Shown here: piece after piece, positions 1-64,000 of the stretch
How positions within the stretch are numbered: the first letter of the stretch is position 1
Layout: each line of letters starts with the position of its first letter
Origin: Caldimonas mangrovi
GTDB lineage: Bacteria; Pseudomonadota; Gammaproteobacteria; Burkholderiales; Burkholderiaceae_C
Direction of reading: 5' to 3'
Length of the DNA: 64,000 nt
Assembly: GCF_023721835.1 (NCBI RefSeq)
Contig: NZ_JAMKFE010000018.1
Span: 1-64,000 of the forward strand
Position numbers and translations under genes: made by a program
Notes under the pieces: generated by a model
Told to the model about the DNA's origin: nothing
Databases searched by the model: none
Seen by the model: the letters and a program-made list of their open reading frames with translations, nothing else

Positions 1-380
1 ATGATCAACCGTCGCAACAGCAACCGGCTCCGTCGCGTTCCCCGTTCGGCATCGAGCTTCTGTTCATCATCCGCGTCCGCGGAGGGCCGGGCTCGCCCTG
101 TTGACAGAGTTAAGCCATATCAACGTTTAATAGGTAACCCGCAGCGTATCCGAGCACGCGGCCCAAATCCATCCCCTCCTCAGAGGGAAACCGCCTCCAG
201 CCTTGCTTGCAGCCCTGCTCCCTCATTCGCCCGGCTGCGTTAGGCCACCTAAACTTTCCGGAACGGCCATCCCTGTTTTGCCCCGGCAGCGACCGGACAC
301 GCGGGGCTGCCGCGCCCTTTACCGTCTTGGGCTGGAAGCACTACATTGCGGTCTCCCCCGCTCCCTACCCTGGAGGCCCT
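1..380. other. Non-coding left edge
   Basis: No convincing gene is visible in the first 380 bases. Short open frames exist on both strands but none has a ribosome-binding site or a recognisable protein sequence. The stretch around 100-140 is visibly more AT-rich than the rest and holds TTGACA at 101-106 followed by TTTAATA at 126-132. The spacing to a -10-like hexamer is 18-20 bases, so this is only a weak promoter candidate for the binding-protein gene that starts at 381. An upstream gene may lie beyond the window edge. Confidence 0.4.
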
Positions 381-1355
381 ATGCTTCGAATCGCCCGTCG
401 GCTGGTCGCCGGCGCTGTCTGCCTCGCCGCGTTTGCGCTCACTTCTACCGCCTGGGCTCAGGCGCCGTCGATCCGCATCCTGGTCGGGTTTCCGGCCGGC
501 GGCGGGTCGGACGCGATCGCGCGCACGCTGGCCGACAAGCTGAAAGACGAGCTGGGCCGGCCGGTCATCGTCGAGAACAAGCCAGGTGCCGGCGGGCAAC
601 TGGCCGCGCACGAACTGAAGGCGGCCGCGCCGGACGGGCGCACGTTTTTCATCTCGCACGACCACACCATCTCGATCCTGCCGCTGGTGTCGAAGAACCC
701 GGGCTTCGACCCGGCCAAGGACTTCACGCCGGTGGCCGGCTTCGCGAGCTTCGTCAATGCGTTCGCCGTCTCGGGCGGCACGCCGGCCAAAAGCCTGAAC
801 GAATACGTCGACTGGGTGCGCACGCAGAAAGCCGGCAAGGGCACGGTCGGCGTGCCGGCCCCGGCGTCGACGCCCGAGTTCCTGGTCGGTGTGCTGGCGC
901 AAACCTTCAAGCTCGATCTGGTGCCCGTACCCTACCGCGGCAGCGCGCCGATGATGGGCGACATGCTGGGCAACCAGATCGCCGCCGGTGTCGGCTCGGT
1001 GCCCGACTTCATCGACAACCACAAGAACGGGCGCATCCGCGTGGTGGCTGTGCTGGGCGGCAAGCGCCAGCCGACGCTGCCCGACGTCCCCACGCTCGCG
1101 GAGCTGGGCATCGGCGGGCTTGAAGACCTGCCCTACTACGGCTTCTTCGCACCGGCCGGCACGCCCAAGGCCGCGATCGACGAGTTTTCGCAGGCGCTGG
1201 CCAAGACGATCGCCGTGCCCGAGGTGCGCGAACGCCTCATGGCGCTGGGCCTCGCGGTGGAATTCATGAACTCGCAGCAGCTCGCTACGCGCGAGCGCGC
1301 CTATGCGAAGACCTGGGCCGAGATCATTCGCAAGAGCGGCTTCCAGCCGCAGTGA
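381..1355 (+). CDS. Tripartite tricarboxylate transporter (Bug/TctC family) solute-binding protein
   Basis: A 324-residue periplasmic binding protein of the Bug (TctC) family, which captures small carboxylates or similar solutes. The first ~27 residues are a Sec signal peptide (MLRIARR, hydrophobic core, cleavage near AWAQA). The mature start has the family hallmark IRILVGFPAGGGSD, and the segment VIVENKPGAGGQLAA is the typical second motif. Length fits the family (about 320). The start at 381 was chosen because it puts the signal peptide first; longer upstream reading adds non-homologous residues. No tctA/tctB membrane genes lie beside it, so it is an orphan, as is common in Burkholderiales. 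The ligand cannot be told from sequence. Confidence 0.93.
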   Translation: MLRIARRLVAGAVCLAAFALTSTAWAQAPSIRILVGFPAGGGSDAIARTLADKLKDELGRPVIVENKPGAGGQLAAHELKAAAPDGRTFFISHDHTISILPLVSKNPGFDPAKDFTPVAGFASFVNAFAVSGGTPAKSLNEYVDWVRTQKAGKGTVGVPAPASTPEFLVGVLAQTFKLDLVPVPYRGSAPMMGDMLGNQIAAGVGSVPDFIDNHKNGRIRVVAVLGGKRQPTLPDVPTLAELGIGGLEDLPYYGFFAPAGTPKAAIDEFSQALAKTIAVPEVRERLMALGLAVEFMNSQQLATRERAYAKTWAEIIRKSGFQPQ

Positions 1356-1386
1356 CCGGTGATACACGACGCACGACAGCCCTCTT

Positions 1387-2301
1387 TCAGAAAATCGAGC
1401 GCCCCGTCAGCGTCGTGAGCATCTCCAGCGCAAGCGACCCCGCATGCGAGTTGCCCGACTCGTCCAGCCCGGGCGACCAGACGCAGATGCCGCAGGTGTC
1501 CGGGATGACCGCGACGATGCCGCCGCCGACCCCGCTCTTCGCGGGCAGGCCCACGCGGAAGGCGAAGTCCCCGGCTGCGTCGTAGGTGCCGCAGGTCAGC
1601 ATCAGCGCACTCAGGCGCTTGGACAGGCTGGCGCTCAGCACGCGCTCGCCGTTGCGGGGGTTGACGCCGCGATTGGCCAGGAACAGCACCGCGCGCGCCA
1701 GGTCCTCGCAGTTCATCGTGATGGCGCAGTGGCGGCAGTAGGCGTCGAGCACCGCGTCGACCGGGTTGCGCAGGTTGCCGAAACTCTTGGCGAAATGCGC
1801 CATCGCGGCGTTGCGGTCGGAGTGCGCCCGCTCGGAGCGGGCCACCCGCGCGTCGTAGTGGAGCGTCGGGTTCCCCGACAGCTTCTGCAATGACTCGGAG
1901 ACCACGTTTTCCGGCACCGCATAGCGCGAGCACAGGATGTCGGTGACCACCAAGGCCCCCGCGTTGATGAACGGGTTGCGCGGCTTGCCGGCCTCGCTCT
2001 CCAGCTGCACCAGCGAGTTGAACGGCGTGCCCGACGGCTCGCGACCGACCCGCTGCCACAGCGCGTCGCCCTCGGCCTGCAGCGCCAGCACCAGGGCGAA
2101 CAGCTTGGAGATGCTCTGGATCGAGAACGCGACCTGGGCGTCGCCGACCGAATGAACCCGGCCGTCGAGTGTGACGATGGCCATGCCGAACTGCCGCAGC
2201 GGCACGGCGGCGAGTTCGGGGATGTAGCTGGCGACCCGCCCCTGGTCGAGGAGCGGCTGTACGGTGGCGTGGATCTGTTCGAGGACCGGTCGGTAGTCCA
2301 T
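1387..2301 (-). CDS. glsA: Glutaminase
   Basis: A 304-residue glutaminase of the serine-dependent beta-lactamase-like fold that hydrolyses L-glutamine to glutamate and ammonia in the cytoplasm. It carries the catalytic Ser-x-x-Lys motif (SISK, Ser63 and Lys66), the conserved NPFINAGA segment near residue 110, and the C-terminal KSGVGGGI motif with its Tyr-containing stretch upstream. Length is usual for GlsA/YbaS enzymes. The start MDYRPVLEQ at 2301 matches family N-termini; an in-frame upstream extension to 2415 lacks homology. It converges with the binding-protein gene, separated by 31 bases, and no operon partner is evident. Confidence 0.95.
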   Translation of the reverse strand: MDYRPVLEQIHATVQPLLDQGRVASYIPELAAVPLRQFGMAIVTLDGRVHSVGDAQVAFSIQSISKLFALVLALQAEGDALWQRVGREPSGTPFNSLVQLESEAGKPRNPFINAGALVVTDILCSRYAVPENVVSESLQKLSGNPTLHYDARVARSERAHSDRNAAMAHFAKSFGNLRNPVDAVLDAYCRHCAITMNCEDLARAVLFLANRGVNPRNGERVLSASLSKRLSALMLTCGTYDAAGDFAFRVGLPAKSGVGGGIVAVIPDTCGICVWSPGLDESGNSHAGSLALEMLTTLTGRSIF

Positions 2302-2449
2302 GGGTGGCTGGCATCGTTGAAACCTGGGTGCGGGCGATTGTGCGTCGATCACGACCGACAAATCCGCGCGCTGGCCAACGATATCCAGCAGAACCCGCGC
2401 CGGGGCGGGTGGCAACGCGAGCCGGCGTCACCGGCTTCGCGCTTGCGGC

Positions 2450-2671
2450 TCAGCCGCGCTGCGGCCGTTCCCCGCTGCGGGTCGGCTCACCGGGCAGCGG
2501 CTCGTTGCCCACCTGGGGCGAGGGCTGGGAACGGCTGGACAAGTTGCCGGTGCGCTTGACCCGCCCGTCGGACGTGCCGAGCGTCTCGTCGATCTGTTCG
2601 CCGTGCTTCGCGGCGTCGCGGCCTTCGAGGCGCGGCCTGCCCGGGCCGGCCGGGCTTCCTGCATGGGGCAT
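2450..2671 (-). CDS. Small hydrophilic protein of unknown function
   Basis: A 73-residue protein beginning MPHAGSPAGPGRPRLEGRD. It is rich in Gly, Pro, Arg, Ser and Glu with no membrane segment or cysteine, and looks largely disordered. Support for it being real is a strong Shine-Dalgarno AAGGAG about six bases before the ATG, and a position directly downstream of, and co-oriented with, the peptide-transporter genes (79-base gap). I do not recognise a family. Shadow frames in this region are longer but lack any start signal. Confidence 0.6.
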   Translation of the reverse strand: MPHAGSPAGPGRPRLEGRDAAKHGEQIDETLGTSDGRVKRTGNLSSRSQPSPQVGNEPLPGEPTRSGERPQRG

Positions 2672-2750
2672 GAGGGACTCCTTCCTACTTCGGCAAGGGC
2701 GGCTCACCACGAACCGCCCTGCCCCAGGTGCGGCAAGCCGCGTGCCCTGC

Positions 2751-3737
2751 TCAGGCGCCCTGCACCACCTCGGCCCAGCGGAGGCAGCGCACCTCGTGCT
2801 GAGGGGCCGCGGGTGCCGCCGGCGGCACCCGCGTGTCGCATGCTGCGACGTGCCAGCCGCAGCGCCCGGCGAACGGGCAGCCCGCCGGCAGGTCGGCCAG
2901 CTCGGGCACGCGGCCGGCGATGGTCTGCAGCCGCTCGGCACGCGGTGCCCCGAGCCGGGGGCGTGCCGCCAGCAGCCCGCGCGTGTAAGGGTGCGCCGGG
3001 CGACGCAGCACGTCGTGCACCGGCCCGGCCTCGGCGGCCACGCCACCGTACATCACCATCACGCGCTGCACGTTCTGCGCGATCACGGCCAGGTCGTGCG
3101 AGATCAGCATCAGCGCCATGCCGCGCGAGCGCACCAGCTCGGCCATCAGCTGCAGGATCTCGCGCTGCAGCGTCACGTCGAGCGCGGTGGTGGGCTCGTC
3201 GGCGATCAGCAGCGCCGGGTCGCAGGCCAGCGCCATCGCGATCACGACACGCTGGCGCTGGCCGCCGCTGAGCTCGTGCGGGTAGGCGTCGAGCCGGCGG
3301 CTGGCCTGCGGCAGACGCACCTGCTCCAGCAGGCGCCCCGCCTCGGCCCGCGCGCTGGCGGCCCCCAGCCCACGGTGCAGCCGCAGCGGCTCGGCGATCT
3401 GCCGCCCGATGGTGTGCAGCGGGTTGAGCGCGGTCATGGGTTCCTGGAACACCATGGCGAGGCGGTCGCCGCGCACGCGGCACATGGCGGCTTCGTCGAG
3501 GCCCGTCAACACCTGTCCGTCGAGCACGACCCTGCCGTCGAGGCGGGCGCCTTCGGGCAGCAGGCCCATCAGCGCGAGTGCCAGCATCGATTTGCCGCAG
3601 CCGGATTCACCGACCACGCCGAGCGTGTCGCCGCGCTCCAACGTGAAGGAGATGCCGCGCAAGGCCTCGGCCGGCCCGCGCGCGGTGGGCAGCGTCACGC
3701 GCAAGTCGTGCACGTCGAGCAGCGGCGCGCTCGTCAC
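2751..3737 (-). CDS. Oligopeptide/dipeptide ABC transporter ATP-binding protein
   Basis: A 328-residue ATPase of the OppD/DppD type that energises a peptide-type importer. Visible motifs are Walker A GESGCGKS, signature LSGGQRQR, Walker B LLIADEPTTALD and the switch His in LMLISHD. The C-terminal extension has the opp family cysteines (AGCPFAGRCGW ... CDTRVPP ... VRCL). The start is a GTG whose first bases overlap the stop of the upstream permease (GTGA), giving tight translational coupling. This is the last transporter gene of the cluster; a second ATPase (DppF/OppF) and a binding protein are absent nearby. Confidence 0.93.
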   Translation of the reverse strand: MTSAPLLDVHDLRVTLPTARGPAEALRGISFTLERGDTLGVVGESGCGKSMLALALMGLLPEGARLDGRVVLDGQVLTGLDEAAMCRVRGDRLAMVFQEPMTALNPLHTIGRQIAEPLRLHRGLGAASARAEAGRLLEQVRLPQASRRLDAYPHELSGGQRQRVVIAMALACDPALLIADEPTTALDVTLQREILQLMAELVRSRGMALMLISHDLAVIAQNVQRVMVMYGGVAAEAGPVHDVLRRPAHPYTRGLLAARPRLGAPRAERLQTIAGRVPELADLPAGCPFAGRCGWHVAACDTRVPPAAPAAPQHEVRCLRWAEVVQGA

Positions 3738-4594
3738 CGGGACCTCGACAGCCTGGGGTCGAGCAGGTCGCGCAGCCCGTCGCCCATCAGGTTCAGGCCG
3801 AGCACCGACAGCGCGATGGCCACCCCGGGAAAGATCGCCAGCCGCGGCGCCTGGAACAACTGGGTCTGTGCTTCGTTCAGCATGCGGCCCCACGATGGCT
3901 GCGGCGGTTGGGTGCCGAGCCCCAGGTACGACAGCGCCGCCTCGGCCAGGATCGCGGTGGCGAACTGGATGGTCGCCTGCACGATCAGCACCGCCGCGAT
4001 GTTGGGCAGCACATGCTCGACCGTGATGCGCCAGGCACCCTTGCCGCAGGCGCGCGCAGCGAGGATGAAGTCGCGCGTCCACACGGCATTGGCCGAGGCG
4101 CGCGTGACACGTGCGAACACCGGGATGTTGAAGATGCCGATCGCGACGATGGAGGTCAGCAGCCCCGGCCCGTAGATGGCCGACAGCATCAGCGCCGTCA
4201 GCAGCGCCGGGAAGGCGAAGGTGAAGTCCGACAGACGCATCACCATCTCCTCGACCCAGCCGCGCCGCGCCGCCGCCAGCGCGCCCAGCGACACGCCGAA
4301 CAGCAGCCCGATGCCGACCGCGACGATGCCGACGAGGATGGAGTTCTGCGCGCCCACCAGCAGCAGCGTGCCGACGTCGCGCCCGAGGCTATCGGTGCCC
4401 AGCCAGTGCTGCCCCGATGGCAGTTGCAGCTTGTTCGGGATGTCGATCTCGTGCGGCGGATAGGGCGTCCACACGAGCGAGAGCGCCGCCGCACCCAGCA
4501 GCAGCACCACCAGCACCGCCCCGGTGATGAAGGCTGGATGCCGGCGTGCACGCACGGCAAGCCCGGTCGCGCCTGTCGCGGTGGTGGTGCTCAT
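3734..4594 (-). CDS. Peptide/nickel-type ABC transporter permease, DppC-like
   Basis: A 286-residue inner-membrane permease of the DppC/OppC family. It has an N-terminal membrane segment (AFITGAVLVVLLLGAAALSL), the OppC N-terminal domain with HWLGTDSLGRDV near residue 75, and a binding-protein-dependent permease domain with the EAA-type loop (AARACGKGAWRITVEHVLPN). The start ATG overlaps the TGA of the upstream permease (ATGA), and its own stop overlaps the downstream ATPase start, so the three genes form one operon. The substrate may be a peptide, nickel chelate or similar compound. Confidence 0.94.
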   Translation of the reverse strand: MSTTTATGATGLAVRARRHPAFITGAVLVVLLLGAAALSLVWTPYPPHEIDIPNKLQLPSGQHWLGTDSLGRDVGTLLLVGAQNSILVGIVAVGIGLLFGVSLGALAAARRGWVEEMVMRLSDFTFAFPALLTALMLSAIYGPGLLTSIVAIGIFNIPVFARVTRASANAVWTRDFILAARACGKGAWRITVEHVLPNIAAVLIVQATIQFATAILAEAALSYLGLGTQPPQPSWGRMLNEAQTQLFQAPRLAIFPGVAIALSVLGLNLMGDGLRDLLDPRLSRSR

Positions 4595-5553
4595 GCGGCC
4601 CGCCTGCGCAGTCGCGGGTCGATCAGTGCGTAGAGCACATCGACGGCGAAGTTGATCAGCACGACCGCGGCCGCGAGCAGCATGATGACGTCGCGCACGA
4701 CAACGACGTCGCGGTTGGCGATGGCCTGGAACACCAGCCGCCCGAGGCCCGGCAGGTAGAACACGTTCTCGACGACGATGGTGCCGGTGAGCAGGTTGCC
4801 GAACTGCAGCCCCATGATCGTGACGACCGGGATCATCGCGTTGCGCAGCACATGCTTCCACAGCACGGCGCGACGGCTCAGGCCCTTGGCGCGGGCCGTG
4901 CGCACGAAGTCCTCGCGCATCACGTCCAGCACCGCCGAGCGCGTGACGCGCGCGAGGATGGCCGCCTGCACCACCGCCAGCGCGACGGCCGGCAGCAGCA
5001 GCGCCTTCAGCCCCGGCCACGGGCCGCCGCCGTCCTCTTCGCTCCACCCCGGGAAGCCGCCGGCCGAGAACCATTGCAGCTGCACCGAGAACAGCAGGAT
5101 CAGCAGGATCGCAAACCAGAAGTTCGGAATCGCGATGCCCACCTGGCTGGCGGCCATCACGCCGACGTCGCCGAGCCGGTTGTGGTGCGACGCGGCATAC
5201 AGGCCGAGCGCGAGCGCCAGCACGGTGGTGAGCGCCATCGCGAGCACCGCCAGCGGCAGCGTGACGACCAGGCGTTCGGCGATGAGCTGCGCAATCGGCG
5301 TGTCGTAGGCGTAGCTGGTGCCGAGGTCGCCGGTGGCGAGTGCGGCGACCCACTCGAGATAGCGCGGGACGGGTGGCTGGTCGAGGCCGAGCTTTTGGGC
5401 GAGCGCGTCCACCGCTTCGGGAGTGGCCGTGGCGCCCAGCATCACCTGCGCGGCGTTGCCGGGGAGGATTTCCATCACCGCGAAGATCGCGATGGACGCG
5501 AACAGCAGGGTGGCGAGCAGGCTGGCCGTGCGGTGAAGCAGGAAGAGAGGCAT
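4591..5553 (-). CDS. Peptide/nickel-type ABC transporter permease, DppB-like
   Basis: A 320-residue inner-membrane permease of the DppB/OppB family, pairing with the DppC-like protein encoded next. It shows the N-terminal membrane helix followed by the conserved ILPGNAA segment, the GDLGTSY motif near residue 95, and the permease EAA loop (RTARAKGLSRRAVLWKHVLRNA). Four or five further hydrophobic segments follow. It is the first gene of the minus-strand operon; no clear Shine-Dalgarno precedes the ATG. The repeat-rich non-coding region begins directly upstream, so the operon promoter should lie within 5554-5700. Confidence 0.94.
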   Translation of the reverse strand: MPLFLLHRTASLLATLLFASIAIFAVMEILPGNAAQVMLGATATPEAVDALAQKLGLDQPPVPRYLEWVAALATGDLGTSYAYDTPIAQLIAERLVVTLPLAVLAMALTTVLALALGLYAASHHNRLGDVGVMAASQVGIAIPNFWFAILLILLFSVQLQWFSAGGFPGWSEEDGGGPWPGLKALLLPAVALAVVQAAILARVTRSAVLDVMREDFVRTARAKGLSRRAVLWKHVLRNAMIPVVTIMGLQFGNLLTGTIVVENVFYLPGLGRLVFQAIANRDVVVVRDVIMLLAAAVVLINFAVDVLYALIDPRLRRRAA

Positions 5554-5660
5554 TGGGGGTGAGGCTACCCGGGCCGGATGGGGATTGGCAAGGGGGGTTC
5601 GAGGTGGTCCCTCTGCACGCGCTGAGGAGATCGCTCCGGCCTGTCATTGCGCTGCTGCGT

Positions 5661-5696
5661 CTTGCTTGGCTTGCTTGGCTTGCTTGGCTTGCTCCC
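5661..5696. repeat. Tandem repeat, 9-base unit
   Basis: The unit CTTGCTTGG is repeated head to tail about 3.7 times without a mismatch, directly before the left arm of the large inverted repeat. Confidence 0.85.
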
Positions 5697-6298
5697 CGTG
5701 GCGCTGTGCTCCATTGCACTGCCGTGCCGGGAGTCCGCCCCGGCGGGCGGGTAACTTTCATTTGTTGGCCCAAATGAAAGTCACCAAAGCAAAGGGCCTG
5801 AAGAAGAACACCATGCACTCTGCCCGTTGTGCTTCTTGCACTCGGTCCGGCGGGCGGCCTGTGAATGCCGTGCTGGCTAGAGAAGCCGCACACCTGTTGT
5901 TTCGGTCCGAAGCGGACCGAAGACCAGGACCGAAGACCAGTCTGCGTGCTCAGGTGACCTGAGCGTCCGCTTTCAGCATTGCGGGCTCGCTACGCATCGC
6001 CATGGCTGTTCCTGATTTTTTCCAGGGTCTCGCGCAGCGGACCCGTAATGTTGGACGAGCAGGTGGTTCTAGCCCATACGGCAGGGATCGACCGCCCGCT
6101 GGGCCGAGCGGAGGAAGCACAACGGTCAGAGTGCATGGTGTTGCATTCAGGCTCTCTTCTTTGGTGACTTTCTTCTGAGCCAGCAGATGTTCCGAAGGGG
6201 GGGCCACTTACTTTGCGCAGCAAAGTTAGTGGGCACCAAAGTTACCCGCCCGCCGGGGCGGACTCCCGGCGCGGCAGCGCAATGGAGCACAGCGCCAC
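5696..6298. repeat. Large imperfect inverted repeat (REP/BIME-like element)
   Basis: The left arm (about 5696-5880) and the reverse complement of the right arm (about 6067-6298) match over most of their length. The best block is about 60 bases: 5699-5756 against 6238-6297, both containing the reverse-complementary core GGGAGTCCGCCCCGGCGGGC, with only a few substitutions. A second block around CACCATGCACTCTG (5809-5822) matches the complement near 6130. Each arm carries its own hairpin. No open frame encodes a transposase, so it looks like a non-autonomous dispersed repeat. Confidence 0.75.
5754..5781. repeat. Stem-loop in left repeat arm
   Basis: A perfect 11-base stem, ACTTTCATTTG against CAAATGAAAGT, closes a 6-base loop TTGGCC. 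The right arm has a different hairpin at the corresponding place (6205-6231, ACTTTGC/GCAAAGT core). Confidence 0.8.
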
Positions 6299-6403
6299 AG
6301 GCAGCAAAAACAACAGCCAGCAAGCAACAAACCAGGCAAGCTCGGCCGCGTCATGAGCCCCAGCCACACCCGGCAAGCAGGCGGTGCCTCCCGCCCGGCG
6401 CGG

Positions 6404-7597
6404 CTAGGCCAGCACCGCCGCCATCGCCACCGCCACGGCCTCCACGTTGCCCGCGTTGAGCCCCGCCACGCACATGCGCCCGGAGCGCACCAGATACACC
6501 CCATGCTCCTCACGCAGCCGGTCCACCTGCTCGGGCGACAGCCCGGTATAGCTGAACATGCCCCGCTGCGTCAGGAAGTAGTCGAAGTTCCGCCCCGGCA
6601 GCTTCGCCGTCAACACGGCATGCAGCTTGGAGCGCATTGCCTTGATGCGCTCACGCATGCCGCCCAGCTCGGCCGCCCAGCGCTCGTACAGCGCCGGCGT
6701 CGTCAGCACCTTGGCCACCACCTGCCCGCCGTGTGTCGGGGGGCTGGAATAGTTGCGCCGTACCGCGGCCTTCAGCTGGCCCAGCACCAGCGCCGCCTGC
6801 GCGGCATCGGGGCAGACGACGCTCAGGCCGCCGCAGCGCTCGCCATAGATCGAGAAACTCTTCGAGAACGAGCTGGCGACGAAGAAGCTGACGCCGGCAT
6901 CGGCCAGCGCACGGATGGCGAATGCGTCTTCCTCGATGCCGTCGCCGAAGCCCTGGTAGGCGATGTCGACGTACGGCAGCAGCTCGCGCTCGCGGATCAC
7001 GGGGATCAGCTCGGCCCACTGCTGCTGCGACAGGTCGACGCCGGTCGGGTTGTGGCAGCACGCGTGCAGCAGCACGATGCTCTTGGCGGGCAGCCCCTTC
7101 AGTGCCGCGAGCATCTCGTCGAACTTCACGCCGCCGGTCTCGGGGTCGTAGTACGGGTAGGTGTGCACCTGGAAACCGGCGCCCTCGAACATCGCCCGGT
7201 GGTTGTCCCAGGTCGGGTCGCTGACCCAGACTTGCGAGTCGCCGAAGTAACGGTGCAGGAAGTCGCCGCCGACCTTCAGGCCGCCGGATCCGCCGATCGT
7301 CTGCAGCGTGGCGATGCGGCCGCTCTCGACGGCCTCGTGCCCGGCGCCGAACAACAGGTGCTGCACGGCCAGACGGTAGTTGGCGGCGCCCTCCATCGGC
7401 TGGTAGGGGCGCGGGCCGATGTGCTCCAGCAGCGAGGCTTCCGCCTCGCGCACCGCGTTCATCACCGGCAGGCGACCGGCATCGTCGAAGTAGATCCCGA
7501 TGCTCAGATTGATCTTGTTCGGGCGCGGGTCCTTCTGGAAGTTCTCGTTCAGGGTCAGGATCGGGTCGCCGGCGTACGGATCGACGTGCTGGAACAT
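6404..7597 (-). CDS. tyrB: Aromatic-amino-acid / aspartate aminotransferase
   Basis: A 397-residue class I PLP-dependent aminotransferase that exchanges amino groups between aromatic amino acids or aspartate and 2-oxoglutarate. Conserved features are [23 protein letters not shown], the [12 protein letters not shown] segment with the PLP-contacting Asn, [10 protein letters not shown], and the Schiff-base lysine in [15 protein letters not shown]. The C-terminal LRSG-type arginine is present as [12 protein letters not shown]. Length matches TyrB/AspC. A GGAG Shine-Dalgarno precedes the ATG. Its start lies inside the 3' end of the desaturase-like gene upstream, so the two are probably co-transcribed. 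TyrB and AspC substrate ranges cannot be separated here. Confidence 0.94.
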
Positions 7598-8520
7598 GGG
7601 ATCTCCTCGGGTGTGAACCCGCGATTATCCGGCGCAGGCGCTGACGATGCTGCCGTTCGCGCACGGCGCCACGGATAGAGCCACCAGCCCTTGAGGTCGC
7701 CGAGCGACGGATACTCGGCCGGCTGCGACAGGCCCACCAGCCGCGGCTCACCGGTGCGTCGAAACCGGAAGGTGCCGAACAACTGGTCCCACAGCGGCAC
7801 CGCGGTGCCGAAGTTGAGCGCCTCGGCCACCACCGCGCTGTGATGGCGCCGGTGCAGCTCCGCGGTGCCGATCACATAGTTGAGCCAGCCCATCGTCCCC
7901 GGCGTGTTGGCGTGCGTCGCGAACGACTGGGCCTGCGCATACACGCCCGCATAGACGACCGCCTCCGCGGAGAATCCGAGCAGCAGCAAAGGCAGCACGC
8001 GCACCACGTCGACGATCAGCACGTTGACCGGGTGGATGGTCACGTTGTTGGTGAGGTTCACGGCCGCCGGTGCATGGTGCAGGGCATGCACCCGCCACAA
8101 CCAGCCACCGGCATGCTCCCCGCGGTGCAGCCAGTACGCCCCGAACTCGCCCACCACCAGCGCCAGCGGCACGGCCAGCCACAACGGCCAGTCCTGCACG
8201 AAGACAGGCGCCGCCAGCCAGGGGCCGAGCCACAACGCGGCGCCGCGCACAAGCCACTTGGCGCCACTGTCGGCCACGGCCGCCGCCAGGAACCATGCGC
8301 CGTCACGGCGCAGGTCGGCTCGGGAAGGCACCCACTCGTCGCGGTGAGGCCACAGCCACTCGGCCCCTGCCAGCCAGGCCAGCGTGCCGGCGGTGGCGAT
8401 GAGCGCGGCGAGGCCGAGCGGCCAGCCGGCCAGATGTGCCGTGACCAGCCAGGCCGACAGACCCGCCAGCAGGCCGAGATGCGCCCCGTTCCAGCGAGGG
8501 CGCGTATGCTGCGCGTTCAT
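7555..8520 (-). CDS. Sterol desaturase / fatty acid hydroxylase family membrane protein
   Basis: A 321-residue integral membrane protein of the fatty-acid-hydroxylase superfamily, a di-iron oxygenase family acting on lipid-like substrates. The histidine boxes are visible: LHRGEH, HALHH near residue 150, HANTPG, and ELHRRHHS near residue 225. Several hydrophobic segments surround them. Its 3' end overlaps the first 43 bases of the aminotransferase gene in another frame, suggesting translational coupling. The natural substrate is unknown; this family is often over-named as sterol desaturase in bacteria that make no sterols. Confidence 0.88.
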
Positions 8521-8586
8521 TGATCCTCCTCCATGCGATGCATCAAGCGATGCCGCGTATGGTGAGCAGGGCCGCCCCTTGGCGCA

Positions 8587-8600
8587 TTAACCCCGGTTAA
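8587..8600. promoter_or_regulatory. Perfect palindrome just upstream of the Crp-type regulator
   Basis: TTAACC-CC-GGTTAA is a perfect inverted repeat with a 2-base centre, ending four bases before the ATG at 8605. No Shine-Dalgarno is visible there. Its placement suggests an autoregulatory operator covering the translation start. Confidence 0.55.
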
Positions 8601-8604
8601 CTCC

Positions 8605-9210
8605 ATGGCCCGATCGGACCGCAACCGCAGCTGCCTGGCCTGCCAGCCGGAATTCGACGCCCTGATCGCGGCATCGCCCGAAGCCGCGCGCCGCTGGGCG
8701 CTGCTGCCGCGGCGCCGGCTGGCGGCCGGCGCCGCACTGCTGCGCCAGGGCGAGACCGCCGAACACGTCTGGATGGTGCGGCAAGGGCTGTTGCGCTGCT
8801 ATTACCTCGGCGACGACGGCACCGAGCGCAACCGCTCCTTTCAGGCCGAAGGCGCCTGGGTGGGCTGCGGCGCACCGCCCCGCCCCAGCACGAGCCCGTT
8901 CACCATCGAGGCGCTGGAAGCCACCGAGGTGGTGGAGATGCCTTATGCCGACCTGAGCGCCTGCCTCGCCGACCTGCCGGACGCGCGCGCCGTGCTGGAC
9001 GACGGCCTCGGCAGCCTGCTGTCGCGCCAGGCGACGCGCGAGGCGGAATTGCTGCTGCTCGACGCCACGCAGCGCTACCAGGCCTTTCTGCAGGAATACG
9101 GCGACCTGGTGCCGCGCATCGCACTGCACCACGTGGCGAGCTATCTGGGCATCACTAACGTGGCGCTGTCGCGCATACGCGCGCGGCTGGGCATGGTGGC
9201 GATGAAATGA
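8605..9210 (+). CDS. Crp/Fnr family transcriptional regulator
   Basis: A 201-residue cyclic-nucleotide-binding-fold regulator. The N-terminal two thirds form the beta-barrel sensor (for example GAALLRQGETAEHVWMVRQGLLR). The C-terminal stretch has the recognition region HHVASYLGITNVALSRIRARLG, but the winged helix is shorter than in Crp and may lack the wing, as in the small sensor-like members of this family. N-terminal CLAC resembles a pair of cysteines but does not match the four-cysteine Fnr cluster, so oxygen sensing is not implied. It is divergent from the desaturase-like gene with 84 bases between them, which may be its target. Confidence 0.87.
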   Translation: MARSDRNRSCLACQPEFDALIAASPEAARRWALLPRRRLAAGAALLRQGETAEHVWMVRQGLLRCYYLGDDGTERNRSFQAEGAWVGCGAPPRPSTSPFTIEALEATEVVEMPYADLSACLADLPDARAVLDDGLGSLLSRQATREAELLLLDATQRYQAFLQEYGDLVPRIALHHVASYLGITNVALSRIRARLGMVAMK

Positions 9211-9220
9211 CCCAGACCGC

Positions 9221-9706
9221 TCAGGACGCGAGCGCCCGCTCGATGTCCGCCTGCATCGACTCCGGCTTGTCGGTCGGCGCATAGCGCTTCAGCACGCGCC
9301 CGTCGCGACCGACCAGAAACTTCGTGAAGTTCCACTTGATGGCCTTGGTGCCGAGCAGGCCGGGCGCTTCCTCGGTCAGCCAGCGGTACAGCGGGTGCGC
9401 CTGCGGGCCGTTGACCTCGATCTTGCTCATCATCGGGAAGCTGACGCCGTAGTTCAGCGAGCAGAACGACGAGATCTCGGCCTCGCTGCCAGGGTCCTGG
9501 TGGCCGAACTGGTTGCACGGGAAGCCGAGCACGACCAGGCCGCGCTCGCGATACCCCTCCCACAGCTGCTCGAGCCCGGTGAACTGCGGGGTGAAGCCAC
9601 ATTGGCTGGCCGTGTTGACGATCAGCAGCACCTTGCCGCGATGGTCGGCCAGGGCCACCGGCTTGCCGTCGATGCCGGTGGCTTCGAAATCGTAGACGCT
9701 GGGCAT
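9221..9706 (-). CDS. Glutathione peroxidase (thioredoxin/glutathione-dependent)
   Basis: A 161-residue peroxidase of the GPx family that reduces hydrogen peroxide and organic hydroperoxides. The catalytic cysteine is Cys36 in NTASQCGFTPQF, with the conserved Gln in GFPCNQFG and the Trp-Asn pair in KWNFTKFLV; these complete the usual active site. It uses cysteine, not selenocysteine. A strong GGAGGA Shine-Dalgarno precedes the ATG at 9706. It converges with the Crp-type gene with a 10-base gap. Confidence 0.95.
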   Translation of the reverse strand: MPSVYDFEATGIDGKPVALADHRGKVLLIVNTASQCGFTPQFTGLEQLWEGYRERGLVVLGFPCNQFGHQDPGSEAEISSFCSLNYGVSFPMMSKIEVNGPQAHPLYRWLTEEAPGLLGTKAIKWNFTKFLVGRDGRVLKRYAPTDKPESMQADIERALAS

Positions 9707-9910
9707 GGATAGCTCCTCCGTGGGTCTCGGTGCCGGCGATGTTAAGGCGCTTCCCGAGTCCCCGGACACGCCCGCGTCGAGTGCCGAGAGCCGCTCACCG
9801 CACGCCACCCCCGAGGTGTGGGCTTGACGTTGCCCTCGCCATGCCCTGAACATGCTGTTACGTTTTTCCCGACGCGGCGCGCCTCGTCTCTCGCCGCAGG
9901 AGCAAGCTTC

Positions 9911-10813
9911 ATGAGCATCCGTTACCGGGTGGCCGTCCAGGGTTTCAGCGCTTTCGAGAAGGCGACCTTCGAGTCGTTCTTCCGGCTGGCCGCACGTCGT
10001 GCGCCCGCGTACGAATACGTCACCGAGCTGCAGCAGGCCGACTTCGTGGTGACCGACTCCGACCAGCTCGAAGCGCTCGAAGCGGTGCAAGGTGTCGGCC
10101 GGCTGCAACAGTCGGTCTGCATCGGCTCGCGCCCGGCGCAGGGGGCCGCAGCGCAAATGCCACGGCCGATCAACCTGATGCTGCTGCTGCGCCAGCTCGA
10201 CCAGCTGGCCGGCCAAGGCGGCGGCGAGCAGATCCGCGTGCCGGCGCCGGAAGTGCCGGTGACCGCAGCGTCGCCCGTCGTGCGCGCGCCGGCGCCCCGC
10301 CCGTCGGGCGTGACCGACTTCCGCGACAGCAGCACCTTCAGCAATTCGGTGCTGATCGAAGGCGACCAGAAGTTCGACCACATCCTGGTCGTCGACGACA
10401 GCGACGTCGCGCTGCGCTTCATGCAGACGCGCCTGCGCCGCTTCGGCTTCAAGGTCCACCTCGCGCGCAGCGGCGAAGAAGCCCTGGAACGGCTGCTCGA
10501 GCGGCAATTCGAGTTCGTGTTCCTCGACGTGATGATGCAGGGCATGGACGGCTACCAGGCCTGCAAGAGCATCAAGCGCGCGCCTTGTCCGCCCGGGCGG
10601 CGCACGCCGGTCGTCGTGATGCTGACCAGCCGCGCCAGCGCGGTCGACAAGATCCGCGGCACGCTGGCCGGCTGCGACGCCTACCTGACCAAGCCGCTGG
10701 TCGAGGACGAACTGGTGCGCGTGATCGGCGAGCACGACGCGGTGTTCCAGCGCGGCTTCGAAAGCACGGTCGCCGGCGTCGCGACGACCACGCAGCACAG
10801 CGCCGACCGCTGA
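9911..10813 (+). CDS. Response regulator with an uncharacterised N-terminal domain
   Basis: A 300-residue protein. Residues ~1-120 form a domain I cannot name (starts MSIRYRVAVQGFSAFE), followed by a Pro/Ala linker. A CheY-like receiver covers roughly 155-285: acidic pair in ILVVDDSDVA, phosphoacceptor Asp206 in VFLDVMMQGMDG, Thr in VVMLTSR, and Lys in YLTKPL. There is no DNA-binding domain. An AGGAG Shine-Dalgarno precedes the ATG. It is the first gene of the chemosensory cluster and probably acts as its output or as an adaptor, in the place PilG/PilH occupy in Pil/Chp systems. Confidence 0.88.
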   Translation: MSIRYRVAVQGFSAFEKATFESFFRLAARRAPAYEYVTELQQADFVVTDSDQLEALEAVQGVGRLQQSVCIGSRPAQGAAAQMPRPINLMLLLRQLDQLAGQGGGEQIRVPAPEVPVTAASPVVRAPAPRPSGVTDFRDSSTFSNSVLIEGDQKFDHILVVDDSDVALRFMQTRLRRFGFKVHLARSGEEALERLLERQFEFVFLDVMMQGMDGYQACKSIKRAPCPPGRRTPVVVMLTSRASAVDKIRGTLAGCDAYLTKPLVEDELVRVIGEHDAVFQRGFESTVAGVATTTQHSADR

Positions 10814-10896
10814 ACGCGGCACCGGCGCACGGCGGGAGCGCATTGCAAGGCGGTTGACCCTACACTGCGTACCACCCAAAACGCCGGACCGACGCA

Positions 10897-11400
10897 GTGG
10901 ACCCCGCCGCCCAGCCGACCGCCCCTTCCAGCCTTTCCGCCGACGAGCGATCGGCCGACTCCGGCCCGCTGGCCCAGGCCGTGCAATGCGGCCCCTGGGC
11001 GCTGGCCTTTCCGTTCAGCTGGGCGCGCAGCATCGTCGAGGAATTCGAACTGTCCGAGGTGCCGCACGCACCGCCGTGGCTGCTCGGCGCCGCCAACGTC
11101 GACGGCAAGGTGGTGCCGGTGCTCGATCTGGCGCTGTACCTCGACCCGGCGGCCCAGGCCGTCCCCGGCGCCGCCCGCTTGCTGCTGGTGGGCGGCGAAG
11201 GTGAGGACGCGGCGGGCATCGTCTTCAGCGGGCTGCCGGCGATGGCCCGCCCCCAGGCCGACCTGCCGGCGCCGGCCACGCCGCCGGCCCTGGCCGAGTT
11301 CATCACCGGCGCGGCCTCCGACGGCGGCAGCCGGCGCTGGGCGCTGGTCGATGCCCCGGCGCTGCTGGAGGCGCTGTCGGCCGAGCTTGCACTGGCCTGA
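10897..11400 (+). CDS. CheW-like adaptor protein (PilI-type)
   Basis: A 167-residue CheW-domain protein expected to link the receptor encoded next to the CheA kinase. Recognisable CheW features are the small beta-barrel elements WALAFPFSWARSIVEEFELSEVP and the segment PPWLLGAANVDGKVVPVLDLALYL, equivalent to the CheW ...GLINLRGQVIPVIDL motif. It starts with GTG and has a short unstructured N-terminus. The position between response regulator and receptor matches PilI in Pil/Chp clusters. Confidence 0.87.
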   Translation: MDPAAQPTAPSSLSADERSADSGPLAQAVQCGPWALAFPFSWARSIVEEFELSEVPHAPPWLLGAANVDGKVVPVLDLALYLDPAAQAVPGAARLLLVGGEGEDAAGIVFSGLPAMARPQADLPAPATPPALAEFITGAASDGGSRRWALVDAPALLEALSAELALA

Positions 11401-11428
11401 CCCCAGAACAACAACGAGGGAATCACCG

Positions 11429-13966
11429 ATGAACATGCGCCAGAAACTGCTGCTGGCCGGCGGGGGGCTGGGCCTGCTGGGGGCGGTGGTCGCGGCCGTC
11501 GTGCTGGGGCTTGGCGCTCGCGACGTGGCCGGCGCCCGCGCCGACGAGCGCCTGCTGCAACAGCTCGTCGCACAGCGTGACCTGCAGGCCCAGGCCGTGC
11601 GGCAGGAAGTCGCCTACCGGCTCGCCGCGCTGCGCACGCTGGCCGCGCAGCCGGGCACGGTCGAGGCCTTGAAGCAGTTCAAGGCCGCGACCACGGCGAT
11701 GCGCGACAGCGCACCGCCGGGCGCCGGCACGCCGGCCCTGCGCGAGGAAATGCTGGGCTGGCTGCCTCAGCAGTTCGAGCCCGAATGGGCCCGGCACAAC
11801 GTCGACAAGCTGCCCGACCTGACCAAGCTGATCAACGCCCGCTCGCTGCTCAGTGCGCAATTGCAGCAGGCCTTCATCGTGCGCAACCCGCAACCGCCCG
11901 GACGCAAGCAGCAGATGCTGGTCGCCGAAACGCCGTCGCCCTACTCCCAGGCGCACTTGCAGCACCACCGGGCCTTCGACCTCGCGCAGGACCAGTTCGA
12001 CCTGCAGGACCTGCTGCTCGTCGACGGCGAGACCGACCTGATTGTCTACAGCGTCGCGAAGGACCTCGACTTCGCCACCAGCCTCAGCGAAGGCATCGCG
12101 GTCGGCACCCCGCTGGCCGAGGCCTATGCGCGGGTGCGCCGCGCCAAGACGGCAGGCGATGTGGCGCTGTCGGACGCCGCGCCCTACCTGCCGGCCGCCA
12201 ATCGCGTGGTGGTGTTTGCGGCAGCGCCGGTGTTCGACGGCGAGATGCAGATCGGCGTGATCGCGTGGCGCGCCGGCATCGAACGGCTGACGGCTCCGTT
12301 GCTGGCGCCGGTCGCCCCCTCCGCCGGCCCTCCCGCGCCGGCGCCCGACATCTATCTCGTCGGCGCCGACAAGCGCCTGCGCAGCGACCCGCGCACCCTG
12401 CGGGCGAACCCGGCCGCCTACCTCGACGCCCACCCTGGCCTGGCGACCGAAACCAAAGCCCTGGCGCAGCACCGCAGCAGCGGCGTCACGCTGCTGTCGG
12501 CCGACTCGCCGGCCGTCGACGCGGCACTCGCCGGGCAGACCGGCGCTGCGCTCTACCAGGGCGGCGACGAGCAGGCCGTGCTGGCCGCCTATGCACCGTT
12601 GGGCATCGACGGCTTGCGTTGGGTCGTGGTGTCGACGCAGGCGCGTCAGCAGGACGCCGTGCAGGCGCTGATGCAGGGGCTGGCCGGACGGGCGCTGCTG
12701 GCGGCGGTGGCCGCGATGCTGCTCGGCGCCGCACTGATGGCCGTGCTCGCGCGCCGCTGGCTGCAGCCGCTGGGGCTGCTGCAAACCACGCTGGCACGGC
12801 TGGCGCGCGGCGACATGCAGGCCCGCACGCAGTTGCCCCCACGTGACGAACTGGGCGAGGCGGGCCATGCGCTCGACCAGCTGCTCGACGGCCGCCTGGC
12901 ACAACTGCACCACGTGGCGCGCGAGAACGAGTCGCTGAACCAGTCGGTCGTCAACCTGTTGCAGACGGTGTTCCAGATGTCCAACAAGGACCTCGCCGCA
13001 CGCGCCGAGGTGACCGAGGACATCATCGGCACGCTGTCGTCGTCGATCAACCAGCTCGGCGACGAGATGAGCACCACGCTGGCCGAAGTGCAGCAGATCG
13101 CCGAGCAGGTGCGCGTGGCCTGCGAGTTCGTCGGCGAGCAGGCGGTGCGCGTCGACGACACGGCCCAACAGGAACGCGCCGCGCTGGAGGCCATGGCCTC
13201 GAACCTGAACCAGGCGACCTACCAGCTGGCGCAGGTGGCCGCGCTGTCGCAGAACAGCAGCGAGGCCGCCGAACACGCGTCGGGCGCCACCGAGGCCGCG
13301 CTCGGCGCGGTGCAGGACACGGTGCACGGCATGGACCTGCTGCGCGAGTCGATCGCCGAGATGGAAAAGCGCTTCAAGCGGCTGGGCGAGCGCAGCCAGG
13401 AGATCTCCACCGTCGTCAACCTGATCACCGCGATTTCCGAGCGCACCCATGTGCTCGCGCTCAACGCGTCGATGCAGGCCGCCGCCGCGGGCGAGGCCGG
13501 GCGCGGCTTCGCGATGGTGGCGGAAGAAGTACAGCGGCTGTCGGAGTCGGCGCGTCAGGCCACGGCACAGATCGCGCAGCTGGTGCAAAGCATCCAGGTC
13601 GAAACCGGCGACACGCTGCTGACGGTGAACCGGCTGATTTCGCAGGTGGTGCGGCAGTCCGAGCAGGCCCGGCACGCTGGCGCGCAGATGGCCGCGACGC
13701 GCGAGGCCACGGTGCAGCTGATCAACCTGGTACGCCAGATCGCCGCATTCTCGGAACAGCAGGCCACGCTGGCGCGCGACCTGCGCCTGGGCGTCGAGCA
13801 GCTCAACCGCGGCTCGACGCAGACCATCCTCGCGATCGAGCAGCAGACCGAGTCGACGGCCACGTTGGTGGAGTTCGCGCAGCGGCTGTCGGAATCGGTC
13901 GGCCAGTTCAAGCTGCCGCAGCCCACTCACGAAACGGCGCACGCGCCAAAGGACGAGACCCCGTGA
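11429..13966 (+). CDS. Methyl-accepting chemotaxis protein (PilJ-type signalling domain)
   Basis: An 845-residue transmembrane chemoreceptor. A first membrane helix lies at residues ~7-30, a large periplasmic sensor at ~35-415, a second helix at ~415-440 (ALLAAVAAMLLGAALMAVLA), a HAMP domain, then the cytoplasmic coiled-coil signalling domain. The hairpin tip reads ISERTHVLALNASMQAAAAG followed by EAGRGFAMVAEEVQRL, the variant typical of PilJ receptors. The periplasmic part holds two sensor-like units (around DLQDLLLVDGETDLIVYSV and DIYLVGADKRLRSDPRTL), reminiscent of double-Cache domains and not of the usual PilJ sensor. Ligand unknown. The Shine-Dalgarno is GAGGG. Confidence 0.92.
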   Translation: MNMRQKLLLAGGGLGLLGAVVAAVVLGLGARDVAGARADERLLQQLVAQRDLQAQAVRQEVAYRLAALRTLAAQPGTVEALKQFKAATTAMRDSAPPGAGTPALREEMLGWLPQQFEPEWARHNVDKLPDLTKLINARSLLSAQLQQAFIVRNPQPPGRKQQMLVAETPSPYSQAHLQHHRAFDLAQDQFDLQDLLLVDGETDLIVYSVAKDLDFATSLSEGIAVGTPLAEAYARVRRAKTAGDVALSDAAPYLPAANRVVVFAAAPVFDGEMQIGVIAWRAGIERLTAPLLAPVAPSAGPPAPAPDIYLVGADKRLRSDPRTLRANPAAYLDAHPGLATETKALAQHRSSGVTLLSADSPAVDAALAGQTGAALYQGGDEQAVLAAYAPLGIDGLRWVVVSTQARQQDAVQALMQGLAGRALLAAVAAMLLGAALMAVLARRWLQPLGLLQTTLARLARGDMQARTQLPPRDELGEAGHALDQLLDGRLAQLHHVARENESLNQSVVNLLQTVFQMSNKDLAARAEVTEDIIGTLSSSINQLGDEMSTTLAEVQQIAEQVRVACEFVGEQAVRVDDTAQQERAALEAMASNLNQATYQLAQVAALSQNSSEAAEHASGATEAALGAVQDTVHGMDLLRESIAEMEKRFKRLGERSQEISTVVNLITAISERTHVLALNASMQAAAAGEAGRGFAMVAEEVQRLSESARQATAQIAQLVQSIQVETGDTLLTVNRLISQVVRQSEQARHAGAQMAATREATVQLINLVRQIAAFSEQQATLARDLRLGVEQLNRGSTQTILAIEQQTESTATLVEFAQRLSESVGQFKLPQPTHETAHAPKDETP

Positions 13967-14006
13967 TGCCCCGCCCCCGACACGGCAACGCTGCAGGGAG
14001 CGGCCA

Positions 14007-16835
14007 ATGACCCAGCTCGACCAGTTGCTGCAGGTGCTGCAAGAGGAATTCAGCCTCGCCGCCCCCGAGATCGATGCGGCGCTGATGCAATGGCTCAGCG
14101 AGCCGGGCAGCGGGCCGCGCCAGGCCGAGACCGCCGGCACGCTGTTCGGCCGGCTGGCGCAGGCAAGCCGGCTGGTCGGGCTGGAAGGTGCAGCGATCGT
14201 GTTCGATCTGCTGCGCGACACCGCGCAGCTCGGTGCCGAGCTCGAGGGCGACGAGTCGAGCATCGTGCTCGGCTGGCTTGCCGGCTGGCAGCCGCCGATG
14301 GGTGGCTACCTCGACCGCCCGGCCGAAGACGGCGCCGTGAAGGACCTGGCGCTCTACCTCGGGGCCAGCCCCGCCGCGCTGACCGGCGAACAGCTCGACC
14401 AGCTGCTCGAACTGCTGCGCCAGCCGCCGGTGCTACCGCCCGAACTGCAGACCACGACCGCGCCGGCGACCAGCCTGGTGCCCTTGTCGGACGAGGACAT
14501 CTCGCTGGACGTGCCCGACGACGTCGACCCGGCCTTGTTCGACGCCTTCCTGAACGACGCGCCCGGCCAGCTCGAAACCTTGGGCAACGCGGTGCGGGCG
14601 CTGGCCGAAGGCCGTGCCGAACTCGCCGCGCTGCAGGAAGCGCGGCGCGCGGCACACACCTTCAAGGGCAGCGGCAACATCGTCGGCATCCGCGGCATCG
14701 GCCGGCTGGCACACCGCATCGAGGACGTACTGGACCACGCCGTGGCCCGGCGCGGCGAGATTCCGCTGGCGCTCGCCCGCGACCTCGAACAGGCGGTCGC
14801 CTGCCTCGACCAGATGGTCTATGCGCTGCGCGGCGAAGAGGTCGCGCCGGAAGACGGCCTCGCGTGGCTGGAACGCCTGGGCGACTGGGTGCGCGCGATC
14901 GAGCAGGGCACGGTCGACACGCTGACCTTGCAGACCCTGCCGGCCGCACTGGGCGCGCCCGAGACGCCGGCCGAACGGCCTGCAACGCCCGAACCCCGGC
15001 CCGCGTCCGACCGCGCCACCGCCCCGGCGAACGCCGCCATGCCGACCCTGCGCATCGGCGTCGACCGTCTCGACCGGCTGGTGCGCCGGGCCAACCAGGG
15101 CTTGGTGCACCACGGCCGGCTCGAAGAGCACATGCGTCGCATCGAGGAACGGCTGGGCCAGCTCGAATCGAGCAACCGCCAGTTGCGCGACCGCCTGCGC
15201 GACCTGGAGATCGCGATCGACCGCCAGGGCGTCACGCTGCAGGCCCAGGCGCAGACGCAGGGCTCGCGCTTCGATCCGCTCGAGATGGACCGCTACAGCG
15301 AACTGCAATCGCTGTCGCGGTTTGCCAGCGAAACCGTCGCCGACGAGATCGAGCACGCCAGGGCCGCGCGCACTGAAGCGCAGCTCGCCGCGCAAGCCCT
15401 GCGCAAGCAGGGGCAGGAACTGGTCGAGCAGCACCGCGAGCTGCTCGGTGCGCGGCTGGTGTCGGTGCGGCAGGTGGTGGCCCGGCTGCGTCGCAACGTG
15501 ACCCAGACCGCCGCCGCAACGGCCAAGGACGTGCGCCTGGAAATCGAAGGCGAGCACGTGCAGATCGACACCGACGTGCTGGACCGCCTGACCGAGCCGC
15601 TGCTGCACCTGCTGCGCAACGCGGTCGACCACGGCATCGAGCCGCCGGAAGAACGTGCCGCCTTCGGCAAGCCGCGCACCGGCGTCGTGCAACTGCGCTT
15701 CACGCGCGAGAGCCAGTTGATCCGCGTCGAGTGCCGCGACGATGGCCGCGGCCTCGACCTGAGCGCGATCCACGAGCGCGCGGTCGAGCTGGGGCTGCTG
15801 GAACGCAGCACCGAGATCGGCGCTGCCGAGCTGGCGCGGCTGATCCTGCTGCCCGGGTTCTCGACCAAGCCCGAAGTGACCGAAATCTCCGGTCGCGGCG
15901 TCGGCATGGACGTGGTCGCCGACCGTCTTCGCGGCATGAAAGGCCGCATCGACATCGCCACCGAAGCCCTCGCCGGCACCACCTTCACGCTGCAGGTGCC
16001 CGCGACCACCGGGCTGCAGCACGCGCTGCTGGTGCAGGTCGAGGAACAGCTCTACGCGCTGCCGAGCGATGCGGTCGTGCTGGCGCTGGCGGCGGGCCAG
16101 GGCACCGTGGCCGTCACGCCGGGCGGCACCGTGTTCCGCTACGCCGGGCGCGAGCTGCCCTACCAGAAGCTGGCGGCGTGGCTGGGCCTGCCGTCGGGCG
16201 ACACCGGCGGCAGCGTGCGTCCCGTCGTGATCGCCCGCGGCGCGCATGGCGAAGTGGCGCTGGAAGTGGACCGCATCGTCGATTCGCGCGACCTGATCCT
16301 GCAAGACATCGGCCGGCTGCTGCGTCGCGTGCGCGGTGTCGCCGGGGGCGCCTTCCGGCCCGACGGCCGGCTGCTGCTGCTGCTCGACATCGAAGCGCTG
16401 GAGCACGCCTCCAGCTCGCCGATGCGGCGTGAGGCGTCCGCCCAGCTGCGCCGCCGCATGAAAATCGAGCGCAAGCACGCGCTGGTGGTCGACGACGCCA
16501 TCTCGGTGCGCCAGACGCTGTCGCAGTTGCTGCAGGACGCCGGCTACGAGGTCAGCACCGCCCGCGACGGCTTCGACGCGCTCGACGCGCTGATCCGCCG
16601 CAAGGCCGACGTCGTGCTGACCGACCTGGAGATGCCCAACCTCAACGGCCTGGAGCTGACCCGCCGGCTGCGCGAGTCGCGCCTGTGGAAGGACATGCCG
16701 GTGGTGATGATCACCTCGCGCGCGACGAACAAGCACCTCAAGAGCGCCGAGGAAGCCGGCGTCGACGTGTTCCTGACCAAACCCTATGCCGACGACGAGT
16801 TGCTGGCCGAGGTGCGGCGGCTGGTCTCGGCTTGA
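14007..16835 (+). CDS. Hybrid CheA-type histidine kinase with receiver domain (ChpA-like)
   Basis: A 942-residue kinase that should phosphorylate response regulators on signals from the MCP/CheW complex. An N-terminal region without a phosphorylatable His (residues 1-150) is followed by one Hpt domain with His217 in RAAHTFKGSG. A long coiled coil comes next (~345-490), then the ATP-binding domain (N box LRNAVDHGIEPPEER, G1 DDGRGLD, G2 GRGVGMDVV), a CheW-like domain (~670-800), and a C-terminal receiver with Asp873 in VVLTDLEMPN and KP near 928. ChpA usually carries several Hpt domains; only one is intact here. No cheR or cheB is nearby. Confidence 0.93.
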   Translation: MTQLDQLLQVLQEEFSLAAPEIDAALMQWLSEPGSGPRQAETAGTLFGRLAQASRLVGLEGAAIVFDLLRDTAQLGAELEGDESSIVLGWLAGWQPPMGGYLDRPAEDGAVKDLALYLGASPAALTGEQLDQLLELLRQPPVLPPELQTTTAPATSLVPLSDEDISLDVPDDVDPALFDAFLNDAPGQLETLGNAVRALAEGRAELAALQEARRAAHTFKGSGNIVGIRGIGRLAHRIEDVLDHAVARRGEIPLALARDLEQAVACLDQMVYALRGEEVAPEDGLAWLERLGDWVRAIEQGTVDTLTLQTLPAALGAPETPAERPATPEPRPASDRATAPANAAMPTLRIGVDRLDRLVRRANQGLVHHGRLEEHMRRIEERLGQLESSNRQLRDRLRDLEIAIDRQGVTLQAQAQTQGSRFDPLEMDRYSELQSLSRFASETVADEIEHARAARTEAQLAAQALRKQGQELVEQHRELLGARLVSVRQVVARLRRNVTQTAAATAKDVRLEIEGEHVQIDTDVLDRLTEPLLHLLRNAVDHGIEPPEERAAFGKPRTGVVQLRFTRESQLIRVECRDDGRGLDLSAIHERAVELGLLERSTEIGAAELARLILLPGFSTKPEVTEISGRGVGMDVVADRLRGMKGRIDIATEALAGTTFTLQVPATTGLQHALLVQVEEQLYALPSDAVVLALAAGQGTVAVTPGGTVFRYAGRELPYQKLAAWLGLPSGDTGGSVRPVVIARGAHGEVALEVDRIVDSRDLILQDIGRLLRRVRGVAGGAFRPDGRLLLLLDIEALEHASSSPMRREASAQLRRRMKIERKHALVVDDAISVRQTLSQLLQDAGYEVSTARDGFDALDALIRRKADVVLTDLEMPNLNGLELTRRLRESRLWKDMPVVMITSRATNKHLKSAEEAGVDVFLTKPYADDELLAEVRRLVSA

Positions 16836-17719
16836 CCCCAGCGCGCCGGGCCGAGCGCGGCTAGCAACGCGGCGGCCACGATCAGCCCGCCGCCGGCCAG
16901 CGTCTGCGCCGTCAGCATCTCACCCCCCCAGGCCACCGACGACACCGACGCGAACACCACCTCGGTCAGCATCACGACAGCCGTGACGTTCGCCGGCAGC
17001 CGTGCCGCCCCGAACTGGTAGGCCATGTTCGAACACATGAACGCCAGCGCCAGCCCGATGGCCAAGGCCACCCAGGCCGCCTGCGGCGCCGGCGGCCACG
17101 CGATGCCGCGCTCGGGGCCGAGCCCCACCGCCAGGCTGCCGGCAATCACCACGCAGCCGAACAGCATCGCCACCGCCCGCCCTTCCTCGCGGGTGCGGGA
17201 CCCGAGCCGCCGCAGCATCACGCTGTTGAGCGCGAACGCAAAGCCGCCGAGCAGCGCCAGCCAGTCGGCCCGGCCGCTGGGCAGCGGGAACGGCACGCCC
17301 TCGGGCTTGAGCACCACCGCCGCGCCGGCCAGCGCCAGACCGATGCGGAACACCCCGCTCGCCGTGAAGCGCTCGTGCAGCAGCACGCGCGCCAGCAGCA
17401 CCGACCACAGGGGCATCAGGTAGAACAGCAGCACCACGCGCACCACCTCGCCGATGCTGACGGCCCAGTTGAAGGCGGCGTTGGTGGTCCCCGAGGCGAC
17501 GGCCAGGATCCACAGCTGCGGTTGCGCGAGCAACTGCCGCAAACCCTGCGGCCGCCAGGCCAGCAACGCCAGCACGGCAAGCAGGTAGACGATCACCGTG
17601 GTCCACAGCGGGTGCAGCCCGTGACCCTGCAAAGCCCGCAATGGCCACCACGACAGCCCCCAGACGAAGGCGTTGAGCAGCAGCGCGGGAACGGGCCAGG
17701 GCGAGCGTGCGAAGGACAT
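16784..17719 (-). CDS. EamA/DMT-family transporter
   Basis: A 311-residue membrane protein with ten hydrophobic segments in two EamA repeats, typical of drug/metabolite exporters. Family hallmarks are the first helix ending FVWGLSWWPLRAL, and FYLMPLWSVLLARVLLHERFT at the end of repeat one; the second repeat has ANVTAVVMLTEVVFASVSSV. The last ~17 codons lie antisense to the 3' end of the CheA gene (a 52-base convergent overlap), which is unusual. The substrate is not predictable. Confidence 0.88.
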   Translation of the reverse strand: MSFARSPWPVPALLLNAFVWGLSWWPLRALQGHGLHPLWTTVIVYLLAVLALLAWRPQGLRQLLAQPQLWILAVASGTTNAAFNWAVSIGEVVRVVLLFYLMPLWSVLLARVLLHERFTASGVFRIGLALAGAAVVLKPEGVPFPLPSGRADWLALLGGFAFALNSVMLRRLGSRTREEGRAVAMLFGCVVIAGSLAVGLGPERGIAWPPAPQAAWVALAIGLALAFMCSNMAYQFGAARLPANVTAVVMLTEVVFASVSSVAWGGEMLTAQTLAGGGLIVAAALLAALGPARWGQAETSRRTSASNSSSA

Positions 17720-17745
17720 CGCGCGATTGTGCGCGAGCCGGGCGT

Positions 17746-19023
17746 TCAGTGATGGTCGCTGCGCGCGAGCACGAGCAGTTGCTCGACCTCGTCGGCATGC
17801 CGACGCAGGTTGTTCTCGTGCCAGCGCTTGATCAGCCACATGGTGGCGGCGACCACCAGTCCGAAGATCGTGATGGCGCCGAAGGCCGACATGCCGAACT
17901 TCGTCATCGCGGTATAGAACGCGCCGAGTCCCAGGATGCAGGCCTGCTCGTTGAAGTTCTGCACGGCGATCGAGCGGCCGGCGCCCATCAGGTTGTGCCC
18001 GCGGTGCTGCAGCAGCGCATTCATCGGCACCACCAGGTAGCCGCCCAGCCCGCCGAGCAGGATCAGGAAAGGTGCGGCCACCCAGGCGTTCGAGATGAAG
18101 TTGAGCGCAATGACCAGCACGCCCATCGCGATGCCGAGCGGGATCACCCGTGTGGCGACGTCCAGCCGCATGTGCACCGACGCCACCACCGCACCGACCG
18201 CCGTGCCCACGGCCACCACCCCGACCAGTGCCGAGGCCTGCGTGGTGCCGTAGCCGAGCGCCGCGGCCGCCCAGGCCAGCACGATGTAGCGCAGGTTGCC
18301 GGACACGCCCCAGAACAGCGTGGTGGTCGCCAGCGAGATCTGGCCCAGCTTGTCGCGCCAGAGCCGGCGGTTGCAGGTGCGGAAGTCCCGCACCATCTCG
18401 ATCAGCGTGCCGGGCAGCGGCTGCAGCGGCGCTTCGGTGCGCGGAATGTAGAGGTTGAAGACGGCCGCCGCGATGTACAGCAGGATGATGGATGCGATGG
18501 CGGCTTCGGGGGCCGAGGCGATGCCGAGATCGACGCCCGGCAGGTCGATCGCCAGCAGGTGCGGCGCGATCATCGGCCCGACCAGTTGCCCGCCGAGCAG
18601 CACGCCGAGAATGATCGAAGCGATCGTCAGCCCTTCGATCCAGCCATTGGCCTTGACCAGTTGCGACGGCGGCAACAGCTCGGTCAGGATGCCGTATTTC
18701 GCCGGCGAATAGGCCGCCGCGCCGAGCCCGACGATCGCGTAGGACATCAGCGGGTGGGTGCCGAACAGCATCATCAGGCAGCCGACCACCTTGATCGTGT
18801 TCGAGATGAACATGACCTTGCCCTTGGGGATGAAGTCGGCGAACGCCCCGACGAAGGGGGCCAGCACCACGTAGAACAGCGCGAACATCGGCACCAGCGC
18901 GGCACGCTGCCATTCAGCCGTGCCGGAGGTCCGAAGCAACTCCACCGCCGCGACGAACAGCGCGTTGTCAGCCAGCGAGCTGAAGAACTGCGCCGACATG
19001 ATGGTGTAGAAGCCTTTTTTCAT
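17746..19023 (-). CDS. lplT: LplT-like lysophospholipid/MFS transporter
   Basis: A 425-residue major facilitator with about 12 hydrophobic segments that matches the LplT group, which flips lysophospholipids across the inner membrane. The N-terminus MKKGFYTIMSAQFFSSLADN and the loop FADFIPKGKVMFISN are characteristic, as is SPAKYGILTELLPPSQLVKANG. In enterobacteria LplT is paired with the acyltransferase Aas; no such gene is adjacent here. It is divergent from alanine racemase with 178 bases between starts, and the EamA gene follows 26 bases downstream. Confidence 0.9.
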   Translation of the reverse strand: MKKGFYTIMSAQFFSSLADNALFVAAVELLRTSGTAEWQRAALVPMFALFYVVLAPFVGAFADFIPKGKVMFISNTIKVVGCLMMLFGTHPLMSYAIVGLGAAAYSPAKYGILTELLPPSQLVKANGWIEGLTIASIILGVLLGGQLVGPMIAPHLLAIDLPGVDLGIASAPEAAIASIILLYIAAAVFNLYIPRTEAPLQPLPGTLIEMVRDFRTCNRRLWRDKLGQISLATTTLFWGVSGNLRYIVLAWAAAALGYGTTQASALVGVVAVGTAVGAVVASVHMRLDVATRVIPLGIAMGVLVIALNFISNAWVAAPFLILLGGLGGYLVVPMNALLQHRGHNLMGAGRSIAVQNFNEQACILGLGAFYTAMTKFGMSAFGAITIFGLVVAATMWLIKRWHENNLRRHADEVEQLLVLARSDHH

Positions 19024-19201
19024 TCAGTCACTGCAGCAAGCGGCTTCTCTCGGCGTTCGTGGGGCCCTGGACGTCTCTCGGGTGCGCCGGTGGCGGCACG
19101 TGGCCCGTGCGGCGCGCCCGGGTTTATAGCACGCTGACCCCACCGTTCCGGGCCGCGCCGGCCCCCGCGTGCACCCGGGAGCCGGCTGGCAGAATCGCTC
19201 C

Positions 19202-20302
19202 ATGCCCCGCCCGATCCAAGCCGTCGTCCACACCGAAGCCCTGGCGCACAACCTGCGCCGCGCACGTGCTGCCGCGCCCGATGCCAAGGTCTGGGCGGTG
19301 GTCAAGGCCAATGCCTACGGCCACGGCATAGAGCGTGCCTACCCCGGGCTGCAGGGGGCCGACGGCTTTGCGCTGCTGGACCTGGCCGAGGCCGAACGGG
19401 TGCGCTCGCTCGGCTGGCGCGGCCCCGTCCTGTTGCTCGAAGGCTGCTTCGAGGCACGCGACCTCGAGCTCTGTTCGCGGCTCAACCTCTGGCACGTGGT
19501 GCATTGCGACGAGCAGATCGACTGGCTTGCCACCCACAAGACGACCTGGCCGCACCGCGTGTTCCTGAAGCTCAATTCGGGCATGAACCGGCTCGGCTTC
19601 ACGCCGGCCGCCTTTCGCGCGGCGTGGATGCGCCTGTCGGGACTGACGCAGGTCGACGAGATCTCGCTGATGACGCACTTCTCCGACGCCGACGGCGACC
19701 GCGGCATCGAGCAGCAAGTGGCCGTCTTCGAGGCCGCGTGCGAAGGGCTGCCCGGCGAACGCTCGCTGGCCAACAGCGCCGCGACGCTGCGTTTCGCGCC
19801 CACCCGCCCCGAGGTCCGCGGCGATTGGGTGCGCCCCGGCATCCTGAGCTACGGCTCGGCGCCGGACTTCCCCGCCCGCAGCATCGCCGACTGGGACCTG
19901 CAGCCGACGCTGACCTTGCGCTCCCGGCTGATCGGCGTGCAGTTGCTGCAGCCGGGCGACACGGTGGGCTACGGCAGCACCTTCCGGGCCGACGCGCCGC
20001 TGCGCATCGGCATCGTCGCCTGCGGTTATGCCGACGGCTACCCGCGCCACTGCAGCACCGGCACGCCGGTGCTGGTCGACGGCGTGCGCACGCGCATGGT
20101 CGGGCGGGTCTCGATGGACATGATCACCGTCGACCTGACGCCGCTGCCTCACGCCGGCATCGGCACCGAGGTGACGTTGTGGGGCCACGGCCCGCACGGC
20201 AGCGTGCTGCCGATCGACGAGATCGCCCAGTCGGCGGGCACGGTCGGCTACGAACTGATGTGTGCGCTGGCGCCGCGGGTGCCGGTGGCACACGACCATT
20301 GA
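19202..20302 (+). CDS. alr: Alanine racemase
   Basis: A 366-residue fold-type III PLP enzyme interconverting L- and D-alanine for peptidoglycan synthesis. The PLP lysine is Lys35 in [10 protein letters not shown]. The second catalytic base is the Tyr in TVGYGSTF, and [13 protein letters not shown] is the conserved C-terminal motif. Length fits biosynthetic Alr/DadX. ATG at 19202 gives the family N-terminus [15 protein letters not shown] small membrane protein gene follows after 31 bases and may share its transcript. Confidence 0.95.
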
Positions 20303-20333
20303 GCCGGCCGGCTGCGGCCGCCCCCCACCCGGC

Positions 20334-20753
20334 ATGAACCACCACCTGCTGACGCTGCTGCTGCTGTCGCCCGCGATCGCGGGCTTCATCTACCTGCCCT
20401 GGCGCGAACAGCGCGAGTACGGCGTGTCGATCGGCCGCAGCGGTTGGGTCGCCATGGCGGCGGTCGTGGTGCTGTACGGGATGATGTGGCGGCTGGACTG
20501 GGCCGACCCGCTGGTCGCCTGGCTGGACACGCCGGCCAGCCCGGCCCGCCATCGCATGCTGCCGGCCGCCTGGGCGGTGTACTCGCTGCCGCTGTGGGCG
20601 GCTTGCATCATCGTATGCGCCCGGACCGCCCGGGACCTGGGCAGCGTATCGTCTGCCATTGCGTCACTGCCGCTGCGCGGCGTGCGGGCGTTCGGCTGGA
20701 TGCTGCTGGGCGTTTGCTGGTCGGTGTTCCTGGTGCTTGCCGCTCTGCGCTGA
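20334..20753 (+). CDS. Small membrane protein of unknown function
   Basis: A 139-residue protein with four predicted hydrophobic segments (LLTLLLLSPAIAGFIYL, GWVAMAAVVVLYGMM, AAWAVYSLPLWAACIIV, FGWMLLGVCWSVFLVLAAL). I do not recognise a family. It lies just downstream of alr and its last 90 bases are antisense to the 3' end of the metallo-hydrolase gene, whose C-terminal tail is low-complexity and may be over-extended. Confidence 0.72.
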   Translation: MNHHLLTLLLLSPAIAGFIYLPWREQREYGVSIGRSGWVAMAAVVVLYGMMWRLDWADPLVAWLDTPASPARHRMLPAAWAVYSLPLWAACIIVCARTARDLGSVSSAIASLPLRGVRAFGWMLLGVCWSVFLVLAALR

Positions 20754-21539
20754 GCAGCGCTGCATCCGCTCGAACACCAGCGTCTCGCCGTCCGCCGGAA
20801 CGCTCACCCGTGCGGCCAAGCCCCGCCGTTGCGCTTCAGCCAGCAACTCGGCACGCGACGTGGGGCAATGGTCGAGTGCTTCCAGATGGTTCGCGACGAA
20901 GTGCCCCGACCCCAGAGCGGCGAGTTGCAGCGCCTGGTCGGCATCCATGATCAGCTCGCTGCCCAGGTCCATGGCCGCGCCGCCGGCCGGCACGATGGAC
21001 ACGTCGGGCCGGCGCTCGGTGACGCAGCGGGCCACCTCGTCGGTCAGCACGGTGTCGCCGGCGATGTAGAGGCTGGGTTCGCCCGCCTGTTCGATGAAGT
21101 AGCCGTGGCCGTGCGCCATGAAGCGGCCGATCCAGCCTTCGCCGTGCAGGCACTCGACGGGGGTGATGCTGCCGCGGGCAAACGGGGTGGGACCGTCCGG
21201 CCGCAGGGGTTGCACGAGCAGGCCGCGCTGCGCCAGGTAGTCGGCGTCGCCCGGCATGCACAGCACCGGGATCTGCCGCTCGCGCAGCCAGCGCTTGCCG
21301 GCCCGGTCGAGATGGTCGAAGTGCCCGCGCTGGCAATGCGTGATCAAGGCATGAGTGACGGTTTCGAGCACCGGCGAGGCCTGGACGGGCAGGTCGACCA
21401 GCGGATTGCGGCGCCGCTGCCCGGTGAGCCACTTCAGCGACGGCAGTGCGCCTTGCGGGGCCAGCATCGGGTCGACCAGGACGCGGTGTTCTCCGTAGGA
21501 GATGACAACGGTGGCATTGCGCAGTTGGGTGATCTTCAT
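20664..21539 (-). CDS. Metallo-beta-lactamase-fold hydrolase
   Basis: A 291-residue protein of the UlaG-like/L-ascorbate lactonase-type metallo-hydrolase group. The metal-binding motif is atypical: ALITHCQRGHFDHLD keeps H-x4-H-x-D-H-like spacing. Other ligands are likely in AHGHGYF, YIAGDTVLTDE and the late HFVANHLE. The start at 21539 gives MKITQLRNATVVISYGEHRVLVDPM, the usual N-terminus. Residues after ~260 are rich in Gln/His/Pro and are encoded antisense to the small membrane protein. It is divergent from an AraC-type regulator, 101 bases apart, which probably controls it. Confidence 0.88.
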   Translation of the reverse strand: MKITQLRNATVVISYGEHRVLVDPMLAPQGALPSLKWLTGQRRRNPLVDLPVQASPVLETVTHALITHCQRGHFDHLDRAGKRWLRERQIPVLCMPGDADYLAQRGLLVQPLRPDGPTPFARGSITPVECLHGEGWIGRFMAHGHGYFIEQAGEPSLYIAGDTVLTDEVARCVTERRPDVSIVPAGGAAMDLGSELIMDADQALQLAALGSGHFVANHLEALDHCPTSRAELLAEAQRRGLAARVSVPADGETLVFERMQRCSAQSGKHQEHRPANAQQHPAERPHAAQRQ

Positions 21540-21554
21540 CGTGACCTTGTTGAA

Positions 21555-21591
21555 GCGAGCGATGGGTGCTCGCCTGCAGGCATTGTTCAAC
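21555..21591. promoter_or_regulatory. Inverted repeats in the hydrolase/AraC divergent gap
   Basis: GCGAGC (21555-21560) and GCTCGC (21568-21573) form a dyad with a 7-base centre. A wider pair, GTTGAA (21549-21554) and TTCAAC (21586-21591), flanks it. These are candidate sites for the AraC-type regulator; the evidence is position and symmetry only. Confidence 0.35.
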
Positions 21592-21640
21592 TCGCCGGGC
21601 CCGACGAGAATGGCACGATCTGACTTGTTTGGTGCAATAC

Positions 21641-22606
21641 ATGCCAATCCTTCGTGTCGGCCTGCTCCTGTACCCGGGCTGCATGCCGGCGGGCCTTTTC
21701 AGTGCGGCCGACCTGCTGCAAGCCGCCAACCTGCGCAGCGGCAAGCGCGCCTTCGAAACGCAGTGGGTCGGGCTGCAGGAAGGCCGCGTGGAATGTGCCC
21801 ATGGTGTGTGGCTGGAAGCGCGCCAGTCCATCGCGGACACGCCCTGCTCGGCGCTGCTGGTGCCCGGCTTCTGGGCCGCCTCCATCGACCATCTGCGGGT
21901 GCAGCTGAAGCAGCAGCGCGCACTGATCGACGCCCTGGCGTCGCTGGACCGCTCGGTCGCGCTATGGAGCTACTGCACCGGTGTGGCGCTGACGGCGCAG
22001 GCCGGTCGCCTGAAGGACCAGCCCGCCACGGCCACGTGGTGGATGGCCCGCTGGCTGGAAGAGGCGCACCCGAACGTCGACTGGCAATGGCAGCACGCCT
22101 GCGTGGCGCAGCGACGCAACGTCACGGCCTCGGGCGTGCACGGCTACCTGCCCATCGTTTGCGACCGCGTCGAGCACCGCGTCAACGCCGAGGTGTGGCG
22201 AGACCTGAACCGCTTGCTGGTGCTGCCGCGGCCGCAGCGCGGCGCGCCGGTCTTCCAGCCGCTGGCATCGATGACCACCACCGACCCGCTGTTGCAACGG
22301 CTGCGCCTGCTGGTGGAGCAGTTGCCCGCCTCGCAACTGACCATCGAGCATCTCGCCGCGGCGTTGGCGCTGTCGCCCCGCACGCTGGCGCGCAAGGTGC
22401 AACAGGGCAGTGGCGGCCATTCGGTCGGTACCCACGTGCGGTTGATCAAGCTGCACCAGGCCGGCGAGCGGCTGCTGCACACCCCGCAGTCGGTCGGCCA
22501 GGTCTGTTCGGCGCTCGGTTTCGCCGACGAGTCCAGCTTCCGTCGGATGTTCAAGCGGGTGACCGGCAACACGCCGGCCGAGTATCGGCAGATGTACCGG
22601 TCCTGA
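21641..22606 (+). CDS. AraC-family regulator with DJ-1/PfpI-like N-terminal domain (GlxA type)
   Basis: A 321-residue transcriptional regulator. Residues ~1-175 resemble the class I glutamine-amidotransferase-like sensor of GlxA regulators (RVGLLLYPGCMPAGLFSAADLLQAAN, ALLVPGFWA, ALWSYCTGVALTAQAG with a cysteine in the nucleophile-elbow position). Residues ~225-318 contain two helix-turn-helix units of the AraC type, ending GFADESSFRRMFKRVTGNTP. The start MPILRVG was chosen over an upstream extension lacking homology. Divergent partner is the metallo-hydrolase gene. Confidence 0.9.
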   Translation: MPILRVGLLLYPGCMPAGLFSAADLLQAANLRSGKRAFETQWVGLQEGRVECAHGVWLEARQSIADTPCSALLVPGFWAASIDHLRVQLKQQRALIDALASLDRSVALWSYCTGVALTAQAGRLKDQPATATWWMARWLEEAHPNVDWQWQHACVAQRRNVTASGVHGYLPIVCDRVEHRVNAEVWRDLNRLLVLPRPQRGAPVFQPLASMTTTDPLLQRLRLLVEQLPASQLTIEHLAAALALSPRTLARKVQQGSGGHSVGTHVRLIKLHQAGERLLHTPQSVGQVCSALGFADESSFRRMFKRVTGNTPAEYRQMYRS

Positions 22607-22669
22607 CACGACGCTCGTCCGCCCCCGGGAGTCGCGCGGCGCTCACGTTCATTCCCGTCAAGCCGAGGG

Positions 22670-23215
22670 TCACACGCGGAGCGAGCCGCGAAAGCCCCTC
22701 GCCGCGTAGTACGACTGCGCCCCGTTGTGATACACGAAAACCTGGTCATACCGCCGGTCGCAGAAGAGGGCCCCGCCGAGCGAGCGCACGTCCGGCGGCG
22801 TCTTGACCCAGCTCGACGTCTTCGTATCGAACTCACCCAGCTTCTGCAGCGCCCGGTACTGTTCTTCCGTCAGCAGATCGATGCCCATGGTCGCGGCCAT
22901 CTCGACAGCGCTGCCCTGCGGCTTGTGCTCCTTGCGCGAGTCCAGCGCCTCACGGTCATAGCAAACGCTTCGGCGGCCAGCCGGGCTCTCCGCCGAGCAA
23001 TCGCAGAACGTGAACCGCCCGGCCTCCGGACCCTGAGCGATGACGTCCGGCTCGCCGCCGGTGGCCTCCATCGCCTGAAGCGCCTTCAATGCGGCCGGGC
23101 TGCTTTCCAGCCTGGCTTGAACGTCGGCCCATGCGATGCCCTGGTGGCGATGCATGTTCTGCTCGAAGCGAGCCTTCAAGGCTTGAAGCAGTCTGTCGCG
23201 TTCTTGTGCCTTCAT
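22670..23215 (-). CDS. DUF4256 family protein
   Basis: A 181-residue protein matching the DUF4256 pattern: N-terminal RFEQNMHRHQGIAWADVQARL, the middle FCDCSAESPAGRRSVCYDREAL, SRKEHKPQGSAVEMAA, and the C-terminal YYAARGFRGSLRV. Function is unknown. Cys and His pairs in the FCDCSAESP and CYDREAL stretches could bind metal, but that is a guess. The start at 23215 follows a GAGAAG-like Shine-Dalgarno; a start at 23227 (four residues longer) is possible. It belongs to a run of three unknown minus-strand genes with less GC-biased codon use than neighbours. Confidence 0.88.
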   Translation of the reverse strand: MKAQERDRLLQALKARFEQNMHRHQGIAWADVQARLESSPAALKALQAMEATGGEPDVIAQGPEAGRFTFCDCSAESPAGRRSVCYDREALDSRKEHKPQGSAVEMAATMGIDLLTEEQYRALQKLGEFDTKTSSWVKTPPDVRSLGGALFCDRRYDQVFVYHNGAQSYYAARGFRGSLRV

Positions 23216-23332
23216 GGTTCTTCTCAAGTGCTGGTCATGGAGGGCTCGTCGCTGATCTTGCCGGCGCAGCCGCTTGCTCTCTCTGCGCCCTGTCAGGCAC
23301 GCTCGTACATCCCGCCGTGGTGTTGACAGGCC

Positions 23333-23755
23333 CTAGGTCGCCGCTTCACTTCGTGGCTCTATGCCCTCGGCCCTGAGGGCAGCCAGAATGGCTCGACCGA
23401 GTTTCACGCCGATTTCTGGCCGGGCCGCGCCCTTGAGGCGCTGCTTCAACGAGAGCTGCGGTTTGACGAAGATGTGCCACGCGATGGGCTTGCCCTCGTA
23501 GCCTTCCCCTTCCTCGGCCTGCGAGCCGCAGCCGATCATGAACTCGGCGTCACCTTCGATGTACTCGATGAACCATCCCCAGTCCTCGCCGAGTGGATAG
23601 CTGGTTACAACGCCCTGCCGCATGAGGGTTTGAGACAGCCAAAGGGACAACTCGAACCCATAGGCCCCAGGATTGACCTGGCAGTCCTCAGGCAGATACG
23701 GAAGGAACTTTGCGGACTCGAACTCGATGCGTTGCATGAGCGGCCTAGCGATCAA
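23333..23755 (-). CDS. Hypothetical protein, small soluble
   Basis: A 140-residue protein with no recognised family. It is rich in aromatic residues around EDWGWFIEYIEGDAEFMIGCG, has no signal peptide or membrane segment, and looks like a compact folded domain. A start six residues inside (MQRIEFES, 23737) is equally plausible. It sits 117 bases downstream-side of the DUF4256 gene in the same orientation. Codon use is less GC-extreme than in surrounding genes. Confidence 0.7.
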   Translation of the reverse strand: MIARPLMQRIEFESAKFLPYLPEDCQVNPGAYGFELSLWLSQTLMRQGVVTSYPLGEDWGWFIEYIEGDAEFMIGCGSQAEEGEGYEGKPIAWHIFVKPQLSLKQRLKGAARPEIGVKLGRAILAALRAEGIEPRSEAAT

Positions 23756-23820
23756 GCCCAGCGGCCGCCACGGATGGCTTGGTGGGGCGACGGGCTAGAG
23801 TGTGTCTGGGATGGCATGGC

Positions 23821-24039
23821 TCAACCTCGGTTTGTCCACTCATCGCCGGCATAGCAGGCTGTCGGCAGCTCGGCGATGGCCTCTGCCGGCGCTTCGACTT
23901 CCCAGATGTCCACGCAGCAGCCACAGCCGTGGTTCTCGGAGTGGTGCGTGAGCTTGTCCGCCCAACGAGCGAACCATGACTCCATGGACCGAACCTCGGC
24001 GGCATCGTCGACCGACACGATGATGGTTGCGCGTGGCAT
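23821..24039 (-). CDS. Hypothetical protein, small Cys-rich centre
   Basis: A 72-residue protein starting MPRATIIVSVDDAAEVRSME. The centre reads HHSENHGCGCCVDIWEV, a Cys/His cluster that could bind metal. I know no family for it. An upstream start at 24117 would add 26 Arg/Gly/Pro-rich residues and is less likely. It is the outermost gene of the three-gene unknown group. Confidence 0.68.
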   Translation of the reverse strand: MPRATIIVSVDDAAEVRSMESWFARWADKLTHHSENHGCGCCVDIWEVEAPAEAIAELPTACYAGDEWTNRG

Positions 24040-24118
24040 TCTTGTAGCGAGTCGACCGTGATCATGAGCGGCCGCCAGCTCGCCGAATATACGGCCTCCC
24101 GGACGCGGGCGCCGCACA

Positions 24119-25603
24119 CTAGGCGCGCACCACTTCCAACGCCGCTGGCTGGCGAATCTCCGGGTCGACCTCGGCCAGCTTCGCGACGATCTGCCCCAGC
24201 TTGCGGATCGACTCCTCGATGCGTGCCGACCACGGCTCGCCGTACTGGATGCGGATGAAATGGTCGAAGCGCCGCGTCACGCTGAAGGCCGCCCCGGGCG
24301 CCACGCCGATGTGTTCAAGCCGCGCCAGCGCGAACACCTCGCGCGAATCGACGTGCCGCGGCAATTCGATCCACAGCATCAACCCGCCCTGCGGCAGGCT
24401 GAGCCGGCAGCCGGGCGGGAAATACCTTGCCACCGCGTCGACCATCTGGTGCGCCTGGGTCTTCAGCGCGGCGCGCAGCCGGCGCAAATGGTGGTCGTAG
24501 CCGCCGTCGCGGATGAACTGTGCGATGACTTCCTGCTGCAGCATCGGGCAGGCCACCGAGGTGCGGAACTTCAACGCCTGCGTCTTGAGGAAGTGACGCC
24601 CGGGGGCCACCCAGCCGACACGATAGCCTGGCGCCACGGTCTTGGTGAACGCCGAGCACAGGATCACGTCGCCGGTGGCGTCGAAGCTCTTGAGCACCGG
24701 CGGGCGCTGGTCGCCGAAATAGATGTCGCCGTAGATGTCGCTTTCGATCAGCGTGATCTTGCGCTCGCCCATCATCTGCACCAGCCGGCGCTTGTTCTCG
24801 ACCGGCATCAGGCTGCCCATCGGGTTGGGGAAGTTGGGCAGCAGCACGCAGGCCTTGACGGCGCCGGGCACCTGCGTCGCGAAGTCGAGCGCCTCGAGCG
24901 AGAGGCCGTCACGCGGGTGGCTGGGAATCTCGATCACCTTCATGCCGAGGCTCTCGATGGTCTGCAGCACATGGAAGTAGGTGGGCGACTCCAGCACGAT
25001 GGTGTCGCCGGCCTGCGCGACCGAGCGCAGCGCGAGGTAGATGGCTTCCATGCCGCCGTTGGTGACGACGATCTCGTCCGGGCGCAGGTGCACGCCCGAG
25101 CTGACGGCGCGGCGCGCGATCTCCTGCCGCAGCGCCATGCTGCCGGACATGTGATAGCGCGACGCATATTCGGGATGGCGGCGGTTCACGCTGGCCAGCA
25201 GATGCTGCAGCTTGGCCTCCGGCAGCAGCGACGGCGCCGGCGCGGCATGGAAGGACGGCGCCGCGAGCGGGTCGTCGACGATCAGCAGGAACTCGTGCAG
25301 CACCTGGTCGACGCTGACGAAGGACGCGCCTTCCATGCGCAGGTCGAACTGCGGCTCCGGCAGCGCTGGCCCGCGGGGCGCGACGAAATAGCCCGACTTG
25401 GGCCGCGCCTGGACGATGCCGCGGTTTTCCAGGCTGCGGTAGGCCTGCATCGCGGTCGTCATGCTGACGCCGTGCTGCTGGCTGAGCTGGCGCACCGACG
25501 GCAGCCGGTCGCCCGGGCGCAACGCACCGCTCTCGATGGCCAGTTCGACCTGGCAGGCGACTCGGTGGTACAGCGTGGAGGCTTCGTCGGCGGGCGCGTC
25601 CAT
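24119..25603 (-). CDS. MocR-type regulator: GntR winged helix fused to PLP aminotransferase fold
   Basis: A 494-residue MocR/PdxR-type protein. Residues ~5-75 are a GntR winged helix (GALRPGDRLPSVRQLSQQHGVS). The rest is a class I aminotransferase-like domain (TNGGMEAIYLALRSV, LLPNFPNPMGSLM, ESDIYGDIYFG, and the PLP lysine in SAFTKTVAPGYRVGWV). MocR proteins use PLP or an amino-acid aldimine as effector and are not known to be active enzymes in vivo. An alternative start at 25612 adds three residues. It is divergent from a DUF2917 gene across 175 bases that hold four CAGATG repeats, so it probably controls that gene and itself. Confidence 0.93.
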   Translation of the reverse strand: MDAPADEASTLYHRVACQVELAIESGALRPGDRLPSVRQLSQQHGVSMTTAMQAYRSLENRGIVQARPKSGYFVAPRGPALPEPQFDLRMEGASFVSVDQVLHEFLLIVDDPLAAPSFHAAPAPSLLPEAKLQHLLASVNRRHPEYASRYHMSGSMALRQEIARRAVSSGVHLRPDEIVVTNGGMEAIYLALRSVAQAGDTIVLESPTYFHVLQTIESLGMKVIEIPSHPRDGLSLEALDFATQVPGAVKACVLLPNFPNPMGSLMPVENKRRLVQMMGERKITLIESDIYGDIYFGDQRPPVLKSFDATGDVILCSAFTKTVAPGYRVGWVAPGRHFLKTQALKFRTSVACPMLQQEVIAQFIRDGGYDHHLRRLRAALKTQAHQMVDAVARYFPPGCRLSLPQGGLMLWIELPRHVDSREVFALARLEHIGVAPGAAFSVTRRFDHFIRIQYGEPWSARIEESIRKLGQIVAKLAEVDPEIRQPAALEVVRA

Positions 25604-25644
25604 GGCGGCCATTGTGCGGCCATGAGCGGCGCAGGGGATAGGTA

Positions 25645-25691
25645 CAGATGTCCGCATCTGCCGGCAATACAGATGCACGCCCGGCCATCTG
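25645..25691. promoter_or_regulatory. CAGATG repeat array between MocR and DUF2917 genes
   Basis: CAGATG occurs four times in 47 bases: plus orientation at 25645-25650 and 25670-25675, inverted (CATCTG) at 25655-25660 and 25686-25691. The outer pair extends to ACAGATG/CATCTGT. MocR regulators usually bind direct or mixed repeats near their divergent target, so this is the best operator candidate in the window. Confidence 0.7.
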
Positions 25692-25778
25692 TGCTGCAGC
25701 ACTTTGGCGCGTGCTGCGTCTGGCGGGCGCAGCCGGCGGTGGGAATACTGACTTCCCAGTTCCTGCCGGAGAAACGCC

Positions 25779-26129
25779 ATGCTCAAATTCAAACCTCCCG
25801 TCGTGCTGCAACTGCAGAAGGGGCAGCTGATCCGCTGCGACCAGGCCGCCCGTGCAACGCTGATCCGGGTCGTCTGCGGCAGGGTGTGGGTGACACAGGC
25901 CGGCGACCGGCAAGACCATTTCCTGTCGCCCGGCGCCTCGCTGCGGGTGCCCGCGCGCACGCTGGCGCTGCTGGGCGCCGAAACCGATGCCCAGGTGGCA
26001 TTCTCCGCGCCGGCAAGCCGCGTCGCGGCCCTGCTGGGCCGCCTGACGACGCCGATGACTCGCCTGTGGCACCGCGTCGGCCGGCGGCCGGCGACAGCCG
26101 GTGGTGCGACACATCCGGCCACCGGCTGA
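25779..26129 (+). CDS. DUF2917 domain protein
   Basis: A 116-residue protein. Residues ~10-90 match the DUF2917 domain, a small beta-rich fold (LQLQKGQLIRCDQAARATLIRV, CGRVWVTQAGDRQDHFLSPGASLRV). The tail is Arg/Pro/Ala-rich. Function is unknown; the fold is cupin-like by appearance of GxxxxV...PG...V pattern, which is inference. It is transcribed divergently from the MocR regulator. Confidence 0.88.
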   Translation: MLKFKPPVVLQLQKGQLIRCDQAARATLIRVVCGRVWVTQAGDRQDHFLSPGASLRVPARTLALLGAETDAQVAFSAPASRVAALLGRLTTPMTRLWHRVGRRPATAGGATHPATG

Positions 26130-26249
26130 CGCGCGGCGTGAAGTCACAATCGGCCGCATGAGCCGATACCCGCCCACCGACCCTGCCCGACCCACATCGC
26201 TCGGTCTACGAAACTTCGGAAACGGCTGGCGCGGCCAGGGGGGGCAGGC

Positions 26250-27311
26250 ATGAATCTGCTGCTGTTCCTGCTTGGCCTCGCAGCCCTGGTGGCCGGGGCC
26301 GAACTGCTGGTGCGCGGCGCGGCCCGGCTGGCGCTGTCGTTCGGCGTCTCGCCGCTGGTGGTCGGGCTGACCATCGTCGCCTTCGGCACCAGTGCACCGG
26401 AGGTGGCGGTGTCGATCGGCGCGGTGGCCAGCGGCACCACCGACCTGGCGGTCGGCAACGTGGTTGGCAGCAACATCTTCAATGTGCTGCTGATCCTCGG
26501 GCTCGCGGCCTTGATCTCGCCGCTGTGCGTGCACGTGCAGATCATCCGGCAGGAGGTGCCGATGATGACCGCCGCCACCCTGGTGCTGGCGGTGCTGGTG
26601 CTCGACGGCCAGCTGTCGCGCGCAGAAGCGGGGTTGCTGCTGGCGGTGCTGATCGCCTACTCGGTGTTCCTCGTGCGGCAGTCTCGCGCGGCGCCGCCCG
26701 AGGAGCAGGCGGAGTACGAGAAGAGCGCGTCTCACAGCCGCTGGGACCGCCACTGGGCGGTGCAATGGCTGCTCGTGGCCGGCGGGCTGGTCTTGCTGGT
26801 GCTCGGCTCCGACTGGCTGGTCGAAGCGGCGGTCGCGTTCGCACAGGCACTGGGCGTCAGCGACGTCGTGATCGGCCTGACCGTCGTCGCGGCCGGCACC
26901 TCGATGCCGGAAGTCGCCACCTCGGTGATGGCCACGCTGCGCGGCGAGCGCGACATCGCGGTCGGCAACGTGATCGGCAGCAACCTGTTCAACATCCTCG
27001 GCTGCCTGGGCGTGTCGGGCCTGGTGGCCTCGGGCGGGCTGGCAGTGCCCCCCGCCGTGCTGCACTTCGATCTGTGGGTGATGACCGCGGCCATGCTCGC
27101 CTGCCTGCCGGTGTTCATGACGGGGCGCGAGATCGCACGCTGGGAAGGGGCCGTCTTCCTCGGCTACTACCTGGCCTACACCGCCTACCTGATTCTGGCA
27201 GCTCAGCAGCACGCCGCGCTCGGGGCCTATTCGCAGGTGATGATGAGCTTCGTGATCCCGCTGACGATCGTGACGCTTGTCGCGGTGATGATCCGGCCGC
27301 GCCCGGGCTGA
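26250..27311 (+). CDS. Calcium/sodium antiporter
   Basis: A 353-residue inner-membrane cation exchanger of the CaCA superfamily (YrbG type) with 10-11 hydrophobic segments in two inverted alpha-repeats. The ion-binding motifs are present in both: VAFGTSAPEVAVS with GNVVGSNIFNVLL, and VAAGTSMPEVATS with GNVIGSNLFNILG. Length fits the K+-independent bacterial members. A central cytoplasmic loop (about 145-170) is charged. The thioesterase gene follows 58 bases later. Confidence 0.94.
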   Translation: MNLLLFLLGLAALVAGAELLVRGAARLALSFGVSPLVVGLTIVAFGTSAPEVAVSIGAVASGTTDLAVGNVVGSNIFNVLLILGLAALISPLCVHVQIIRQEVPMMTAATLVLAVLVLDGQLSRAEAGLLLAVLIAYSVFLVRQSRAAPPEEQAEYEKSASHSRWDRHWAVQWLLVAGGLVLLVLGSDWLVEAAVAFAQALGVSDVVIGLTVVAAGTSMPEVATSVMATLRGERDIAVGNVIGSNLFNILGCLGVSGLVASGGLAVPPAVLHFDLWVMTAAMLACLPVFMTGREIARWEGAVFLGYYLAYTAYLILAAQQHAALGAYSQVMMSFVIPLTIVTLVAVMIRPRPG

Positions 27312-27369
27312 AAGCCGTTTGCCGGGCAGCACTGGCATCATCGGGGCTCGTTTCGACAGCCCACGCCCC

Positions 27370-27870
27370 ATGGACCTGCCTTCGCACCAGCTTTCGATGA
27401 CCGTTCTGATGACGCCCGACATGGCCAACTTCTCCGGCAATGTCCACGGCGGCACCATCCTCAAGCTGCTCGACCAGGCGGCCTACGCCTGCGCCAGCCG
27501 CTATGCCGGCCGCTACGTGGTGACGCTGTCGGTCGACCAGGTCATGTTCCGCCAGCCCATCCACGTCGGCGAGCTGGTGACCTTCCTGGCCAGCGTCAAC
27601 CACACCGGCACCTCGTCGATGGAGATCGGCATCAAGGTGGTGGCAGAGAACATCCGCACGCAGGTGGTGCGCCATGCCAACAGCTGCTTCTTCACGATGG
27701 TGGCGGTCGACGACGACGGCAAGCCGGCCCCGGTGCCGGCGTTGCGCCCTTTCAGCGCCGACGAGAAGCGCCGCTTCGAAGCCGCCAAGGTGCGCAAGCA
27801 GCTGCGGCAGGAACTGGAGCAGCGCTTTCGCGACATCCGCCGGCCCGAGGGCGAGCCAACGGCGGCCTGA
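27370..27870 (+). CDS. Acyl-CoA thioesterase (hotdog fold)
   Basis: A 166-residue YciA/acyl-CoA-hydrolase-type hotdog protein that cleaves acyl-CoA to free acid and CoA. The active-site region DMANFSGNVHGGTILKLLDQAA carries the family N-x-x-G-x-x-x-G-G pattern. VDQVMFRQPIHVGELV and HTGTSSMEIGIKVVAEN are the typical second half. The C-terminus is a charged helix. The stop lies three bases from the end of the convergent Tat subunit gene. Confidence 0.92.
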   Translation: MDLPSHQLSMTVLMTPDMANFSGNVHGGTILKLLDQAAYACASRYAGRYVVTLSVDQVMFRQPIHVGELVTFLASVNHTGTSSMEIGIKVVAENIRTQVVRHANSCFFTMVAVDDDGKPAPVPALRPFSADEKRRFEAAKVRKQLRQELEQRFRDIRRPEGEPTAA

Positions 27871-27873
27871 ACT

Positions 27874-28341
27874 TTAAGCCGCCTCGTCGACGTAGCGCGC
27901 GAAGATGTTGCTGCAGGCGGTGAGCACACCGGTATAGCGCACCGGCTGCGTGCGCCGCTCGGCGTCGGGGAAGAAGTCGCTCGACACCAGGAAGGCGCCG
28001 AACACGCGGCGCTCCATGTCCTCGGCCAGCTTGCGGGCGCCGTCGAAACGCCAGGCCTCGGACGGCATCGCATGGAAGGACGCGATCAGCTTCTGGCGGT
28101 GCTTGGTGCCGATCAGCTCGCGGTCGAGCGACACGTCATGCGCGAAGCGCTCCAGCCCCTGTTCGTCGATCGGCACGCCGGGCAGGTGGCGGCGCACGAC
28201 ATCAGCCGCCCAGTGGCGCACCGTCAGCGGCAGGGCGCCGTAGTAAAGGCCGGCGCCGGCTGCAGCAGCGGTGGCCGCGGCGGCGCCACCGGCGATGAGC
28301 AGCCGCCGGCGGGTGAAGGCGAGTGTCGGTTTGCGGGTCAT
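27874..28341 (-). CDS. Gluconate 2-dehydrogenase subunit 3-like protein (Tat-exported small subunit)
   Basis: A 155-residue protein beginning with a twin-arginine signal (TRRRLLIAGG followed by an Ala-rich core). The rest matches the small gamma-type subunit of membrane-linked FAD dehydrogenases. In family systems this subunit carries the signal that exports the folded catalytic subunit, which itself lacks one. The preceding gene (31 bases upstream) encodes a GMC dehydrogenase without signal peptide, so the two form a complex. The subunit order alpha-gamma is the reverse of the well-known Burkholderia glucose dehydrogenase. Confidence 0.82.
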   Translation of the reverse strand: MTRKPTLAFTRRRLLIAGGAAAATAAAAGAGLYYGALPLTVRHWAADVVRRHLPGVPIDEQGLERFAHDVSLDRELIGTKHRQKLIASFHAMPSEAWRFDGARKLAEDMERRVFGAFLVSSDFFPDAERRTQPVRYTGVLTACSNIFARYVDEAA

Positions 28342-28372
28342 GCGGGAATCTCCCTGGCTCGTCGATCGGTGG

Positions 28373-29821
28373 TCACAGCACGCGTTCGGCACTGCGCAGC
28401 GACAGCGCGGCCACCGTCAAGCTGGGGTTCGCGCTCGGCCCGGTCGGAAACACCGCCGAGCCCACCACCACCAGGTTGCGTGCATCGTGATGCAGCTGCT
28501 GCGCGTCGATCACCGAGTCGCTGCGGTCGCGGCCCATGCGCAGGCTGCCCTGCAGGTGCGATTCGGTCGGCCGCATGCCGCGGAACTCGATACGCTCGAC
28601 CGGCAGCGGCGCCAGCACGCGCTCCAGTTGCGCCATCGAGCGCTTGACGCCGAGCGTGGCGTAGTCGGAATGGTGGGCGTGGTGCACCACCGGCGGTCCG
28701 TCGGCGTCTTCGCCGAGCGCGACCCGGTTGTCGTCCTGCGGCAGGTCCTCGACCACCACGGTCAACGGCGCGATCTGCCGCCAGCGCCCGAAGTCGGTGC
28801 GCAGGCCGTGCGGCCAGCGGTTCTCGAAGTAGATCAGCGCATTCGCATGCTCGCGCCTGAAGTCGCCGTCGTACAGCGAGTAGTTCAGCGACGTCGTGAT
28901 CGTGCTGCCGTCGAAGTTGTCGACGCCGTCGAGGAAGGCCTCGACGGTGTAGCCGAGCTGCTCGTGGATGCCGCGCCCGGTGAGCGGGTGGTCGATGCCT
29001 GAACGCAGCAGGATGGCCGGGCTGTGGATGGCGTTGGCGCCCAGCACGAACAGCTCGCCGCGCGCCCGGTGCTCCTTGCCGCCGGAACGGTAGACCGCCG
29101 CCTGTACCGTGCCGCCGCTGTGCTCGAGTCGCAGCACCTCGGCGTCGGTGCGCCACTCGATGCGCGGGTCGTCAAGCAGCGCGGCAAAACCGTTGTCGAA
29201 GTTGAATTTCGCGTTCACCGGGCACAGCCGGCAGCGCGCCGTGGCGCAGCACCGGCCGCGCTGCTCGGTGGCAATGCTGGCGCGCGCGGTGGCGATGGGC
29301 AGGTGGTGCTGGGGCTGCGCACGGCGCATGATCTCGTCGACGCTGGACATCCGGTGCCCCGGCAGCGGAAACGGCGCCGACCGAGGCAGCAGCTGCGCCA
29401 TCGCCGGGTCGCCCGCCACCGCCATCTTGCGCTCGGCGGCCAGGTAGTAGGGTTCGAGCTCGTCGTAGTCGACCGGCCAGTCGCGGCCGACGCCGTACAG
29501 CGTGTGCAGCCGGAAATCGCTCGGATGGAAGCGCGGTGTCTGCGCGTACCAGCAGTTGGTGCCGCCGCCGACCGCCACCGTGAAGTTCCACTCCTCCTTG
29601 TGCCCGGCCGGCGTGCGATACGTCGAGCGCGGGTCGATGTCGGAATTGCGGCCCTGCTCCACCTGCCACGAGGCCGGCCGGTGCTGGCCGCGTTCGAGCA
29701 CCAGGATGCGCAGTTGCGGACGCTTCCTGAGCGCCCCCTCGATGAAGAAGAGCGAGCCGAAGCCCGAGCCGATCACGACCAGGTCGTGGCCGGCGTCTGA
29801 AGTATTTCCCTGAGTGGTCAT
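28373..29821 (-). CDS. GMC-family FAD dehydrogenase, FAD-glucose-dehydrogenase-like catalytic subunit
   Basis: A 482-residue glucose-methanol-choline oxidoreductase. FAD-binding VVIGSGFGSLF lies at residues 15-25, GGGTNCWYAQTPRF near 86-98, and the C-terminal active-site region GSAVFPTGPSANPSLTVAAL. Cys191, Cys192, Cys197 and Cys200 form a C-C-x4-C-x2-C cluster. The same spacing provides the [3Fe-4S] site in Burkholderia FAD-glucose dehydrogenase, as I recall it. There is no signal peptide, consistent with export on the Tat subunit encoded next. The cytochrome c subunit that normally completes such complexes is not adjacent. The substrate (sugar or other alcohol) is unknown. Confidence 0.87.
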   Translation of the reverse strand: MTTQGNTSDAGHDLVVIGSGFGSLFFIEGALRKRPQLRILVLERGQHRPASWQVEQGRNSDIDPRSTYRTPAGHKEEWNFTVAVGGGTNCWYAQTPRFHPSDFRLHTLYGVGRDWPVDYDELEPYYLAAERKMAVAGDPAMAQLLPRSAPFPLPGHRMSSVDEIMRRAQPQHHLPIATARASIATEQRGRCCATARCRLCPVNAKFNFDNGFAALLDDPRIEWRTDAEVLRLEHSGGTVQAAVYRSGGKEHRARGELFVLGANAIHSPAILLRSGIDHPLTGRGIHEQLGYTVEAFLDGVDNFDGSTITTSLNYSLYDGDFRREHANALIYFENRWPHGLRTDFGRWRQIAPLTVVVEDLPQDDNRVALGEDADGPPVVHHAHHSDYATLGVKRSMAQLERVLAPLPVERIEFRGMRPTESHLQGSLRMGRDRSDSVIDAQQLHHDARNLVVVGSAVFPTGPSANPSLTVAALSLRSAERVL

Positions 29822-30002
29822 GGTGTGGCCGTGCCCGTTTATGGTGTGGGAGCAGCGGCGTGGAGTCGCGTCTCGCGCCAGTCTGCGCGATGCCCCGGCA
29901 CGCCAGGTGCAACAAGTGCTATGGGCTGTTTCAAGCTCGGTGAGGTGCACACCCGCCCTTACAAGGTGTACCGTACGGCGCTGGAAACCAGGAGGTGCAG
30001 GC

Positions 30003-30377
30003 GTGCCGATCAGCTGGATCACCGCTTTCAAAGTCATACCGTGGGCCGACGTCATCGAGGCCACGCCCGCGATCGTGCGCGGCGCCAAACAACTGTGGGG
30101 CAAGGTGCAACGCAACGAGCCGCCGCCCGCCAGCGGTGGCGCCATCGACTCCGCCAGCACGCCCGAGCAGCGGCTGGCTGCGTTGGAAGCGCGGGTGCAA
30201 CAGCTCGGCGACGAAGCGCGGGCGTCATCCGAGCTGATCGATCAACTGGCGCAACACAACGCGCGCCTCGTCGAAGCGGTGCAGACGCTGCGCGTTCGCA
30301 CGCGCGTGCTGATGGTCGTGGTGGTCGTGCTCGGCGGGGTGCTGGCGACCGCGCTGCTCGGCCCGGGCCTGCGGTGA
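30003..30377 (+). CDS. Small protein with coiled coil and C-terminal membrane anchor
   Basis: A 124-residue protein starting at GTG (VPISWITAFKVIPWADVIEATP), preceded by a near-perfect Shine-Dalgarno AGGAGGTG with five bases spacing. A predicted coiled coil covers ~55-95 (RLAALEARVQQLGDEARASSE), followed by one hydrophobic helix (VLMVVVVVLGGVLATALLG). I do not recognise a named family; similar tail-anchored proteins sit upstream of radA in related genomes, from memory. It ends nine bases before radA, so the two probably share a transcript. Confidence 0.78.
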   Translation: MPISWITAFKVIPWADVIEATPAIVRGAKQLWGKVQRNEPPPASGGAIDSASTPEQRLAALEARVQQLGDEARASSELIDQLAQHNARLVEAVQTLRVRTRVLMVVVVVLGGVLATALLGPGLR

Positions 30378-30386
30378 CAATGCCGC

Positions 30387-31745
30387 ATGGCCAAAGAGAA
30401 GACCGTCTATACCTGCACCGAATGCGGCGGCACCAGCCCCAAGTGGCTGGGCAAGTGCCCGCATTGCAATGCCTGGAACACGCTGGAGGAAACCGTTGCC
30501 GAAAGCGCGGGCAGGCACCGCTTCCAGGCGCTCGCGAAATCCGCCCCGGTGACCACGCTGGCGGAAATCGACGCGGTCGACATCGCCCGCACGCCGACCG
30601 GCATCGATGAACTCGACCGCGTGCTCGGCGGCGGCCTGGTGCCCGGCGGCGTGGTGCTGATCGGCGGCGACCCCGGCATCGGCAAGTCAACGCTGCTGCT
30701 GCAGGCGCTCGACGCACTGAGCCAGCAGATGAAGGCACTGTACGTGACCGGCGAGGAATCCGGCGCGCAGGTCGCGCTGCGCGCACGGCGCCTCGGACTG
30801 GACGGCTCCAGGGTGCGGGTGCAGGCCGAGATCCAGCTGGAGAAGATCCTGGCGACCGTCGAGGCCGAGCAGCCCGCCATCGCGGTGATCGACTCGATCC
30901 AGACCGTCTACTCCGAACAGCTCACTTCCGCGCCGGGCTCGGTGGCGCAGGTGCGCGAATGCTCCGCCCAGCTGACGCGCACGGCCAAGGCCACCGGCAC
31001 GTCGATGGTGCTGGTCGGGCACGTGACGAAGGAAGGTGCGCTGGCCGGCCCGCGCGTGCTGGAGCACATCGTCGACACGGTGCTGTATTTCGAGGGCGAC
31101 ACCCACAGCGCCTTCCGGCTGGTGCGCGCGTTCAAGAACCGCTTCGGCGCGGTCAACGAGATCGGCGTGTTCGCGATGACGGAGCGCGGCCTCAAGGGGG
31201 TGGCCAACCCGAGCGCGATCTTCCTGTCGACGCACGGCGAGCCGGTGCCGGGCTCTTGCGTGCTGGTCACGCTCGAAGGCACGCGGCCGATGCTGGTGGA
31301 GGTGCAGGCGCTGGTCGACAGCTCGCCGATCCCCAGCCCCCGGCGACTGTCGGTCGGGCTGGAGCAGAACCGCCTGGCGATGCTGCTGGCAGTGATGCAC
31401 CGCCACGCAGGCATCGCCTGCTACGACCAGGACGTGTTCGTCAACGCGGTCGGTGGCGTGCGCATCAGCGAACCGGCGGCCGACCTGGCCGTGATGCTGG
31501 CCATCCAGAGCAGCCTGCGCGGCAGGCCGCTGCCGCGCGGCTTCCTGACCTTCGGCGAAGTCGGCCTGGCCGGTGAGATCCGGCCTGCGCCGCGCGGGCA
31601 GGAACGGCTGAAGGAAGCGGCCAAGCTGGGCTTCAGCGTCGCCGTGGTGCCGAAGGCGAACGCACCGAAAAAGCCCGTCGAAGGACTGACGATCCACGCG
31701 GTCGAGCGCGTCGAGCAGGCCATCGACCTGGTGCGTGGACTCTGA
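30387..31745 (+). CDS. radA: DNA repair protein RadA/Sms
   Basis: A 452-residue RecA-like helicase that drives branch migration in recombination. N-terminal zinc finger CTECGGTSPKWLGKCPHC, Walker A GGDPGIGKST near residue 95, the RadA-specific KNRFGAVNEIG motif near 250, and a C-terminal Lon-like domain (from ~270). Length is typical. The TGA stop shares its A with the ATG of the next gene. Confidence 0.96.
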   Translation: MAKEKTVYTCTECGGTSPKWLGKCPHCNAWNTLEETVAESAGRHRFQALAKSAPVTTLAEIDAVDIARTPTGIDELDRVLGGGLVPGGVVLIGGDPGIGKSTLLLQALDALSQQMKALYVTGEESGAQVALRARRLGLDGSRVRVQAEIQLEKILATVEAEQPAIAVIDSIQTVYSEQLTSAPGSVAQVRECSAQLTRTAKATGTSMVLVGHVTKEGALAGPRVLEHIVDTVLYFEGDTHSAFRLVRAFKNRFGAVNEIGVFAMTERGLKGVANPSAIFLSTHGEPVPGSCVLVTLEGTRPMLVEVQALVDSSPIPSPRRLSVGLEQNRLAMLLAVMHRHAGIACYDQDVFVNAVGGVRISEPAADLAVMLAIQSSLRGRPLPRGFLTFGEVGLAGEIRPAPRGQERLKEAAKLGFSVAVVPKANAPKKPVEGLTIHAVERVEQAIDLVRGL

Positions 31746-32065
31746 TGCGACTGCTGTTCATCTGCGGCCGCAACCGCATGCGCAGCCCGACGGCAGAAGC
31801 GCTGTTCGACGGGCACGAACAGGTCCAGACGCTGTCGGCCGGCGTCAATCCGGATGCCGACGTGCCGGTCAGCGTCGAGCTGATCGACTGGGCCGACCGC
31901 ATCTACGTGATGGAGCGCACGCATCGCGACGCGCTCAACGCGCGCTTCGGCAAAGCGTTGAGCGGCAAGCGGGTCACCTGCCTGGGCATCCCGGACCGCT
32001 ACGAGTACATGCAGCCGCAGCTCATCGAGGTGCTGCGGCACAAGCTGGCCCACCTGCTCGGGTGA
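31745..32065 (+). CDS. Low-molecular-weight protein-tyrosine-phosphatase-like protein
   Basis: A 106-residue protein with a P-loop C-x5-R motif near the N-terminus (CGRNRMRS, Cys7 to Arg13), as in LMW phosphatases, and a possible general-acid Asp in GIPDRYEYM. It is shorter than classical enzymes (~150) and lacks their DPY loop, so it belongs to the compact relatives found in many proteobacteria. The start codon overlaps the radA stop (TGATG), giving translational coupling. Phosphatase activity is inferred only. Confidence 0.85.
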   Translation: MRLLFICGRNRMRSPTAEALFDGHEQVQTLSAGVNPDADVPVSVELIDWADRIYVMERTHRDALNARFGKALSGKRVTCLGIPDRYEYMQPQLIEVLRHKLAHLLG

Positions 32066-32071
32066 AGCGGC

Positions 32072-32719
32072 TCAAGCGCCGGCCCATTTGCGCAGGCCGT
32101 CCGGCATCGAACGCGTGATGCCGGGTTCGGGCACCGGCGGCAACGCGTGAACCGCCAGCGGCAACACGCCGGCCCACACGTCGAGCGAGAGGTCTGCCTC
32201 ATCGTCCTGCGGCCCGCCGGTCCGCAGTTTGGCGGAGGCCTCGTCCAGCGCGATGCGCAGCACGGTGGTGCTGCGCAACTCGTTCGCATCACCGGGCCTC
32301 GCCTCGTGCTTGCGGCCCGGTGCCAGATGGTCCATCAGGCGGTCGAGCGACGCCGCCTTCCGGTCGTCCGGCACGGCCTCGAAAGCGCCGAGTACCACCA
32401 CCGAACGGTAGTTCATCGAATGGTTGAACGCGGCCCGCGCCAGCACCAACCCGTCCAGGTGCGTGACCGTCACGCAGGCCTGCTGCCCGCCGAGCAGCGC
32501 CCGCAGCATGCGGCTGCCGTTGGAGCCATGGATGTAGAGGTGGCCGTCCTCTCGCCAGCAGACGGTGGGAATGCAGAACACGCTGTCGCCATCGCGGAAC
32601 GCCACGTGGCACAGCAGCGCGGCATCGATGATGCCGTGCACGGTCTCGCGGTCATAGCGGCCGCGGGCCGGTTCGCGGCGGACGCGGGTGCGGTCGGTGA
32701 CGGGGACGTCGGTCTGCAT
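32072..32719 (-). CDS. Pyridoxamine 5'-phosphate oxidase family FMN-binding protein
   Basis: A 215-residue split-barrel flavoprotein of the PNPOx-like superfamily. Residues ~25-150 show AALLCHVAFRDGDSVFCIPTVCWREDGHLYIHGSNGSRML and the core ACVTVTHLDGLVLARAAFNHSMNYRSVVVLG, typical of the NimA-like and FMN-binding branch, not of true PdxH. The physiological reaction is unknown. It is divergent from a PdxR-like MocR regulator with 106 bases between starts, a layout that suggests a PLP-responsive regulatory pair. Confidence 0.85.
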   Translation of the reverse strand: MQTDVPVTDRTRVRREPARGRYDRETVHGIIDAALLCHVAFRDGDSVFCIPTVCWREDGHLYIHGSNGSRMLRALLGGQQACVTVTHLDGLVLARAAFNHSMNYRSVVVLGAFEAVPDDRKAASLDRLMDHLAPGRKHEARPGDANELRSTTVLRIALDEASAKLRTGGPQDDEADLSLDVWAGVLPLAVHALPPVPEPGITRSMPDGLRKWAGA

Positions 32720-32778
32720 GGTGGGCTCCTGGACTGAATCGGGGTCGGATGCTAGGCTTGGTTGGCCCCATCCTTGGT

Positions 32779-32810
32779 GCCACGATTGGCAGGAATGATG
32801 GAGCCACGAT
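32779..32810. promoter_or_regulatory. Direct repeat GCCACGAT in the MocR/flavoprotein gap
   Basis: GCCACGAT occurs at 32779-32786 and 32803-32810, a 24-base spacing, or roughly two helical turns. MocR regulators commonly bind such paired direct repeats, so it is a plausible operator for the divergent gene pair. Confidence 0.5.
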
Positions 32811-32825
32811 CCTCACGACCTCGCC

Positions 32826-34307
32826 ATGACCGACCTCACCCTGCTGTTGCGCCACGCGTTGAAGCCCGGCAAGGCTGCCCGCAGCCCGATGCAGCGGCGG
32901 CTTTCCGAAGCGCTGCGCAACGCCGTGCTCGAAGGCAGGCTGCCGGCGGGCAGCCGGCTGCCCGGTTCGCGCGGGTTGGCACAGGACCTCGGCATCGCTC
33001 GCAACACGGTGCTCCACGCCTACGAGCAGTTGAGCGTCGAGGGCTACGTGCGCGCGGACCGCCAAGGCACGGTCGTGTGCCGCCTGCCTTCCGGCCATGC
33101 CGCCGGGCGCAGCGCCTCCCGCCTGCCACCCGGGCCCGACACGCTCGGGCCCGCCACGCTCTCGCATCGGGGGGCGGCCATCGTGCCGCCCGCCGCCTGG
33201 GACCTCGACCAGCGCGCGCTCGCGCCGGGCGTTCCGGCGCTGGACCGCTTTCCTCTCGCCGCCTGGCAGCGACGCGTGTCCCAAGTGTCGAAGTCGCTTC
33301 GCCACACCGCACTGGGCTACCGCGATCCGTTGGGCGAGCCGGTCTTGCGAGCGGCCATCGCCACCTACGTGGCCGCTGCCCGCGGCGTTCGATGCGGGCC
33401 GGCGCAGGTGGTGGTCACGAGCGGCACACAGGAGAGCCTGGCTCTGTGTGCGCATCTGTTTGCCGACGCAGGCGACACCGCCTGGATCGAGCACCCCGGC
33501 TACGCCGGGGCTCGATCAGCACTGGAACGCGGCGGCCTGTCGCTGGCGGGTGTGCCGGTCGACAGCGACGGCATGGCCTGCGACGCAACGCTGTGGCAAC
33601 GCCGCCCGCCGCGCATCGTCTACACGACGCCGTCGCACCAGTACCCGCTCGGCGTGGTGCTGTCGCTGTCGCGCCGGCTCGCGCTGATCGAGCACGCCCG
33701 GCGGGCCGGCGCATGGATCATCGAAGACGACTACGACGGCGAGTTCCGCTTGCGCGGCGATCCGCTGCCGGCCATGCAGGGCCTGGTGCCCGATGCTCCG
33801 GTGATCTACCTGGGCACCTTCAGCAAGACGCTCTACCCGAGTCTGCGGCTGGGTTTCATGGTGCTGCCTGCCTCCATTGCGCAGGCCGCTCGCCATGCGC
33901 TGGGCGCCCTGCTGTGCCAGGGCCAGGTGGCCGAGCAAGAGGTGCTCGCGGCCTTCCTGCAGGAAGGCGATTTCACGATGCACGTGCGGCGGATGCGACG
34001 GCTCTACGCGGAACGGCAGCAGGCGCTGCGCGACGCGATCGGGCGGCATTGGCCGCTGCCGCATGCGCTGTCCGGCGGAGACTGCGGGCTGCACCTCGCG
34101 CTGTCCCTGCCCGGCGAGGCCGACGATCGCACGGTCGAGCGGCACGCCCACGCAGCCGGGCTGGGCGTGCGCGCGCTGTCCGGGTATTCGATGCCCGCCG
34201 CCCCGTCGCGCAACGGTCTCGTGATTGGCTACGGCAACACCTCGCCGCGCCAGATCGGCCTCGCGATCGTGAAGCTGGCGGCCTGCGTGAAAGCGGTTCC
34301 TCGGTGA
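32826..34307 (+). CDS. MocR-type regulator (PdxR-like)
   Basis: A 493-residue GntR/aminotransferase fusion. The winged helix covers ~10-90 (NAVLEGRLPAGSRLPGSRGLAQDLGIARNTV). The aminotransferase-fold domain contains VVVTSGTQESLALCAHLF, TPSHQYPLGVVLS, IIEDDYDGEFR and the PLP lysine in YLGTFSKTLYPSLRLGFM. Members bind PLP and regulate vitamin B6 or amine metabolism genes. It diverges from the FMN-binding protein gene, its probable target. Confidence 0.93.
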   Translation: MTDLTLLLRHALKPGKAARSPMQRRLSEALRNAVLEGRLPAGSRLPGSRGLAQDLGIARNTVLHAYEQLSVEGYVRADRQGTVVCRLPSGHAAGRSASRLPPGPDTLGPATLSHRGAAIVPPAAWDLDQRALAPGVPALDRFPLAAWQRRVSQVSKSLRHTALGYRDPLGEPVLRAAIATYVAAARGVRCGPAQVVVTSGTQESLALCAHLFADAGDTAWIEHPGYAGARSALERGGLSLAGVPVDSDGMACDATLWQRRPPRIVYTTPSHQYPLGVVLSLSRRLALIEHARRAGAWIIEDDYDGEFRLRGDPLPAMQGLVPDAPVIYLGTFSKTLYPSLRLGFMVLPASIAQAARHALGALLCQGQVAEQEVLAAFLQEGDFTMHVRRMRRLYAERQQALRDAIGRHWPLPHALSGGDCGLHLALSLPGEADDRTVERHAHAAGLGVRALSGYSMPAAPSRNGLVIGYGNTSPRQIGLAIVKLAACVKAVPR

Positions 34308-34337
34308 TACTGCGTTGCCTCTCACGACCCCTTGAGC

Positions 34338-34676
34338 ATGAGCCCCGCTTCTCCCGCCCAGACCCCCGAGCCGCCGTACTACGCGGTGATCTTCACCAGC
34401 CTGCGCACCCCCGGCGACAACGGCTACGGCGACATGGCCGACCGCATGGTGGCGCTCGCGGCCGGGCAACCCGGCTTCCTCGGCGTGGAAAGCGCTCGCG
34501 GTGCCGACGGTCTCGGCATCACCGTGTCGTACTGGCGCTCGCCCGAGGACATCGCGGCCTGGAAGGCGCATGCCGAGCACCGCGAGGCGCAGCGCCTGGG
34601 CCACCAGCAGTGGTACACGCAGTTCGAGTTGCGCGTGGCCAAGGTCGAAAGCGCCCGCAGCAAGCCCCCGCGTTGA
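34338..34676 (+). CDS. Antibiotic biosynthesis monooxygenase (ABM) domain protein
   Basis: A 112-residue dimeric alpha-beta barrel protein (YYAVIFTSLRTPGDNGYGDMADRMVALA, FLGVESARGADGLGITVSYWRSPEDIAAWKAHAEHREAQ). The ABM family includes small monooxygenases and haem-degrading enzymes, and many are uncharacterised. ATG at 34338 was preferred over the TTG six bases earlier. It follows the PdxR-like gene by 30 bases in the same direction. Confidence 0.86.
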   Translation: MSPASPAQTPEPPYYAVIFTSLRTPGDNGYGDMADRMVALAAGQPGFLGVESARGADGLGITVSYWRSPEDIAAWKAHAEHREAQRLGHQQWYTQFELRVAKVESARSKPPR

Positions 34677-34732
34677 TCCGGGTCGGGTGCCGGGCGTAAA
34701 GTGGTTGCCTCGCCATTTCCCTGCTGGCTCCG

Positions 34733-35509
34733 ATGCGCCTGGCACTGATCTCCGACATTCACGGCAACCTGCCGGCGCTGGAAGCGGTGCTGCACGACAT
34801 TGCCGGGGCCCGCGTCGACGCGACGATCAACCTCGGCGACATCCTGTCGGGCCCGCTGTGGCCGGTCGAGACCGCCGAACGGCTGATGGCGCTCGGCCTG
34901 CCGACGATCCGGGGCAACCATGAGCGCCAGGTGCTGCGCCCGCTGGACGGCATGGGCGCGTCCGATCGCTACGCCGCCGAACGCATCGGGCCGGCGCACC
35001 GCGACTGGCTGGCGTCGCTGCCCGCCACCTTGCGCTGGGCCGACGACGATCTGCTGTGCTGCCACGGCACACCGATCAGCGATTTGCAGTACTTCCTCGA
35101 GACCGTCACCTCGGACTACGGCACGCACGGATCGCGCGGCGTGCGCGCGGCCTTGCATGCCGAGGTCGGCGAGCGCTCGGGCGGCGTCGCCGCCGCCGTG
35201 ATCGCCTGCGGGCACACGCACCAGCCGCGCACGATGCAGCTCGATGACGGCCGCCTGGTCGTCAACCCCGGCAGCGTCGGCCTGCCGGCCTACGACGACT
35301 CCCACCCCCACTTTCACGTCGCCGAGACCGGCACGCCGCACGCACGCTATGCGGTGATCGAAAAAGCGCCGCAGGGCTGGTCGGTGCAGTTGCGCGCCGT
35401 GGCTTACGACTGGGAGGCCGCTGCGCGTCAGGCCGAGGCCAACGGCCGCGGCGACTGGGCCGATGCGCTGCGCACCGGGCGGGTCGGCCGCACCGAACGC
35501 GAGCGGTAA
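34733..35509 (+). CDS. Metallophosphoesterase (YfcE/DevR-like)
   Basis: A 258-residue calcineurin-like phosphoesterase with the metal-binding motifs in order: SDIHGNLPALEAVL (residues 8-21), NLGDILSG, RGNHERQ near 62, and the C-terminal GHTHQP with NPGSVGLP. Length and organisation match the YfcE-like branch. The substrate is unknown. It ends three bases before the convergent NAD(P)-binding protein gene. Confidence 0.9.
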   Translation: MRLALISDIHGNLPALEAVLHDIAGARVDATINLGDILSGPLWPVETAERLMALGLPTIRGNHERQVLRPLDGMGASDRYAAERIGPAHRDWLASLPATLRWADDDLLCCHGTPISDLQYFLETVTSDYGTHGSRGVRAALHAEVGERSGGVAAAVIACGHTHQPRTMQLDDGRLVVNPGSVGLPAYDDSHPHFHVAETGTPHARYAVIEKAPQGWSVQLRAVAYDWEAAARQAEANGRGDWADALRTGRVGRTERER

Positions 35510-35512
35510 GCG

Positions 35513-36160
35513 CTACTTGCGCGCGATGTGAAAGTTGAATTCGTGCGTGCCCAGCGCGCTCCACAGCCGCATCCACGCCAGCATCATCGACTCGGTCCCG
35601 CGCGCGCTGCTCAAGTCCCCCAGGTCGATCGGCGCCTTCCAGCCGAAGCTGCGCAGCAGCTCGATCACGTGTGCCTTGGCCGCCGCGTCGTTGCCGCTGA
35701 CGAAGACGTCGTGATCCCCTGGCACCGCTGACGGGTCGGTCATCAGGGCCGCGCTCATCGTGTTGAGTGTCTTGACGACCTTCGTACGAGGTGCCAGGGC
35801 CTGTACGGCTTCAGCCAGCGAACTGTCGTTGCTGACGAAAAGCGTGGGCGGCATGCCCTTCGAGAAATCGAACGGGTTGGCGACGTCGATCAGGACCTTG
35901 TCGGCCAGGGGCTGAATCACCGCCTCCACGACGGACAAGGTCGCAGCGCCCTGGACCGCGTTGATGACGATGTCCCCGAAAGCCGCTGCGTCGGCAAAGC
36001 TGCCTTGCGACGCACGCGAGCTGTCGGTCTTGTCGACCCAGGCCCGTGCCTTTTCGTTGCCTGCGCTGCGCGCGCCCATCTTCACCTCGTGTCCCAGCGC
36101 GACCAGCTTGCTGGCCAGCGCCTCACCGACCATGCCGGTGCCCAGAATGCCGAATTTCAT
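35513..36160 (-). CDS. NADPH-dependent F420 reductase-like NAD(P)-binding protein
   Basis: A 215-residue Rossmann protein. The N-terminal nucleotide-binding motif GILGTGMVGEALASKLVALGHEVKMGARS starts at residue 4. LIDVANPFDFSKGMPPTLFV and VKTLNTMSAALM are typical of the NADP-oxidoreductase coenzyme F420-dependent family, which in proteobacteria acts as an NAD(P)-dependent reductase with unknown substrate. An alternative start at 36172 gives four more residues (MEMN). It is divergent from a LysR regulator with two dyads between the starts, so it is the likely regulated gene. Confidence 0.88.
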   Translation of the reverse strand: MKFGILGTGMVGEALASKLVALGHEVKMGARSAGNEKARAWVDKTDSSRASQGSFADAAAFGDIVINAVQGAATLSVVEAVIQPLADKVLIDVANPFDFSKGMPPTLFVSNDSSLAEAVQALAPRTKVVKTLNTMSAALMTDPSAVPGDHDVFVSGNDAAAKAHVIELLRSFGWKAPIDLGDLSSARGTESMMLAWMRLWSALGTHEFNFHIARK

Positions 36161-36210
36161 GTTCATCTCCATCAGTTGCGGGTTGCGATGGAGTGAAGTC
36201 TCGGCGCCGT

Positions 36211-36232
36211 CGAATTATTCGTCCAATCGAAT
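36211..36232. promoter_or_regulatory. LysR-type operator candidate
   Basis: CGAAT-T-ATTCG (36211-36221) and ATTCG-tccaat-CGAAT (36217-36232) are two overlapping dyads sharing one arm. The second contains T-N11-A (T36219, A36231), the usual core of LysR sites. It sits between the divergent reductase-like and LysR genes. Confidence 0.6.
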
Positions 36233-36245
36233 GTTCAGATTCACA

Positions 36246-36264
36246 ATATCTGCATGGCAGATAT
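36246..36264. promoter_or_regulatory. Palindrome centred on the LysR start codon
   Basis: ATATCTGC (36246-36253) and GCAGATAT (36257-36264) form a perfect 8-base inverted repeat whose 3-base centre is the ATG start codon of the LysR gene. It could be an autoregulatory operator or an mRNA hairpin that hides the start. Confidence 0.6.
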
Positions 36265-37180
36265 CAGAACCCTCGACGTGCCGCTGCTGCGAGCCTTCGA
36301 TGCCTTGATGCGCGAGCGCAGCGTGTCGCGTGCCGCGACGCGGCTGCACCTCAGCCAGCCGGCCGCCAGCGCGCTGCTGGCCCGCCTGCGCGAGGCCTTC
36401 GGCGACCCGCTGTTCCTGCGCGCCGCCGGCGGGGTGGTGCCGACGCCGCGCGCCGAAGCGCTGGCCGAGCCGGTGCGGCGGGTGCTGGCCGAGCTGCACG
36501 CGCTGCTCGAACCGATGGACGTCTTCGATCCCGCCAGCAGCGAGCGGACCTTCCATCTCGCCGCCAACGACTACGTCACGGCCACGCTGCTCGGCCCCCT
36601 GGCCACCAGGCTCGCGGCGCAGGCGCCGCGGGTGCGTCTGGCGCTGGTGCTGCCGGATCTCGACCAGCTGGCGCCGCGTCTGGCCGCAGGCGAGCTGGAC
36701 GCGGCCGTGCTGCGGCGCGGCGGCGCGGCTCGCGGCCTGCGGCGCGAACTCCTGTGCGACGAGGACTTCGTGCTGGTGATCGGGCGCGCGCACCCGCTCG
36801 CGCGCAAGCGCCGGCTGACGGCACGCGACATCGCCGGCATGCCGCACGTCTTCGTGAGCCCCCGGGACACCAGCTTTTCCGGGGCGGCCGACACGGCGCT
36901 GCAGGAGCTGGGCGTTGAACGTTTCGTGCAGCTTTCGGTGGCGCAGTTCGGCGCCGCCGTGGACGTCATCGAACGCAGCGGCTTTGCCGCCGTGCTGCCG
37001 CGCAGGGTGGCCCATGCCCACGCCCACCGCGTGGTCGCACGCGCGCTGCCGTTCGAGATGCCGGGCTTCTCGATGGAATGGATCACCCACCCGCGCAGCG
37101 CACAGGACGCCGGTTTGCGCTGGCTGCACCAGCAGGTGACGGAGGTTGCCGAGCTGCTGCGGGCCCCGGTACCCCGCTGA
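36254..37180 (+). CDS. LysR-family transcriptional regulator
   Basis: A 308-residue LysR regulator. The N-terminal winged helix (SVSRAATRLHLSQPAASALLARLREAFGDPLF) is followed by a linker and the substrate-binding domain from ~90 (FHLAANDYVTATLLGPLATRLAAQAPRVRL). The effector is unknown. The closest layout is PcpR/NahR/SyrM-like by the phrase AANDYVTATLLGPL, which is a weak hint. It diverges from the F420-reductase-like gene. Confidence 0.92.
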   Translation: MADIRTLDVPLLRAFDALMRERSVSRAATRLHLSQPAASALLARLREAFGDPLFLRAAGGVVPTPRAEALAEPVRRVLAELHALLEPMDVFDPASSERTFHLAANDYVTATLLGPLATRLAAQAPRVRLALVLPDLDQLAPRLAAGELDAAVLRRGGAARGLRRELLCDEDFVLVIGRAHPLARKRRLTARDIAGMPHVFVSPRDTSFSGAADTALQELGVERFVQLSVAQFGAAVDVIERSGFAAVLPRRVAHAHAHRVVARALPFEMPGFSMEWITHPRSAQDAGLRWLHQQVTEVAELLRAPVPR

Positions 37181-37232
37181 ACTTGCGGTCACCCACATCC
37201 CGTCCGGTCCCGACCGGCCCTACCATCACGGC

Positions 37233-37619
37233 ATGAATCCATGGACGGGCTGGGCGCTGGCCATCGCAGCGCTGGGAGTGGGGTGGTTCGGCTACGGCTG
37301 GCAGGGCCTGGTGTTCTCGATCACGCTGGTCGTGTTCTGGCTGCTGCTGCAGTTCAACAAGGCGGTGCGCGTGATGCGCAACGCCGGCAGCGCACCGATC
37401 GGCCACATCGACAGTGCCGTGATGCTGAACGCCAAGCTCAAGCCCGGCATGGCGATGATGGAGATCGTCATGCTGACCCGCAGCCTGGGCCAGAAGGTCA
37501 GCGACGCGCCCGAGCAGTACCGCTGGACCGACACGGGCGGCTCGCGGGTGACGGTCGAGATGCGCGGCGGCAAGCTGGTGGAGTGGACGCTGTGGCGGCC
37601 GCAGGCGGAAACGGCGTAG
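37233..37619 (+). CDS. Small membrane-associated protein of unknown function
   Basis: A 128-residue protein with two N-terminal hydrophobic segments (WALAIAALGVGWFGYGW, LVFSITLVVFWLLLQF) and a soluble C-terminal domain (KLKPGMAMMEIVMLTRSLGQKVS...GGSRVTVEMRGGKLVEWTLWRP). Similar short proteins are widespread in Burkholderiales and have no established role. It is convergent with a small membrane protein gene three bases away. Confidence 0.75.
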   Translation: MNPWTGWALAIAALGVGWFGYGWQGLVFSITLVVFWLLLQFNKAVRVMRNAGSAPIGHIDSAVMLNAKLKPGMAMMEIVMLTRSLGQKVSDAPEQYRWTDTGGSRVTVEMRGGKLVEWTLWRPQAETA

Positions 37620-37622
37620 TCG

Positions 37623-37904
37623 CTACACCGCCCACCCCCCTGACAAGGCTGCCACGGCGAGCGCCAGTGCCCCCAGGCCGATCAGCTCGACAACCAGGGC
37701 CACGCCGCCGGGGGCCTCGTCCTGCTGCGACCAGCGCTGCCGCGGCCAGCGGCCCGCACTGAGCAGGCGGCACAGCAGCCAGCCGACGGTCCAGCCAATG
37801 GTCTCGAACATCAGCTCCCAGCCGAGCCACAGCAGCCCTCGCAACAGCGCGAGCAGCAGCTTCGCGATCGGCCGGAGCAACATTTCCAGCACGTCGTCCA
37901 TCAT
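37623..37904 (-). CDS. Small membrane protein
   Basis: A 93-residue protein with an amphipathic N-terminus (MMDDVLEMLLRPIAKLLLALLRGLLWLGWELMFETIGWTVGWLLCRLL) and a second hydrophobic segment at the C-terminus (VALVVELIGLGALALAVAAL). The ATG at 37904 follows GAGGGGGAC, a good Shine-Dalgarno. No family is recognised. Confidence 0.68.
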   Translation of the reverse strand: MMDDVLEMLLRPIAKLLLALLRGLLWLGWELMFETIGWTVGWLLCRLLSAGRWPRQRWSQQDEAPGGVALVVELIGLGALALAVAALSGGWAV

Positions 37905-37930
37905 GTCCCCCTCAGGGCTGTGCCGCTTTC

Positions 37931-38317
37931 TCAGGCGAACCTGGCTCCCCGGTCCGCCAGCAGCGCCCGCAGAATCGAGCGGTGGCAGTGCGATTCGTCT
38001 TCGCAATAGCAGCCGACCGAGAAGTTCGCGTGATGCGACAGTGCCGCCAGCAGGTCGAGCGTGCGACTGTGGTCGGGCTCGGCCATCTCGGCGCGGAAGC
38101 GCTTCTCGAAGGCCTGCCACGCCTTCGGCGTGGTCGCCTGCTGCGCCGCCTTCATGGTCTCGACGCTGGGCGCCAGGTTGGGATACCAGACGTCGTACCA
38201 GTTCTGCGAGGCGAACTCGGTCTTCGGCACGCCCCGCGGCGGGCGACGTACCGTGCCGAGCCTCAGTCCTTCATCCGGCGCCCGCGCTGTGCCGAGCCGA
38301 ACCACCCTCACTGCCAT
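37931..38317 (-). CDS. DUF488 family protein
   Basis: A 128-residue DUF488 protein. The C-terminal signature SVGCYCEDESHCHRSILRALL with its Cys/His cluster is diagnostic. The middle contains WYDVWYPNLAP. Function is unknown; it is often near DNA or redox genes. It is 26 bases upstream of the small membrane protein gene and shares its direction. Confidence 0.9.
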   Translation of the reverse strand: MAVRVVRLGTARAPDEGLRLGTVRRPPRGVPKTEFASQNWYDVWYPNLAPSVETMKAAQQATTPKAWQAFEKRFRAEMAEPDHSRTLDLLAALSHHANFSVGCYCEDESHCHRSILRALLADRGARFA

Positions 38318-38383
38318 CGACCTCTCCTCGGCTGTCGTGGAGACGCGAGCATACGGCAGCTGCCGCGCCGGCGGGCACCATCG

Positions 38384-39310
38384 TCACGCCAGCGCAGGCA
38401 CCGGGCCCTGGAGCACCGGCAACGCCGCGAAGGCGCCGACGAAACGCTCGATGAGCTGGCGCACGCGCAGCGGCTGGCTGCGCCGGGAGCAATACGCGAG
38501 ATGCACGCCCGTCGGCGTGGGTCCCCATGAGCTGAGCACGTGCTGCAACTCGCCCTGCCTCAGTGCGTGCTCGGCCAGGGCCGCCGGCAGCAACGCCAGC
38601 CCCGCGCCATGCCGTGCGGCGGCGAGCAAGGCATGGGTGTCGCTCGCATGCAATGCCGCGGGCACGTTCATCTCGATCGTCTGCTGTGTCACTGGATGGC
38701 GGAAACACCACGCCCGCCCGCGTCCGCGAACGCCATGCGCCAGGCAGGCGTGCTGCAGAAGCTCCGACGGGTGCTTGGGGGTGCCGCGGCTGCGCAGGTA
38801 GGTCGGCGCCGCATACACGCCGAGCCGTATCTCGCCGACCCGGCGGGCAATCAACCCTCCGGGCATCTCGTCGGCCACACGCACCGCCAGATCGACCGAC
38901 TGGGCCACCAGGTCGAGTGGCTCGTCGGTCAACAGCAGCTCGACCCGGACCCTGGGGTGCGTGGCCATGAAGTCCGAGAGCACCGGCGCCAGCGGCAGCA
39001 CGCCGAAGTAGCTCGGCGCGGTGAGCCGGATCTCGCCTGACATGTCCGAGGCGCTCATGCTGCTGGTGGCCGCGAGTTCGGCATAGGCGTCGAGCAGGAG
39101 GCGCGCGCGATCGAGCACGTCCTGGCCCTCGACGGTGAGCGCGACGCGGCGTGTCGTGCGCTGCATCAGCCTCACACCGAGCATCGTTTCCAGGTCACGC
39201 ACCGAGCGCGACACGGCAGGGTTGGAAAGGTTCAGGGCTTCGGCCGCCTTGGCGAAGCTGCGATGGTCGGCAACGGTCTTGAAGATTTCGAGCGCTTTGA
39301 GTCGGTCCAT
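38384..39310 (-). CDS. LysR-family transcriptional regulator
   Basis: A 308-residue LysR regulator. The helix-turn-helix SFAKAAEALNLSNPAVSRSVRDLETMLG lies at residues 19-46, with the effector domain from ~90 (SGEIRLTAPSYFGVLPLAPVLSDFMATHPRVRVELLL). It is the usual length. The AraC-type gene encoded next on the same strand starts upstream; no target gene is evident on the other side. Confidence 0.92.
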   Translation of the reverse strand: MDRLKALEIFKTVADHRSFAKAAEALNLSNPAVSRSVRDLETMLGVRLMQRTTRRVALTVEGQDVLDRARLLLDAYAELAATSSMSASDMSGEIRLTAPSYFGVLPLAPVLSDFMATHPRVRVELLLTDEPLDLVAQSVDLAVRVADEMPGGLIARRVGEIRLGVYAAPTYLRSRGTPKHPSELLQHACLAHGVRGRGRAWCFRHPVTQQTIEMNVPAALHASDTHALLAAARHGAGLALLPAALAEHALRQGELQHVLSSWGPTPTGVHLAYCSRRSQPLRVRQLIERFVGAFAALPVLQGPVPALA

Positions 39311-39391
39311 GGAAAGCAGTGTCGCGCGCGACGCGTGCGCAGCGGTAGCGCATTCCTGCGCGCTTCATGCGCGATCCTGCAAGCTTCGCGC

Positions 39392-40348
39392 TCAGGCGCG
39401 AGCGTGAGGGTTCGGCTGGCGCAGGCCGCGGATATCGCGAGCCGGCGGCAGCCCGAACAGGCGTGCATATTCGCGACTGAACTGCGACGGGCTTTCGTAG
39501 CCCACGCGATGCCCCGCCGTCGCTGCGTCGACGCCCTCGGCCAGCATCAGCCGGCGTGCCTCCTGCAGGCGCAACTGCTTCTGGTATTGCAACGGGCTCA
39601 TTGCCGTGACGGCCTTGAACTGATGGTGCAAGGACGACACGCTCATGTGCACGCTGCGGGCCATGTCCTCGACACGCAGCGGTTCCCGGTAGTGCTGCTG
39701 CAGCCATGCGATGGCGCGCGAGATCCGCTGGCCGCGACTGTCCGGCGTCGCCACCTGCGCGAGGCGCCAGCCGTGCTCGGACGTGAGCAACCGATAGAGG
39801 ATCTCTCGTATCACCAGCGGCGCCAGCGCAGGGATGTCGGCCGGGGTTTCGAGCAGCCGGACGAGACGCAGCACGGCATCGAGCATGGCGGAACTCGTCA
39901 TGCCGGTGAACAGCCCCCGCGGGCAACCGTTGCGGGGCTCGGCAGGCCGGCCGATGTCGAGCATCAGCGCCGCCAGTTCGCGCGTGTCGATGTCCAGCCG
40001 GAAGCTGAGGTAGGGTTGCTCGGGCAAGGCCCCGATCACTTCGCCCGAGACGGGCAGGTCGTGCGCCACGCACAGATAGTGCAAGGCATCGTACTCGGTG
40101 ATCTCGTCGGCCAGCAGCACACGCTTGCGCCCCTGAGCGATCAGGCACAGCGCAGGCTGGCACACGCCGTGGACCGGCTTGACGTCCTGCGACGATCGCA
40201 TCAGGTGCATGCCCGGGATGGCCGTCGCGTGCACGCCGTCCTGCAACACCTGGCGCTCGATGCGAGCGGCCAGCTCTGCCCGGCGCAGCACACGCTGCAG
40301 GGCGTCATCGTCGGCTCTTTCGATGGCCGGAGCGGCGGAGGTCGGCAT
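39392..40348 (-). CDS. AraC-family transcriptional regulator
   Basis: A 318-residue regulator with the AraC-type N-terminal domain of the PF06719 class (HATAIPGMHLMRSSQDVKPVHGVCQPALCLIAQGRKRVLLADE) and two helix-turn-helix motifs at ~210-305 (MARSVHMSVSSLHHQFKAVTAMSPLQYQKQLRLQEARRLM, GYESPSQFSREYARLFGLPPARD). The start MPTSAAPA at 40348 was chosen over an upstream extension. The LysR gene follows 81 bases downstream on the same strand. No adjacent oxidoreductase gene, the usual target, is present. Confidence 0.9.
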   Translation of the reverse strand: MPTSAAPAIERADDDALQRVLRRAELAARIERQVLQDGVHATAIPGMHLMRSSQDVKPVHGVCQPALCLIAQGRKRVLLADEITEYDALHYLCVAHDLPVSGEVIGALPEQPYLSFRLDIDTRELAALMLDIGRPAEPRNGCPRGLFTGMTSSAMLDAVLRLVRLLETPADIPALAPLVIREILYRLLTSEHGWRLAQVATPDSRGQRISRAIAWLQQHYREPLRVEDMARSVHMSVSSLHHQFKAVTAMSPLQYQKQLRLQEARRLMLAEGVDAATAGHRVGYESPSQFSREYARLFGLPPARDIRGLRQPNPHARA

Positions 40349-40538
40349 GTGCGCAGCATAGAGCCTGCCGGCACAGACGGGGTGACCCACGGGCCGGCTT
40401 TGCAGGATCAGGCAAGAACGCCGCACTGCACGGCAAGCCGGCGAGATGCGGCGCACCCGGACCCGGCGCTCGGCGCTCGGCGCCCGGGGGGTCCGTCCCG
40501 GCCGGTATCCTGCTCGCTGATCGACTTCGCAGCCCGCC

Positions 40539-41399
40539 ATGCGCATCCAACTGCTGTCCGACCTGCATCTGGAAAGCCAGCCCGGTTTCGCCGCCGAGGC
40601 CGTCCCCGGTGCCGACCTGCTGGTGCTGGCCGGCGACATCGGCTCCTACCAGCGCGGCTCGCGGCTGGCCGAGCGGGATTTCGGGCTGGCCCGGTTCTCG
40701 CCGCGGCGCGGCGCCCCCTGGCCGCGCGTGCTGTACGTGCCCGGCAACCACGAATACGACGCGCTGGACTTCGACGAGACGCACGCGCGTTTGCGCTCGC
40801 TGTGCGACGAACTGGACATCGTCTGGCTCGAGCGCGAAGTGCTCATGCTGGGCCGCATCCGCTTCGTCGGCACCACCCTGTGGAGCGATTTCGACGCGCT
40901 GGCATCGGGCGACACGGCAGCGACGCTGAAGCAGCGCGGCAAGGCCTTGCGCTCCGCCGACTACTACCTGAGCCGCAACACCACGCTGCGTGAGGGCCAG
41001 CCGATGCTGGCGGCGGCCCTGCGGGAACTGGGGCTGGAATGCCAGGCCTGGCTGGAACAGGCGCTGCAAACGCCGTTCGACGGCACCACGGTGGCCGTCA
41101 CGCACTTTGCGCCCAGCCTGCGCAGCGCCGATCCGCGCTACGGCGTGACGCCATCGACAGCCGGCTTCTGCAACGCGCTCGACCATCTGCTGCCGCACGC
41201 CGATCTGTGGCTGCACGGCCACCTGCACTGCCTGAATGATTACGTGGTGGAGGGCGAACGGGGCGACGGACAGCGGTGGCGCTGTCGTGTCGTCGCCAAC
41301 CCGCTGGGCTACGAAAGCAAGGGCGAGCAGGAAGGGTTCCGGGAGGGCTTTTTCATCGACCTGCCTGAGCCGCCTCCCGCCGCTACAGCGGGAACTTGA
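40539..41399 (+). CDS. Metallophosphoesterase
   Basis: A 286-residue calcineurin-like phosphoesterase with motifs SDLHLESQ (residues 7-14), LAGDIGSY, VPGNHEYD, VTHFAPS and GHLHCLNDY in the expected order. It resembles the Ser/Thr phosphatase-like and uncharacterised phosphoesterase branch. The last 17 bases overlap the convergent PEP-CTERM gene. Confidence 0.9.
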   Translation: MRIQLLSDLHLESQPGFAAEAVPGADLLVLAGDIGSYQRGSRLAERDFGLARFSPRRGAPWPRVLYVPGNHEYDALDFDETHARLRSLCDELDIVWLEREVLMLGRIRFVGTTLWSDFDALASGDTAATLKQRGKALRSADYYLSRNTTLREGQPMLAAALRELGLECQAWLEQALQTPFDGTTVAVTHFAPSLRSADPRYGVTPSTAGFCNALDHLLPHADLWLHGHLHCLNDYVVEGERGDGQRWRCRVVANPLGYESKGEQEGFREGFFIDLPEPPPAATAGT

Positions 41400-41754
41400 G
41401 CGACGGCAGCACCGGACGCGTGGCGCGGCGACGCAGCGCGATCAACGCCACCAGGGCGAGGCCGGCGAGCATCATCCCGAAGCGGTGCGGCTCGGGCACC
41501 GGCGAAACGCCGGCCGGCCCGGTCGGGGCGGCCGCGAACGAGCCCGGCGCAACCGGGGTCGGGTCGGTGCCGGTGCCCTCCCACACGGCGGGCGCCGCCG
41601 CGCAGGCCGTCACCGCCACGCAGGTCTCCACGCTCGGTGGCGGCCGGTCGTGCAGACCGTCGGAAAAGCTCTGGGCGCCCGCCCCTGTCGGAACGGCTGC
41701 CAGCGCCACGGCCCCCACAAGCACCCATGCCTCCCATCCCCTGCGAAACTCCAC
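41383..41754 (-). CDS. Short PEP-CTERM sorting-domain protein
   Basis: A 123-residue exported protein. It has an N-terminal signal-like segment (WVLVGAVALAAVPTGAGAQ), a low-complexity Pro/Ala/Thr centre with CVAVTACAAAP, and a C-terminal PEP-CTERM signal: VPEP followed by GMMLAGLALVALIALRRRA. The start GTG at 41754 was chosen because AGGAG lies eight bases before it and it puts the signal peptide first. Such proteins are processed by an exosortase; none is in this window. Confidence 0.75.
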   Translation of the reverse strand: MEFRRGWEAWVLVGAVALAAVPTGAGAQSFSDGLHDRPPPSVETCVAVTACAAAPAVWEGTGTDPTPVAPGSFAAAPTGPAGVSPVPEPHRFGMMLAGLALVALIALRRRATRPVLPSLKFPL

Positions 41755-41961
41755 CGTCCGGACTCCTGCGTGCCGCCGGCCCGCGCGGGCCCCGTTCGCG
41801 GCAACGCCTGCAGCGTAGCCGACGTAACCTAATGTTTCAATGCCTCGCGGCCGAGGCCCTGTGAAATCTGCGGCGCGGCCGGCGCCGGACCGGAGCCGGT
41901 GCCCCGGGGCGAAACCGTAAAATCCCCGGCTTCTCGACCCCCAATGACTGAGGAGCCCATC

Positions 41962-42885
41962 ATGTCGATGGCTGACCGCGACGGAAAGATCTGGATCGAC
42001 GGCGAGCTGGTGGACTGGCGCGACGCCAAGATCCACGTGCTGACCCACACGCTGCATTACGGCTGTGGCGCCTTCGAGGGCGTGCGCGCCTACAACACGG
42101 CCCAGGGCACCGCGATCTTCCGTCTGCGCGAGCACACCGAGCGGCTGTTCAACAGCGCCAAGATCCTGCGCATGAAGCTTCCGTACACCGTGGAACAGGT
42201 GATGGACGCCCAGAAGGAAGTCGTGCGCGTCAACAAGCTCGAAAGCTGCTACATCCGCCCGCTGACCTGGATCGGCTCGGAAAAGCTGGGGGTCAGCCCG
42301 AAGGGCAACACCATCCACCTGATGATCGCCGCCTGGTCCTGGGGCGCCTATCTCGGCGAGGAAGGCCTGAAGCGCGGCATCCGCGTGAAGACTTCCAGCT
42401 ATACCCGCCACCACGTCAACATCACGATGACGCAGGCCAAGACGGTGTCGAACTACACCAACTCCATCCTGGCCAACATGGAAGCCACCGACGACGGCTA
42501 CGACGAAGCCATGCTGCTGGACGCGTCCGGCTTCGTCTCCGAGGGCGCCGGCGAGAACCTGTTCATCATCAAGAACGGCGTGGTCTACACGCCGGACCTG
42601 TCCGCCGGCGCCCTGAACGGCATCACGCGCAACACGATCTTCGCGATCTGCGCCGACCTGGGACTGAAGATCGTCGAGAAGCGCATCACGCGTGACGAGG
42701 TCTACATCGCCGACGAGGCCTTCTTCACCGGCACCGCCGCCGAAGTGACGCCGATCCGCGAGCTCGACCGCATCGAGATCGGCGCCGGCCAGCGCGGGCC
42801 GGTGACCGAGAAGATCCAGAGCGCGTTCTTCGACATCGTCAACGGCCGCAACGGCAAGTACGCCGAGTGGCTCAGCAAGGTTTGA
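41962..42885 (+). CDS. ilvE: Branched-chain amino acid aminotransferase
   Basis: A 307-residue fold-type IV PLP aminotransferase making Leu, Ile and Val from their 2-oxoacids. The segments THTLHYGCGAFEGVRAY, QAKTVSNYTNSILANMEA with the PLP lysine, GAGENLFIIKNG and FFTGTAAEVTPI are diagnostic. GAGGAG stands before ATG 41962, and the resulting length is typical; an in-frame ATG at 41944 is less likely. The zinc-finger gene follows after 14 bases. Confidence 0.96.
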   Translation: MSMADRDGKIWIDGELVDWRDAKIHVLTHTLHYGCGAFEGVRAYNTAQGTAIFRLREHTERLFNSAKILRMKLPYTVEQVMDAQKEVVRVNKLESCYIRPLTWIGSEKLGVSPKGNTIHLMIAAWSWGAYLGEEGLKRGIRVKTSSYTRHHVNITMTQAKTVSNYTNSILANMEATDDGYDEAMLLDASGFVSEGAGENLFIIKNGVVYTPDLSAGALNGITRNTIFAICADLGLKIVEKRITRDEVYIADEAFFTGTAAEVTPIRELDRIEIGAGQRGPVTEKIQSAFFDIVNGRNGKYAEWLSKV

Positions 42886-42899
42886 ACGAGGCACCCGCC

Positions 42900-43118
42900 A
42901 TGAGCACCCCCCCGAAGAGTTTCGTCAAGTCGGTGGTCGAGGTCACTGCCAAAGACCTGCAAGGCCACGGCGCGGTGTTCTGCCCCAACCCGAAGATGCC
43001 GCTGTGGAGCAACCACCCGCGGGTGTTCCTGCAGGTGACGGCCGAGGGCGAGGCGCGCTGCCCGTATTGCGGCACCGTCTACCGGCTGAAGGCGGGCGAA
43101 AAGGTGCACGGCCATTGA
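42900..43118 (+). CDS. Zinc-finger domain protein (zf-CHCC / NDUFS6-like)
   Basis: A 72-residue protein. The metal site is visible as CPNPKMPLWSNHPRVFL followed by CPYCGTVYRL (Cys-x7-His and Cys-x2-Cys), the zf-CHCC pattern found in NDUFS6-like proteins. It follows ilvE at once and precedes the TAXI gene by 25 bases, an order conserved in many betaproteobacteria as I recall. Role unknown. Confidence 0.9.
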   Translation: MSTPPKSFVKSVVEVTAKDLQGHGAVFCPNPKMPLWSNHPRVFLQVTAEGEARCPYCGTVYRLKAGEKVHGH

Positions 43119-43143
43119 ACGCACGGCGCTGGGGCGGGTTCGC

Positions 43144-44508
43144 ATGAGCTTCTCCCGCCTCAGGCTGCTGGTGCTGTCGCTGCGCGACCTGATCCCGGCC
43201 ACCACGCCGGTGATCGTGATCGCGCTGCTGCTGATCGTCGGCGCCTTCTGGCTGCTCGACCCGACGCCGCCCAAGCGGCTGGTGATGGCCACCGGCGCCG
43301 AGCAGAGCGCCTACGAGGTGCTGGGCCGGCGCTACCGCGACGCGCTGGCGCCGTTCGGCATCGAGGTCGAGTTGCGCGCGTCGGCCGGCTCGGCCGAGAA
43401 CCTCGCGTCGCTGCAGAGCGCCGGCTCGGGTGTCGACGTCGCCTTCGTGCAGGGCGGCACCTACCGCCCGCCGCCTGGAGAACACGACCCGCACGACCTG
43501 GATCTGGCCTCCCTCGGCAGCCTGTTCTACGAACCGGTGTGGCTGTTCTACCGCGAAGACAGCGCCAAGCGGCTGCTGAAGAAGCCGCGCCTGGAGTCGA
43601 TCACCGAGCTGAAGGGCTGGCGCATGAATGCCGGCGCGCCGGGCAGCGGGGTCAAGGTGCTGGCCGAGGAACTGCTCGAGCTGAACGCGCTGCCGCCCCA
43701 GGAGCTGCAGCTCAGCCACCTGGCCAACACGCCGGCCGTGGTCGAGCTGCTGGAGGCGCGCTCCGATGCCATGCTGTTCGTCTCGGCGCCCCACTCGCCG
43801 CTGATCCAGATGCTGCTGCAGACGCCCGGCATCCGGCTGTTCAGCTTCTCGCAGGCGCAGGCCTATGCGCGCAAGCTGCCGTACCTGTCGGCGGTGACAC
43901 TGCCGCGCGGCGTCGTCGACCTGAGCCGCGACCTGCCGGGCGAAGACGTGCAGTTGATCGCACCGACCGCCACCCTGGTCGCCCGCGAGGGGCTGCACCC
44001 GGCCCTGGTGCAGTTGTTGATGCAGGCCGCCGGCCGCATCCACGGCGAGCCGGGCTGGTTTGCCCACAGCGGCGAGTTCCCGAACGCCACCGCGACCGAC
44101 CTGCCTTTGTCGGGTGAAGCGGCCCGCTATCTGAAGAATGGCGCGCCCTGGCTGCAGCGCTACCTGCCGTTCTGGGTCTCCAACCTGGTCGACCGGATGT
44201 GGGTGGCGCTGCTGTCCATCGTCGCGGTGCTGATTCCGCTGTCGCGCCTGGTGCCGCCGCTGTACGAATTCCGAGTGCGCTCGCGGGTGTTCCGCTGGTA
44301 TGCCCGGTTGCGCGAGGTGGAAGACGCGCTGGAACGCGGCGACGTCGACCGCGAGGAATTGCTGCAGCAGCTCAACGACGTCGAGGCCCGCGCCGCTCAC
44401 ATCACCTTGCCGCTGTCGTATGCCGACGAGCTGTATGCGTTGCGACAGCATATCGATCTGGTGCGCAGCAAGCTGCGCAACGCGGCGCCGGCCACCACGG
44501 CCGCCTGA
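43144..44508 (+). CDS. Membrane-anchored TAXI-family solute-binding protein
   Basis: A 454-residue protein related to TAXI-type TRAP binding proteins. A membrane helix at ~18-40 (VIVIALLLIVGAFWLLD) is followed by the binding domain (RLVMATGAEQSAYEVLGRRYRDALAPFGIEVELR, then NLASLQSAGSGVDVAFVQGGTYR). A second helix lies at ~350-375 (MWVALLSIVAVLIPLSRLVPPLYEF), followed by a charged C-terminal coiled coil. Both helices distinguish it from ordinary periplasmic TAXI proteins. No TRAP permease is next to it, so it may be a sensor or scaffold rather than a transporter part. Confidence 0.88.
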   Translation: MSFSRLRLLVLSLRDLIPATTPVIVIALLLIVGAFWLLDPTPPKRLVMATGAEQSAYEVLGRRYRDALAPFGIEVELRASAGSAENLASLQSAGSGVDVAFVQGGTYRPPPGEHDPHDLDLASLGSLFYEPVWLFYREDSAKRLLKKPRLESITELKGWRMNAGAPGSGVKVLAEELLELNALPPQELQLSHLANTPAVVELLEARSDAMLFVSAPHSPLIQMLLQTPGIRLFSFSQAQAYARKLPYLSAVTLPRGVVDLSRDLPGEDVQLIAPTATLVAREGLHPALVQLLMQAAGRIHGEPGWFAHSGEFPNATATDLPLSGEAARYLKNGAPWLQRYLPFWVSNLVDRMWVALLSIVAVLIPLSRLVPPLYEFRVRSRVFRWYARLREVEDALERGDVDREELLQQLNDVEARAAHITLPLSYADELYALRQHIDLVRSKLRNAAPATTAA

Positions 44509-44607
44509 CCGGCAAGAAAAAAGGCGCTTCGCCCACGGTGGGGCGCGTTCGGCTGGGAGCGCTCGGGTGCAGCCCGGAGCGGGCACGGGCGTTCGGCGAA
44601 GAACCAG

Positions 44608-44632
44608 AAAAAAGCCGCCCGCAGGCGGCTTT
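44608..44632. terminator. Bidirectional rho-independent terminator
   Basis: AAAAAA-GCCGCC-CGCA-GGCGGC-TTT forms a stem of nine base pairs including the A/T flanks. On the minus strand the hairpin is followed by six T, fitting the end of the PEP-CTERM gene at 44652; on the plus strand it can end the TAXI transcript. Confidence 0.85.
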
Positions 44633-44651
44633 CGGTCGGGACGCGGGGCCG

Positions 44652-45242
44652 TCAGCGCTGCGAGCGGCGGCGCACTGCGTAGCCGACGCCGAGCAGGCCG
44701 AGCGCCATCATCGCGTAGGTGCCGGGTTCGGGGGCGTGCGACACGTATTCCACGCCGACATTGCCGTCGTAGTAGCCGCTGCCGGAAGCGCCGAAGATGG
44801 CGCCGTAGATCGCCAGCGTGTAGTCGCCGGCCAGCAGGTCGGTGGCGAAGAAGCTGGCGCGCTCGGCCCCACCGATGCCGAAGCCGGTGCCGACGAAGGT
44901 TTCGACGCCGTCGAAGATCAGCGAGATCGCCTGCACGCTGATGCCGGACAGGAACTGGCCGAAGGTCGGGCTGCCGGGAGTGAAGTCTCGCTGCAGGTGC
45001 AGGTCGAACTGCCCGACCATCGAACTCGCCGGGTCGGTGAGCGTGAAGCTGTAGTACTCGGTGAAGCTGCGGCTCGGATCCCCGTTAGGACCGCTGCCAC
45101 CGGTGCAGCTGCTGGACAGGCCCGCACTCGGCATGCCGCCCGGCAGCGCCCCGAGGCTGAAGGTGGACGGTGTGCACGTGGCCGCTGAAGCGGCGCCGGC
45201 GAACAGCAGGGCCGCCGAAACGAGCAGAGATCTGATGAGCAT
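44652..45242 (-). CDS. PEP-CTERM sorting-domain exported protein
   Basis: A 196-residue secreted protein. Sec signal peptide (MLIRSLLVSAALLFAGAASA), a beta-rich middle with a Cys pair (residues ~23 and ~46), and the C-terminal signal APEP followed by GTYAMMALGLLGVGYAVRRR. The middle region (FDLHLQRDFTPGSPTFGQFLSG, ASFFATDLLAGDYTLAIYG) resembles the FxDxF-type extracellular PEP-CTERM proteins. It is likely to be attached to the cell surface by an exosortase system encoded elsewhere. Confidence 0.9.
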   Translation of the reverse strand: MLIRSLLVSAALLFAGAASAATCTPSTFSLGALPGGMPSAGLSSSCTGGSGPNGDPSRSFTEYYSFTLTDPASSMVGQFDLHLQRDFTPGSPTFGQFLSGISVQAISLIFDGVETFVGTGFGIGGAERASFFATDLLAGDYTLAIYGAIFGASGSGYYDGNVGVEYVSHAPEPGTYAMMALGLLGVGYAVRRRSQR

Positions 45243-45428
45243 GTGTTTCCCCTGTAATTTCTCGTGATGTGGCTCGCATGGTCGAAGTGCGCCCTTACCC
45301 CGTCAAGCCCCCTGCGCCCCCCTGCTTGAGGGTGCTGTCGCATCGGCCGCACAGTGCGGGTGCCGAAAATTACCTCCACGGACGGCCCGTGCGCGGCACT
45401 TTGGCCAGTTTATGGTCGAAGATCAGTC

Positions 45429-45457
45429 TTGAACCACCAAAGTCGGCTGCCTAGCAT
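45429..45457 (+). promoter_or_regulatory. Candidate sigma-70 promoter of the ROK-sugar operon
   Basis: TTGAAC (45429-45434) and TAGCAT (45452-45457) are separated by 17 bases, each matching four of six consensus positions. ACTTTGG (45398-45404) and CCAAAGT (45437-45443) form an inverted pair whose second arm lies inside the promoter spacer, a possible operator half-site pair for the ROK regulator. Confidence 0.45.
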
Positions 45458-45504
45458 CCACTTCGTCCACAAGCGGCACAGACCGTCCGGGCACAGGAGA
45501 CAAC

Positions 45505-46706
45505 GTGATCGATTGGAACGACCTCGCGCCGGCCGAACTCACCTTGCTGGAAACCGTGTTCTGGGCCAGCGGCGCCTCGCGTCATGAACTGGCCTCGCGG
45601 GCCGATTTTTCCAAGAGCAAGGCCAACGCCGCTGTGGCCGGCCTGGTCGAGCGCGGGCTGATCGAAGAAACCGGCCTGCGCGATTCCAGCGGCGGCCGCC
45701 GGCCCGAGACCCTGCGGCTGGCCCGCAGCGTCGGCGTGCTGGTCGGCATCGACCTCGGCGCCACCAGCCTGGACGTCGCGGTGATGGCGCCGGACCTCAC
45801 CGTGCTGGCCCACCATGCCGAAGCAGCCGACGTGCGAGCCGGGCCGGGTGTGATCGTCTCGCGTGTGCGCTCGCTGCTGCGCGAGCTGCTGCGCCGCTGC
45901 GACGCGAGCGCGTCCCAGGTGATCGGCATCGGCATGGGGGTGCCGGGCCCGGTGGAATTCGAAAGCGGCCTGCTCGTGAACCCGCCGTTGATGCCCGGCT
46001 GGGAAGGCTTCTCGATCCGCGACTACCTGCGCGAGGACTACCGCGCCCCGGCCTTCATCGACAACGACGTGAACCTGATGGCGCTGGCCGAGCTGTGGCG
46101 CCTGGGGCGGCAACTGCCCAACTTCCTGGTCATCAAGGTCGGCACCGGCGTCGGCTGCGGCATCGTCTGCCATGGCGAGGTCTACCGCGGCACCGAGGGC
46201 TCCGCCGGCGACGTGGGCCACATCTGCGTGGACTACGAGGGCCCGCGCTGCCACTGCGGCAACCTGGGCTGCGTGGAGGTGATGGCCGCGGCGCCGGCGG
46301 TCTCGCGCCTGGCGGCCGAGGCGGCCCGCTCGGGCGAGAGCCCGCTGCTGGCGCAGTGGCTGCAAGAACGCGGCGCGCTGCAACCCGAAGACGTCGGCCA
46401 GGCCAGCCGCTCGGGCGATGTGGCGGCCAACGCGATCATCCAGCGCAGCGGGCAGCTGATCGGCCGCATGCTGGCGTCGCTGGTCAATTTCTTCAACCCG
46501 TCGCACGTGTTCATCGGCGGTGGGCTGTCGCGCATCGGGCCGCTGTACCTGGCGTCGATCCGGCAGAGCGTCTACCACCGCTCGCTGGCGTTGTCGACGC
46601 GGCACCTGCACATCGAGTACGCACCGCTGGGCGAACGCGCCGGGGTGATCGGCGCCGGGGTGCTGGCGCTGCAGGAAACGCTGCGCCGCAGGGGGCAGGT
46701 GCAGCC

Positions 46707-46710
<4 letters not shown>
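45505..46710 (+). CDS. ROK-family transcriptional regulator
   Basis: A 401-residue NagC/Mlc/XylR-type repressor. An N-terminal winged helix (RHELASRADFSKSKANAAVAGLVERGLIEE) precedes a ROK sugar-kinase fold. ATP-site residues GIDLGATSLDVAV, VGTGVGCGIV and the zinc motif HCGNLGCVE are present. The kinase-fold catalytic Asp is in FIDNDVNL. It likely binds the sugar or a derivative and represses the operon that follows; its stop overlaps the ATPase start (ATGA). Confidence 0.92.
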
Positions 46711-48177
<1,467 letters not shown>

Positions 48178-48197
<20 letters not shown>

Positions 48198-49182
48198 ACC
48201 CATCCCTCGCTGGCGCGCAGCGCTGCAACTGCTGGCACGCCTGCATGCGCTGGGCCCCTTCGTCGGGCTGGTGCTGCTGTGCATCGCCGGCGCGATGCTC
48301 AACGAAAACTTCGCCACCGCCGACAACGCGATGAACGTGCTCACGCGCACCGCCTTCATCGGCATCATCGCAGTCGGCATGTGCTTCGTGATCATCTCGG
48401 GCGGCATCGACCTGTCGGTCGGCTCGATGGCCGCGCTGATCGCCGGCAGCATGATCCTGCTGATGAACCGGCTGGCGCCGCAGCTCGGCTCGCCGGTGCT
48501 CGTGGTGGCGCTCGGCATGGTTTTCGCGGTGGTGCTGGGCGCGCTGTTCGGGCTGGGGCACGGGCTGCTGATCACCAAGGGGCGCATCGAGCCCTTCATC
48601 GTCACGCTCGGCACGCTGGGCATCTTCCGCGCCTACCTCACCTACTTCTCGGACGGCGGCGCGATCACGCTCGACATGGAGCTGTCGGACGCCTACAGCC
48701 CGGTCTACTACGGCAGCGTGCTCGGCATTGCCATCCCGATATGGATCTTCATCGCGGTCGCGCTGCTCGGCGGCCTGATCCTGAACCGCACCGCCTACGG
48801 CCGCTACGTGCAGGCCATCGGCTCCAACGAGCAGGTGGCGCGCTACGCCGCGGTCGACGTCGACCGTGTCAAGGTGCTGACCTACATGCTGCTCGGCGTG
48901 TGCGTCGGGGTGGCGACGGTGCTGTATGTGCCGCGGCTCGGCTCGGCCTCGCCGACCACCGGGCTGCTGTGGGAACTCGAGGCCATCGCCGCCGTGATCG
49001 TCGGCGGCACCGCGCTGAAGGGCGGCGCCGGCAGCGTGACCGGCACCGTGGTCGGCGCGGTGCTGCTGTCGGTCATCAGCAACATCCTCAACCTCACCAG
49101 CCTCATCAGCGTGTACCTGAATGCCGCGGTGCAAGGCTTTGCCATCGTTCTCGTCGCTTTCCTGCAGCGCGGGCGGCGTTGA
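48178..49182 (+). CDS. Sugar ABC transporter permease (RbsC type)
   Basis: A 334-residue inner-membrane permease with 8-10 hydrophobic segments. The hallmark [21 protein letters not shown] lies near residue 80 and [30 protein letters not shown] is the cytoplasmic coupling loop. [29 protein letters not shown] is also conserved. It forms the importer with the ATPase and binding protein of the same operon. Confidence 0.95.
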
Positions 49183-49234
49183 ACACGACTCACGTGCTGC
49201 AGGCATTTCCCGCAAGACCACAGGAGACAAGTCC

Positions 49235-50203
49235 ATGAAACTGATCAAGCGCATGCTGGCTCTGGGAGCCGTCTCGATGGCCGCGCTCGCCGCCGCGCCC
49301 GCCACGGCGCAGAAGAACGACAAGCTCACGCTCGGCGTGGCGATTCCTGCCGCGACCCACAGCTTCACGGCCGGCATCGTCTGGTGGGCCAACCAGGCCA
49401 AGAAGGAACTGGAAAAGCAGCACCCCAACCTGGAGATCATCGTCAAGACCGCCGGCGGTGCGCCGCAGCAGGCCAACCAGCTGCAGGATCTGGTCACCGT
49501 CAACAAGATCAACGCGCTGGTGATCTTTCCGTTCGAGTCGGCTGCGCTGACGCAGCCCGTCGCACAGGTGAAGAACAAGGGCGTGTACGTGACCGTGGTC
49601 GACCGTGGCCTCACCGACACCAGCGCGCAGGACGCCTATGTGGCCGGCGACAACACGGCCTTCGGCAAGCTGCCGGCCGAATACCTGGTCAAGCGCCTGA
49701 ACGGCAAGGGCAACATCGTCGCGCTGCGCGGCATCCCGACCACGCTCGACAACGAGCGCATGGACGCCTTCCAGTCGGTGATCAAGCAGCATCCCGGCAT
49801 CAAGCTGCTCGACGCGAAGTACGGCAACTGGAACCGCGACGACGCGTTCAAGGTGATGCAGGACTACCTGACGCGCTTCAAGCACATCGACGCGGTGTGG
49901 GCGGCCGACGACGACATGGCCGTGGGCGTGCTGCGCGCGATCGAGCAGGCCAAGCGCAACGACATCCAGATCGTCTTCGGCGGTGCGGGTGCCAAGGGCA
50001 TGGTCAAGACGCTGATCGACGGCAAGAACAAGCTGATCGAGGCCAACGTCTCCTACTCGCCGAAATTCATGTACGACGCCATCAAGCTGACCGCCGAAGC
50101 ACGCCTGAAAGGCGAGAAGCTCCCGGCCACGACCATCATCCCGTCGGTGCTGATCACGAAGGAGAACGCCCGGCAGTTCTACTTCCCCGACTCGCCGTTC
50201 TGA
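49235..50203 (+). CDS. Sugar ABC transporter periplasmic binding protein (RbsB-like)
   Basis: A 322-residue periplasmic protein. The signal peptide ([26 protein letters not shown]) is followed by a type I periplasmic-binding fold ([93 protein letters not shown]). A GGAGA Shine-Dalgarno precedes the ATG. Ligand is a monosaccharide or polyol; ribose, inositol and others are possible. Confidence 0.93.
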
Positions 50204-50220
50204 CGCCGCGGGAGCACGCC

Positions 50221-51222
50221 ATGGCCAGACCCGTCACCCTCTTCACCGGCCAGTGGGCCGACCTGCCCCTGCGCGAGCTGGCGCCGCTGGCCCGGCGCAT
50301 GGGCTACGACGGCCTCGAGCTCGCCTGCTGGGGCGACCACTTCAACGTGCAGGAGGCGCTGGCTTCCGAGGCCTACGTGAAGGACCGGCGCGCGCTGCTC
50401 GAATCGCACGGCCTGCAATGCTTCGCGATCGGCAACCACCTGGTCGGCCAGGCCGTGTGCGACCTGGTCGATGCACGCCACCAGGCCATCGTGCCGGCGC
50501 ACGTCTGGGGCGACGGCGACCCCGAAGGCGTGCGCCGGCGCGCCGCACAGGAGATGCAGGACACCGCGCGTGCCGCTGCGGCCTTCGGCGTCAAGACGGT
50601 GACCGGCTTCACCGGCTCGTCGATCTGGCACGCCACCTACGCCTTCCCGCCCACCACCCAGGCCTACTGGGACGCCGGTTTCGCCGACTTCGCACGGCGC
50701 TGGACACCCATCCTCGACGTGTTCGAGCAGTGCGGCATCAATTTCGCGCTCGAGGTGCATCCCACCGAGATCGCGTTCGACATCGCCAGCGCCCAGCGCG
50801 CCATCGAGGCGGTGGCCGGCCACCGCCGCTTCGGCTTCAACTTCGACCCCAGCCACCTGGCCTACCAGGGGGTCGACTACGTGAAGTTCATCCGGACCTT
50901 CAGCGAGCGCATCTACAACGCCCACATGAAGGACGTCTGGTGGGGCAAGGGTGACGGCACGGTCGGCGTGTTCGGCGGCCACACCAGCTTCGGCGACGCG
51001 CGTCGCTACTGGGACTTCCGCAGCGTGGGCCGCGGCATGGTGGACTTCGAATCCATCATCGTCGCGCTCAACGACATCGGCTACGCCGGGCCCTTGAGCG
51101 TGGAGTGGGAAGACAGCCGCATGGACCGCGTGCACGGCGCCACCGAAAGCGCCGCGTTCTGCAAGCGGCTCGACTTCGAGCCGGCGGCACAGGCGTTCGA
51201 CGCCGCCTTCGAGAAGAAATGA
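50221..51222 (+). CDS. Sugar phosphate isomerase/epimerase-like TIM-barrel protein
   Basis: A 333-residue xylose-isomerase-like TIM barrel. Metal ligands are probably Glu in [13 protein letters not shown], Asp/His in [10 protein letters not shown], His in [10 protein letters not shown] and Glu in [11 protein letters not shown]. The family includes sugar isomerases and 3-keto-glycoside hydrolases. The [20 protein letters not shown] stretch marks a subgroup often found next to Gfo/Idh oxidoreductases. It starts 17 bases after the binding-protein gene. Confidence 0.9.
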
Positions 51223-52373
51223 TGAGACCCCTACGCTACGCGATGGTCGGCGGTGGCCGTGACGCCTTCATCGGCGGCGTGCACCGGCAGGCGATGGCGC
51301 TGGACGGCCGGATGCAGCTGGTCGCGGGCGCCTTGTCGTCGGACCCGGACAAGGCGCGCGCCTCGGGGCGCGACCTGCACCTGCCCGACGACCGCAACCA
51401 CGGCCGCTGGCAGGACCTGCTCGACGACGAGCTGCGCCGCCCGCCGGACCAACGCATCGACTTCGTCTGCATCGTCACGCCCAACCACGTGCACTACCCG
51501 GTGGCGCTGGCGTTTGCCGAGGCCGGCATCCACGTCGTGTGCGACAAGCCGCTGACGCACACCAGCGTAGAGGCCCAGGCGCTGGTGCGCGCCAGTGGTG
51601 CCGCCGGCACCGTGTTCGGCGTCACCTACAACTACACCGGCTACCCGATGGTGCGCCAGGCCCGCGAGATGGTTCGTTCGGGCGCGATCGGCGAGGTGCG
51701 CAAAGTGGTGGTCGAGTACCACCAGGGCTGGCTGGCCACCCAGGTCGAACGCGGCGGCAACAAGCAGGCCGACTGGCGCACCGACCCGGCCCGCAGCGGC
51801 CTGGCTGGGGCCATCGGCGACATCGGCTCGCATGCCGAGAACCTGGTCGCCACGGTGACCGGACTGGAGATCGAGGCCCTGTGCGCCGACCTGACGGCCT
51901 TCGTGCCGGGGCGACGGCTCGATGACGACGGCAACCTGCTGCTGCGCTACCGCAACGGCGCGCGCGGTGTGCTGATGACCTCGCAGGTGGCGGCCGGCTG
52001 CGAGAACGACCTGAGCCTGCGCGTGCACGGCACGCTAGGCTCGCTCGCCTGGCGCCAGGAAGAACCCAACCTGCTGCTGCACGCCCCGATCGACGGCCCC
52101 CGTCGTGTGCTGACCCGAGGCTCGCCGTGGCTGTGCGATGCGGCGCGACGCGCCACCCGGCTGCCGGCCGGGCACCCCGAGGCTTTCCTCGAGGCGTTCG
52201 CGAACGTCTATCTGGGCGTGGCAGAAGGGATACGCGCCGCGCAAGCCGGCCGGGCACCTTTGCCCGGCGAGGCCGACTACCCGACGGTGCATGACGGCGC
52301 GCGCGGCGTTCGCTTCATCGAGAAGACCGTGGAGTCCGCGGCATCGGCGGCGAAGTGGACCGACTGGGATTGA
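51222..52373 (+). CDS. Gfo/Idh/MocA family oxidoreductase
   Basis: A 383-residue NAD(P)-dependent sugar dehydrogenase. N-terminal Rossmann motif [18 protein letters not shown], the EKP-like lysine in [15 protein letters not shown], and the conserved [18 protein letters not shown] with [23 protein letters not shown]. Sequence context [20 protein letters not shown] is typical of the polyol/keto-sugar branch. The start overlaps the stop of the isomerase gene (a second in-frame ATG at 51219 is adjacent). With the isomerase it should oxidise and rearrange the imported sugar. Confidence 0.92.
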
Positions 52374-52383
52374 GCAGGACCCT

Positions 52384-52899
52384 TCAGCCGCCCACCGCGG
52401 CCTTGCCGACCAGCACGTCGCCGTCGACGTCGCGCACTTCCAGCACCCGCCAGTCGCCGCGCGGCACCGTCAGCAGCAGGCACGGGCGCGACAAGGCCAT
52501 CGCCTGCATGCTGCCGGGCGCCGGGCGCACCAGGCGCACCGGCAGTCGCAGCACCTCGCCGCGCTGCGCCACCGCCGACGCCTGCAGCTCGATGCCGTAG
52601 CCCAGCGTCGGCTGCGTGTCCATCGTGTAGGCGACGACACGCTGGCGCGACCAGTCGACCGGCGCCTCGAACACCGCCGCCGGGTCGCGGCCGCCGAGCG
52701 CCTGCCGCCAGGCGGCCTCGGTGTCGAACACAGCCGCGCCTTCGCCGCGCCAGGGGCACTGGCTGGCTTGGCGCTGCTGCAACACCTGGACGGGGCGGTC
52801 GGTCATGGCGTTTCCGGAAGGGCCGGCACACGCGGTGCCGAGCGCCAGCACGGCCGGAGCGACGGCGCGGCGCAAATGAAGAAAAAACGAGGTCGTCAT
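52384..52899 (-). CDS. PrcB-like C-terminal domain protein
   Basis: A 171-residue exported protein. An N-terminal signal-like region ends at ALGTACAGPSG, where the cysteine may be a weak lipobox. The C-terminal half (QRVVAYTMDTQPTLGYGIELQ, RGEVLRLPVRLVRPAPGSMQAMALSRPCLLLTVPRGDWRVLEV) resembles the PrcB_C domain that follows proteases in some systems. It is the last gene of the minus-strand group that starts with the subtilase, 65 bases after the ferritin-like gene. Confidence 0.72.
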   Translation of the reverse strand: MTTSFFLHLRRAVAPAVLALGTACAGPSGNAMTDRPVQVLQQRQASQCPWRGEGAAVFDTEAAWRQALGGRDPAAVFEAPVDWSRQRVVAYTMDTQPTLGYGIELQASAVAQRGEVLRLPVRLVRPAPGSMQAMALSRPCLLLTVPRGDWRVLEVRDVDGDVLVGKAAVGG

Positions 52900-52964
52900 C
52901 AGACCAGTTTCTAGCGCATTCACGCGCCGTCGCGCCGCCAGGGTGTTTCGGCGTGTGCCGGCGC

Positions 52965-53552
52965 TCAGGCACCGAACGACAGCGCCGTGGCGGGCAGCGC
53001 GCGGCCGAGCGCGTTGTTCAGCAGCGTCCAGTGATAGGCCTCGTCGGCCGCAAGCCGGCCGGACACCTTGGCCAATTGCGCATCCTTGAACGACGGGATC
53101 ACGCTCAGGTAGGCATGGGTCGCACCCAGCTCCAGCCGCGCGGCCAGGTCCAGCACGTCGGCCTGGGACTTCAGCGTCTCGGCCTTCAACGAGCGCGCAT
53201 AGTCTTCCGGCTTGAGTTCGGCGACCGGCGTGCCGCCGAGCTTGCGGATCGTGGCGACCAAGGCGTCGCGATGGGCCTTGTGGTCGGCCTGGAAGCGCAC
53301 CGCGATGTCGAGCACCGGCTTTTGCAGCAGGCCGCTGCCGGCGCCGAGCTGGTAGGCGTTGATCGCCTCGTGTTCCAGCGTCAGCGCTATGTTGAGGATG
53401 CCGGTGTCGGCGGCCGCGTCGGTGCCGGCCGCCTTCGCCAGCGCGTCGCGTCCGGCCAGCAGCATGACAGCACCGGCCGAGAGCACGCTGCCCGCCAACA
53501 GGCGGCGGCGCGCAGGCAGCAGGGGCGAAGAGGGGAGGTGCAGGTCGTTCAT
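52965..53552 (-). CDS. Ferritin-like domain protein with Tat-type signal
   Basis: A 195-residue protein. ARRRLLAGSVLSAGAVMLLAG resembles a Tat signal peptide. The mature part has long helices with carboxylate and histidine residues (LTLEHEAINAYQLGAG, QADHKAHRDALVATIRKLGG, RLELGATHAYLSVIPSF, RLAADEAYHWTLL) as in ferritin-like, DUF4439-type proteins. The start MNDLHLP was chosen because it follows a GGAG-like signal. It lies 94 bases after the anti-sigma gene and may belong to its regulon. Confidence 0.85.
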   Translation of the reverse strand: MNDLHLPSSPLLPARRRLLAGSVLSAGAVMLLAGRDALAKAAGTDAAADTGILNIALTLEHEAINAYQLGAGSGLLQKPVLDIAVRFQADHKAHRDALVATIRKLGGTPVAELKPEDYARSLKAETLKSQADVLDLAARLELGATHAYLSVIPSFKDAQLAKVSGRLAADEAYHWTLLNNALGRALPATALSFGA

Positions 53553-53646
53553 CGCGGTTCTCCTGAGTTGCGGGCGCCCGAGCACGACATGCGCCGGGTC
53601 GCCACAAGCCAGTTACGCAGCGATGGGCCGAACGGATGCAGTCCGT

Positions 53647-54324
53647 TCAGAGCTGCAGCTTGCCGCTGAACAGGATGGGACCGGTCGGCGCCCCCGTCGT
53701 CGAGCCGCCTCGGGACTCCAGGCTGACCGCAAAGGCCGCCGTGCCATCAAGGGCGCGGGCTCGCTGCACCACGGTGGCCCGGTCGGCCGCCACGAGGCCG
53801 AGCGAGCGCGGCGCACCGTCGGCCGGCACGGCCCAGAGCTCCAGGTCGCGCCCTGGCTCGATCGGCACCGGCGCCAGCGGTCGCACCAGCAGGCTGCCGC
53901 CGTCGGCACTCACGCCGGCAACGAAGGCGCTGCTGCCGTCCGGTGCGGCCAGTACGACGACGGTCGGCGGCAGCGCAGGCCCCGGCTGGGTCAGCAGCAC
54001 CGCAAACCACACCGCTGCGGCAGTGGCGAACGCCGCCCAGCCGCGCCACCAGGCCAGCGAACGCCAGCGCCCTGCCGGCGCGGCCGGCTCGGCGCGTCCG
54101 TCGAGCTGCTGCTGCAGCCGCTGCCACACGGCCGGCGACGGCTCCACCGGAACCACCACGGTTGCAAGGGGAGACAAGCGCGCCTGCCAGCGCCCGACCG
54201 CCTGCCGCAGGGCGGGGTGCGCGAGCAGCAGCGTCTCGAAGCGGCGCCGCGCGCGGCCCTGCAACGTGCCCAGCACGTATTCGGCGGCCAGCCGGTCGGC
54301 CAGTTCCGGGCGGGTGTAGTTCAC
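53647..54324 (-). CDS. Anti-sigma factor, RskA type
   Basis: A 225-residue anti-sigma-K-type protein. The N-terminal domain (RLAAEYVLGTLQGRARRRFETLLLAHPALRQAVGRWQARLSPL) binds the sigma factor. One membrane helix (AAFATAAAVWFAVLLTQPG) precedes the RskA periplasmic domain (DLELWAVPADGAPRSLGLVAADR). The GTG start overlaps the sigma factor stop (GTGA). The periplasmic domain is presumably the sensor or the protease target. Confidence 0.92.
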   Translation of the reverse strand: MNYTRPELADRLAAEYVLGTLQGRARRRFETLLLAHPALRQAVGRWQARLSPLATVVVPVEPSPAVWQRLQQQLDGRAEPAAPAGRWRSLAWWRGWAAFATAAAVWFAVLLTQPGPALPPTVVVLAAPDGSSAFVAGVSADGGSLLVRPLAPVPIEPGRDLELWAVPADGAPRSLGLVAADRATVVQRARALDGTAAFAVSLESRGGSTTGAPTGPILFSGKLQL

Positions 54325-54944
54325 AGCGCGCCCTCCCCGCCCGACCGGTCCAGACAAGCCTTCAGCGCCTGCAAGCCGCGCCGCACCCACGACTTCACCG
54401 AGCCCAGCGGCGCGCTCATCTGCTCGGCCACCTCGCTGTGGGTCAGCCCCTGGTAGTAGGCCGGCGCCAGGCTCTGCTGCTGCTCGTCCGACAGCGTGTC
54501 CAGGCATTGCCGCAGCAGGCGCGCCGCCACTGCCTGCTGCCACAGGTCGGCCGGGCCGGGGCCGGGATCGGGGTGGGTGTCGGTCACGTCGGGGTCCTGC
54601 TCATCGTCCGGCACGGGGGTCTCGGCCTTCTGCGGCCGGGCCTGCGCCCGCCGCAGGCTGTCGATCGCGCGGTTGCGGGCGATGCTGGCCAGCCAGGTAT
54701 AGGGCTGGCTCTGGCCCGCTTCATAGCGTTGTGCGGCGCGCCAGACGTTCAGGTACACCTCCTGCAGCACTTCCTCGGCCTGCGCCCGTTGAGGTTGTAT
54801 ACGCAGGATCACCCCGAGCAGATGCGCAGAGGTCGTGCGGTACAGCTCGGCGAATGCGCTGCGGTCGCCCAGCGCGACCCGGGCCAGCACCTCGGCGAGC
54901 GCCTTGCTGCGGTGAGACCAGGCTTGCGGGTCGGGGGCGGCCAT
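54321..54944 (-). CDS. ECF RNA polymerase sigma factor (SigK-like)
   Basis: A 207-residue extracytoplasmic-function sigma factor. Region 2 (DRSAFAELYRTTSAHLLGVILRI, EEVLQEVYLNVWRAAQRY) is followed by region 4 (DEQQQSLAPAYYQGLTHSEVAEQMSAPLGSVKSWVRRGLQ). An acidic Pro-rich linker separates them. The following anti-sigma factor is translationally coupled. Only 51 bases separate it from the subtilase gene upstream on the same strand, so the three may be one transcript. Confidence 0.94.
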   Translation of the reverse strand: MAAPDPQAWSHRSKALAEVLARVALGDRSAFAELYRTTSAHLLGVILRIQPQRAQAEEVLQEVYLNVWRAAQRYEAGQSQPYTWLASIARNRAIDSLRRAQARPQKAETPVPDDEQDPDVTDTHPDPGPGPADLWQQAVAARLLRQCLDTLSDEQQQSLAPAYYQGLTHSEVAEQMSAPLGSVKSWVRRGLQALKACLDRSGGEGAL

Positions 54945-54995
54945 GGCGCGCGATTGTAGGAGCGGCGGCCGGTGTGGCGCCTGGCCGCCCTCTTT

Positions 54996-57614
54996 CTAGC
55001 GCGGCCGGCGCCAGCCCGGTACTGCAGCCCCCACGCCTTGTGCATTGGCCCCCCCGAACGGCGCCACCGGGAAGTCAAGCCCGCTGCGCGAACCGTCAAG
55101 TTCGATCTCCTGCAACGGCGTGGCCAGTACCGGATAAGCGCCACAGGCCTCGCCGCGCTGGCAGATCACGCCGTCGTTGTCGAGGTCGGTACCGGCCACC
55201 AGGTGCAGTCGGGTCGCGGTGACGCCCGTGAGCTGCCACTCGTAGCGGCCGGAGGCGGCATTCAGCGCGCTCTGGTCGATGACCTCACCGCTGGCCGCAT
55301 CGAGCACCAGCACGTACAGCCGGCCGAAATCGGCCGTCGGCGAGCCCGCGCCGGCCTTCGTGACGCTCACCGGCACGGTGAAGCTGCGGCCGGACGTCTG
55401 TACCGTGATGGCGGCGTAGCTCGTGCCTGCAGACAAGGTGGCGCGGTCCACGCCGACCCGGTAGACGCCCAGCCCGGTGGCAGCCTCCACCTCGACCTCG
55501 CTCACTGTGACGGCTGCGTTGTCGCTGGTCACGCTCTGCACCGTCTCGTCGCCGGCCGCCGACAGCGCCAGCGTCAGGTCCATGCTGGTGCGCGTACCGC
55601 CGAAGTGGATCGACGACGGCGCGGCCTGCACCTCGCCCGCCGGCGCGGGCGGCGGCGTGCCGTCGCGCAACTCGAGCGCGGCGTCCACCGCCTTGCGGGC
55701 GTTGACCGCGCCGTAGCCGGTGGCATCGTCCCGGCCTGCCGCGCCGAGGTCGTCGCTCAAGCGGCCGGCGGCGATCAGGGCGTCGACGTCCGCCGGGCTG
55801 AGGCCGGGGTGCACGAAACGCATCAGGGCCATCACACCCGCCACGTGGGGCGAGGCCATGGAGGTGCCCATCATCTGGCCGTAGCTCGGCATGCGTGCGC
55901 CGTTGGCATCGAAGGTGGCCACGGTGCTGTAGACGCCGTCGGGTTCGCCGGTGCCGGTGGTCGAGCGGCGCACGTCGCCTCCGGGTGCCGCCAGCGCCAG
56001 CGTCGGCCCGGCATTGGAATAGAAGGCCGGGCTGCGGCCGGCGTCGAGTGCTCCGACGGCGATCACGCCAGGGCAGTTGGCCGGCATGCCGACCGGCGCC
56101 GACCGGCCCTGGTCATTGCGCGCCTCGTTGCCGGCCGCCGCGACGACGATCACGCCCTCGGCGCGCGCCTGCGCAATGCCGTCACGGAACGCCGCCGAGC
56201 AGGCGCCCTGTGCGCCCAGGCTCATGTTGATGACGTCGGCCCGCCGCGGCGGCAGGCGCCCGGCATCGTTGGGCAGGCGCGCGGCATAGAAGATGGCCTG
56301 CAGCACGTCGTACAACGCGGCATTGCCGTCCGGGCGGAAGGTGCGCAGCGGCAGCAGTTGCGCCATCGGGGCCACGCCGGCGCCGCCGATGCCGTTGAAG
56401 GTCAGCGCGCCGATGGTGCCGGCAACGTGCGAGCCGTGAAAAGCCCCGTTGCTGTCGGGCGTCGCGGGATCGTCCGGGTCGGCGGTGTTGGTGCCGCCGG
56501 CCGCCGCCACGAAGCTGTAGCCGTCGACGATCTGCTCGGCCAGATCCGGATGGTCCTTGACGATGCCGCTGTCGATGACGGCCACCAGCGGGCGCTGCGC
56601 CGGCTGCGGCGACAGCGCGACCAGCCGGTCCATCGCCGGCGGCAGGCCGATCATTTCGTAGTGCCAGCGCTGCAACGGGTAGGCACGGTCATCCGGCGGA
56701 AAGCTGCCGACCGACGCCGCCGTCAGCCGCAGCTGCAGGTTGGGCTCGACATAGGCGTACTGCCCGCTGGCGCGCAGCCGCTTCAGCTGGTGCACGGTGT
56801 CGCGCACCGCCCGCTGCGAAGCCGGGGGCGCCGAAGCGGCACGGGCGCGGCCTTCGGAGGATGCGCCGAGCAGCAGCGGGCGCCCGGCGGCGGCATCGCC
56901 CTGCAGCACCGTGAGGCCCGACGCCTGCGCCAGTTGCAGCGCCTGCGCGCGCGCCTGTGCATCGGGCAGCAACTTCGCAACCAGTTGGCCGGGGATGATG
57001 GCGCTGCCCGTGCGGCCCGCGATCTGCTCGCAGTCGCCCCCGTCGGCCGGCGCGGAAACGCGCAGGTTGTAGATCGACGCGCCGGAGTACGCGTTCACGT
57101 CCACCACGTAGTCGCCGTCCTGCAGCACGCGCACGCATTCGTACTGGTGGGTGCCGATCGACTGCCCGAGCACGTCGCCGGTGGCCGGATCGTGGACATA
57201 GAGGTCGACGTCGTTGTCTGCCGGGTCGCTGGCGAACTCGAGTTCCAGCGTCTGCCCGGCCTTCAGGGCAACCCGGTACATGTCGTCTTCGTCGCCCGCG
57301 CTGCGATTGGGGCCTTCCGGCCCGCCGCCCGCGACGTTCACCGTGCCGACGGCCAGCGTGGGCGCCGTCAGCGGTTGGGCCGTGGCCATGCTGTTGTTGG
57401 CGGTGCGCCCGGCCTGTTCCGCGTCGTTGGTGTCGGAGTCGACGGACGCGGTCTCCGGCAAGACCACGCGGCCGGAGATCGTCCAGCCTTGAGGTGGCGC
57501 CGGCGGAGGCGGCTCGTCGTCGCCGCCACCGCCACCGCCGCCGCCACCGCCACAAGCGGTGAGCGCGAGACTCGCGGCAAGCCAAAGGGACCGGAAACGG
57601 ATCGATGCAGACAT
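54996..57614 (-). CDS. S8 subtilase lipoprotein with N-terminal prepeptidase-type domain
   Basis: An 872-residue serine protease. It has a lipoprotein signal ending LTAC at Cys20, then a Gly-rich and Pro-rich linker. Residues ~60-200 include a pre-peptidase C-terminal-like domain (DDMYRVALKAGQTLELEF, DVDLYVHDPATG). The S8 catalytic domain has Asp348 (VAVIDSGI), His393 (HGSHVAGT) and Ser585 (GTSMASPHVAG). The C-terminal ~250 residues are beta-rich without catalytic motifs. It should act at the outer membrane or periplasm. Its neighbours are an ECF sigma factor and anti-sigma factor. Confidence 0.93.
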   Translation of the reverse strand: MSASIRFRSLWLAASLALTACGGGGGGGGGGDDEPPPPAPPQGWTISGRVVLPETASVDSDTNDAEQAGRTANNSMATAQPLTAPTLAVGTVNVAGGGPEGPNRSAGDEDDMYRVALKAGQTLELEFASDPADNDVDLYVHDPATGDVLGQSIGTHQYECVRVLQDGDYVVDVNAYSGASIYNLRVSAPADGGDCEQIAGRTGSAIIPGQLVAKLLPDAQARAQALQLAQASGLTVLQGDAAAGRPLLLGASSEGRARAASAPPASQRAVRDTVHQLKRLRASGQYAYVEPNLQLRLTAASVGSFPPDDRAYPLQRWHYEMIGLPPAMDRLVALSPQPAQRPLVAVIDSGIVKDHPDLAEQIVDGYSFVAAAGGTNTADPDDPATPDSNGAFHGSHVAGTIGALTFNGIGGAGVAPMAQLLPLRTFRPDGNAALYDVLQAIFYAARLPNDAGRLPPRRADVINMSLGAQGACSAAFRDGIAQARAEGVIVVAAAGNEARNDQGRSAPVGMPANCPGVIAVGALDAGRSPAFYSNAGPTLALAAPGGDVRRSTTGTGEPDGVYSTVATFDANGARMPSYGQMMGTSMASPHVAGVMALMRFVHPGLSPADVDALIAAGRLSDDLGAAGRDDATGYGAVNARKAVDAALELRDGTPPPAPAGEVQAAPSSIHFGGTRTSMDLTLALSAAGDETVQSVTSDNAAVTVSEVEVEAATGLGVYRVGVDRATLSAGTSYAAITVQTSGRSFTVPVSVTKAGAGSPTADFGRLYVLVLDAASGEVIDQSALNAASGRYEWQLTGVTATRLHLVAGTDLDNDGVICQRGEACGAYPVLATPLQEIELDGSRSGLDFPVAPFGGANAQGVGAAVPGWRRPR

Positions 57615-57821
57615 TGCGGGCCTCCCTGCCTCATTGATGTGCCGGGCGACTTTATCGGCCGGCCGGCCGGCCTTCCGCCCCCCTTTCGGGGGCTCAGTGT
57701 GACGACGCGTGACGCGCGAGCACCGGGGCGGCATCCCGGCACCCGCCGGGCGCGGCCCTGCCACGCGAGGTGCCGGGCGGCTCCTTACAATCGGCCGGGT
57801 CGCAAAGCCCCGGAAGGGCCC

Positions 57822-58706
57822 ATGAGCTCCTCGACCGAATTCGTCCTCACCCTGTCGTGCCCCGACAGCAAAGGCATCGTCTATGCTGTCTCCGGCCTGC
57901 TGTACCAGGCCGGCTGCAACATCATCGATTCGCAGCAGTTCGGCGACGTGCAAAGCGCCGACGGCACCGGCCTGTTTTTCATGCGCGTGCACTTCGAGGC
58001 GCCCGAGCACCTGGCCGACACCGCCACGCTTGACAAGCTGTTCGCCAACGTGCGGCAACAGTTCGCGATGAATTCGAGCTTCCATGCGCTCGCGCGCAAG
58101 CCGCGCCTGCTGCTGATGGTCAGCAAGCACGGTCACTGCCTGAACGACCTGCTGTTCCGCTGGCAGTCCGGGCAGTTGAACGTGGACATCCCGGCGATCG
58201 TCTCGAACCACCCGGACTACGCCGATCTGGCGCGCGGCTACGGCCTGGCCTTCCACCACCTGCCGCTGCCGACCGGCGCCTCGGCCGAGGCCAAGCGTGC
58301 GCAGGAGCGCCAGATCGAGCAGCTGGCGAGCGAGCACGAGATCGACCTCGTCGTGCTGGCGCGCTACATGCAGATCCTCAGCCCGGAGTTCTGCCGGTTC
58401 CTGGCCGGCCGCGCCATCAACATCCATCACAGCTTCCTGCCCAGCTTCAAGGGCGCCAAACCGTACTACCAGGCGCACGACCGGGGTGTGAAGCTGATCG
58501 GCGCCACCGCGCATTACGTGACGGCCGACCTCGACGAAGGCCCGATCATCGAGCAGGATGTCGAACGCGTCGACCACACGCTCAGCCCCGAGGACTTCAC
58601 CGCCGTCGGGCGCGACGTCGAATGCGTGGTACTCGCGCGTGCCGTACGCTGGCACGTCGAGCACCGCGTGCTGATGAACGGGCACAAGACGGTCGTCTTC
58701 AAGTAG
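57822..58706 (+). CDS. purU: Formyltetrahydrofolate deformylase
   Basis: A 294-residue enzyme releasing formate from 10-formyl-THF. The N-terminal ACT-like domain (EFVLTLSCPDSKGIVYAVSGLLYQAGCNIIDSQQF) is followed by a formyltransferase fold. The hydrolase active site is AINIHHSFLPSFKGAKPYYQA and the Asp in TADLDEGPIIEQD. Length and sequence match PurU. The subtilase is divergent with 207 bases between, including a GC-rich hairpin at 57677-57693. Confidence 0.96.
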   Translation: MSSSTEFVLTLSCPDSKGIVYAVSGLLYQAGCNIIDSQQFGDVQSADGTGLFFMRVHFEAPEHLADTATLDKLFANVRQQFAMNSSFHALARKPRLLLMVSKHGHCLNDLLFRWQSGQLNVDIPAIVSNHPDYADLARGYGLAFHHLPLPTGASAEAKRAQERQIEQLASEHEIDLVVLARYMQILSPEFCRFLAGRAINIHHSFLPSFKGAKPYYQAHDRGVKLIGATAHYVTADLDEGPIIEQDVERVDHTLSPEDFTAVGRDVECVVLARAVRWHVEHRVLMNGHKTVVFK

Positions 58707-58714
58707 GAAACTCG

Positions 58715-59152
58715 ATGTCCACACCCCAGGCCCTGCTCGCTTCGCCCGAAGACACCGAAGCCCAGTTCTACGAAGCGCTGCAACGCGGCGACATCGAGAA
58801 GCTGATGTCGCTGTGGTCGGATGACGACGAGATCGTCTGCGTGCAGCCGGGCGGGCCACGGCTGGTCGGCATGGCCGCGATCCGGGCCACGTTCGAGGCC
58901 ATGTTCGCCAACGGCACCATCAACGCCCGGCCCGACAAGGTCAAGCGAGTGCACACGCTGACCACCGCGGTGCACAGCGTGCTCGAGAAGATCGAGCTGA
59001 CCACCGCCGACGGCGTGCGCTCGGCCTACGTGGTCGCGACCAACGTCTACGTGAAGACGCCGCAGGGCTGGCGCATGGTGTGCCACCACGCCAGCCCGGG
59101 CACCTCGCGCGAGGCACAGGACCTGTCGGACGCGCCGTCCACGCTGCACTGA
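58715..59152 (+). CDS. NTF2-like / SnoaL-type domain protein
   Basis: A 145-residue cystatin-like fold protein (TEAQFYEALQRGDIEKLMSLWSDDDEIVCVQPGGPRLVGMAAIRATFEAMF, GWRMVCHHASP). The family has many uncharacterised members with catalytic or binding roles. It starts 8 bases after purU, and the hydrolase gene follows after 11 bases, making a tight cluster. Confidence 0.9.
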   Translation: MSTPQALLASPEDTEAQFYEALQRGDIEKLMSLWSDDDEIVCVQPGGPRLVGMAAIRATFEAMFANGTINARPDKVKRVHTLTTAVHSVLEKIELTTADGVRSAYVVATNVYVKTPQGWRMVCHHASPGTSREAQDLSDAPSTLH

Positions 59153-59163
59153 GTGCTGCCGCG

Positions 59164-60144
59164 ATGCACGCCTACCGTTCGCCGCGGTGGCTGGTCGGCG
59201 GCAACCTGCAGACCATCTGGCCGGCCTTGTTCTCGCGCCGCTTCCTGGGGCCGCGCCCGGTCTACGCGCGCGAGCGCTGGGCCACGCCCGATGGCGACTT
59301 CGTCGACGTCGACCGCCAGGTCTGCCCCGCCGAGCCCCCTGCCGCCGACGCGCCGCTGCTGGTGCTGTTCCATGGCCTCGAAGGTTCGTCGCGCAGCCAC
59401 TATGCCGAGGCCTTCGCGCACTTTGCACACCAGCGCCGTTGGCACTATGCGGTGCCGCACTTCCGCGGCTGCTCGGGCGAGCTGAACCTGGCGCCACGCG
59501 CCTACCACTCGGGCGACTACGAAGAGGTCGGCTGGATGCTCACGCGGCTGCGCGCCGCGCACCGCGGGCCGATGTTCGCAGTCGGCGTCTCGCTGGGCGG
59601 CAATGCGCTGTTGCGCTGGGCCGAAGAGGCCGGCGACAGCGCCGCGCAGACCGTGCATGCGGTGTGCTCGATCAGTTCGCCGATCGACCTGGCGGCAGGC
59701 GGTGCAGCGATCGACAGCGGCTTCAACCGGCAGGTCTACGCACGCATGTTCCTCAACACGATGAAGCCCAAGGCGCTGCGCAAGCTGGCGCAGCACCCCG
59801 GGCTGTTCGATGCCGAGCGGCTGCGGCGGGCACGCACGCTGTACGAGTTCGACGACGTCTTCACCGCGCCGCTGCACGGCTTTCGCGGCACCGACGACTA
59901 CTGGACGCGGGCCTCGGCCAAGCCGCACCTCGCGCGCATCCGCGTGCCCGCGCTGGTGCTCAATGCCCTGAACGACCCGTTCGTGCCGGCCGCCTGCCTG
60001 CCGAAGCCCGGCGAGGTGGGCGAGTTCGTCACGCTGTGGCAGCCGCCGCACGGCGGGCACGTCGGCTTCCCCGGTGGTGGCTGGCCGGGACACGTCTTGA
60101 CACTGCCCGAACAGGTGCTGGGCTGGATGCAGGCACGACTTTGA
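59164..60144 (+). CDS. Alpha/beta hydrolase, YheT-like
   Basis: A 326-residue alpha/beta hydrolase. Typical segments are SPRWLVGGNLQTIWPALFSRR at the N-terminus, LFHGLEGSSRSHYA, the nucleophile elbow GVSLGGNALLRW, the acid in NALNDPFVPA, and the His in PHGGHVGF. These match YheT-type esterases of unknown physiological substrate. It continues the purU cluster. Confidence 0.94.
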   Translation: MHAYRSPRWLVGGNLQTIWPALFSRRFLGPRPVYARERWATPDGDFVDVDRQVCPAEPPAADAPLLVLFHGLEGSSRSHYAEAFAHFAHQRRWHYAVPHFRGCSGELNLAPRAYHSGDYEEVGWMLTRLRAAHRGPMFAVGVSLGGNALLRWAEEAGDSAAQTVHAVCSISSPIDLAAGGAAIDSGFNRQVYARMFLNTMKPKALRKLAQHPGLFDAERLRRARTLYEFDDVFTAPLHGFRGTDDYWTRASAKPHLARIRVPALVLNALNDPFVPAACLPKPGEVGEFVTLWQPPHGGHVGFPGGGWPGHVLTLPEQVLGWMQARL

Positions 60145-60197
60145 GCGAGGATCGTGGGTCCGCCTGCGCGGCGGCCGCACCTCGAGGACACCCAAGC

Positions 60198-60734
60198 ATG
60201 GACGACATCGTCAAGGCCGCACTGAAGAAGTGGCCCAACGTGCCCGCCTGCCACGGCTGGCTCGCGCTCGACGCCCGTGGCGACTGGTACATGCGCGACG
60301 AGCGCATCCAGGCCGCCGGCCCCTTCCCGCAAGTGAAGGGCAGCCGCATCACGCACGACAAGCTGAAGGACTTCATCCACCGCAACTACGCCGCCGACGA
60401 GCAGGGCGCGTGGTTCTTCCAGAACGGCCCGCAGCGGGTCTATGTCGAACTGGAAGTCGCCCCTTGGGTGTGGCGGTTGCAGGCCGATCCGGCCGGGCCG
60501 GTGCTGGTGTGCTCGCACACCGGCGTGCCGGCACAGTTCCAGTCGGCGTGGCTCGACGAGCACGGCCGCCTGTTCCTCGACACCGACCTCGGGCTCGGCG
60601 TCGTGCACACGCTGGACATGGAAGCCGCCGCGCAGGCGGTCGAGACAGGACAGTGGCAGGTCCGTGACGTGCGCTTCGCCGAGCTGCCGGCACGCCACGC
60701 CTACGTGCTCAGTCCGCAGCGCGCCCAGGCCTGA
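60198..60734 (+). CDS. DUF2946-like protein of unknown function
   Basis: A 178-residue soluble protein (KKWPNVPACHGWLALDARGDWYMRDER, LKDFIHRNYAADEQGAWFFQNGPQRVYVELEVAPWVWRL, VHTLDMEAAAQAVETGQWQVRDVRFAELP). I recall it as a DUF2946 (or DUF2944) family found mainly in betaproteobacteria; the number is from memory. No catalytic motif is evident. It ends the purU cluster, followed by a strong hairpin. Confidence 0.8.
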   Translation: MDDIVKAALKKWPNVPACHGWLALDARGDWYMRDERIQAAGPFPQVKGSRITHDKLKDFIHRNYAADEQGAWFFQNGPQRVYVELEVAPWVWRLQADPAGPVLVCSHTGVPAQFQSAWLDEHGRLFLDTDLGLGVVHTLDMEAAAQAVETGQWQVRDVRFAELPARHAYVLSPQRAQA

Positions 60735-60775
60735 CGGACGGCCTGCGCCTCTTCCCGAAAAAAGCCCCCGCTGAA

Positions 60776-60810
60776 AACGCAAAGGCCGGGGTCTCCCCGG
60801 CCTTTGCGTT
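60776..60810. terminator. Strong bidirectional hairpin terminator
   Basis: AACGCAAAGGCCGGGG (60776-60791), loop TCT, CCCCGGCCTTTGCGTT (60795-60810): a perfect 16-base stem between convergent genes. On the minus strand it is followed by TTTTC and, after a further short stretch, TTTTTT. Confidence 0.9.
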
Positions 60811-60826
60811 GGCCCTCACGACGCGT

Positions 60827-61720
60827 TTACTTGACGGCGTCGACCATGTAGGCGACAGCGGCCTTGATCTCCGCGTCGGAGGCGGCGGAGCCGCCCTTCG
60901 GCGGCATCGCACCCTTGCCCTTGATGACGCTGGCCGTCAATGCGTCGAGGCCCTGGCCCAGCCGGGCGCTCCACTGCGCCTTGTCGCCGAACTTCGGCGC
61001 ACCGGCCACGCCGGCGGCGTGGCAGGCCACGCAGGCCTGGTTGTACAGCGCGCTGCCGGCGTTCGCACCGGCTTCGGCGGCCGGAGCCGCGGCCGGCGCG
61101 GCCGCCTGGTTCGCCGCCGCCACAGCGGCCGCGGCCTGCTGCGCAGCGCCGGCATCGGCGGCGGCCGGCTGGGTCTGCGCCGCCTCGGCCGTGGCGGCGG
61201 GCGCGGCTTGCGGCTCGGCCAGTTTGCCGCCCGACTGGTTGGCCATGTAGACCACCGCGCGGCCGATCTCGAGGTCGGTGAAGTCGCCGCCGCCTTGCGG
61301 GCCCATCGCGCCCTTGCCCTTCAGGGCAGAAGCCAGCAGCGCCTGGTAGCCCTGCGGCAGGCGCGGGGCCCAGGCCCCGGCGTCGCCCAGCTTCGGCGCA
61401 CCCGCTGCACCGGTGGCATGGCAGGCCGCGCATTGCGCGGTGAAGACCTGTTCGCCGGTCTTCAGCGTCGCGGGGTTGGACAGGTCGCGCAGCTCGACGG
61501 TGCCGACCGGCTGGATGCGGCGCAGCACCGCCTCCTCGGTCAGGCCGTCGCTGCCGGCGCCGGCGCGCTTGTCGGAAGCCACGTAGGTGACCAGCAGGAT
61601 GATGCCGACGATGGGCACCAGAAACGCGAACAGCACCGTGACGATCAGCTGCTTGGGCGTCTTGATCGGGCCTTCGTGGGGGCCGTCGTGTTCATCGTGC
61701 GTGTGTTGTGTGTCGCTCAT
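60827..61720 (-). CDS. Membrane-anchored di-haem cytochrome c (c5 type)
   Basis: A 297-residue protein. A cytoplasmic His/Asp-rich N-terminus precedes one membrane helix at ~27-48. Two cytochrome domains carry CAACH (from Cys97) and CVACH (from Cys230), each followed by APKLGD/APKFGD and a Met ligand in KGKGAMGPQGG and KGKGAMPPKGG. A ~45-residue Ala/Pro/Gln linker joins them. It resembles the c5-type cytochromes that deliver electrons to terminal oxidases. It converges with the DUF2946-like gene. Confidence 0.93.
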   Translation of the reverse strand: MSDTQHTHDEHDGPHEGPIKTPKQLIVTVLFAFLVPIVGIILLVTYVASDKRAGAGSDGLTEEAVLRRIQPVGTVELRDLSNPATLKTGEQVFTAQCAACHATGAAGAPKLGDAGAWAPRLPQGYQALLASALKGKGAMGPQGGGDFTDLEIGRAVVYMANQSGGKLAEPQAAPAATAEAAQTQPAAADAGAAQQAAAAVAAANQAAAPAAAPAAEAGANAGSALYNQACVACHAAGVAGAPKFGDKAQWSARLGQGLDALTASVIKGKGAMPPKGGSAASDAEIKAAVAYMVDAVK

Positions 61721-61892
61721 GGGGCTCGATCCTTGACTGCGGGAGCGTATGTTTGGAAGTGTGGCGGGCGTCCGCGGCGCAAAACTTCGGGATTATAAGG
61801 GGCCGGCCTGTGGTCGCCGGAGGGCTCCGCCACCCTGCGCGCGACACGTCGCGCAAGGGCGTCGCCGCACGCTTGGCGGCAAGGCCCGGGCA

Positions 61893-61912
61893 ACCGCTTT
61901 CGAGAAAGCGGT
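61893..61912. promoter_or_regulatory. Perfect palindrome upstream of tRNA-Arg
   Basis: ACCGCTTTC-GA-GAAAGCGGT is a perfect 9-base inverted repeat ending 15 bases before the tRNA. TACCAT (61912-61917) directly follows and may be the tRNA promoter's -10 element. The role of the palindrome is unknown. Confidence 0.45.
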
Positions 61913-61927
61913 ACCATAGCGACCTTT

Positions 61928-62003
61928 GCGCCCGTAGCTCAGTGGATAGAGTATTGGCCTCCGAAGCCAAGGGTCGCTGGTTCGATCCCAGCCGGGCGCG
62001 CCA
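61928..62003 (+). tRNA. tRNA-Arg (anticodon CCG)
   Basis: A 76-base tRNA with encoded CCA end. The acceptor stem is GCGCCCG/CGGGCGC, discriminator G. The anticodon stem is TTGGC/GCCAA with loop CTCCGAA, giving anticodon CCG, which reads CGG arginine codons. The T arm is GCTGG-TTCGATC-CCAGC. A rho-independent terminator follows eight bases later. Confidence 0.96.
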
Positions 62004-62010
62004 GACGTCA

Positions 62011-62040
62011 CAACGCCAGCCTCGTGCTGGCGTTGTCTTT
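62011..62040 (+). terminator. Rho-independent terminator of tRNA-Arg
   Basis: CAACGCCAGC, loop CTCGT, GCTGGCGTTG: a perfect 10-base stem followed by TCTTTTCC. Confidence 0.93.
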
Positions 62041-62095
62041 TCCGGGCCCGAACGTCGCCCGAAGGACTGGTGACGCCGGGCAGTAGAATGCGGCC

Positions 62096-62446
62096 ATGCC
62101 CGCGCGGCTTGTTGCCCTCCTTCTTTCGTGCGTCCTGCTCTGGTCAGGATTGAGCACGCACGAGTCTTTCGACGCATCGCTTTCCGCCGTGCAGCAGGAC
62201 TCCCAGATGGCAGCGCCCGGCCATCCGTCATCCGACGATGTGCCGGGCTCCGTCGAAGGCCTGCCCGTCGACGGCCTGGCCGCTTGCGCCGACCTCGTGG
62301 AGCATGCGGTGCTGCTGGCCATGCCCGACCCGCCCGGCACCACCCTGACGATGTTGCTGTCCCGGCACGCCGGGATGACGGACGTCCGGTCGCCTCTTGT
62401 CGACGGCTTGCTCCGCCCGCCCTGCGCCGGGTCCGCATCGGCCTGA
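62096..62446 (+). CDS. Small exported protein of unknown function
   Basis: A 116-residue protein with a signal peptide (MPARLVALLLSCVLLWSGLSTHESF) and an acidic, Pro-rich mature part with two Cys residues. I do not recognise a family; it resembles the small periplasmic proteins that appear singly next to other genes in Burkholderiales. No Shine-Dalgarno is obvious. Confidence 0.62.
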   Translation: MPARLVALLLSCVLLWSGLSTHESFDASLSAVQQDSQMAAPGHPSSDDVPGSVEGLPVDGLAACADLVEHAVLLAMPDPPGTTLTMLLSRHAGMTDVRSPLVDGLLRPPCAGSASA

Positions 62447-62552
62447 ACGGGCCGCGTAACGCTGACCGGCCGCGCCCGCGGCTTCTGCCTTCGGATCGCC
62501 TGCGCTCGATGCACGCGACCCATCACTTCGACGCATCGCCAAGAGACTCACC

Positions 62553-63248
62553 GTGAACCTGAACACCTACTCGACCCCTTCTCACGATCTTGCGGTTTCG
62601 GCCGCCCGAGAGCGCAACCGCGTACTGCGCAACACCTATTGGCTGCTCGCGCTGTCGATGGTGCCCACCGTGCTGGGCGCCTGGATCGGCGTCAGCACCG
62701 GCATCGCGCGGTCCATGTCCTCCGGGATGGGGCTGGTCGTATTTCTCGTCGGCGCGTTCGGCTTCATGTTCGCCATCGAAAAGCTGAAGAACACGGCGGC
62801 CGGGGTGCCGGTGCTGCTGGCATTCACCTTCTTCATGGGCGTGATGCTGTCCCGCCTGGTCGGCGCGGTGCTCGGCCTGGCCAACGGTGCGAGCCTGATC
62901 ATGACCGCGTTTGCCGGCACCGGGCTGATCTTCCTGGGGATGGCGACGCTGTCCACGGTGATCAAGCGCGACCTGTCCTCGATGGGCAAGTTCCTGTTCA
63001 TCGGCGCGCTCCTGCTGCTGGTGGCCGGCATCGCCAATTTCTTCCTGCAATCGAGCGCGCTCATGCTGACGCTCTCGGTGCTGGCCATCGGCATCTTCTC
63101 GGCTTTCATCCTCTACGACCTCAAGCGCGTGCAGGACGGACACGAGACCAACTACATCACCGCAACGCTGGGCGTGTACCTGAGCATCTACAACGTGTTC
63201 CAGTCGCTGCTCATGCTGCTGGGGGTGTTCGGCGGGCGCGACGAGTAG
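62553..63248 (+). CDS. Bax inhibitor-1/YccA family membrane protein
   Basis: A 231-residue protein with seven membrane segments. Family features are YWLLALSMVPTVLGAWIGVSTG at the first helix, GTGLIFLGMATLSTVIKRDLSSMG and the C-terminal FILYDLKRVQDGHETNYITATLGVYLSIYNVFQSLLMLLGVFG. In E. coli the homologue YccA modulates the FtsH protease. The start is GTG after AAGAGA. The upstream secreted protein is 106 bases away. Confidence 0.94.
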   Translation: MNLNTYSTPSHDLAVSAARERNRVLRNTYWLLALSMVPTVLGAWIGVSTGIARSMSSGMGLVVFLVGAFGFMFAIEKLKNTAAGVPVLLAFTFFMGVMLSRLVGAVLGLANGASLIMTAFAGTGLIFLGMATLSTVIKRDLSSMGKFLFIGALLLLVAGIANFFLQSSALMLTLSVLAIGIFSAFILYDLKRVQDGHETNYITATLGVYLSIYNVFQSLLMLLGVFGGRDE

Positions 63249-63280
63249 CGCGCGCCCGGCGGCTTCGGCTCACGCCCTGT

Positions 63281-63589
63281 TCACAGGATCACCGCCAGCG
63301 CGCACCACCCGAGGGCCGCGAGACGCAGGGCGCTCGTCCATGGCTCGCCTGAGCCGGCCGCCGAGCGCCACACCGACACCAGCAGGAAAACGTTGTACGG
63401 CAGCAGGACCCCCCACGCCGCGGTGGTGAGCGGTGGCGGAGCGGCCTGCGTGATGCCGATCATCGCGGCCGTGCCGACCGCAAGGTTGACAAAGGTGCCG
63501 ACCAGCAACATGTCCCAGAAGAAGGCGCGTGGCCAGTGCACCTGGCCGCGCCATCGTGAGACCGCGTAGCTTTTCGACCTTTCCCACAT
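63281..63589 (-). CDS. Small membrane protein of unknown function
   Basis: A 102-residue protein with three hydrophobic segments (FFWDMLLVGTFVNLAVGTAAMIG, WGVLLPYNVFLLVSVW, LRLAALGWCALAVIL). Aromatic residues and a Trp-Glu-Arg start (MWERSKSYAVSRWRGQ) are the only other marks. No family is recognised. It is convergent with the Bax-inhibitor gene. Confidence 0.7.
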   Translation of the reverse strand: MWERSKSYAVSRWRGQVHWPRAFFWDMLLVGTFVNLAVGTAAMIGITQAAPPPLTTAAWGVLLPYNVFLLVSVWRSAAGSGEPWTSALRLAALGWCALAVIL

Positions 63590-63650
63590 GACGCTGTCCC
63601 TCTGTTGACGTGGCTGAAGATCGTGGCAGCGTTTGCGGCACGGCTTTCGC

Positions 63651-64000
63651 TCAGCTCAGCACCGCGGCAAACAGGTACAGCGCGCTTTTGACGAGCGCCG
63701 CCAGCACCCCCCAGACCAACGCCACGCCGGCCGCTGCGATGACGCAGCCGCCCGCGACCCAGACGCCGTCGCGCTCGAGGATGCCGAGCGACATCACCGC
63801 GATGGCCAGCGCCGGCAGCATGTTGCCCAGGGGAATCGGCAGCACCAGGATGACCGCCAGCAGCAGGCACACCAGACCGACCAGATGTTCGAACGGCGGG
63901 CGCGCAAGCGCGCTGAGCCGGGGGCGCAGCAAGCGCTCGGCGCGTTGCAGCCACGGCACGACGTGGCGCACCATCCGCTCGAAGTCGCGCCGGGCGATCG
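63651..64000 (-). CDS. exoD: Exopolysaccharide synthesis ExoD-like protein (5' end beyond window)
   Basis: The C-terminal ~116 residues of an ExoD-like inner-membrane protein. Visible segments are VRHVVPWLQRAERLLRPRL, VGLVCLLLAVILVLPIPLGNMLPALAIAVMSLGILERDG, typical of ExoD. The frame remains open to the window edge, with the upstream residues ARRDFER continuing the family pattern, so the start lies outside. A partial gene, not a broken one. Confidence 0.85.
   Translation of the reverse strand, partial: IARRDFERMVRHVVPWLQRAERLLRPRLSALARPPFEHLVGLVCLLLAVILVLPIPLGNMLPALAIAVMSLGILERDGVWVAGGCVIAAAGVALVWGVLAALVKSALYLFAAVLS

Follow-up and report, generated by a model that had tools for sequence, protein, structure and literature searches.

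Introduction

Regulators of the MocR subfamily are described, in passages of PMC5320631, as forming divergons in which the regulator represses its own gene, the divergently transcribed target is activated and the operator is made of several boxes. The GabR and PdxR divergons treated in the same passages resemble the locus analyzed here in that the regulator is divergent from a putative target and several direct and inverted boxes stand at conserved distances; auto-repression is known there and is predicted from sequence here. The locus lies in the window, by which we mean the whole analyzed stretch of 64,000 nucleotides of Caldimonas mangrovi DNA. A gene for a MocR-subfamily regulator (start at 25603, minus strand) and a gene for a DUF2917 protein (start at 25779, plus strand) point away from each other across a gap of 175 bp (25604-25778). 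The array of short repeats in this gap is probably the operator of a MocR divergon that has DUF2917 as its output.

DUF2917 has next to no literature among the texts searched, in which a single paper names it; a passage of PMC6520446 applies the name to GSU3506. The family accession PF11142 is not named in the texts searched. The prefix of GSU3506 presumably stands for Geobacter sulfurreducens.

The locus and its box array

The features of the locus are listed below by window position and strand. F and R denote boxes of the ACAGA and TCTGT type, respectively, as read from the MocR side.

24119..25603, minus strand: MocR-subfamily regulator, 494 amino acids (Pfam PF00392, 64.1 bits; PF00155, 99.1 bits)
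25611..25616, minus strand: -10-like hexamer CACAAT of the putative MocR promoter, 7 nt before the ATG
25644..25648, plus strand: candidate operator box 4 (R, TCTGT from the MocR side), abutting the MocR -35 region; TCTGTAC is invariant in six aligned gaps
25657..25661, minus strand: candidate operator box 3 (F, GCAGA here), a lineage-specific extra; ACAGA in orthologs G006, G002, G003 and G021, no box in G007
25669..25673, plus strand: candidate operator box 2 (R), 19 bp from box 1 and 25 bp from box 4; CTGT is invariant in six aligned gaps
25688..25692, minus strand: candidate operator box 1 (F, ACAGA); ACAG is invariant in six aligned gaps
25719..25723, minus strand: weaker box on the upstream side (F, CCAGA), separated from box 1 by 31 bp and at the -35 position of the putative DUF2917 promoter
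25744..25749, plus strand: -10-like hexamer AATACT of the putative DUF2917 promoter, at a distance of 20 nt to the weak box
25779..26129, plus strand: DUF2917 protein, 116 amino acids (PF11142, 57 bits against a cut-off of 25.5)

The regulator has the domain fusion by which the MocR/GabR subfamily is recognized, a GntR winged helix (PF00392, residues 11-74) joined to a class I aminotransferase-like domain (aminotransferase class I/II, PF00155, residues 148-454), and both matches exceed their cut-offs. Its lysine K321 lies within a SAFTK motif, which we take to be the PLP-binding lysine motif. Among its best 25 NCBIfam matches, the protein falls below the cut-off of every named MocR type (PdxR, YczR, EhuR, MocR, GabR and PtsJ), scoring 262.3 bits against 320 for PdxR (NF052282) and 124.5 bits against 600 for GabR (NF052285). 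The immediate neighbors of its gene encode DUF2917 and a 98-aa protein with no Pfam match; neither is a PLP or GABA gene. Six further matches in the same genome span both MocR domains, the nearest of which (43% identity) does not adjoin DUF2917. This paralog (L002, C1:240693-242111) carries no box template and is divergent from a protein that by eye resembles threonine dehydratase. A second and distant MocR gene (27% identity) is located in the window at 32886-34280.

Four CAGATG/CATCTG units were first reported within 47 bases of the divergent gap, and this count is confirmed: they span 25645-25691, with units at 25645-25650 and 25670-25675 on the plus strand and at 25655-25660 and 25686-25691 on the minus strand. 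Across the entire window, CAGATG shows no enrichment (32 observed, 33.7 expected). When the entire window was simulated 300 times with a first-order Markov model, no run gave four copies within 50 bp, the largest cluster being three. Judged from the aligned boxes, the conserved unit is ACAGA/TCTGT and CAGATG is its spelling at this locus, because the TG that follows ACAGA varies among the ortholog boxes. The operator-like array of the preliminary description is therefore retained, with ACAGA/TCTGT taking the place of CAGATG as its unit. A fifth and weaker box, TCTGG at 25719-25723, stands 31 bp beyond the array on the DUF2917 side; its AG...CAG columns are invariant in the six aligned gaps, and G007 and several other families have a full ACAGA or ACAGT there. 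Operator-type repeated boxes in the divergent gap, a trait of the MocR/GabR subfamily, are thus present at the sequence level. When the strict pattern of 19 and 25 bp is searched in the same genome, the only exact match is in this gap. With two mismatches allowed, there are three matches (one of which overlaps the array itself) against one in the control, so no wider regulon is claimed.

Conservation of the array

Near relatives were searched in a set of 60 genomes, comprising the source genome and 59 relatives, with MocR accepted at E <= 1e-120. Eight of the 60 carry such a protein, the source genome included, and five of the other seven proteins are 75-83% identical to it; no match at this threshold was found in four of the eight relatives from the same genus. 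The preliminary description expected the repeats to persist in orthologous gaps, and in all five orthologs (G006, G002, G003, G021 and G007) the array is kept and DUF2917 is divergent. The boxes of G006, G002 and G003 read ACAGA, TCTGT, ACAGA and TCTGT from the MocR side at 0, 19, 31 and 44, and the window boxes occupy the same places, with GCAGA as the third. G021 differs in its first box, which is ACAGT, and in its first interval, which is 20. In G007 the third box is missing and a complete ACAGA stands 31 bp upstream.

The genes beyond the pair show some variation. A calcium/sodium antiporter gene (26250-27311) sits between DUF2917 and a 4HBT thioesterase in the window, a thioesterase match directly follows DUF2917 in four of the five orthologs (G006, G002, G003 and G007), and G007 has an antiporter on the far side of MocR.

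Box spacing was then compared over 33 gaps whose MocR is approximately 38% identical or more, namely 27 gaps from a sample of the order, the window and the five orthologs. Three spacings that were first noticed by eye in a few gaps and subsequently counted over all of them recur: R-R at 25 bp in 24 gaps (shuffled mean 0.04), F-F at 31 bp in 15 (0.02) and F-R at 19 bp in 12 (0.0). A table of all spacings in the 33 gaps is independent of this choice by eye. Once the window and its five orthologs are set aside, the same-direction boxes are found at R-R 25 in 18 of 27 gaps and at F-F 31 in 11. To this extent the alignment of Burkholderiales gaps that had been proposed at the outset bears out the array, with the 25-bp spacing extending to other families. 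The whole template F31F19R25R exceeds all 200 shuffles in 15 of the 33 gaps (10 of the 27 from the order sample) and fails to do so in 18, including that of ortholog G021. It is not shared by six gaps of a distant MocR group (24-27% identity).

Upstream of 30 related MocR genes with no adjacent DUF2917, which were hand-picked from search lists in a comparison that includes kinship effects, R-R 25 occurs in seven cases and F-F 31 in two. The array therefore need not mean regulation of DUF2917. By these counts, it is a property of this MocR group that is more frequent where DUF2917 adjoins. In a MocR tree of 78 rows, from which L194 (a match with no DNA-binding domain) was left out, the divergent-DUF2917 label needs 9 changes versus 26.3 in shuffles.

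Regulator partners of DUF2917

The order sample consists of 250 genomes, of which 77 contain DUF2917 (76 above the cut-off) and 71 contain MocR at E <= 1e-80. There are 114 DUF2917 matches, from which the window's own copy and L156 were removed, the latter being a false match to a LysR protein that scores 23 bits and lies below the DUF2917 cut-off. The remaining 112 loci are not independent, some genomes being near copies, and their start codons and neighboring genes come from a crude gene caller. MocR lies beside 39 of the 112 genes, in divergent orientation in 33 (counting L142, where an intervening open reading frame is possible), convergent in 6 and tandem in none; the match at L150 spans residues 11-112 only. 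Six of the 33 divergent regulators are distant MocR types of 24-27% identity. A direct search with five LysR proteins places a GcvA-type LysR divergent from 61 DUF2917 genes and convergent with one. A third regulator family, a Cro/C1-type HTH protein of 325-334 aa, is divergent from DUF2917 in two loci (L082 and L087). DUF2917 is thus divergent from LysR or MocR in 94 of the 112 loci and from any regulator, with the HTH cases, in 96. The other loci are convergent with MocR or LysR (7) or have neither nearby (9). The six convergent MocR loci (L120, L141, L146, L147, L152 and L155) belong to one family, f5, and have no common promoter gap because the two genes converge. At L109 and L115, the gene divergent from DUF2917 encodes a DUF2214 membrane protein and not a regulator.

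The name of the LysR partners was assigned by sequence. Among 73 loci with no MocR, 66 have a divergent neighbor according to the gene caller, and 52 of these neighbors match each of two LysR domains. The first of the 52 passes the GcvA model (361 bits against a cut-off of 288), and the same model matches all 52 with the best E-value; GcvA-type is the closest name only, since other LysR models match all 52 as well.

The source genome (5.5 Mb) contains at least 83 LysR HTH matches above the cut-off, with 150 of 211 candidates scored, and seven full-length MocR proteins. With the gene total estimated at about 5,000, a divergent LysR or MocR neighbor could be expected for roughly 2 genes in 100. 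Of the two DUF2917 genes in this genome, one is divergent from MocR and the other from LysR.

The preliminary description proposed that the MocR-DUF2917 pair could be a PLP- or amino-acid-responsive system. A system confined to MocR is rejected in view of the 61 of 112 DUF2917 genes that are divergent from LysR, MocR being beside 39. A tree of DUF2917 proteins, built without L150 (internal stop), has too few columns to be resolved; the partner label needs 17 changes on it, of which well-supported branches force two. Of 299 genomes sampled across the phylum, eight have DUF2917 above the cut-off, all of the same order, and a plasmid search with the window protein gave no match. By its pairings, DUF2917 looks like a recurrent companion of regulators that swaps its partner and not like a MocR-specific part, and the regulators beside it probably have it as their dedicated output or partner.

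Promoter geometry

A scan for sigma-70 consensus promoters returned nothing, so the proposed -10 elements rest on conservation. On the MocR side, CACAAT precedes the start by 5-9 nt in G006, G002, G003 and G021, and GACAAT does so by 8 nt in G007. The MocR message is probably leaderless, because the hexamer of the window is only 7 nt before the ATG and those of the orthologs are similarly close. On the DUF2917 side, the distance from the weak box to the -10-like hexamer is 20 nt in the window, G006, G002 and G003 and is unclear in G021. FF31-type gaps of other families have a TAnnnT hexamer 20 nt from the first box. In the profile of MocR gaps from which this geometry is read, 3 of 15 rows (G006, G002 and G003) are anchored one box further in.

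The gaps between LysR and DUF2917 (L047-L138) contain a different box. CAAACGA is present in 30 of 60 gaps, where 3.4 occurrences of AAACGA would be expected from base shuffles, and AAACGA is nearly unidirectional (30 to 2). A -10-like hexamer again lies 20 nt from the box, in a profile that is anchored on AAACGA, so that the columns outside AAACGA alone count as evidence. CAAACGA is a candidate operator of the GcvA-type LysR regulators. A weaker GCATGAG is seen approximately 16 nt after CAAACGA and may be a second half-site or a part of the LysR start region.

In both classes, the 20 nt between box and hexamer would bring a bound regulator to the -35 position of the DUF2917 promoter. This is the usual position for an activator that touches RNA polymerase.

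Proposed divergon

The array, its conserved spacing, the divergent pairing and the constant distance from box to hexamer are observed directly. From them, we infer a switch in which MocR would bind the four to five ACAGA/TCTGT boxes of the common gap. The box nearest MocR abuts the -35 region of the probably leaderless promoter, and its occupation would result in auto-repression of MocR. From the farthest box, which coincides with the -35 position of the putative DUF2917 promoter, MocR would activate DUF2917. Activation would take place with PLP as the putative ligand, and perhaps also with an amino compound, and DUF2917 would be the dedicated output of the switch. The regulator itself appears to have been swapped during evolution, such that elsewhere a GcvA-type LysR would drive DUF2917 from the same promoter place.

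The DUF2917 protein offers few indications of its role. An alignment of 27 members, hand-picked from the sampled loci, shows three invariant residues, G34, W37 and D46. Searches of Pfam at E <= 1 with these 27 members return Cupin_6 in three (best 6e-5), Cupin_3 in two and Cupin_2, Ppnp and EutQ in one each, all weak. They fit a reading of DUF2917 as a metabolic mini-cupin, with a binding or enzymatic role, whose substrate is sensed by the regulator; the regulator would then simply switch a catabolic or detoxifying step at its own locus. This reading is compatible with the divergon and is a possibility that we take seriously but lean against. No cupin model matches the window protein at E <= 1, and most of the cupin matches are of about the same low strength as single-member matches to unrelated families such as DUF2345 and TOBE. 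No conserved histidine set is found in the 27 members, whose invariant columns are G, W and D only, and no solved relative is confident. The downstream genes also vary, with no conserved operon across the order sample and a commonest family of 5 among the 55 same-strand neighbors scanned.

Several candidates among solved structures were rejected. Designed Pizza propellers and one virginiamycin B lyase gave short repeated matches of about 9 bits each. The hypothetical protein PH1566 matched at E 0.9, and weak matches were obtained to a cupin (E 1.5) and to a protein of the DUF1255 family (E 0.58).

Our preferred guess is that DUF2917 is a small regulatory or ligand-binding companion, which in our opinion likely acts on or with its own regulator or reports the same signal. 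A more specific version is put forward tentatively and is, on present estimates, rather unlikely. Here the DUF2917 proteins would be interchangeable companions with a cupin-like mini-domain that binds the signal or the regulator, would be under the control of that regulator and would have been re-used by three unrelated families (GcvA-type LysR, MocR in at least two distant groups and Cro/C1-type HTH).

The array might instead serve MocR autoregulation only, with DUF2917 expressed independently and its divergent place kept for other reasons. The R-R 25 spacing upstream of 7 of the 30 MocR genes that lack DUF2917 fits such an arrangement, as do the six loci in which MocR and DUF2917 converge. 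It is nevertheless improbable, since it leaves aside the divergent orientation of 94 of the 112 loci, which involves two unrelated regulator families and no tandem MocR case, and the constant 20 nt between a box and the -10-like hexamer of DUF2917 in the MocR class as well as in the LysR class. That the repeats form a transcription attenuator or another RNA hairpin instead of protein sites is hardly credible: the gap does contain inverted repeats of 11-12 nt, but box spacing is kept across families while the sequence between boxes changes, a terminator scan found nothing, and the array should escape transcription from either promoter because it lies upstream of both likely -10 hexamers.

Comparison with known systems

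Of the sampled DUF2917 genes, 96 of 112 are divergent from an adjacent regulator gene, and the promoter geometry is repeated under regulators of unrelated families. These findings make an orphan family into a regulatory companion that is open to testing, and they supply candidate operators for many uncharacterized MocR and LysR proteins. The wider rule that emerges would be a surprising one, in which a small orphan gene mostly stays divergent from a regulator while the family of that regulator changes. The pairing of MocR or LysR with DUF2917 is unrecognized in the literature searched, and the supplementary regulon tables of PMC5320631, which cover 86 MocR groups, may list these operators.

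Unlike the regulators of the GabR and PdxR divergons, the window MocR adjoins DUF2917 and the 98-aa protein instead of a PLP or GABA gene and scores below both the PdxR and GabR cut-offs. Its strict box order, F R F R, is missing from Table 2 of PMC5320631. The F F R R order of its relatives may equal the arrangement with two boxes each way that is given there for eight regulogs.

The divergent pairs of GcvA-type LysR and DUF2917 share with the MocR case the partner family, the divergent layout and the distance of 20 nt from box to hexamer. They differ in having an unrelated regulator and CAAACGA as the box, and they are more frequent (61 of 112). In Escherichia coli, the activity of GcvA is modulated by a separate small protein, GcvR. 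We know of no interaction between DUF2917 and partners of the GcvA-GcvR type. The likeness between the two systems is that each combines a GcvA-type regulator with a separate small protein, and the difference is that GcvR is an ACT-domain protein.
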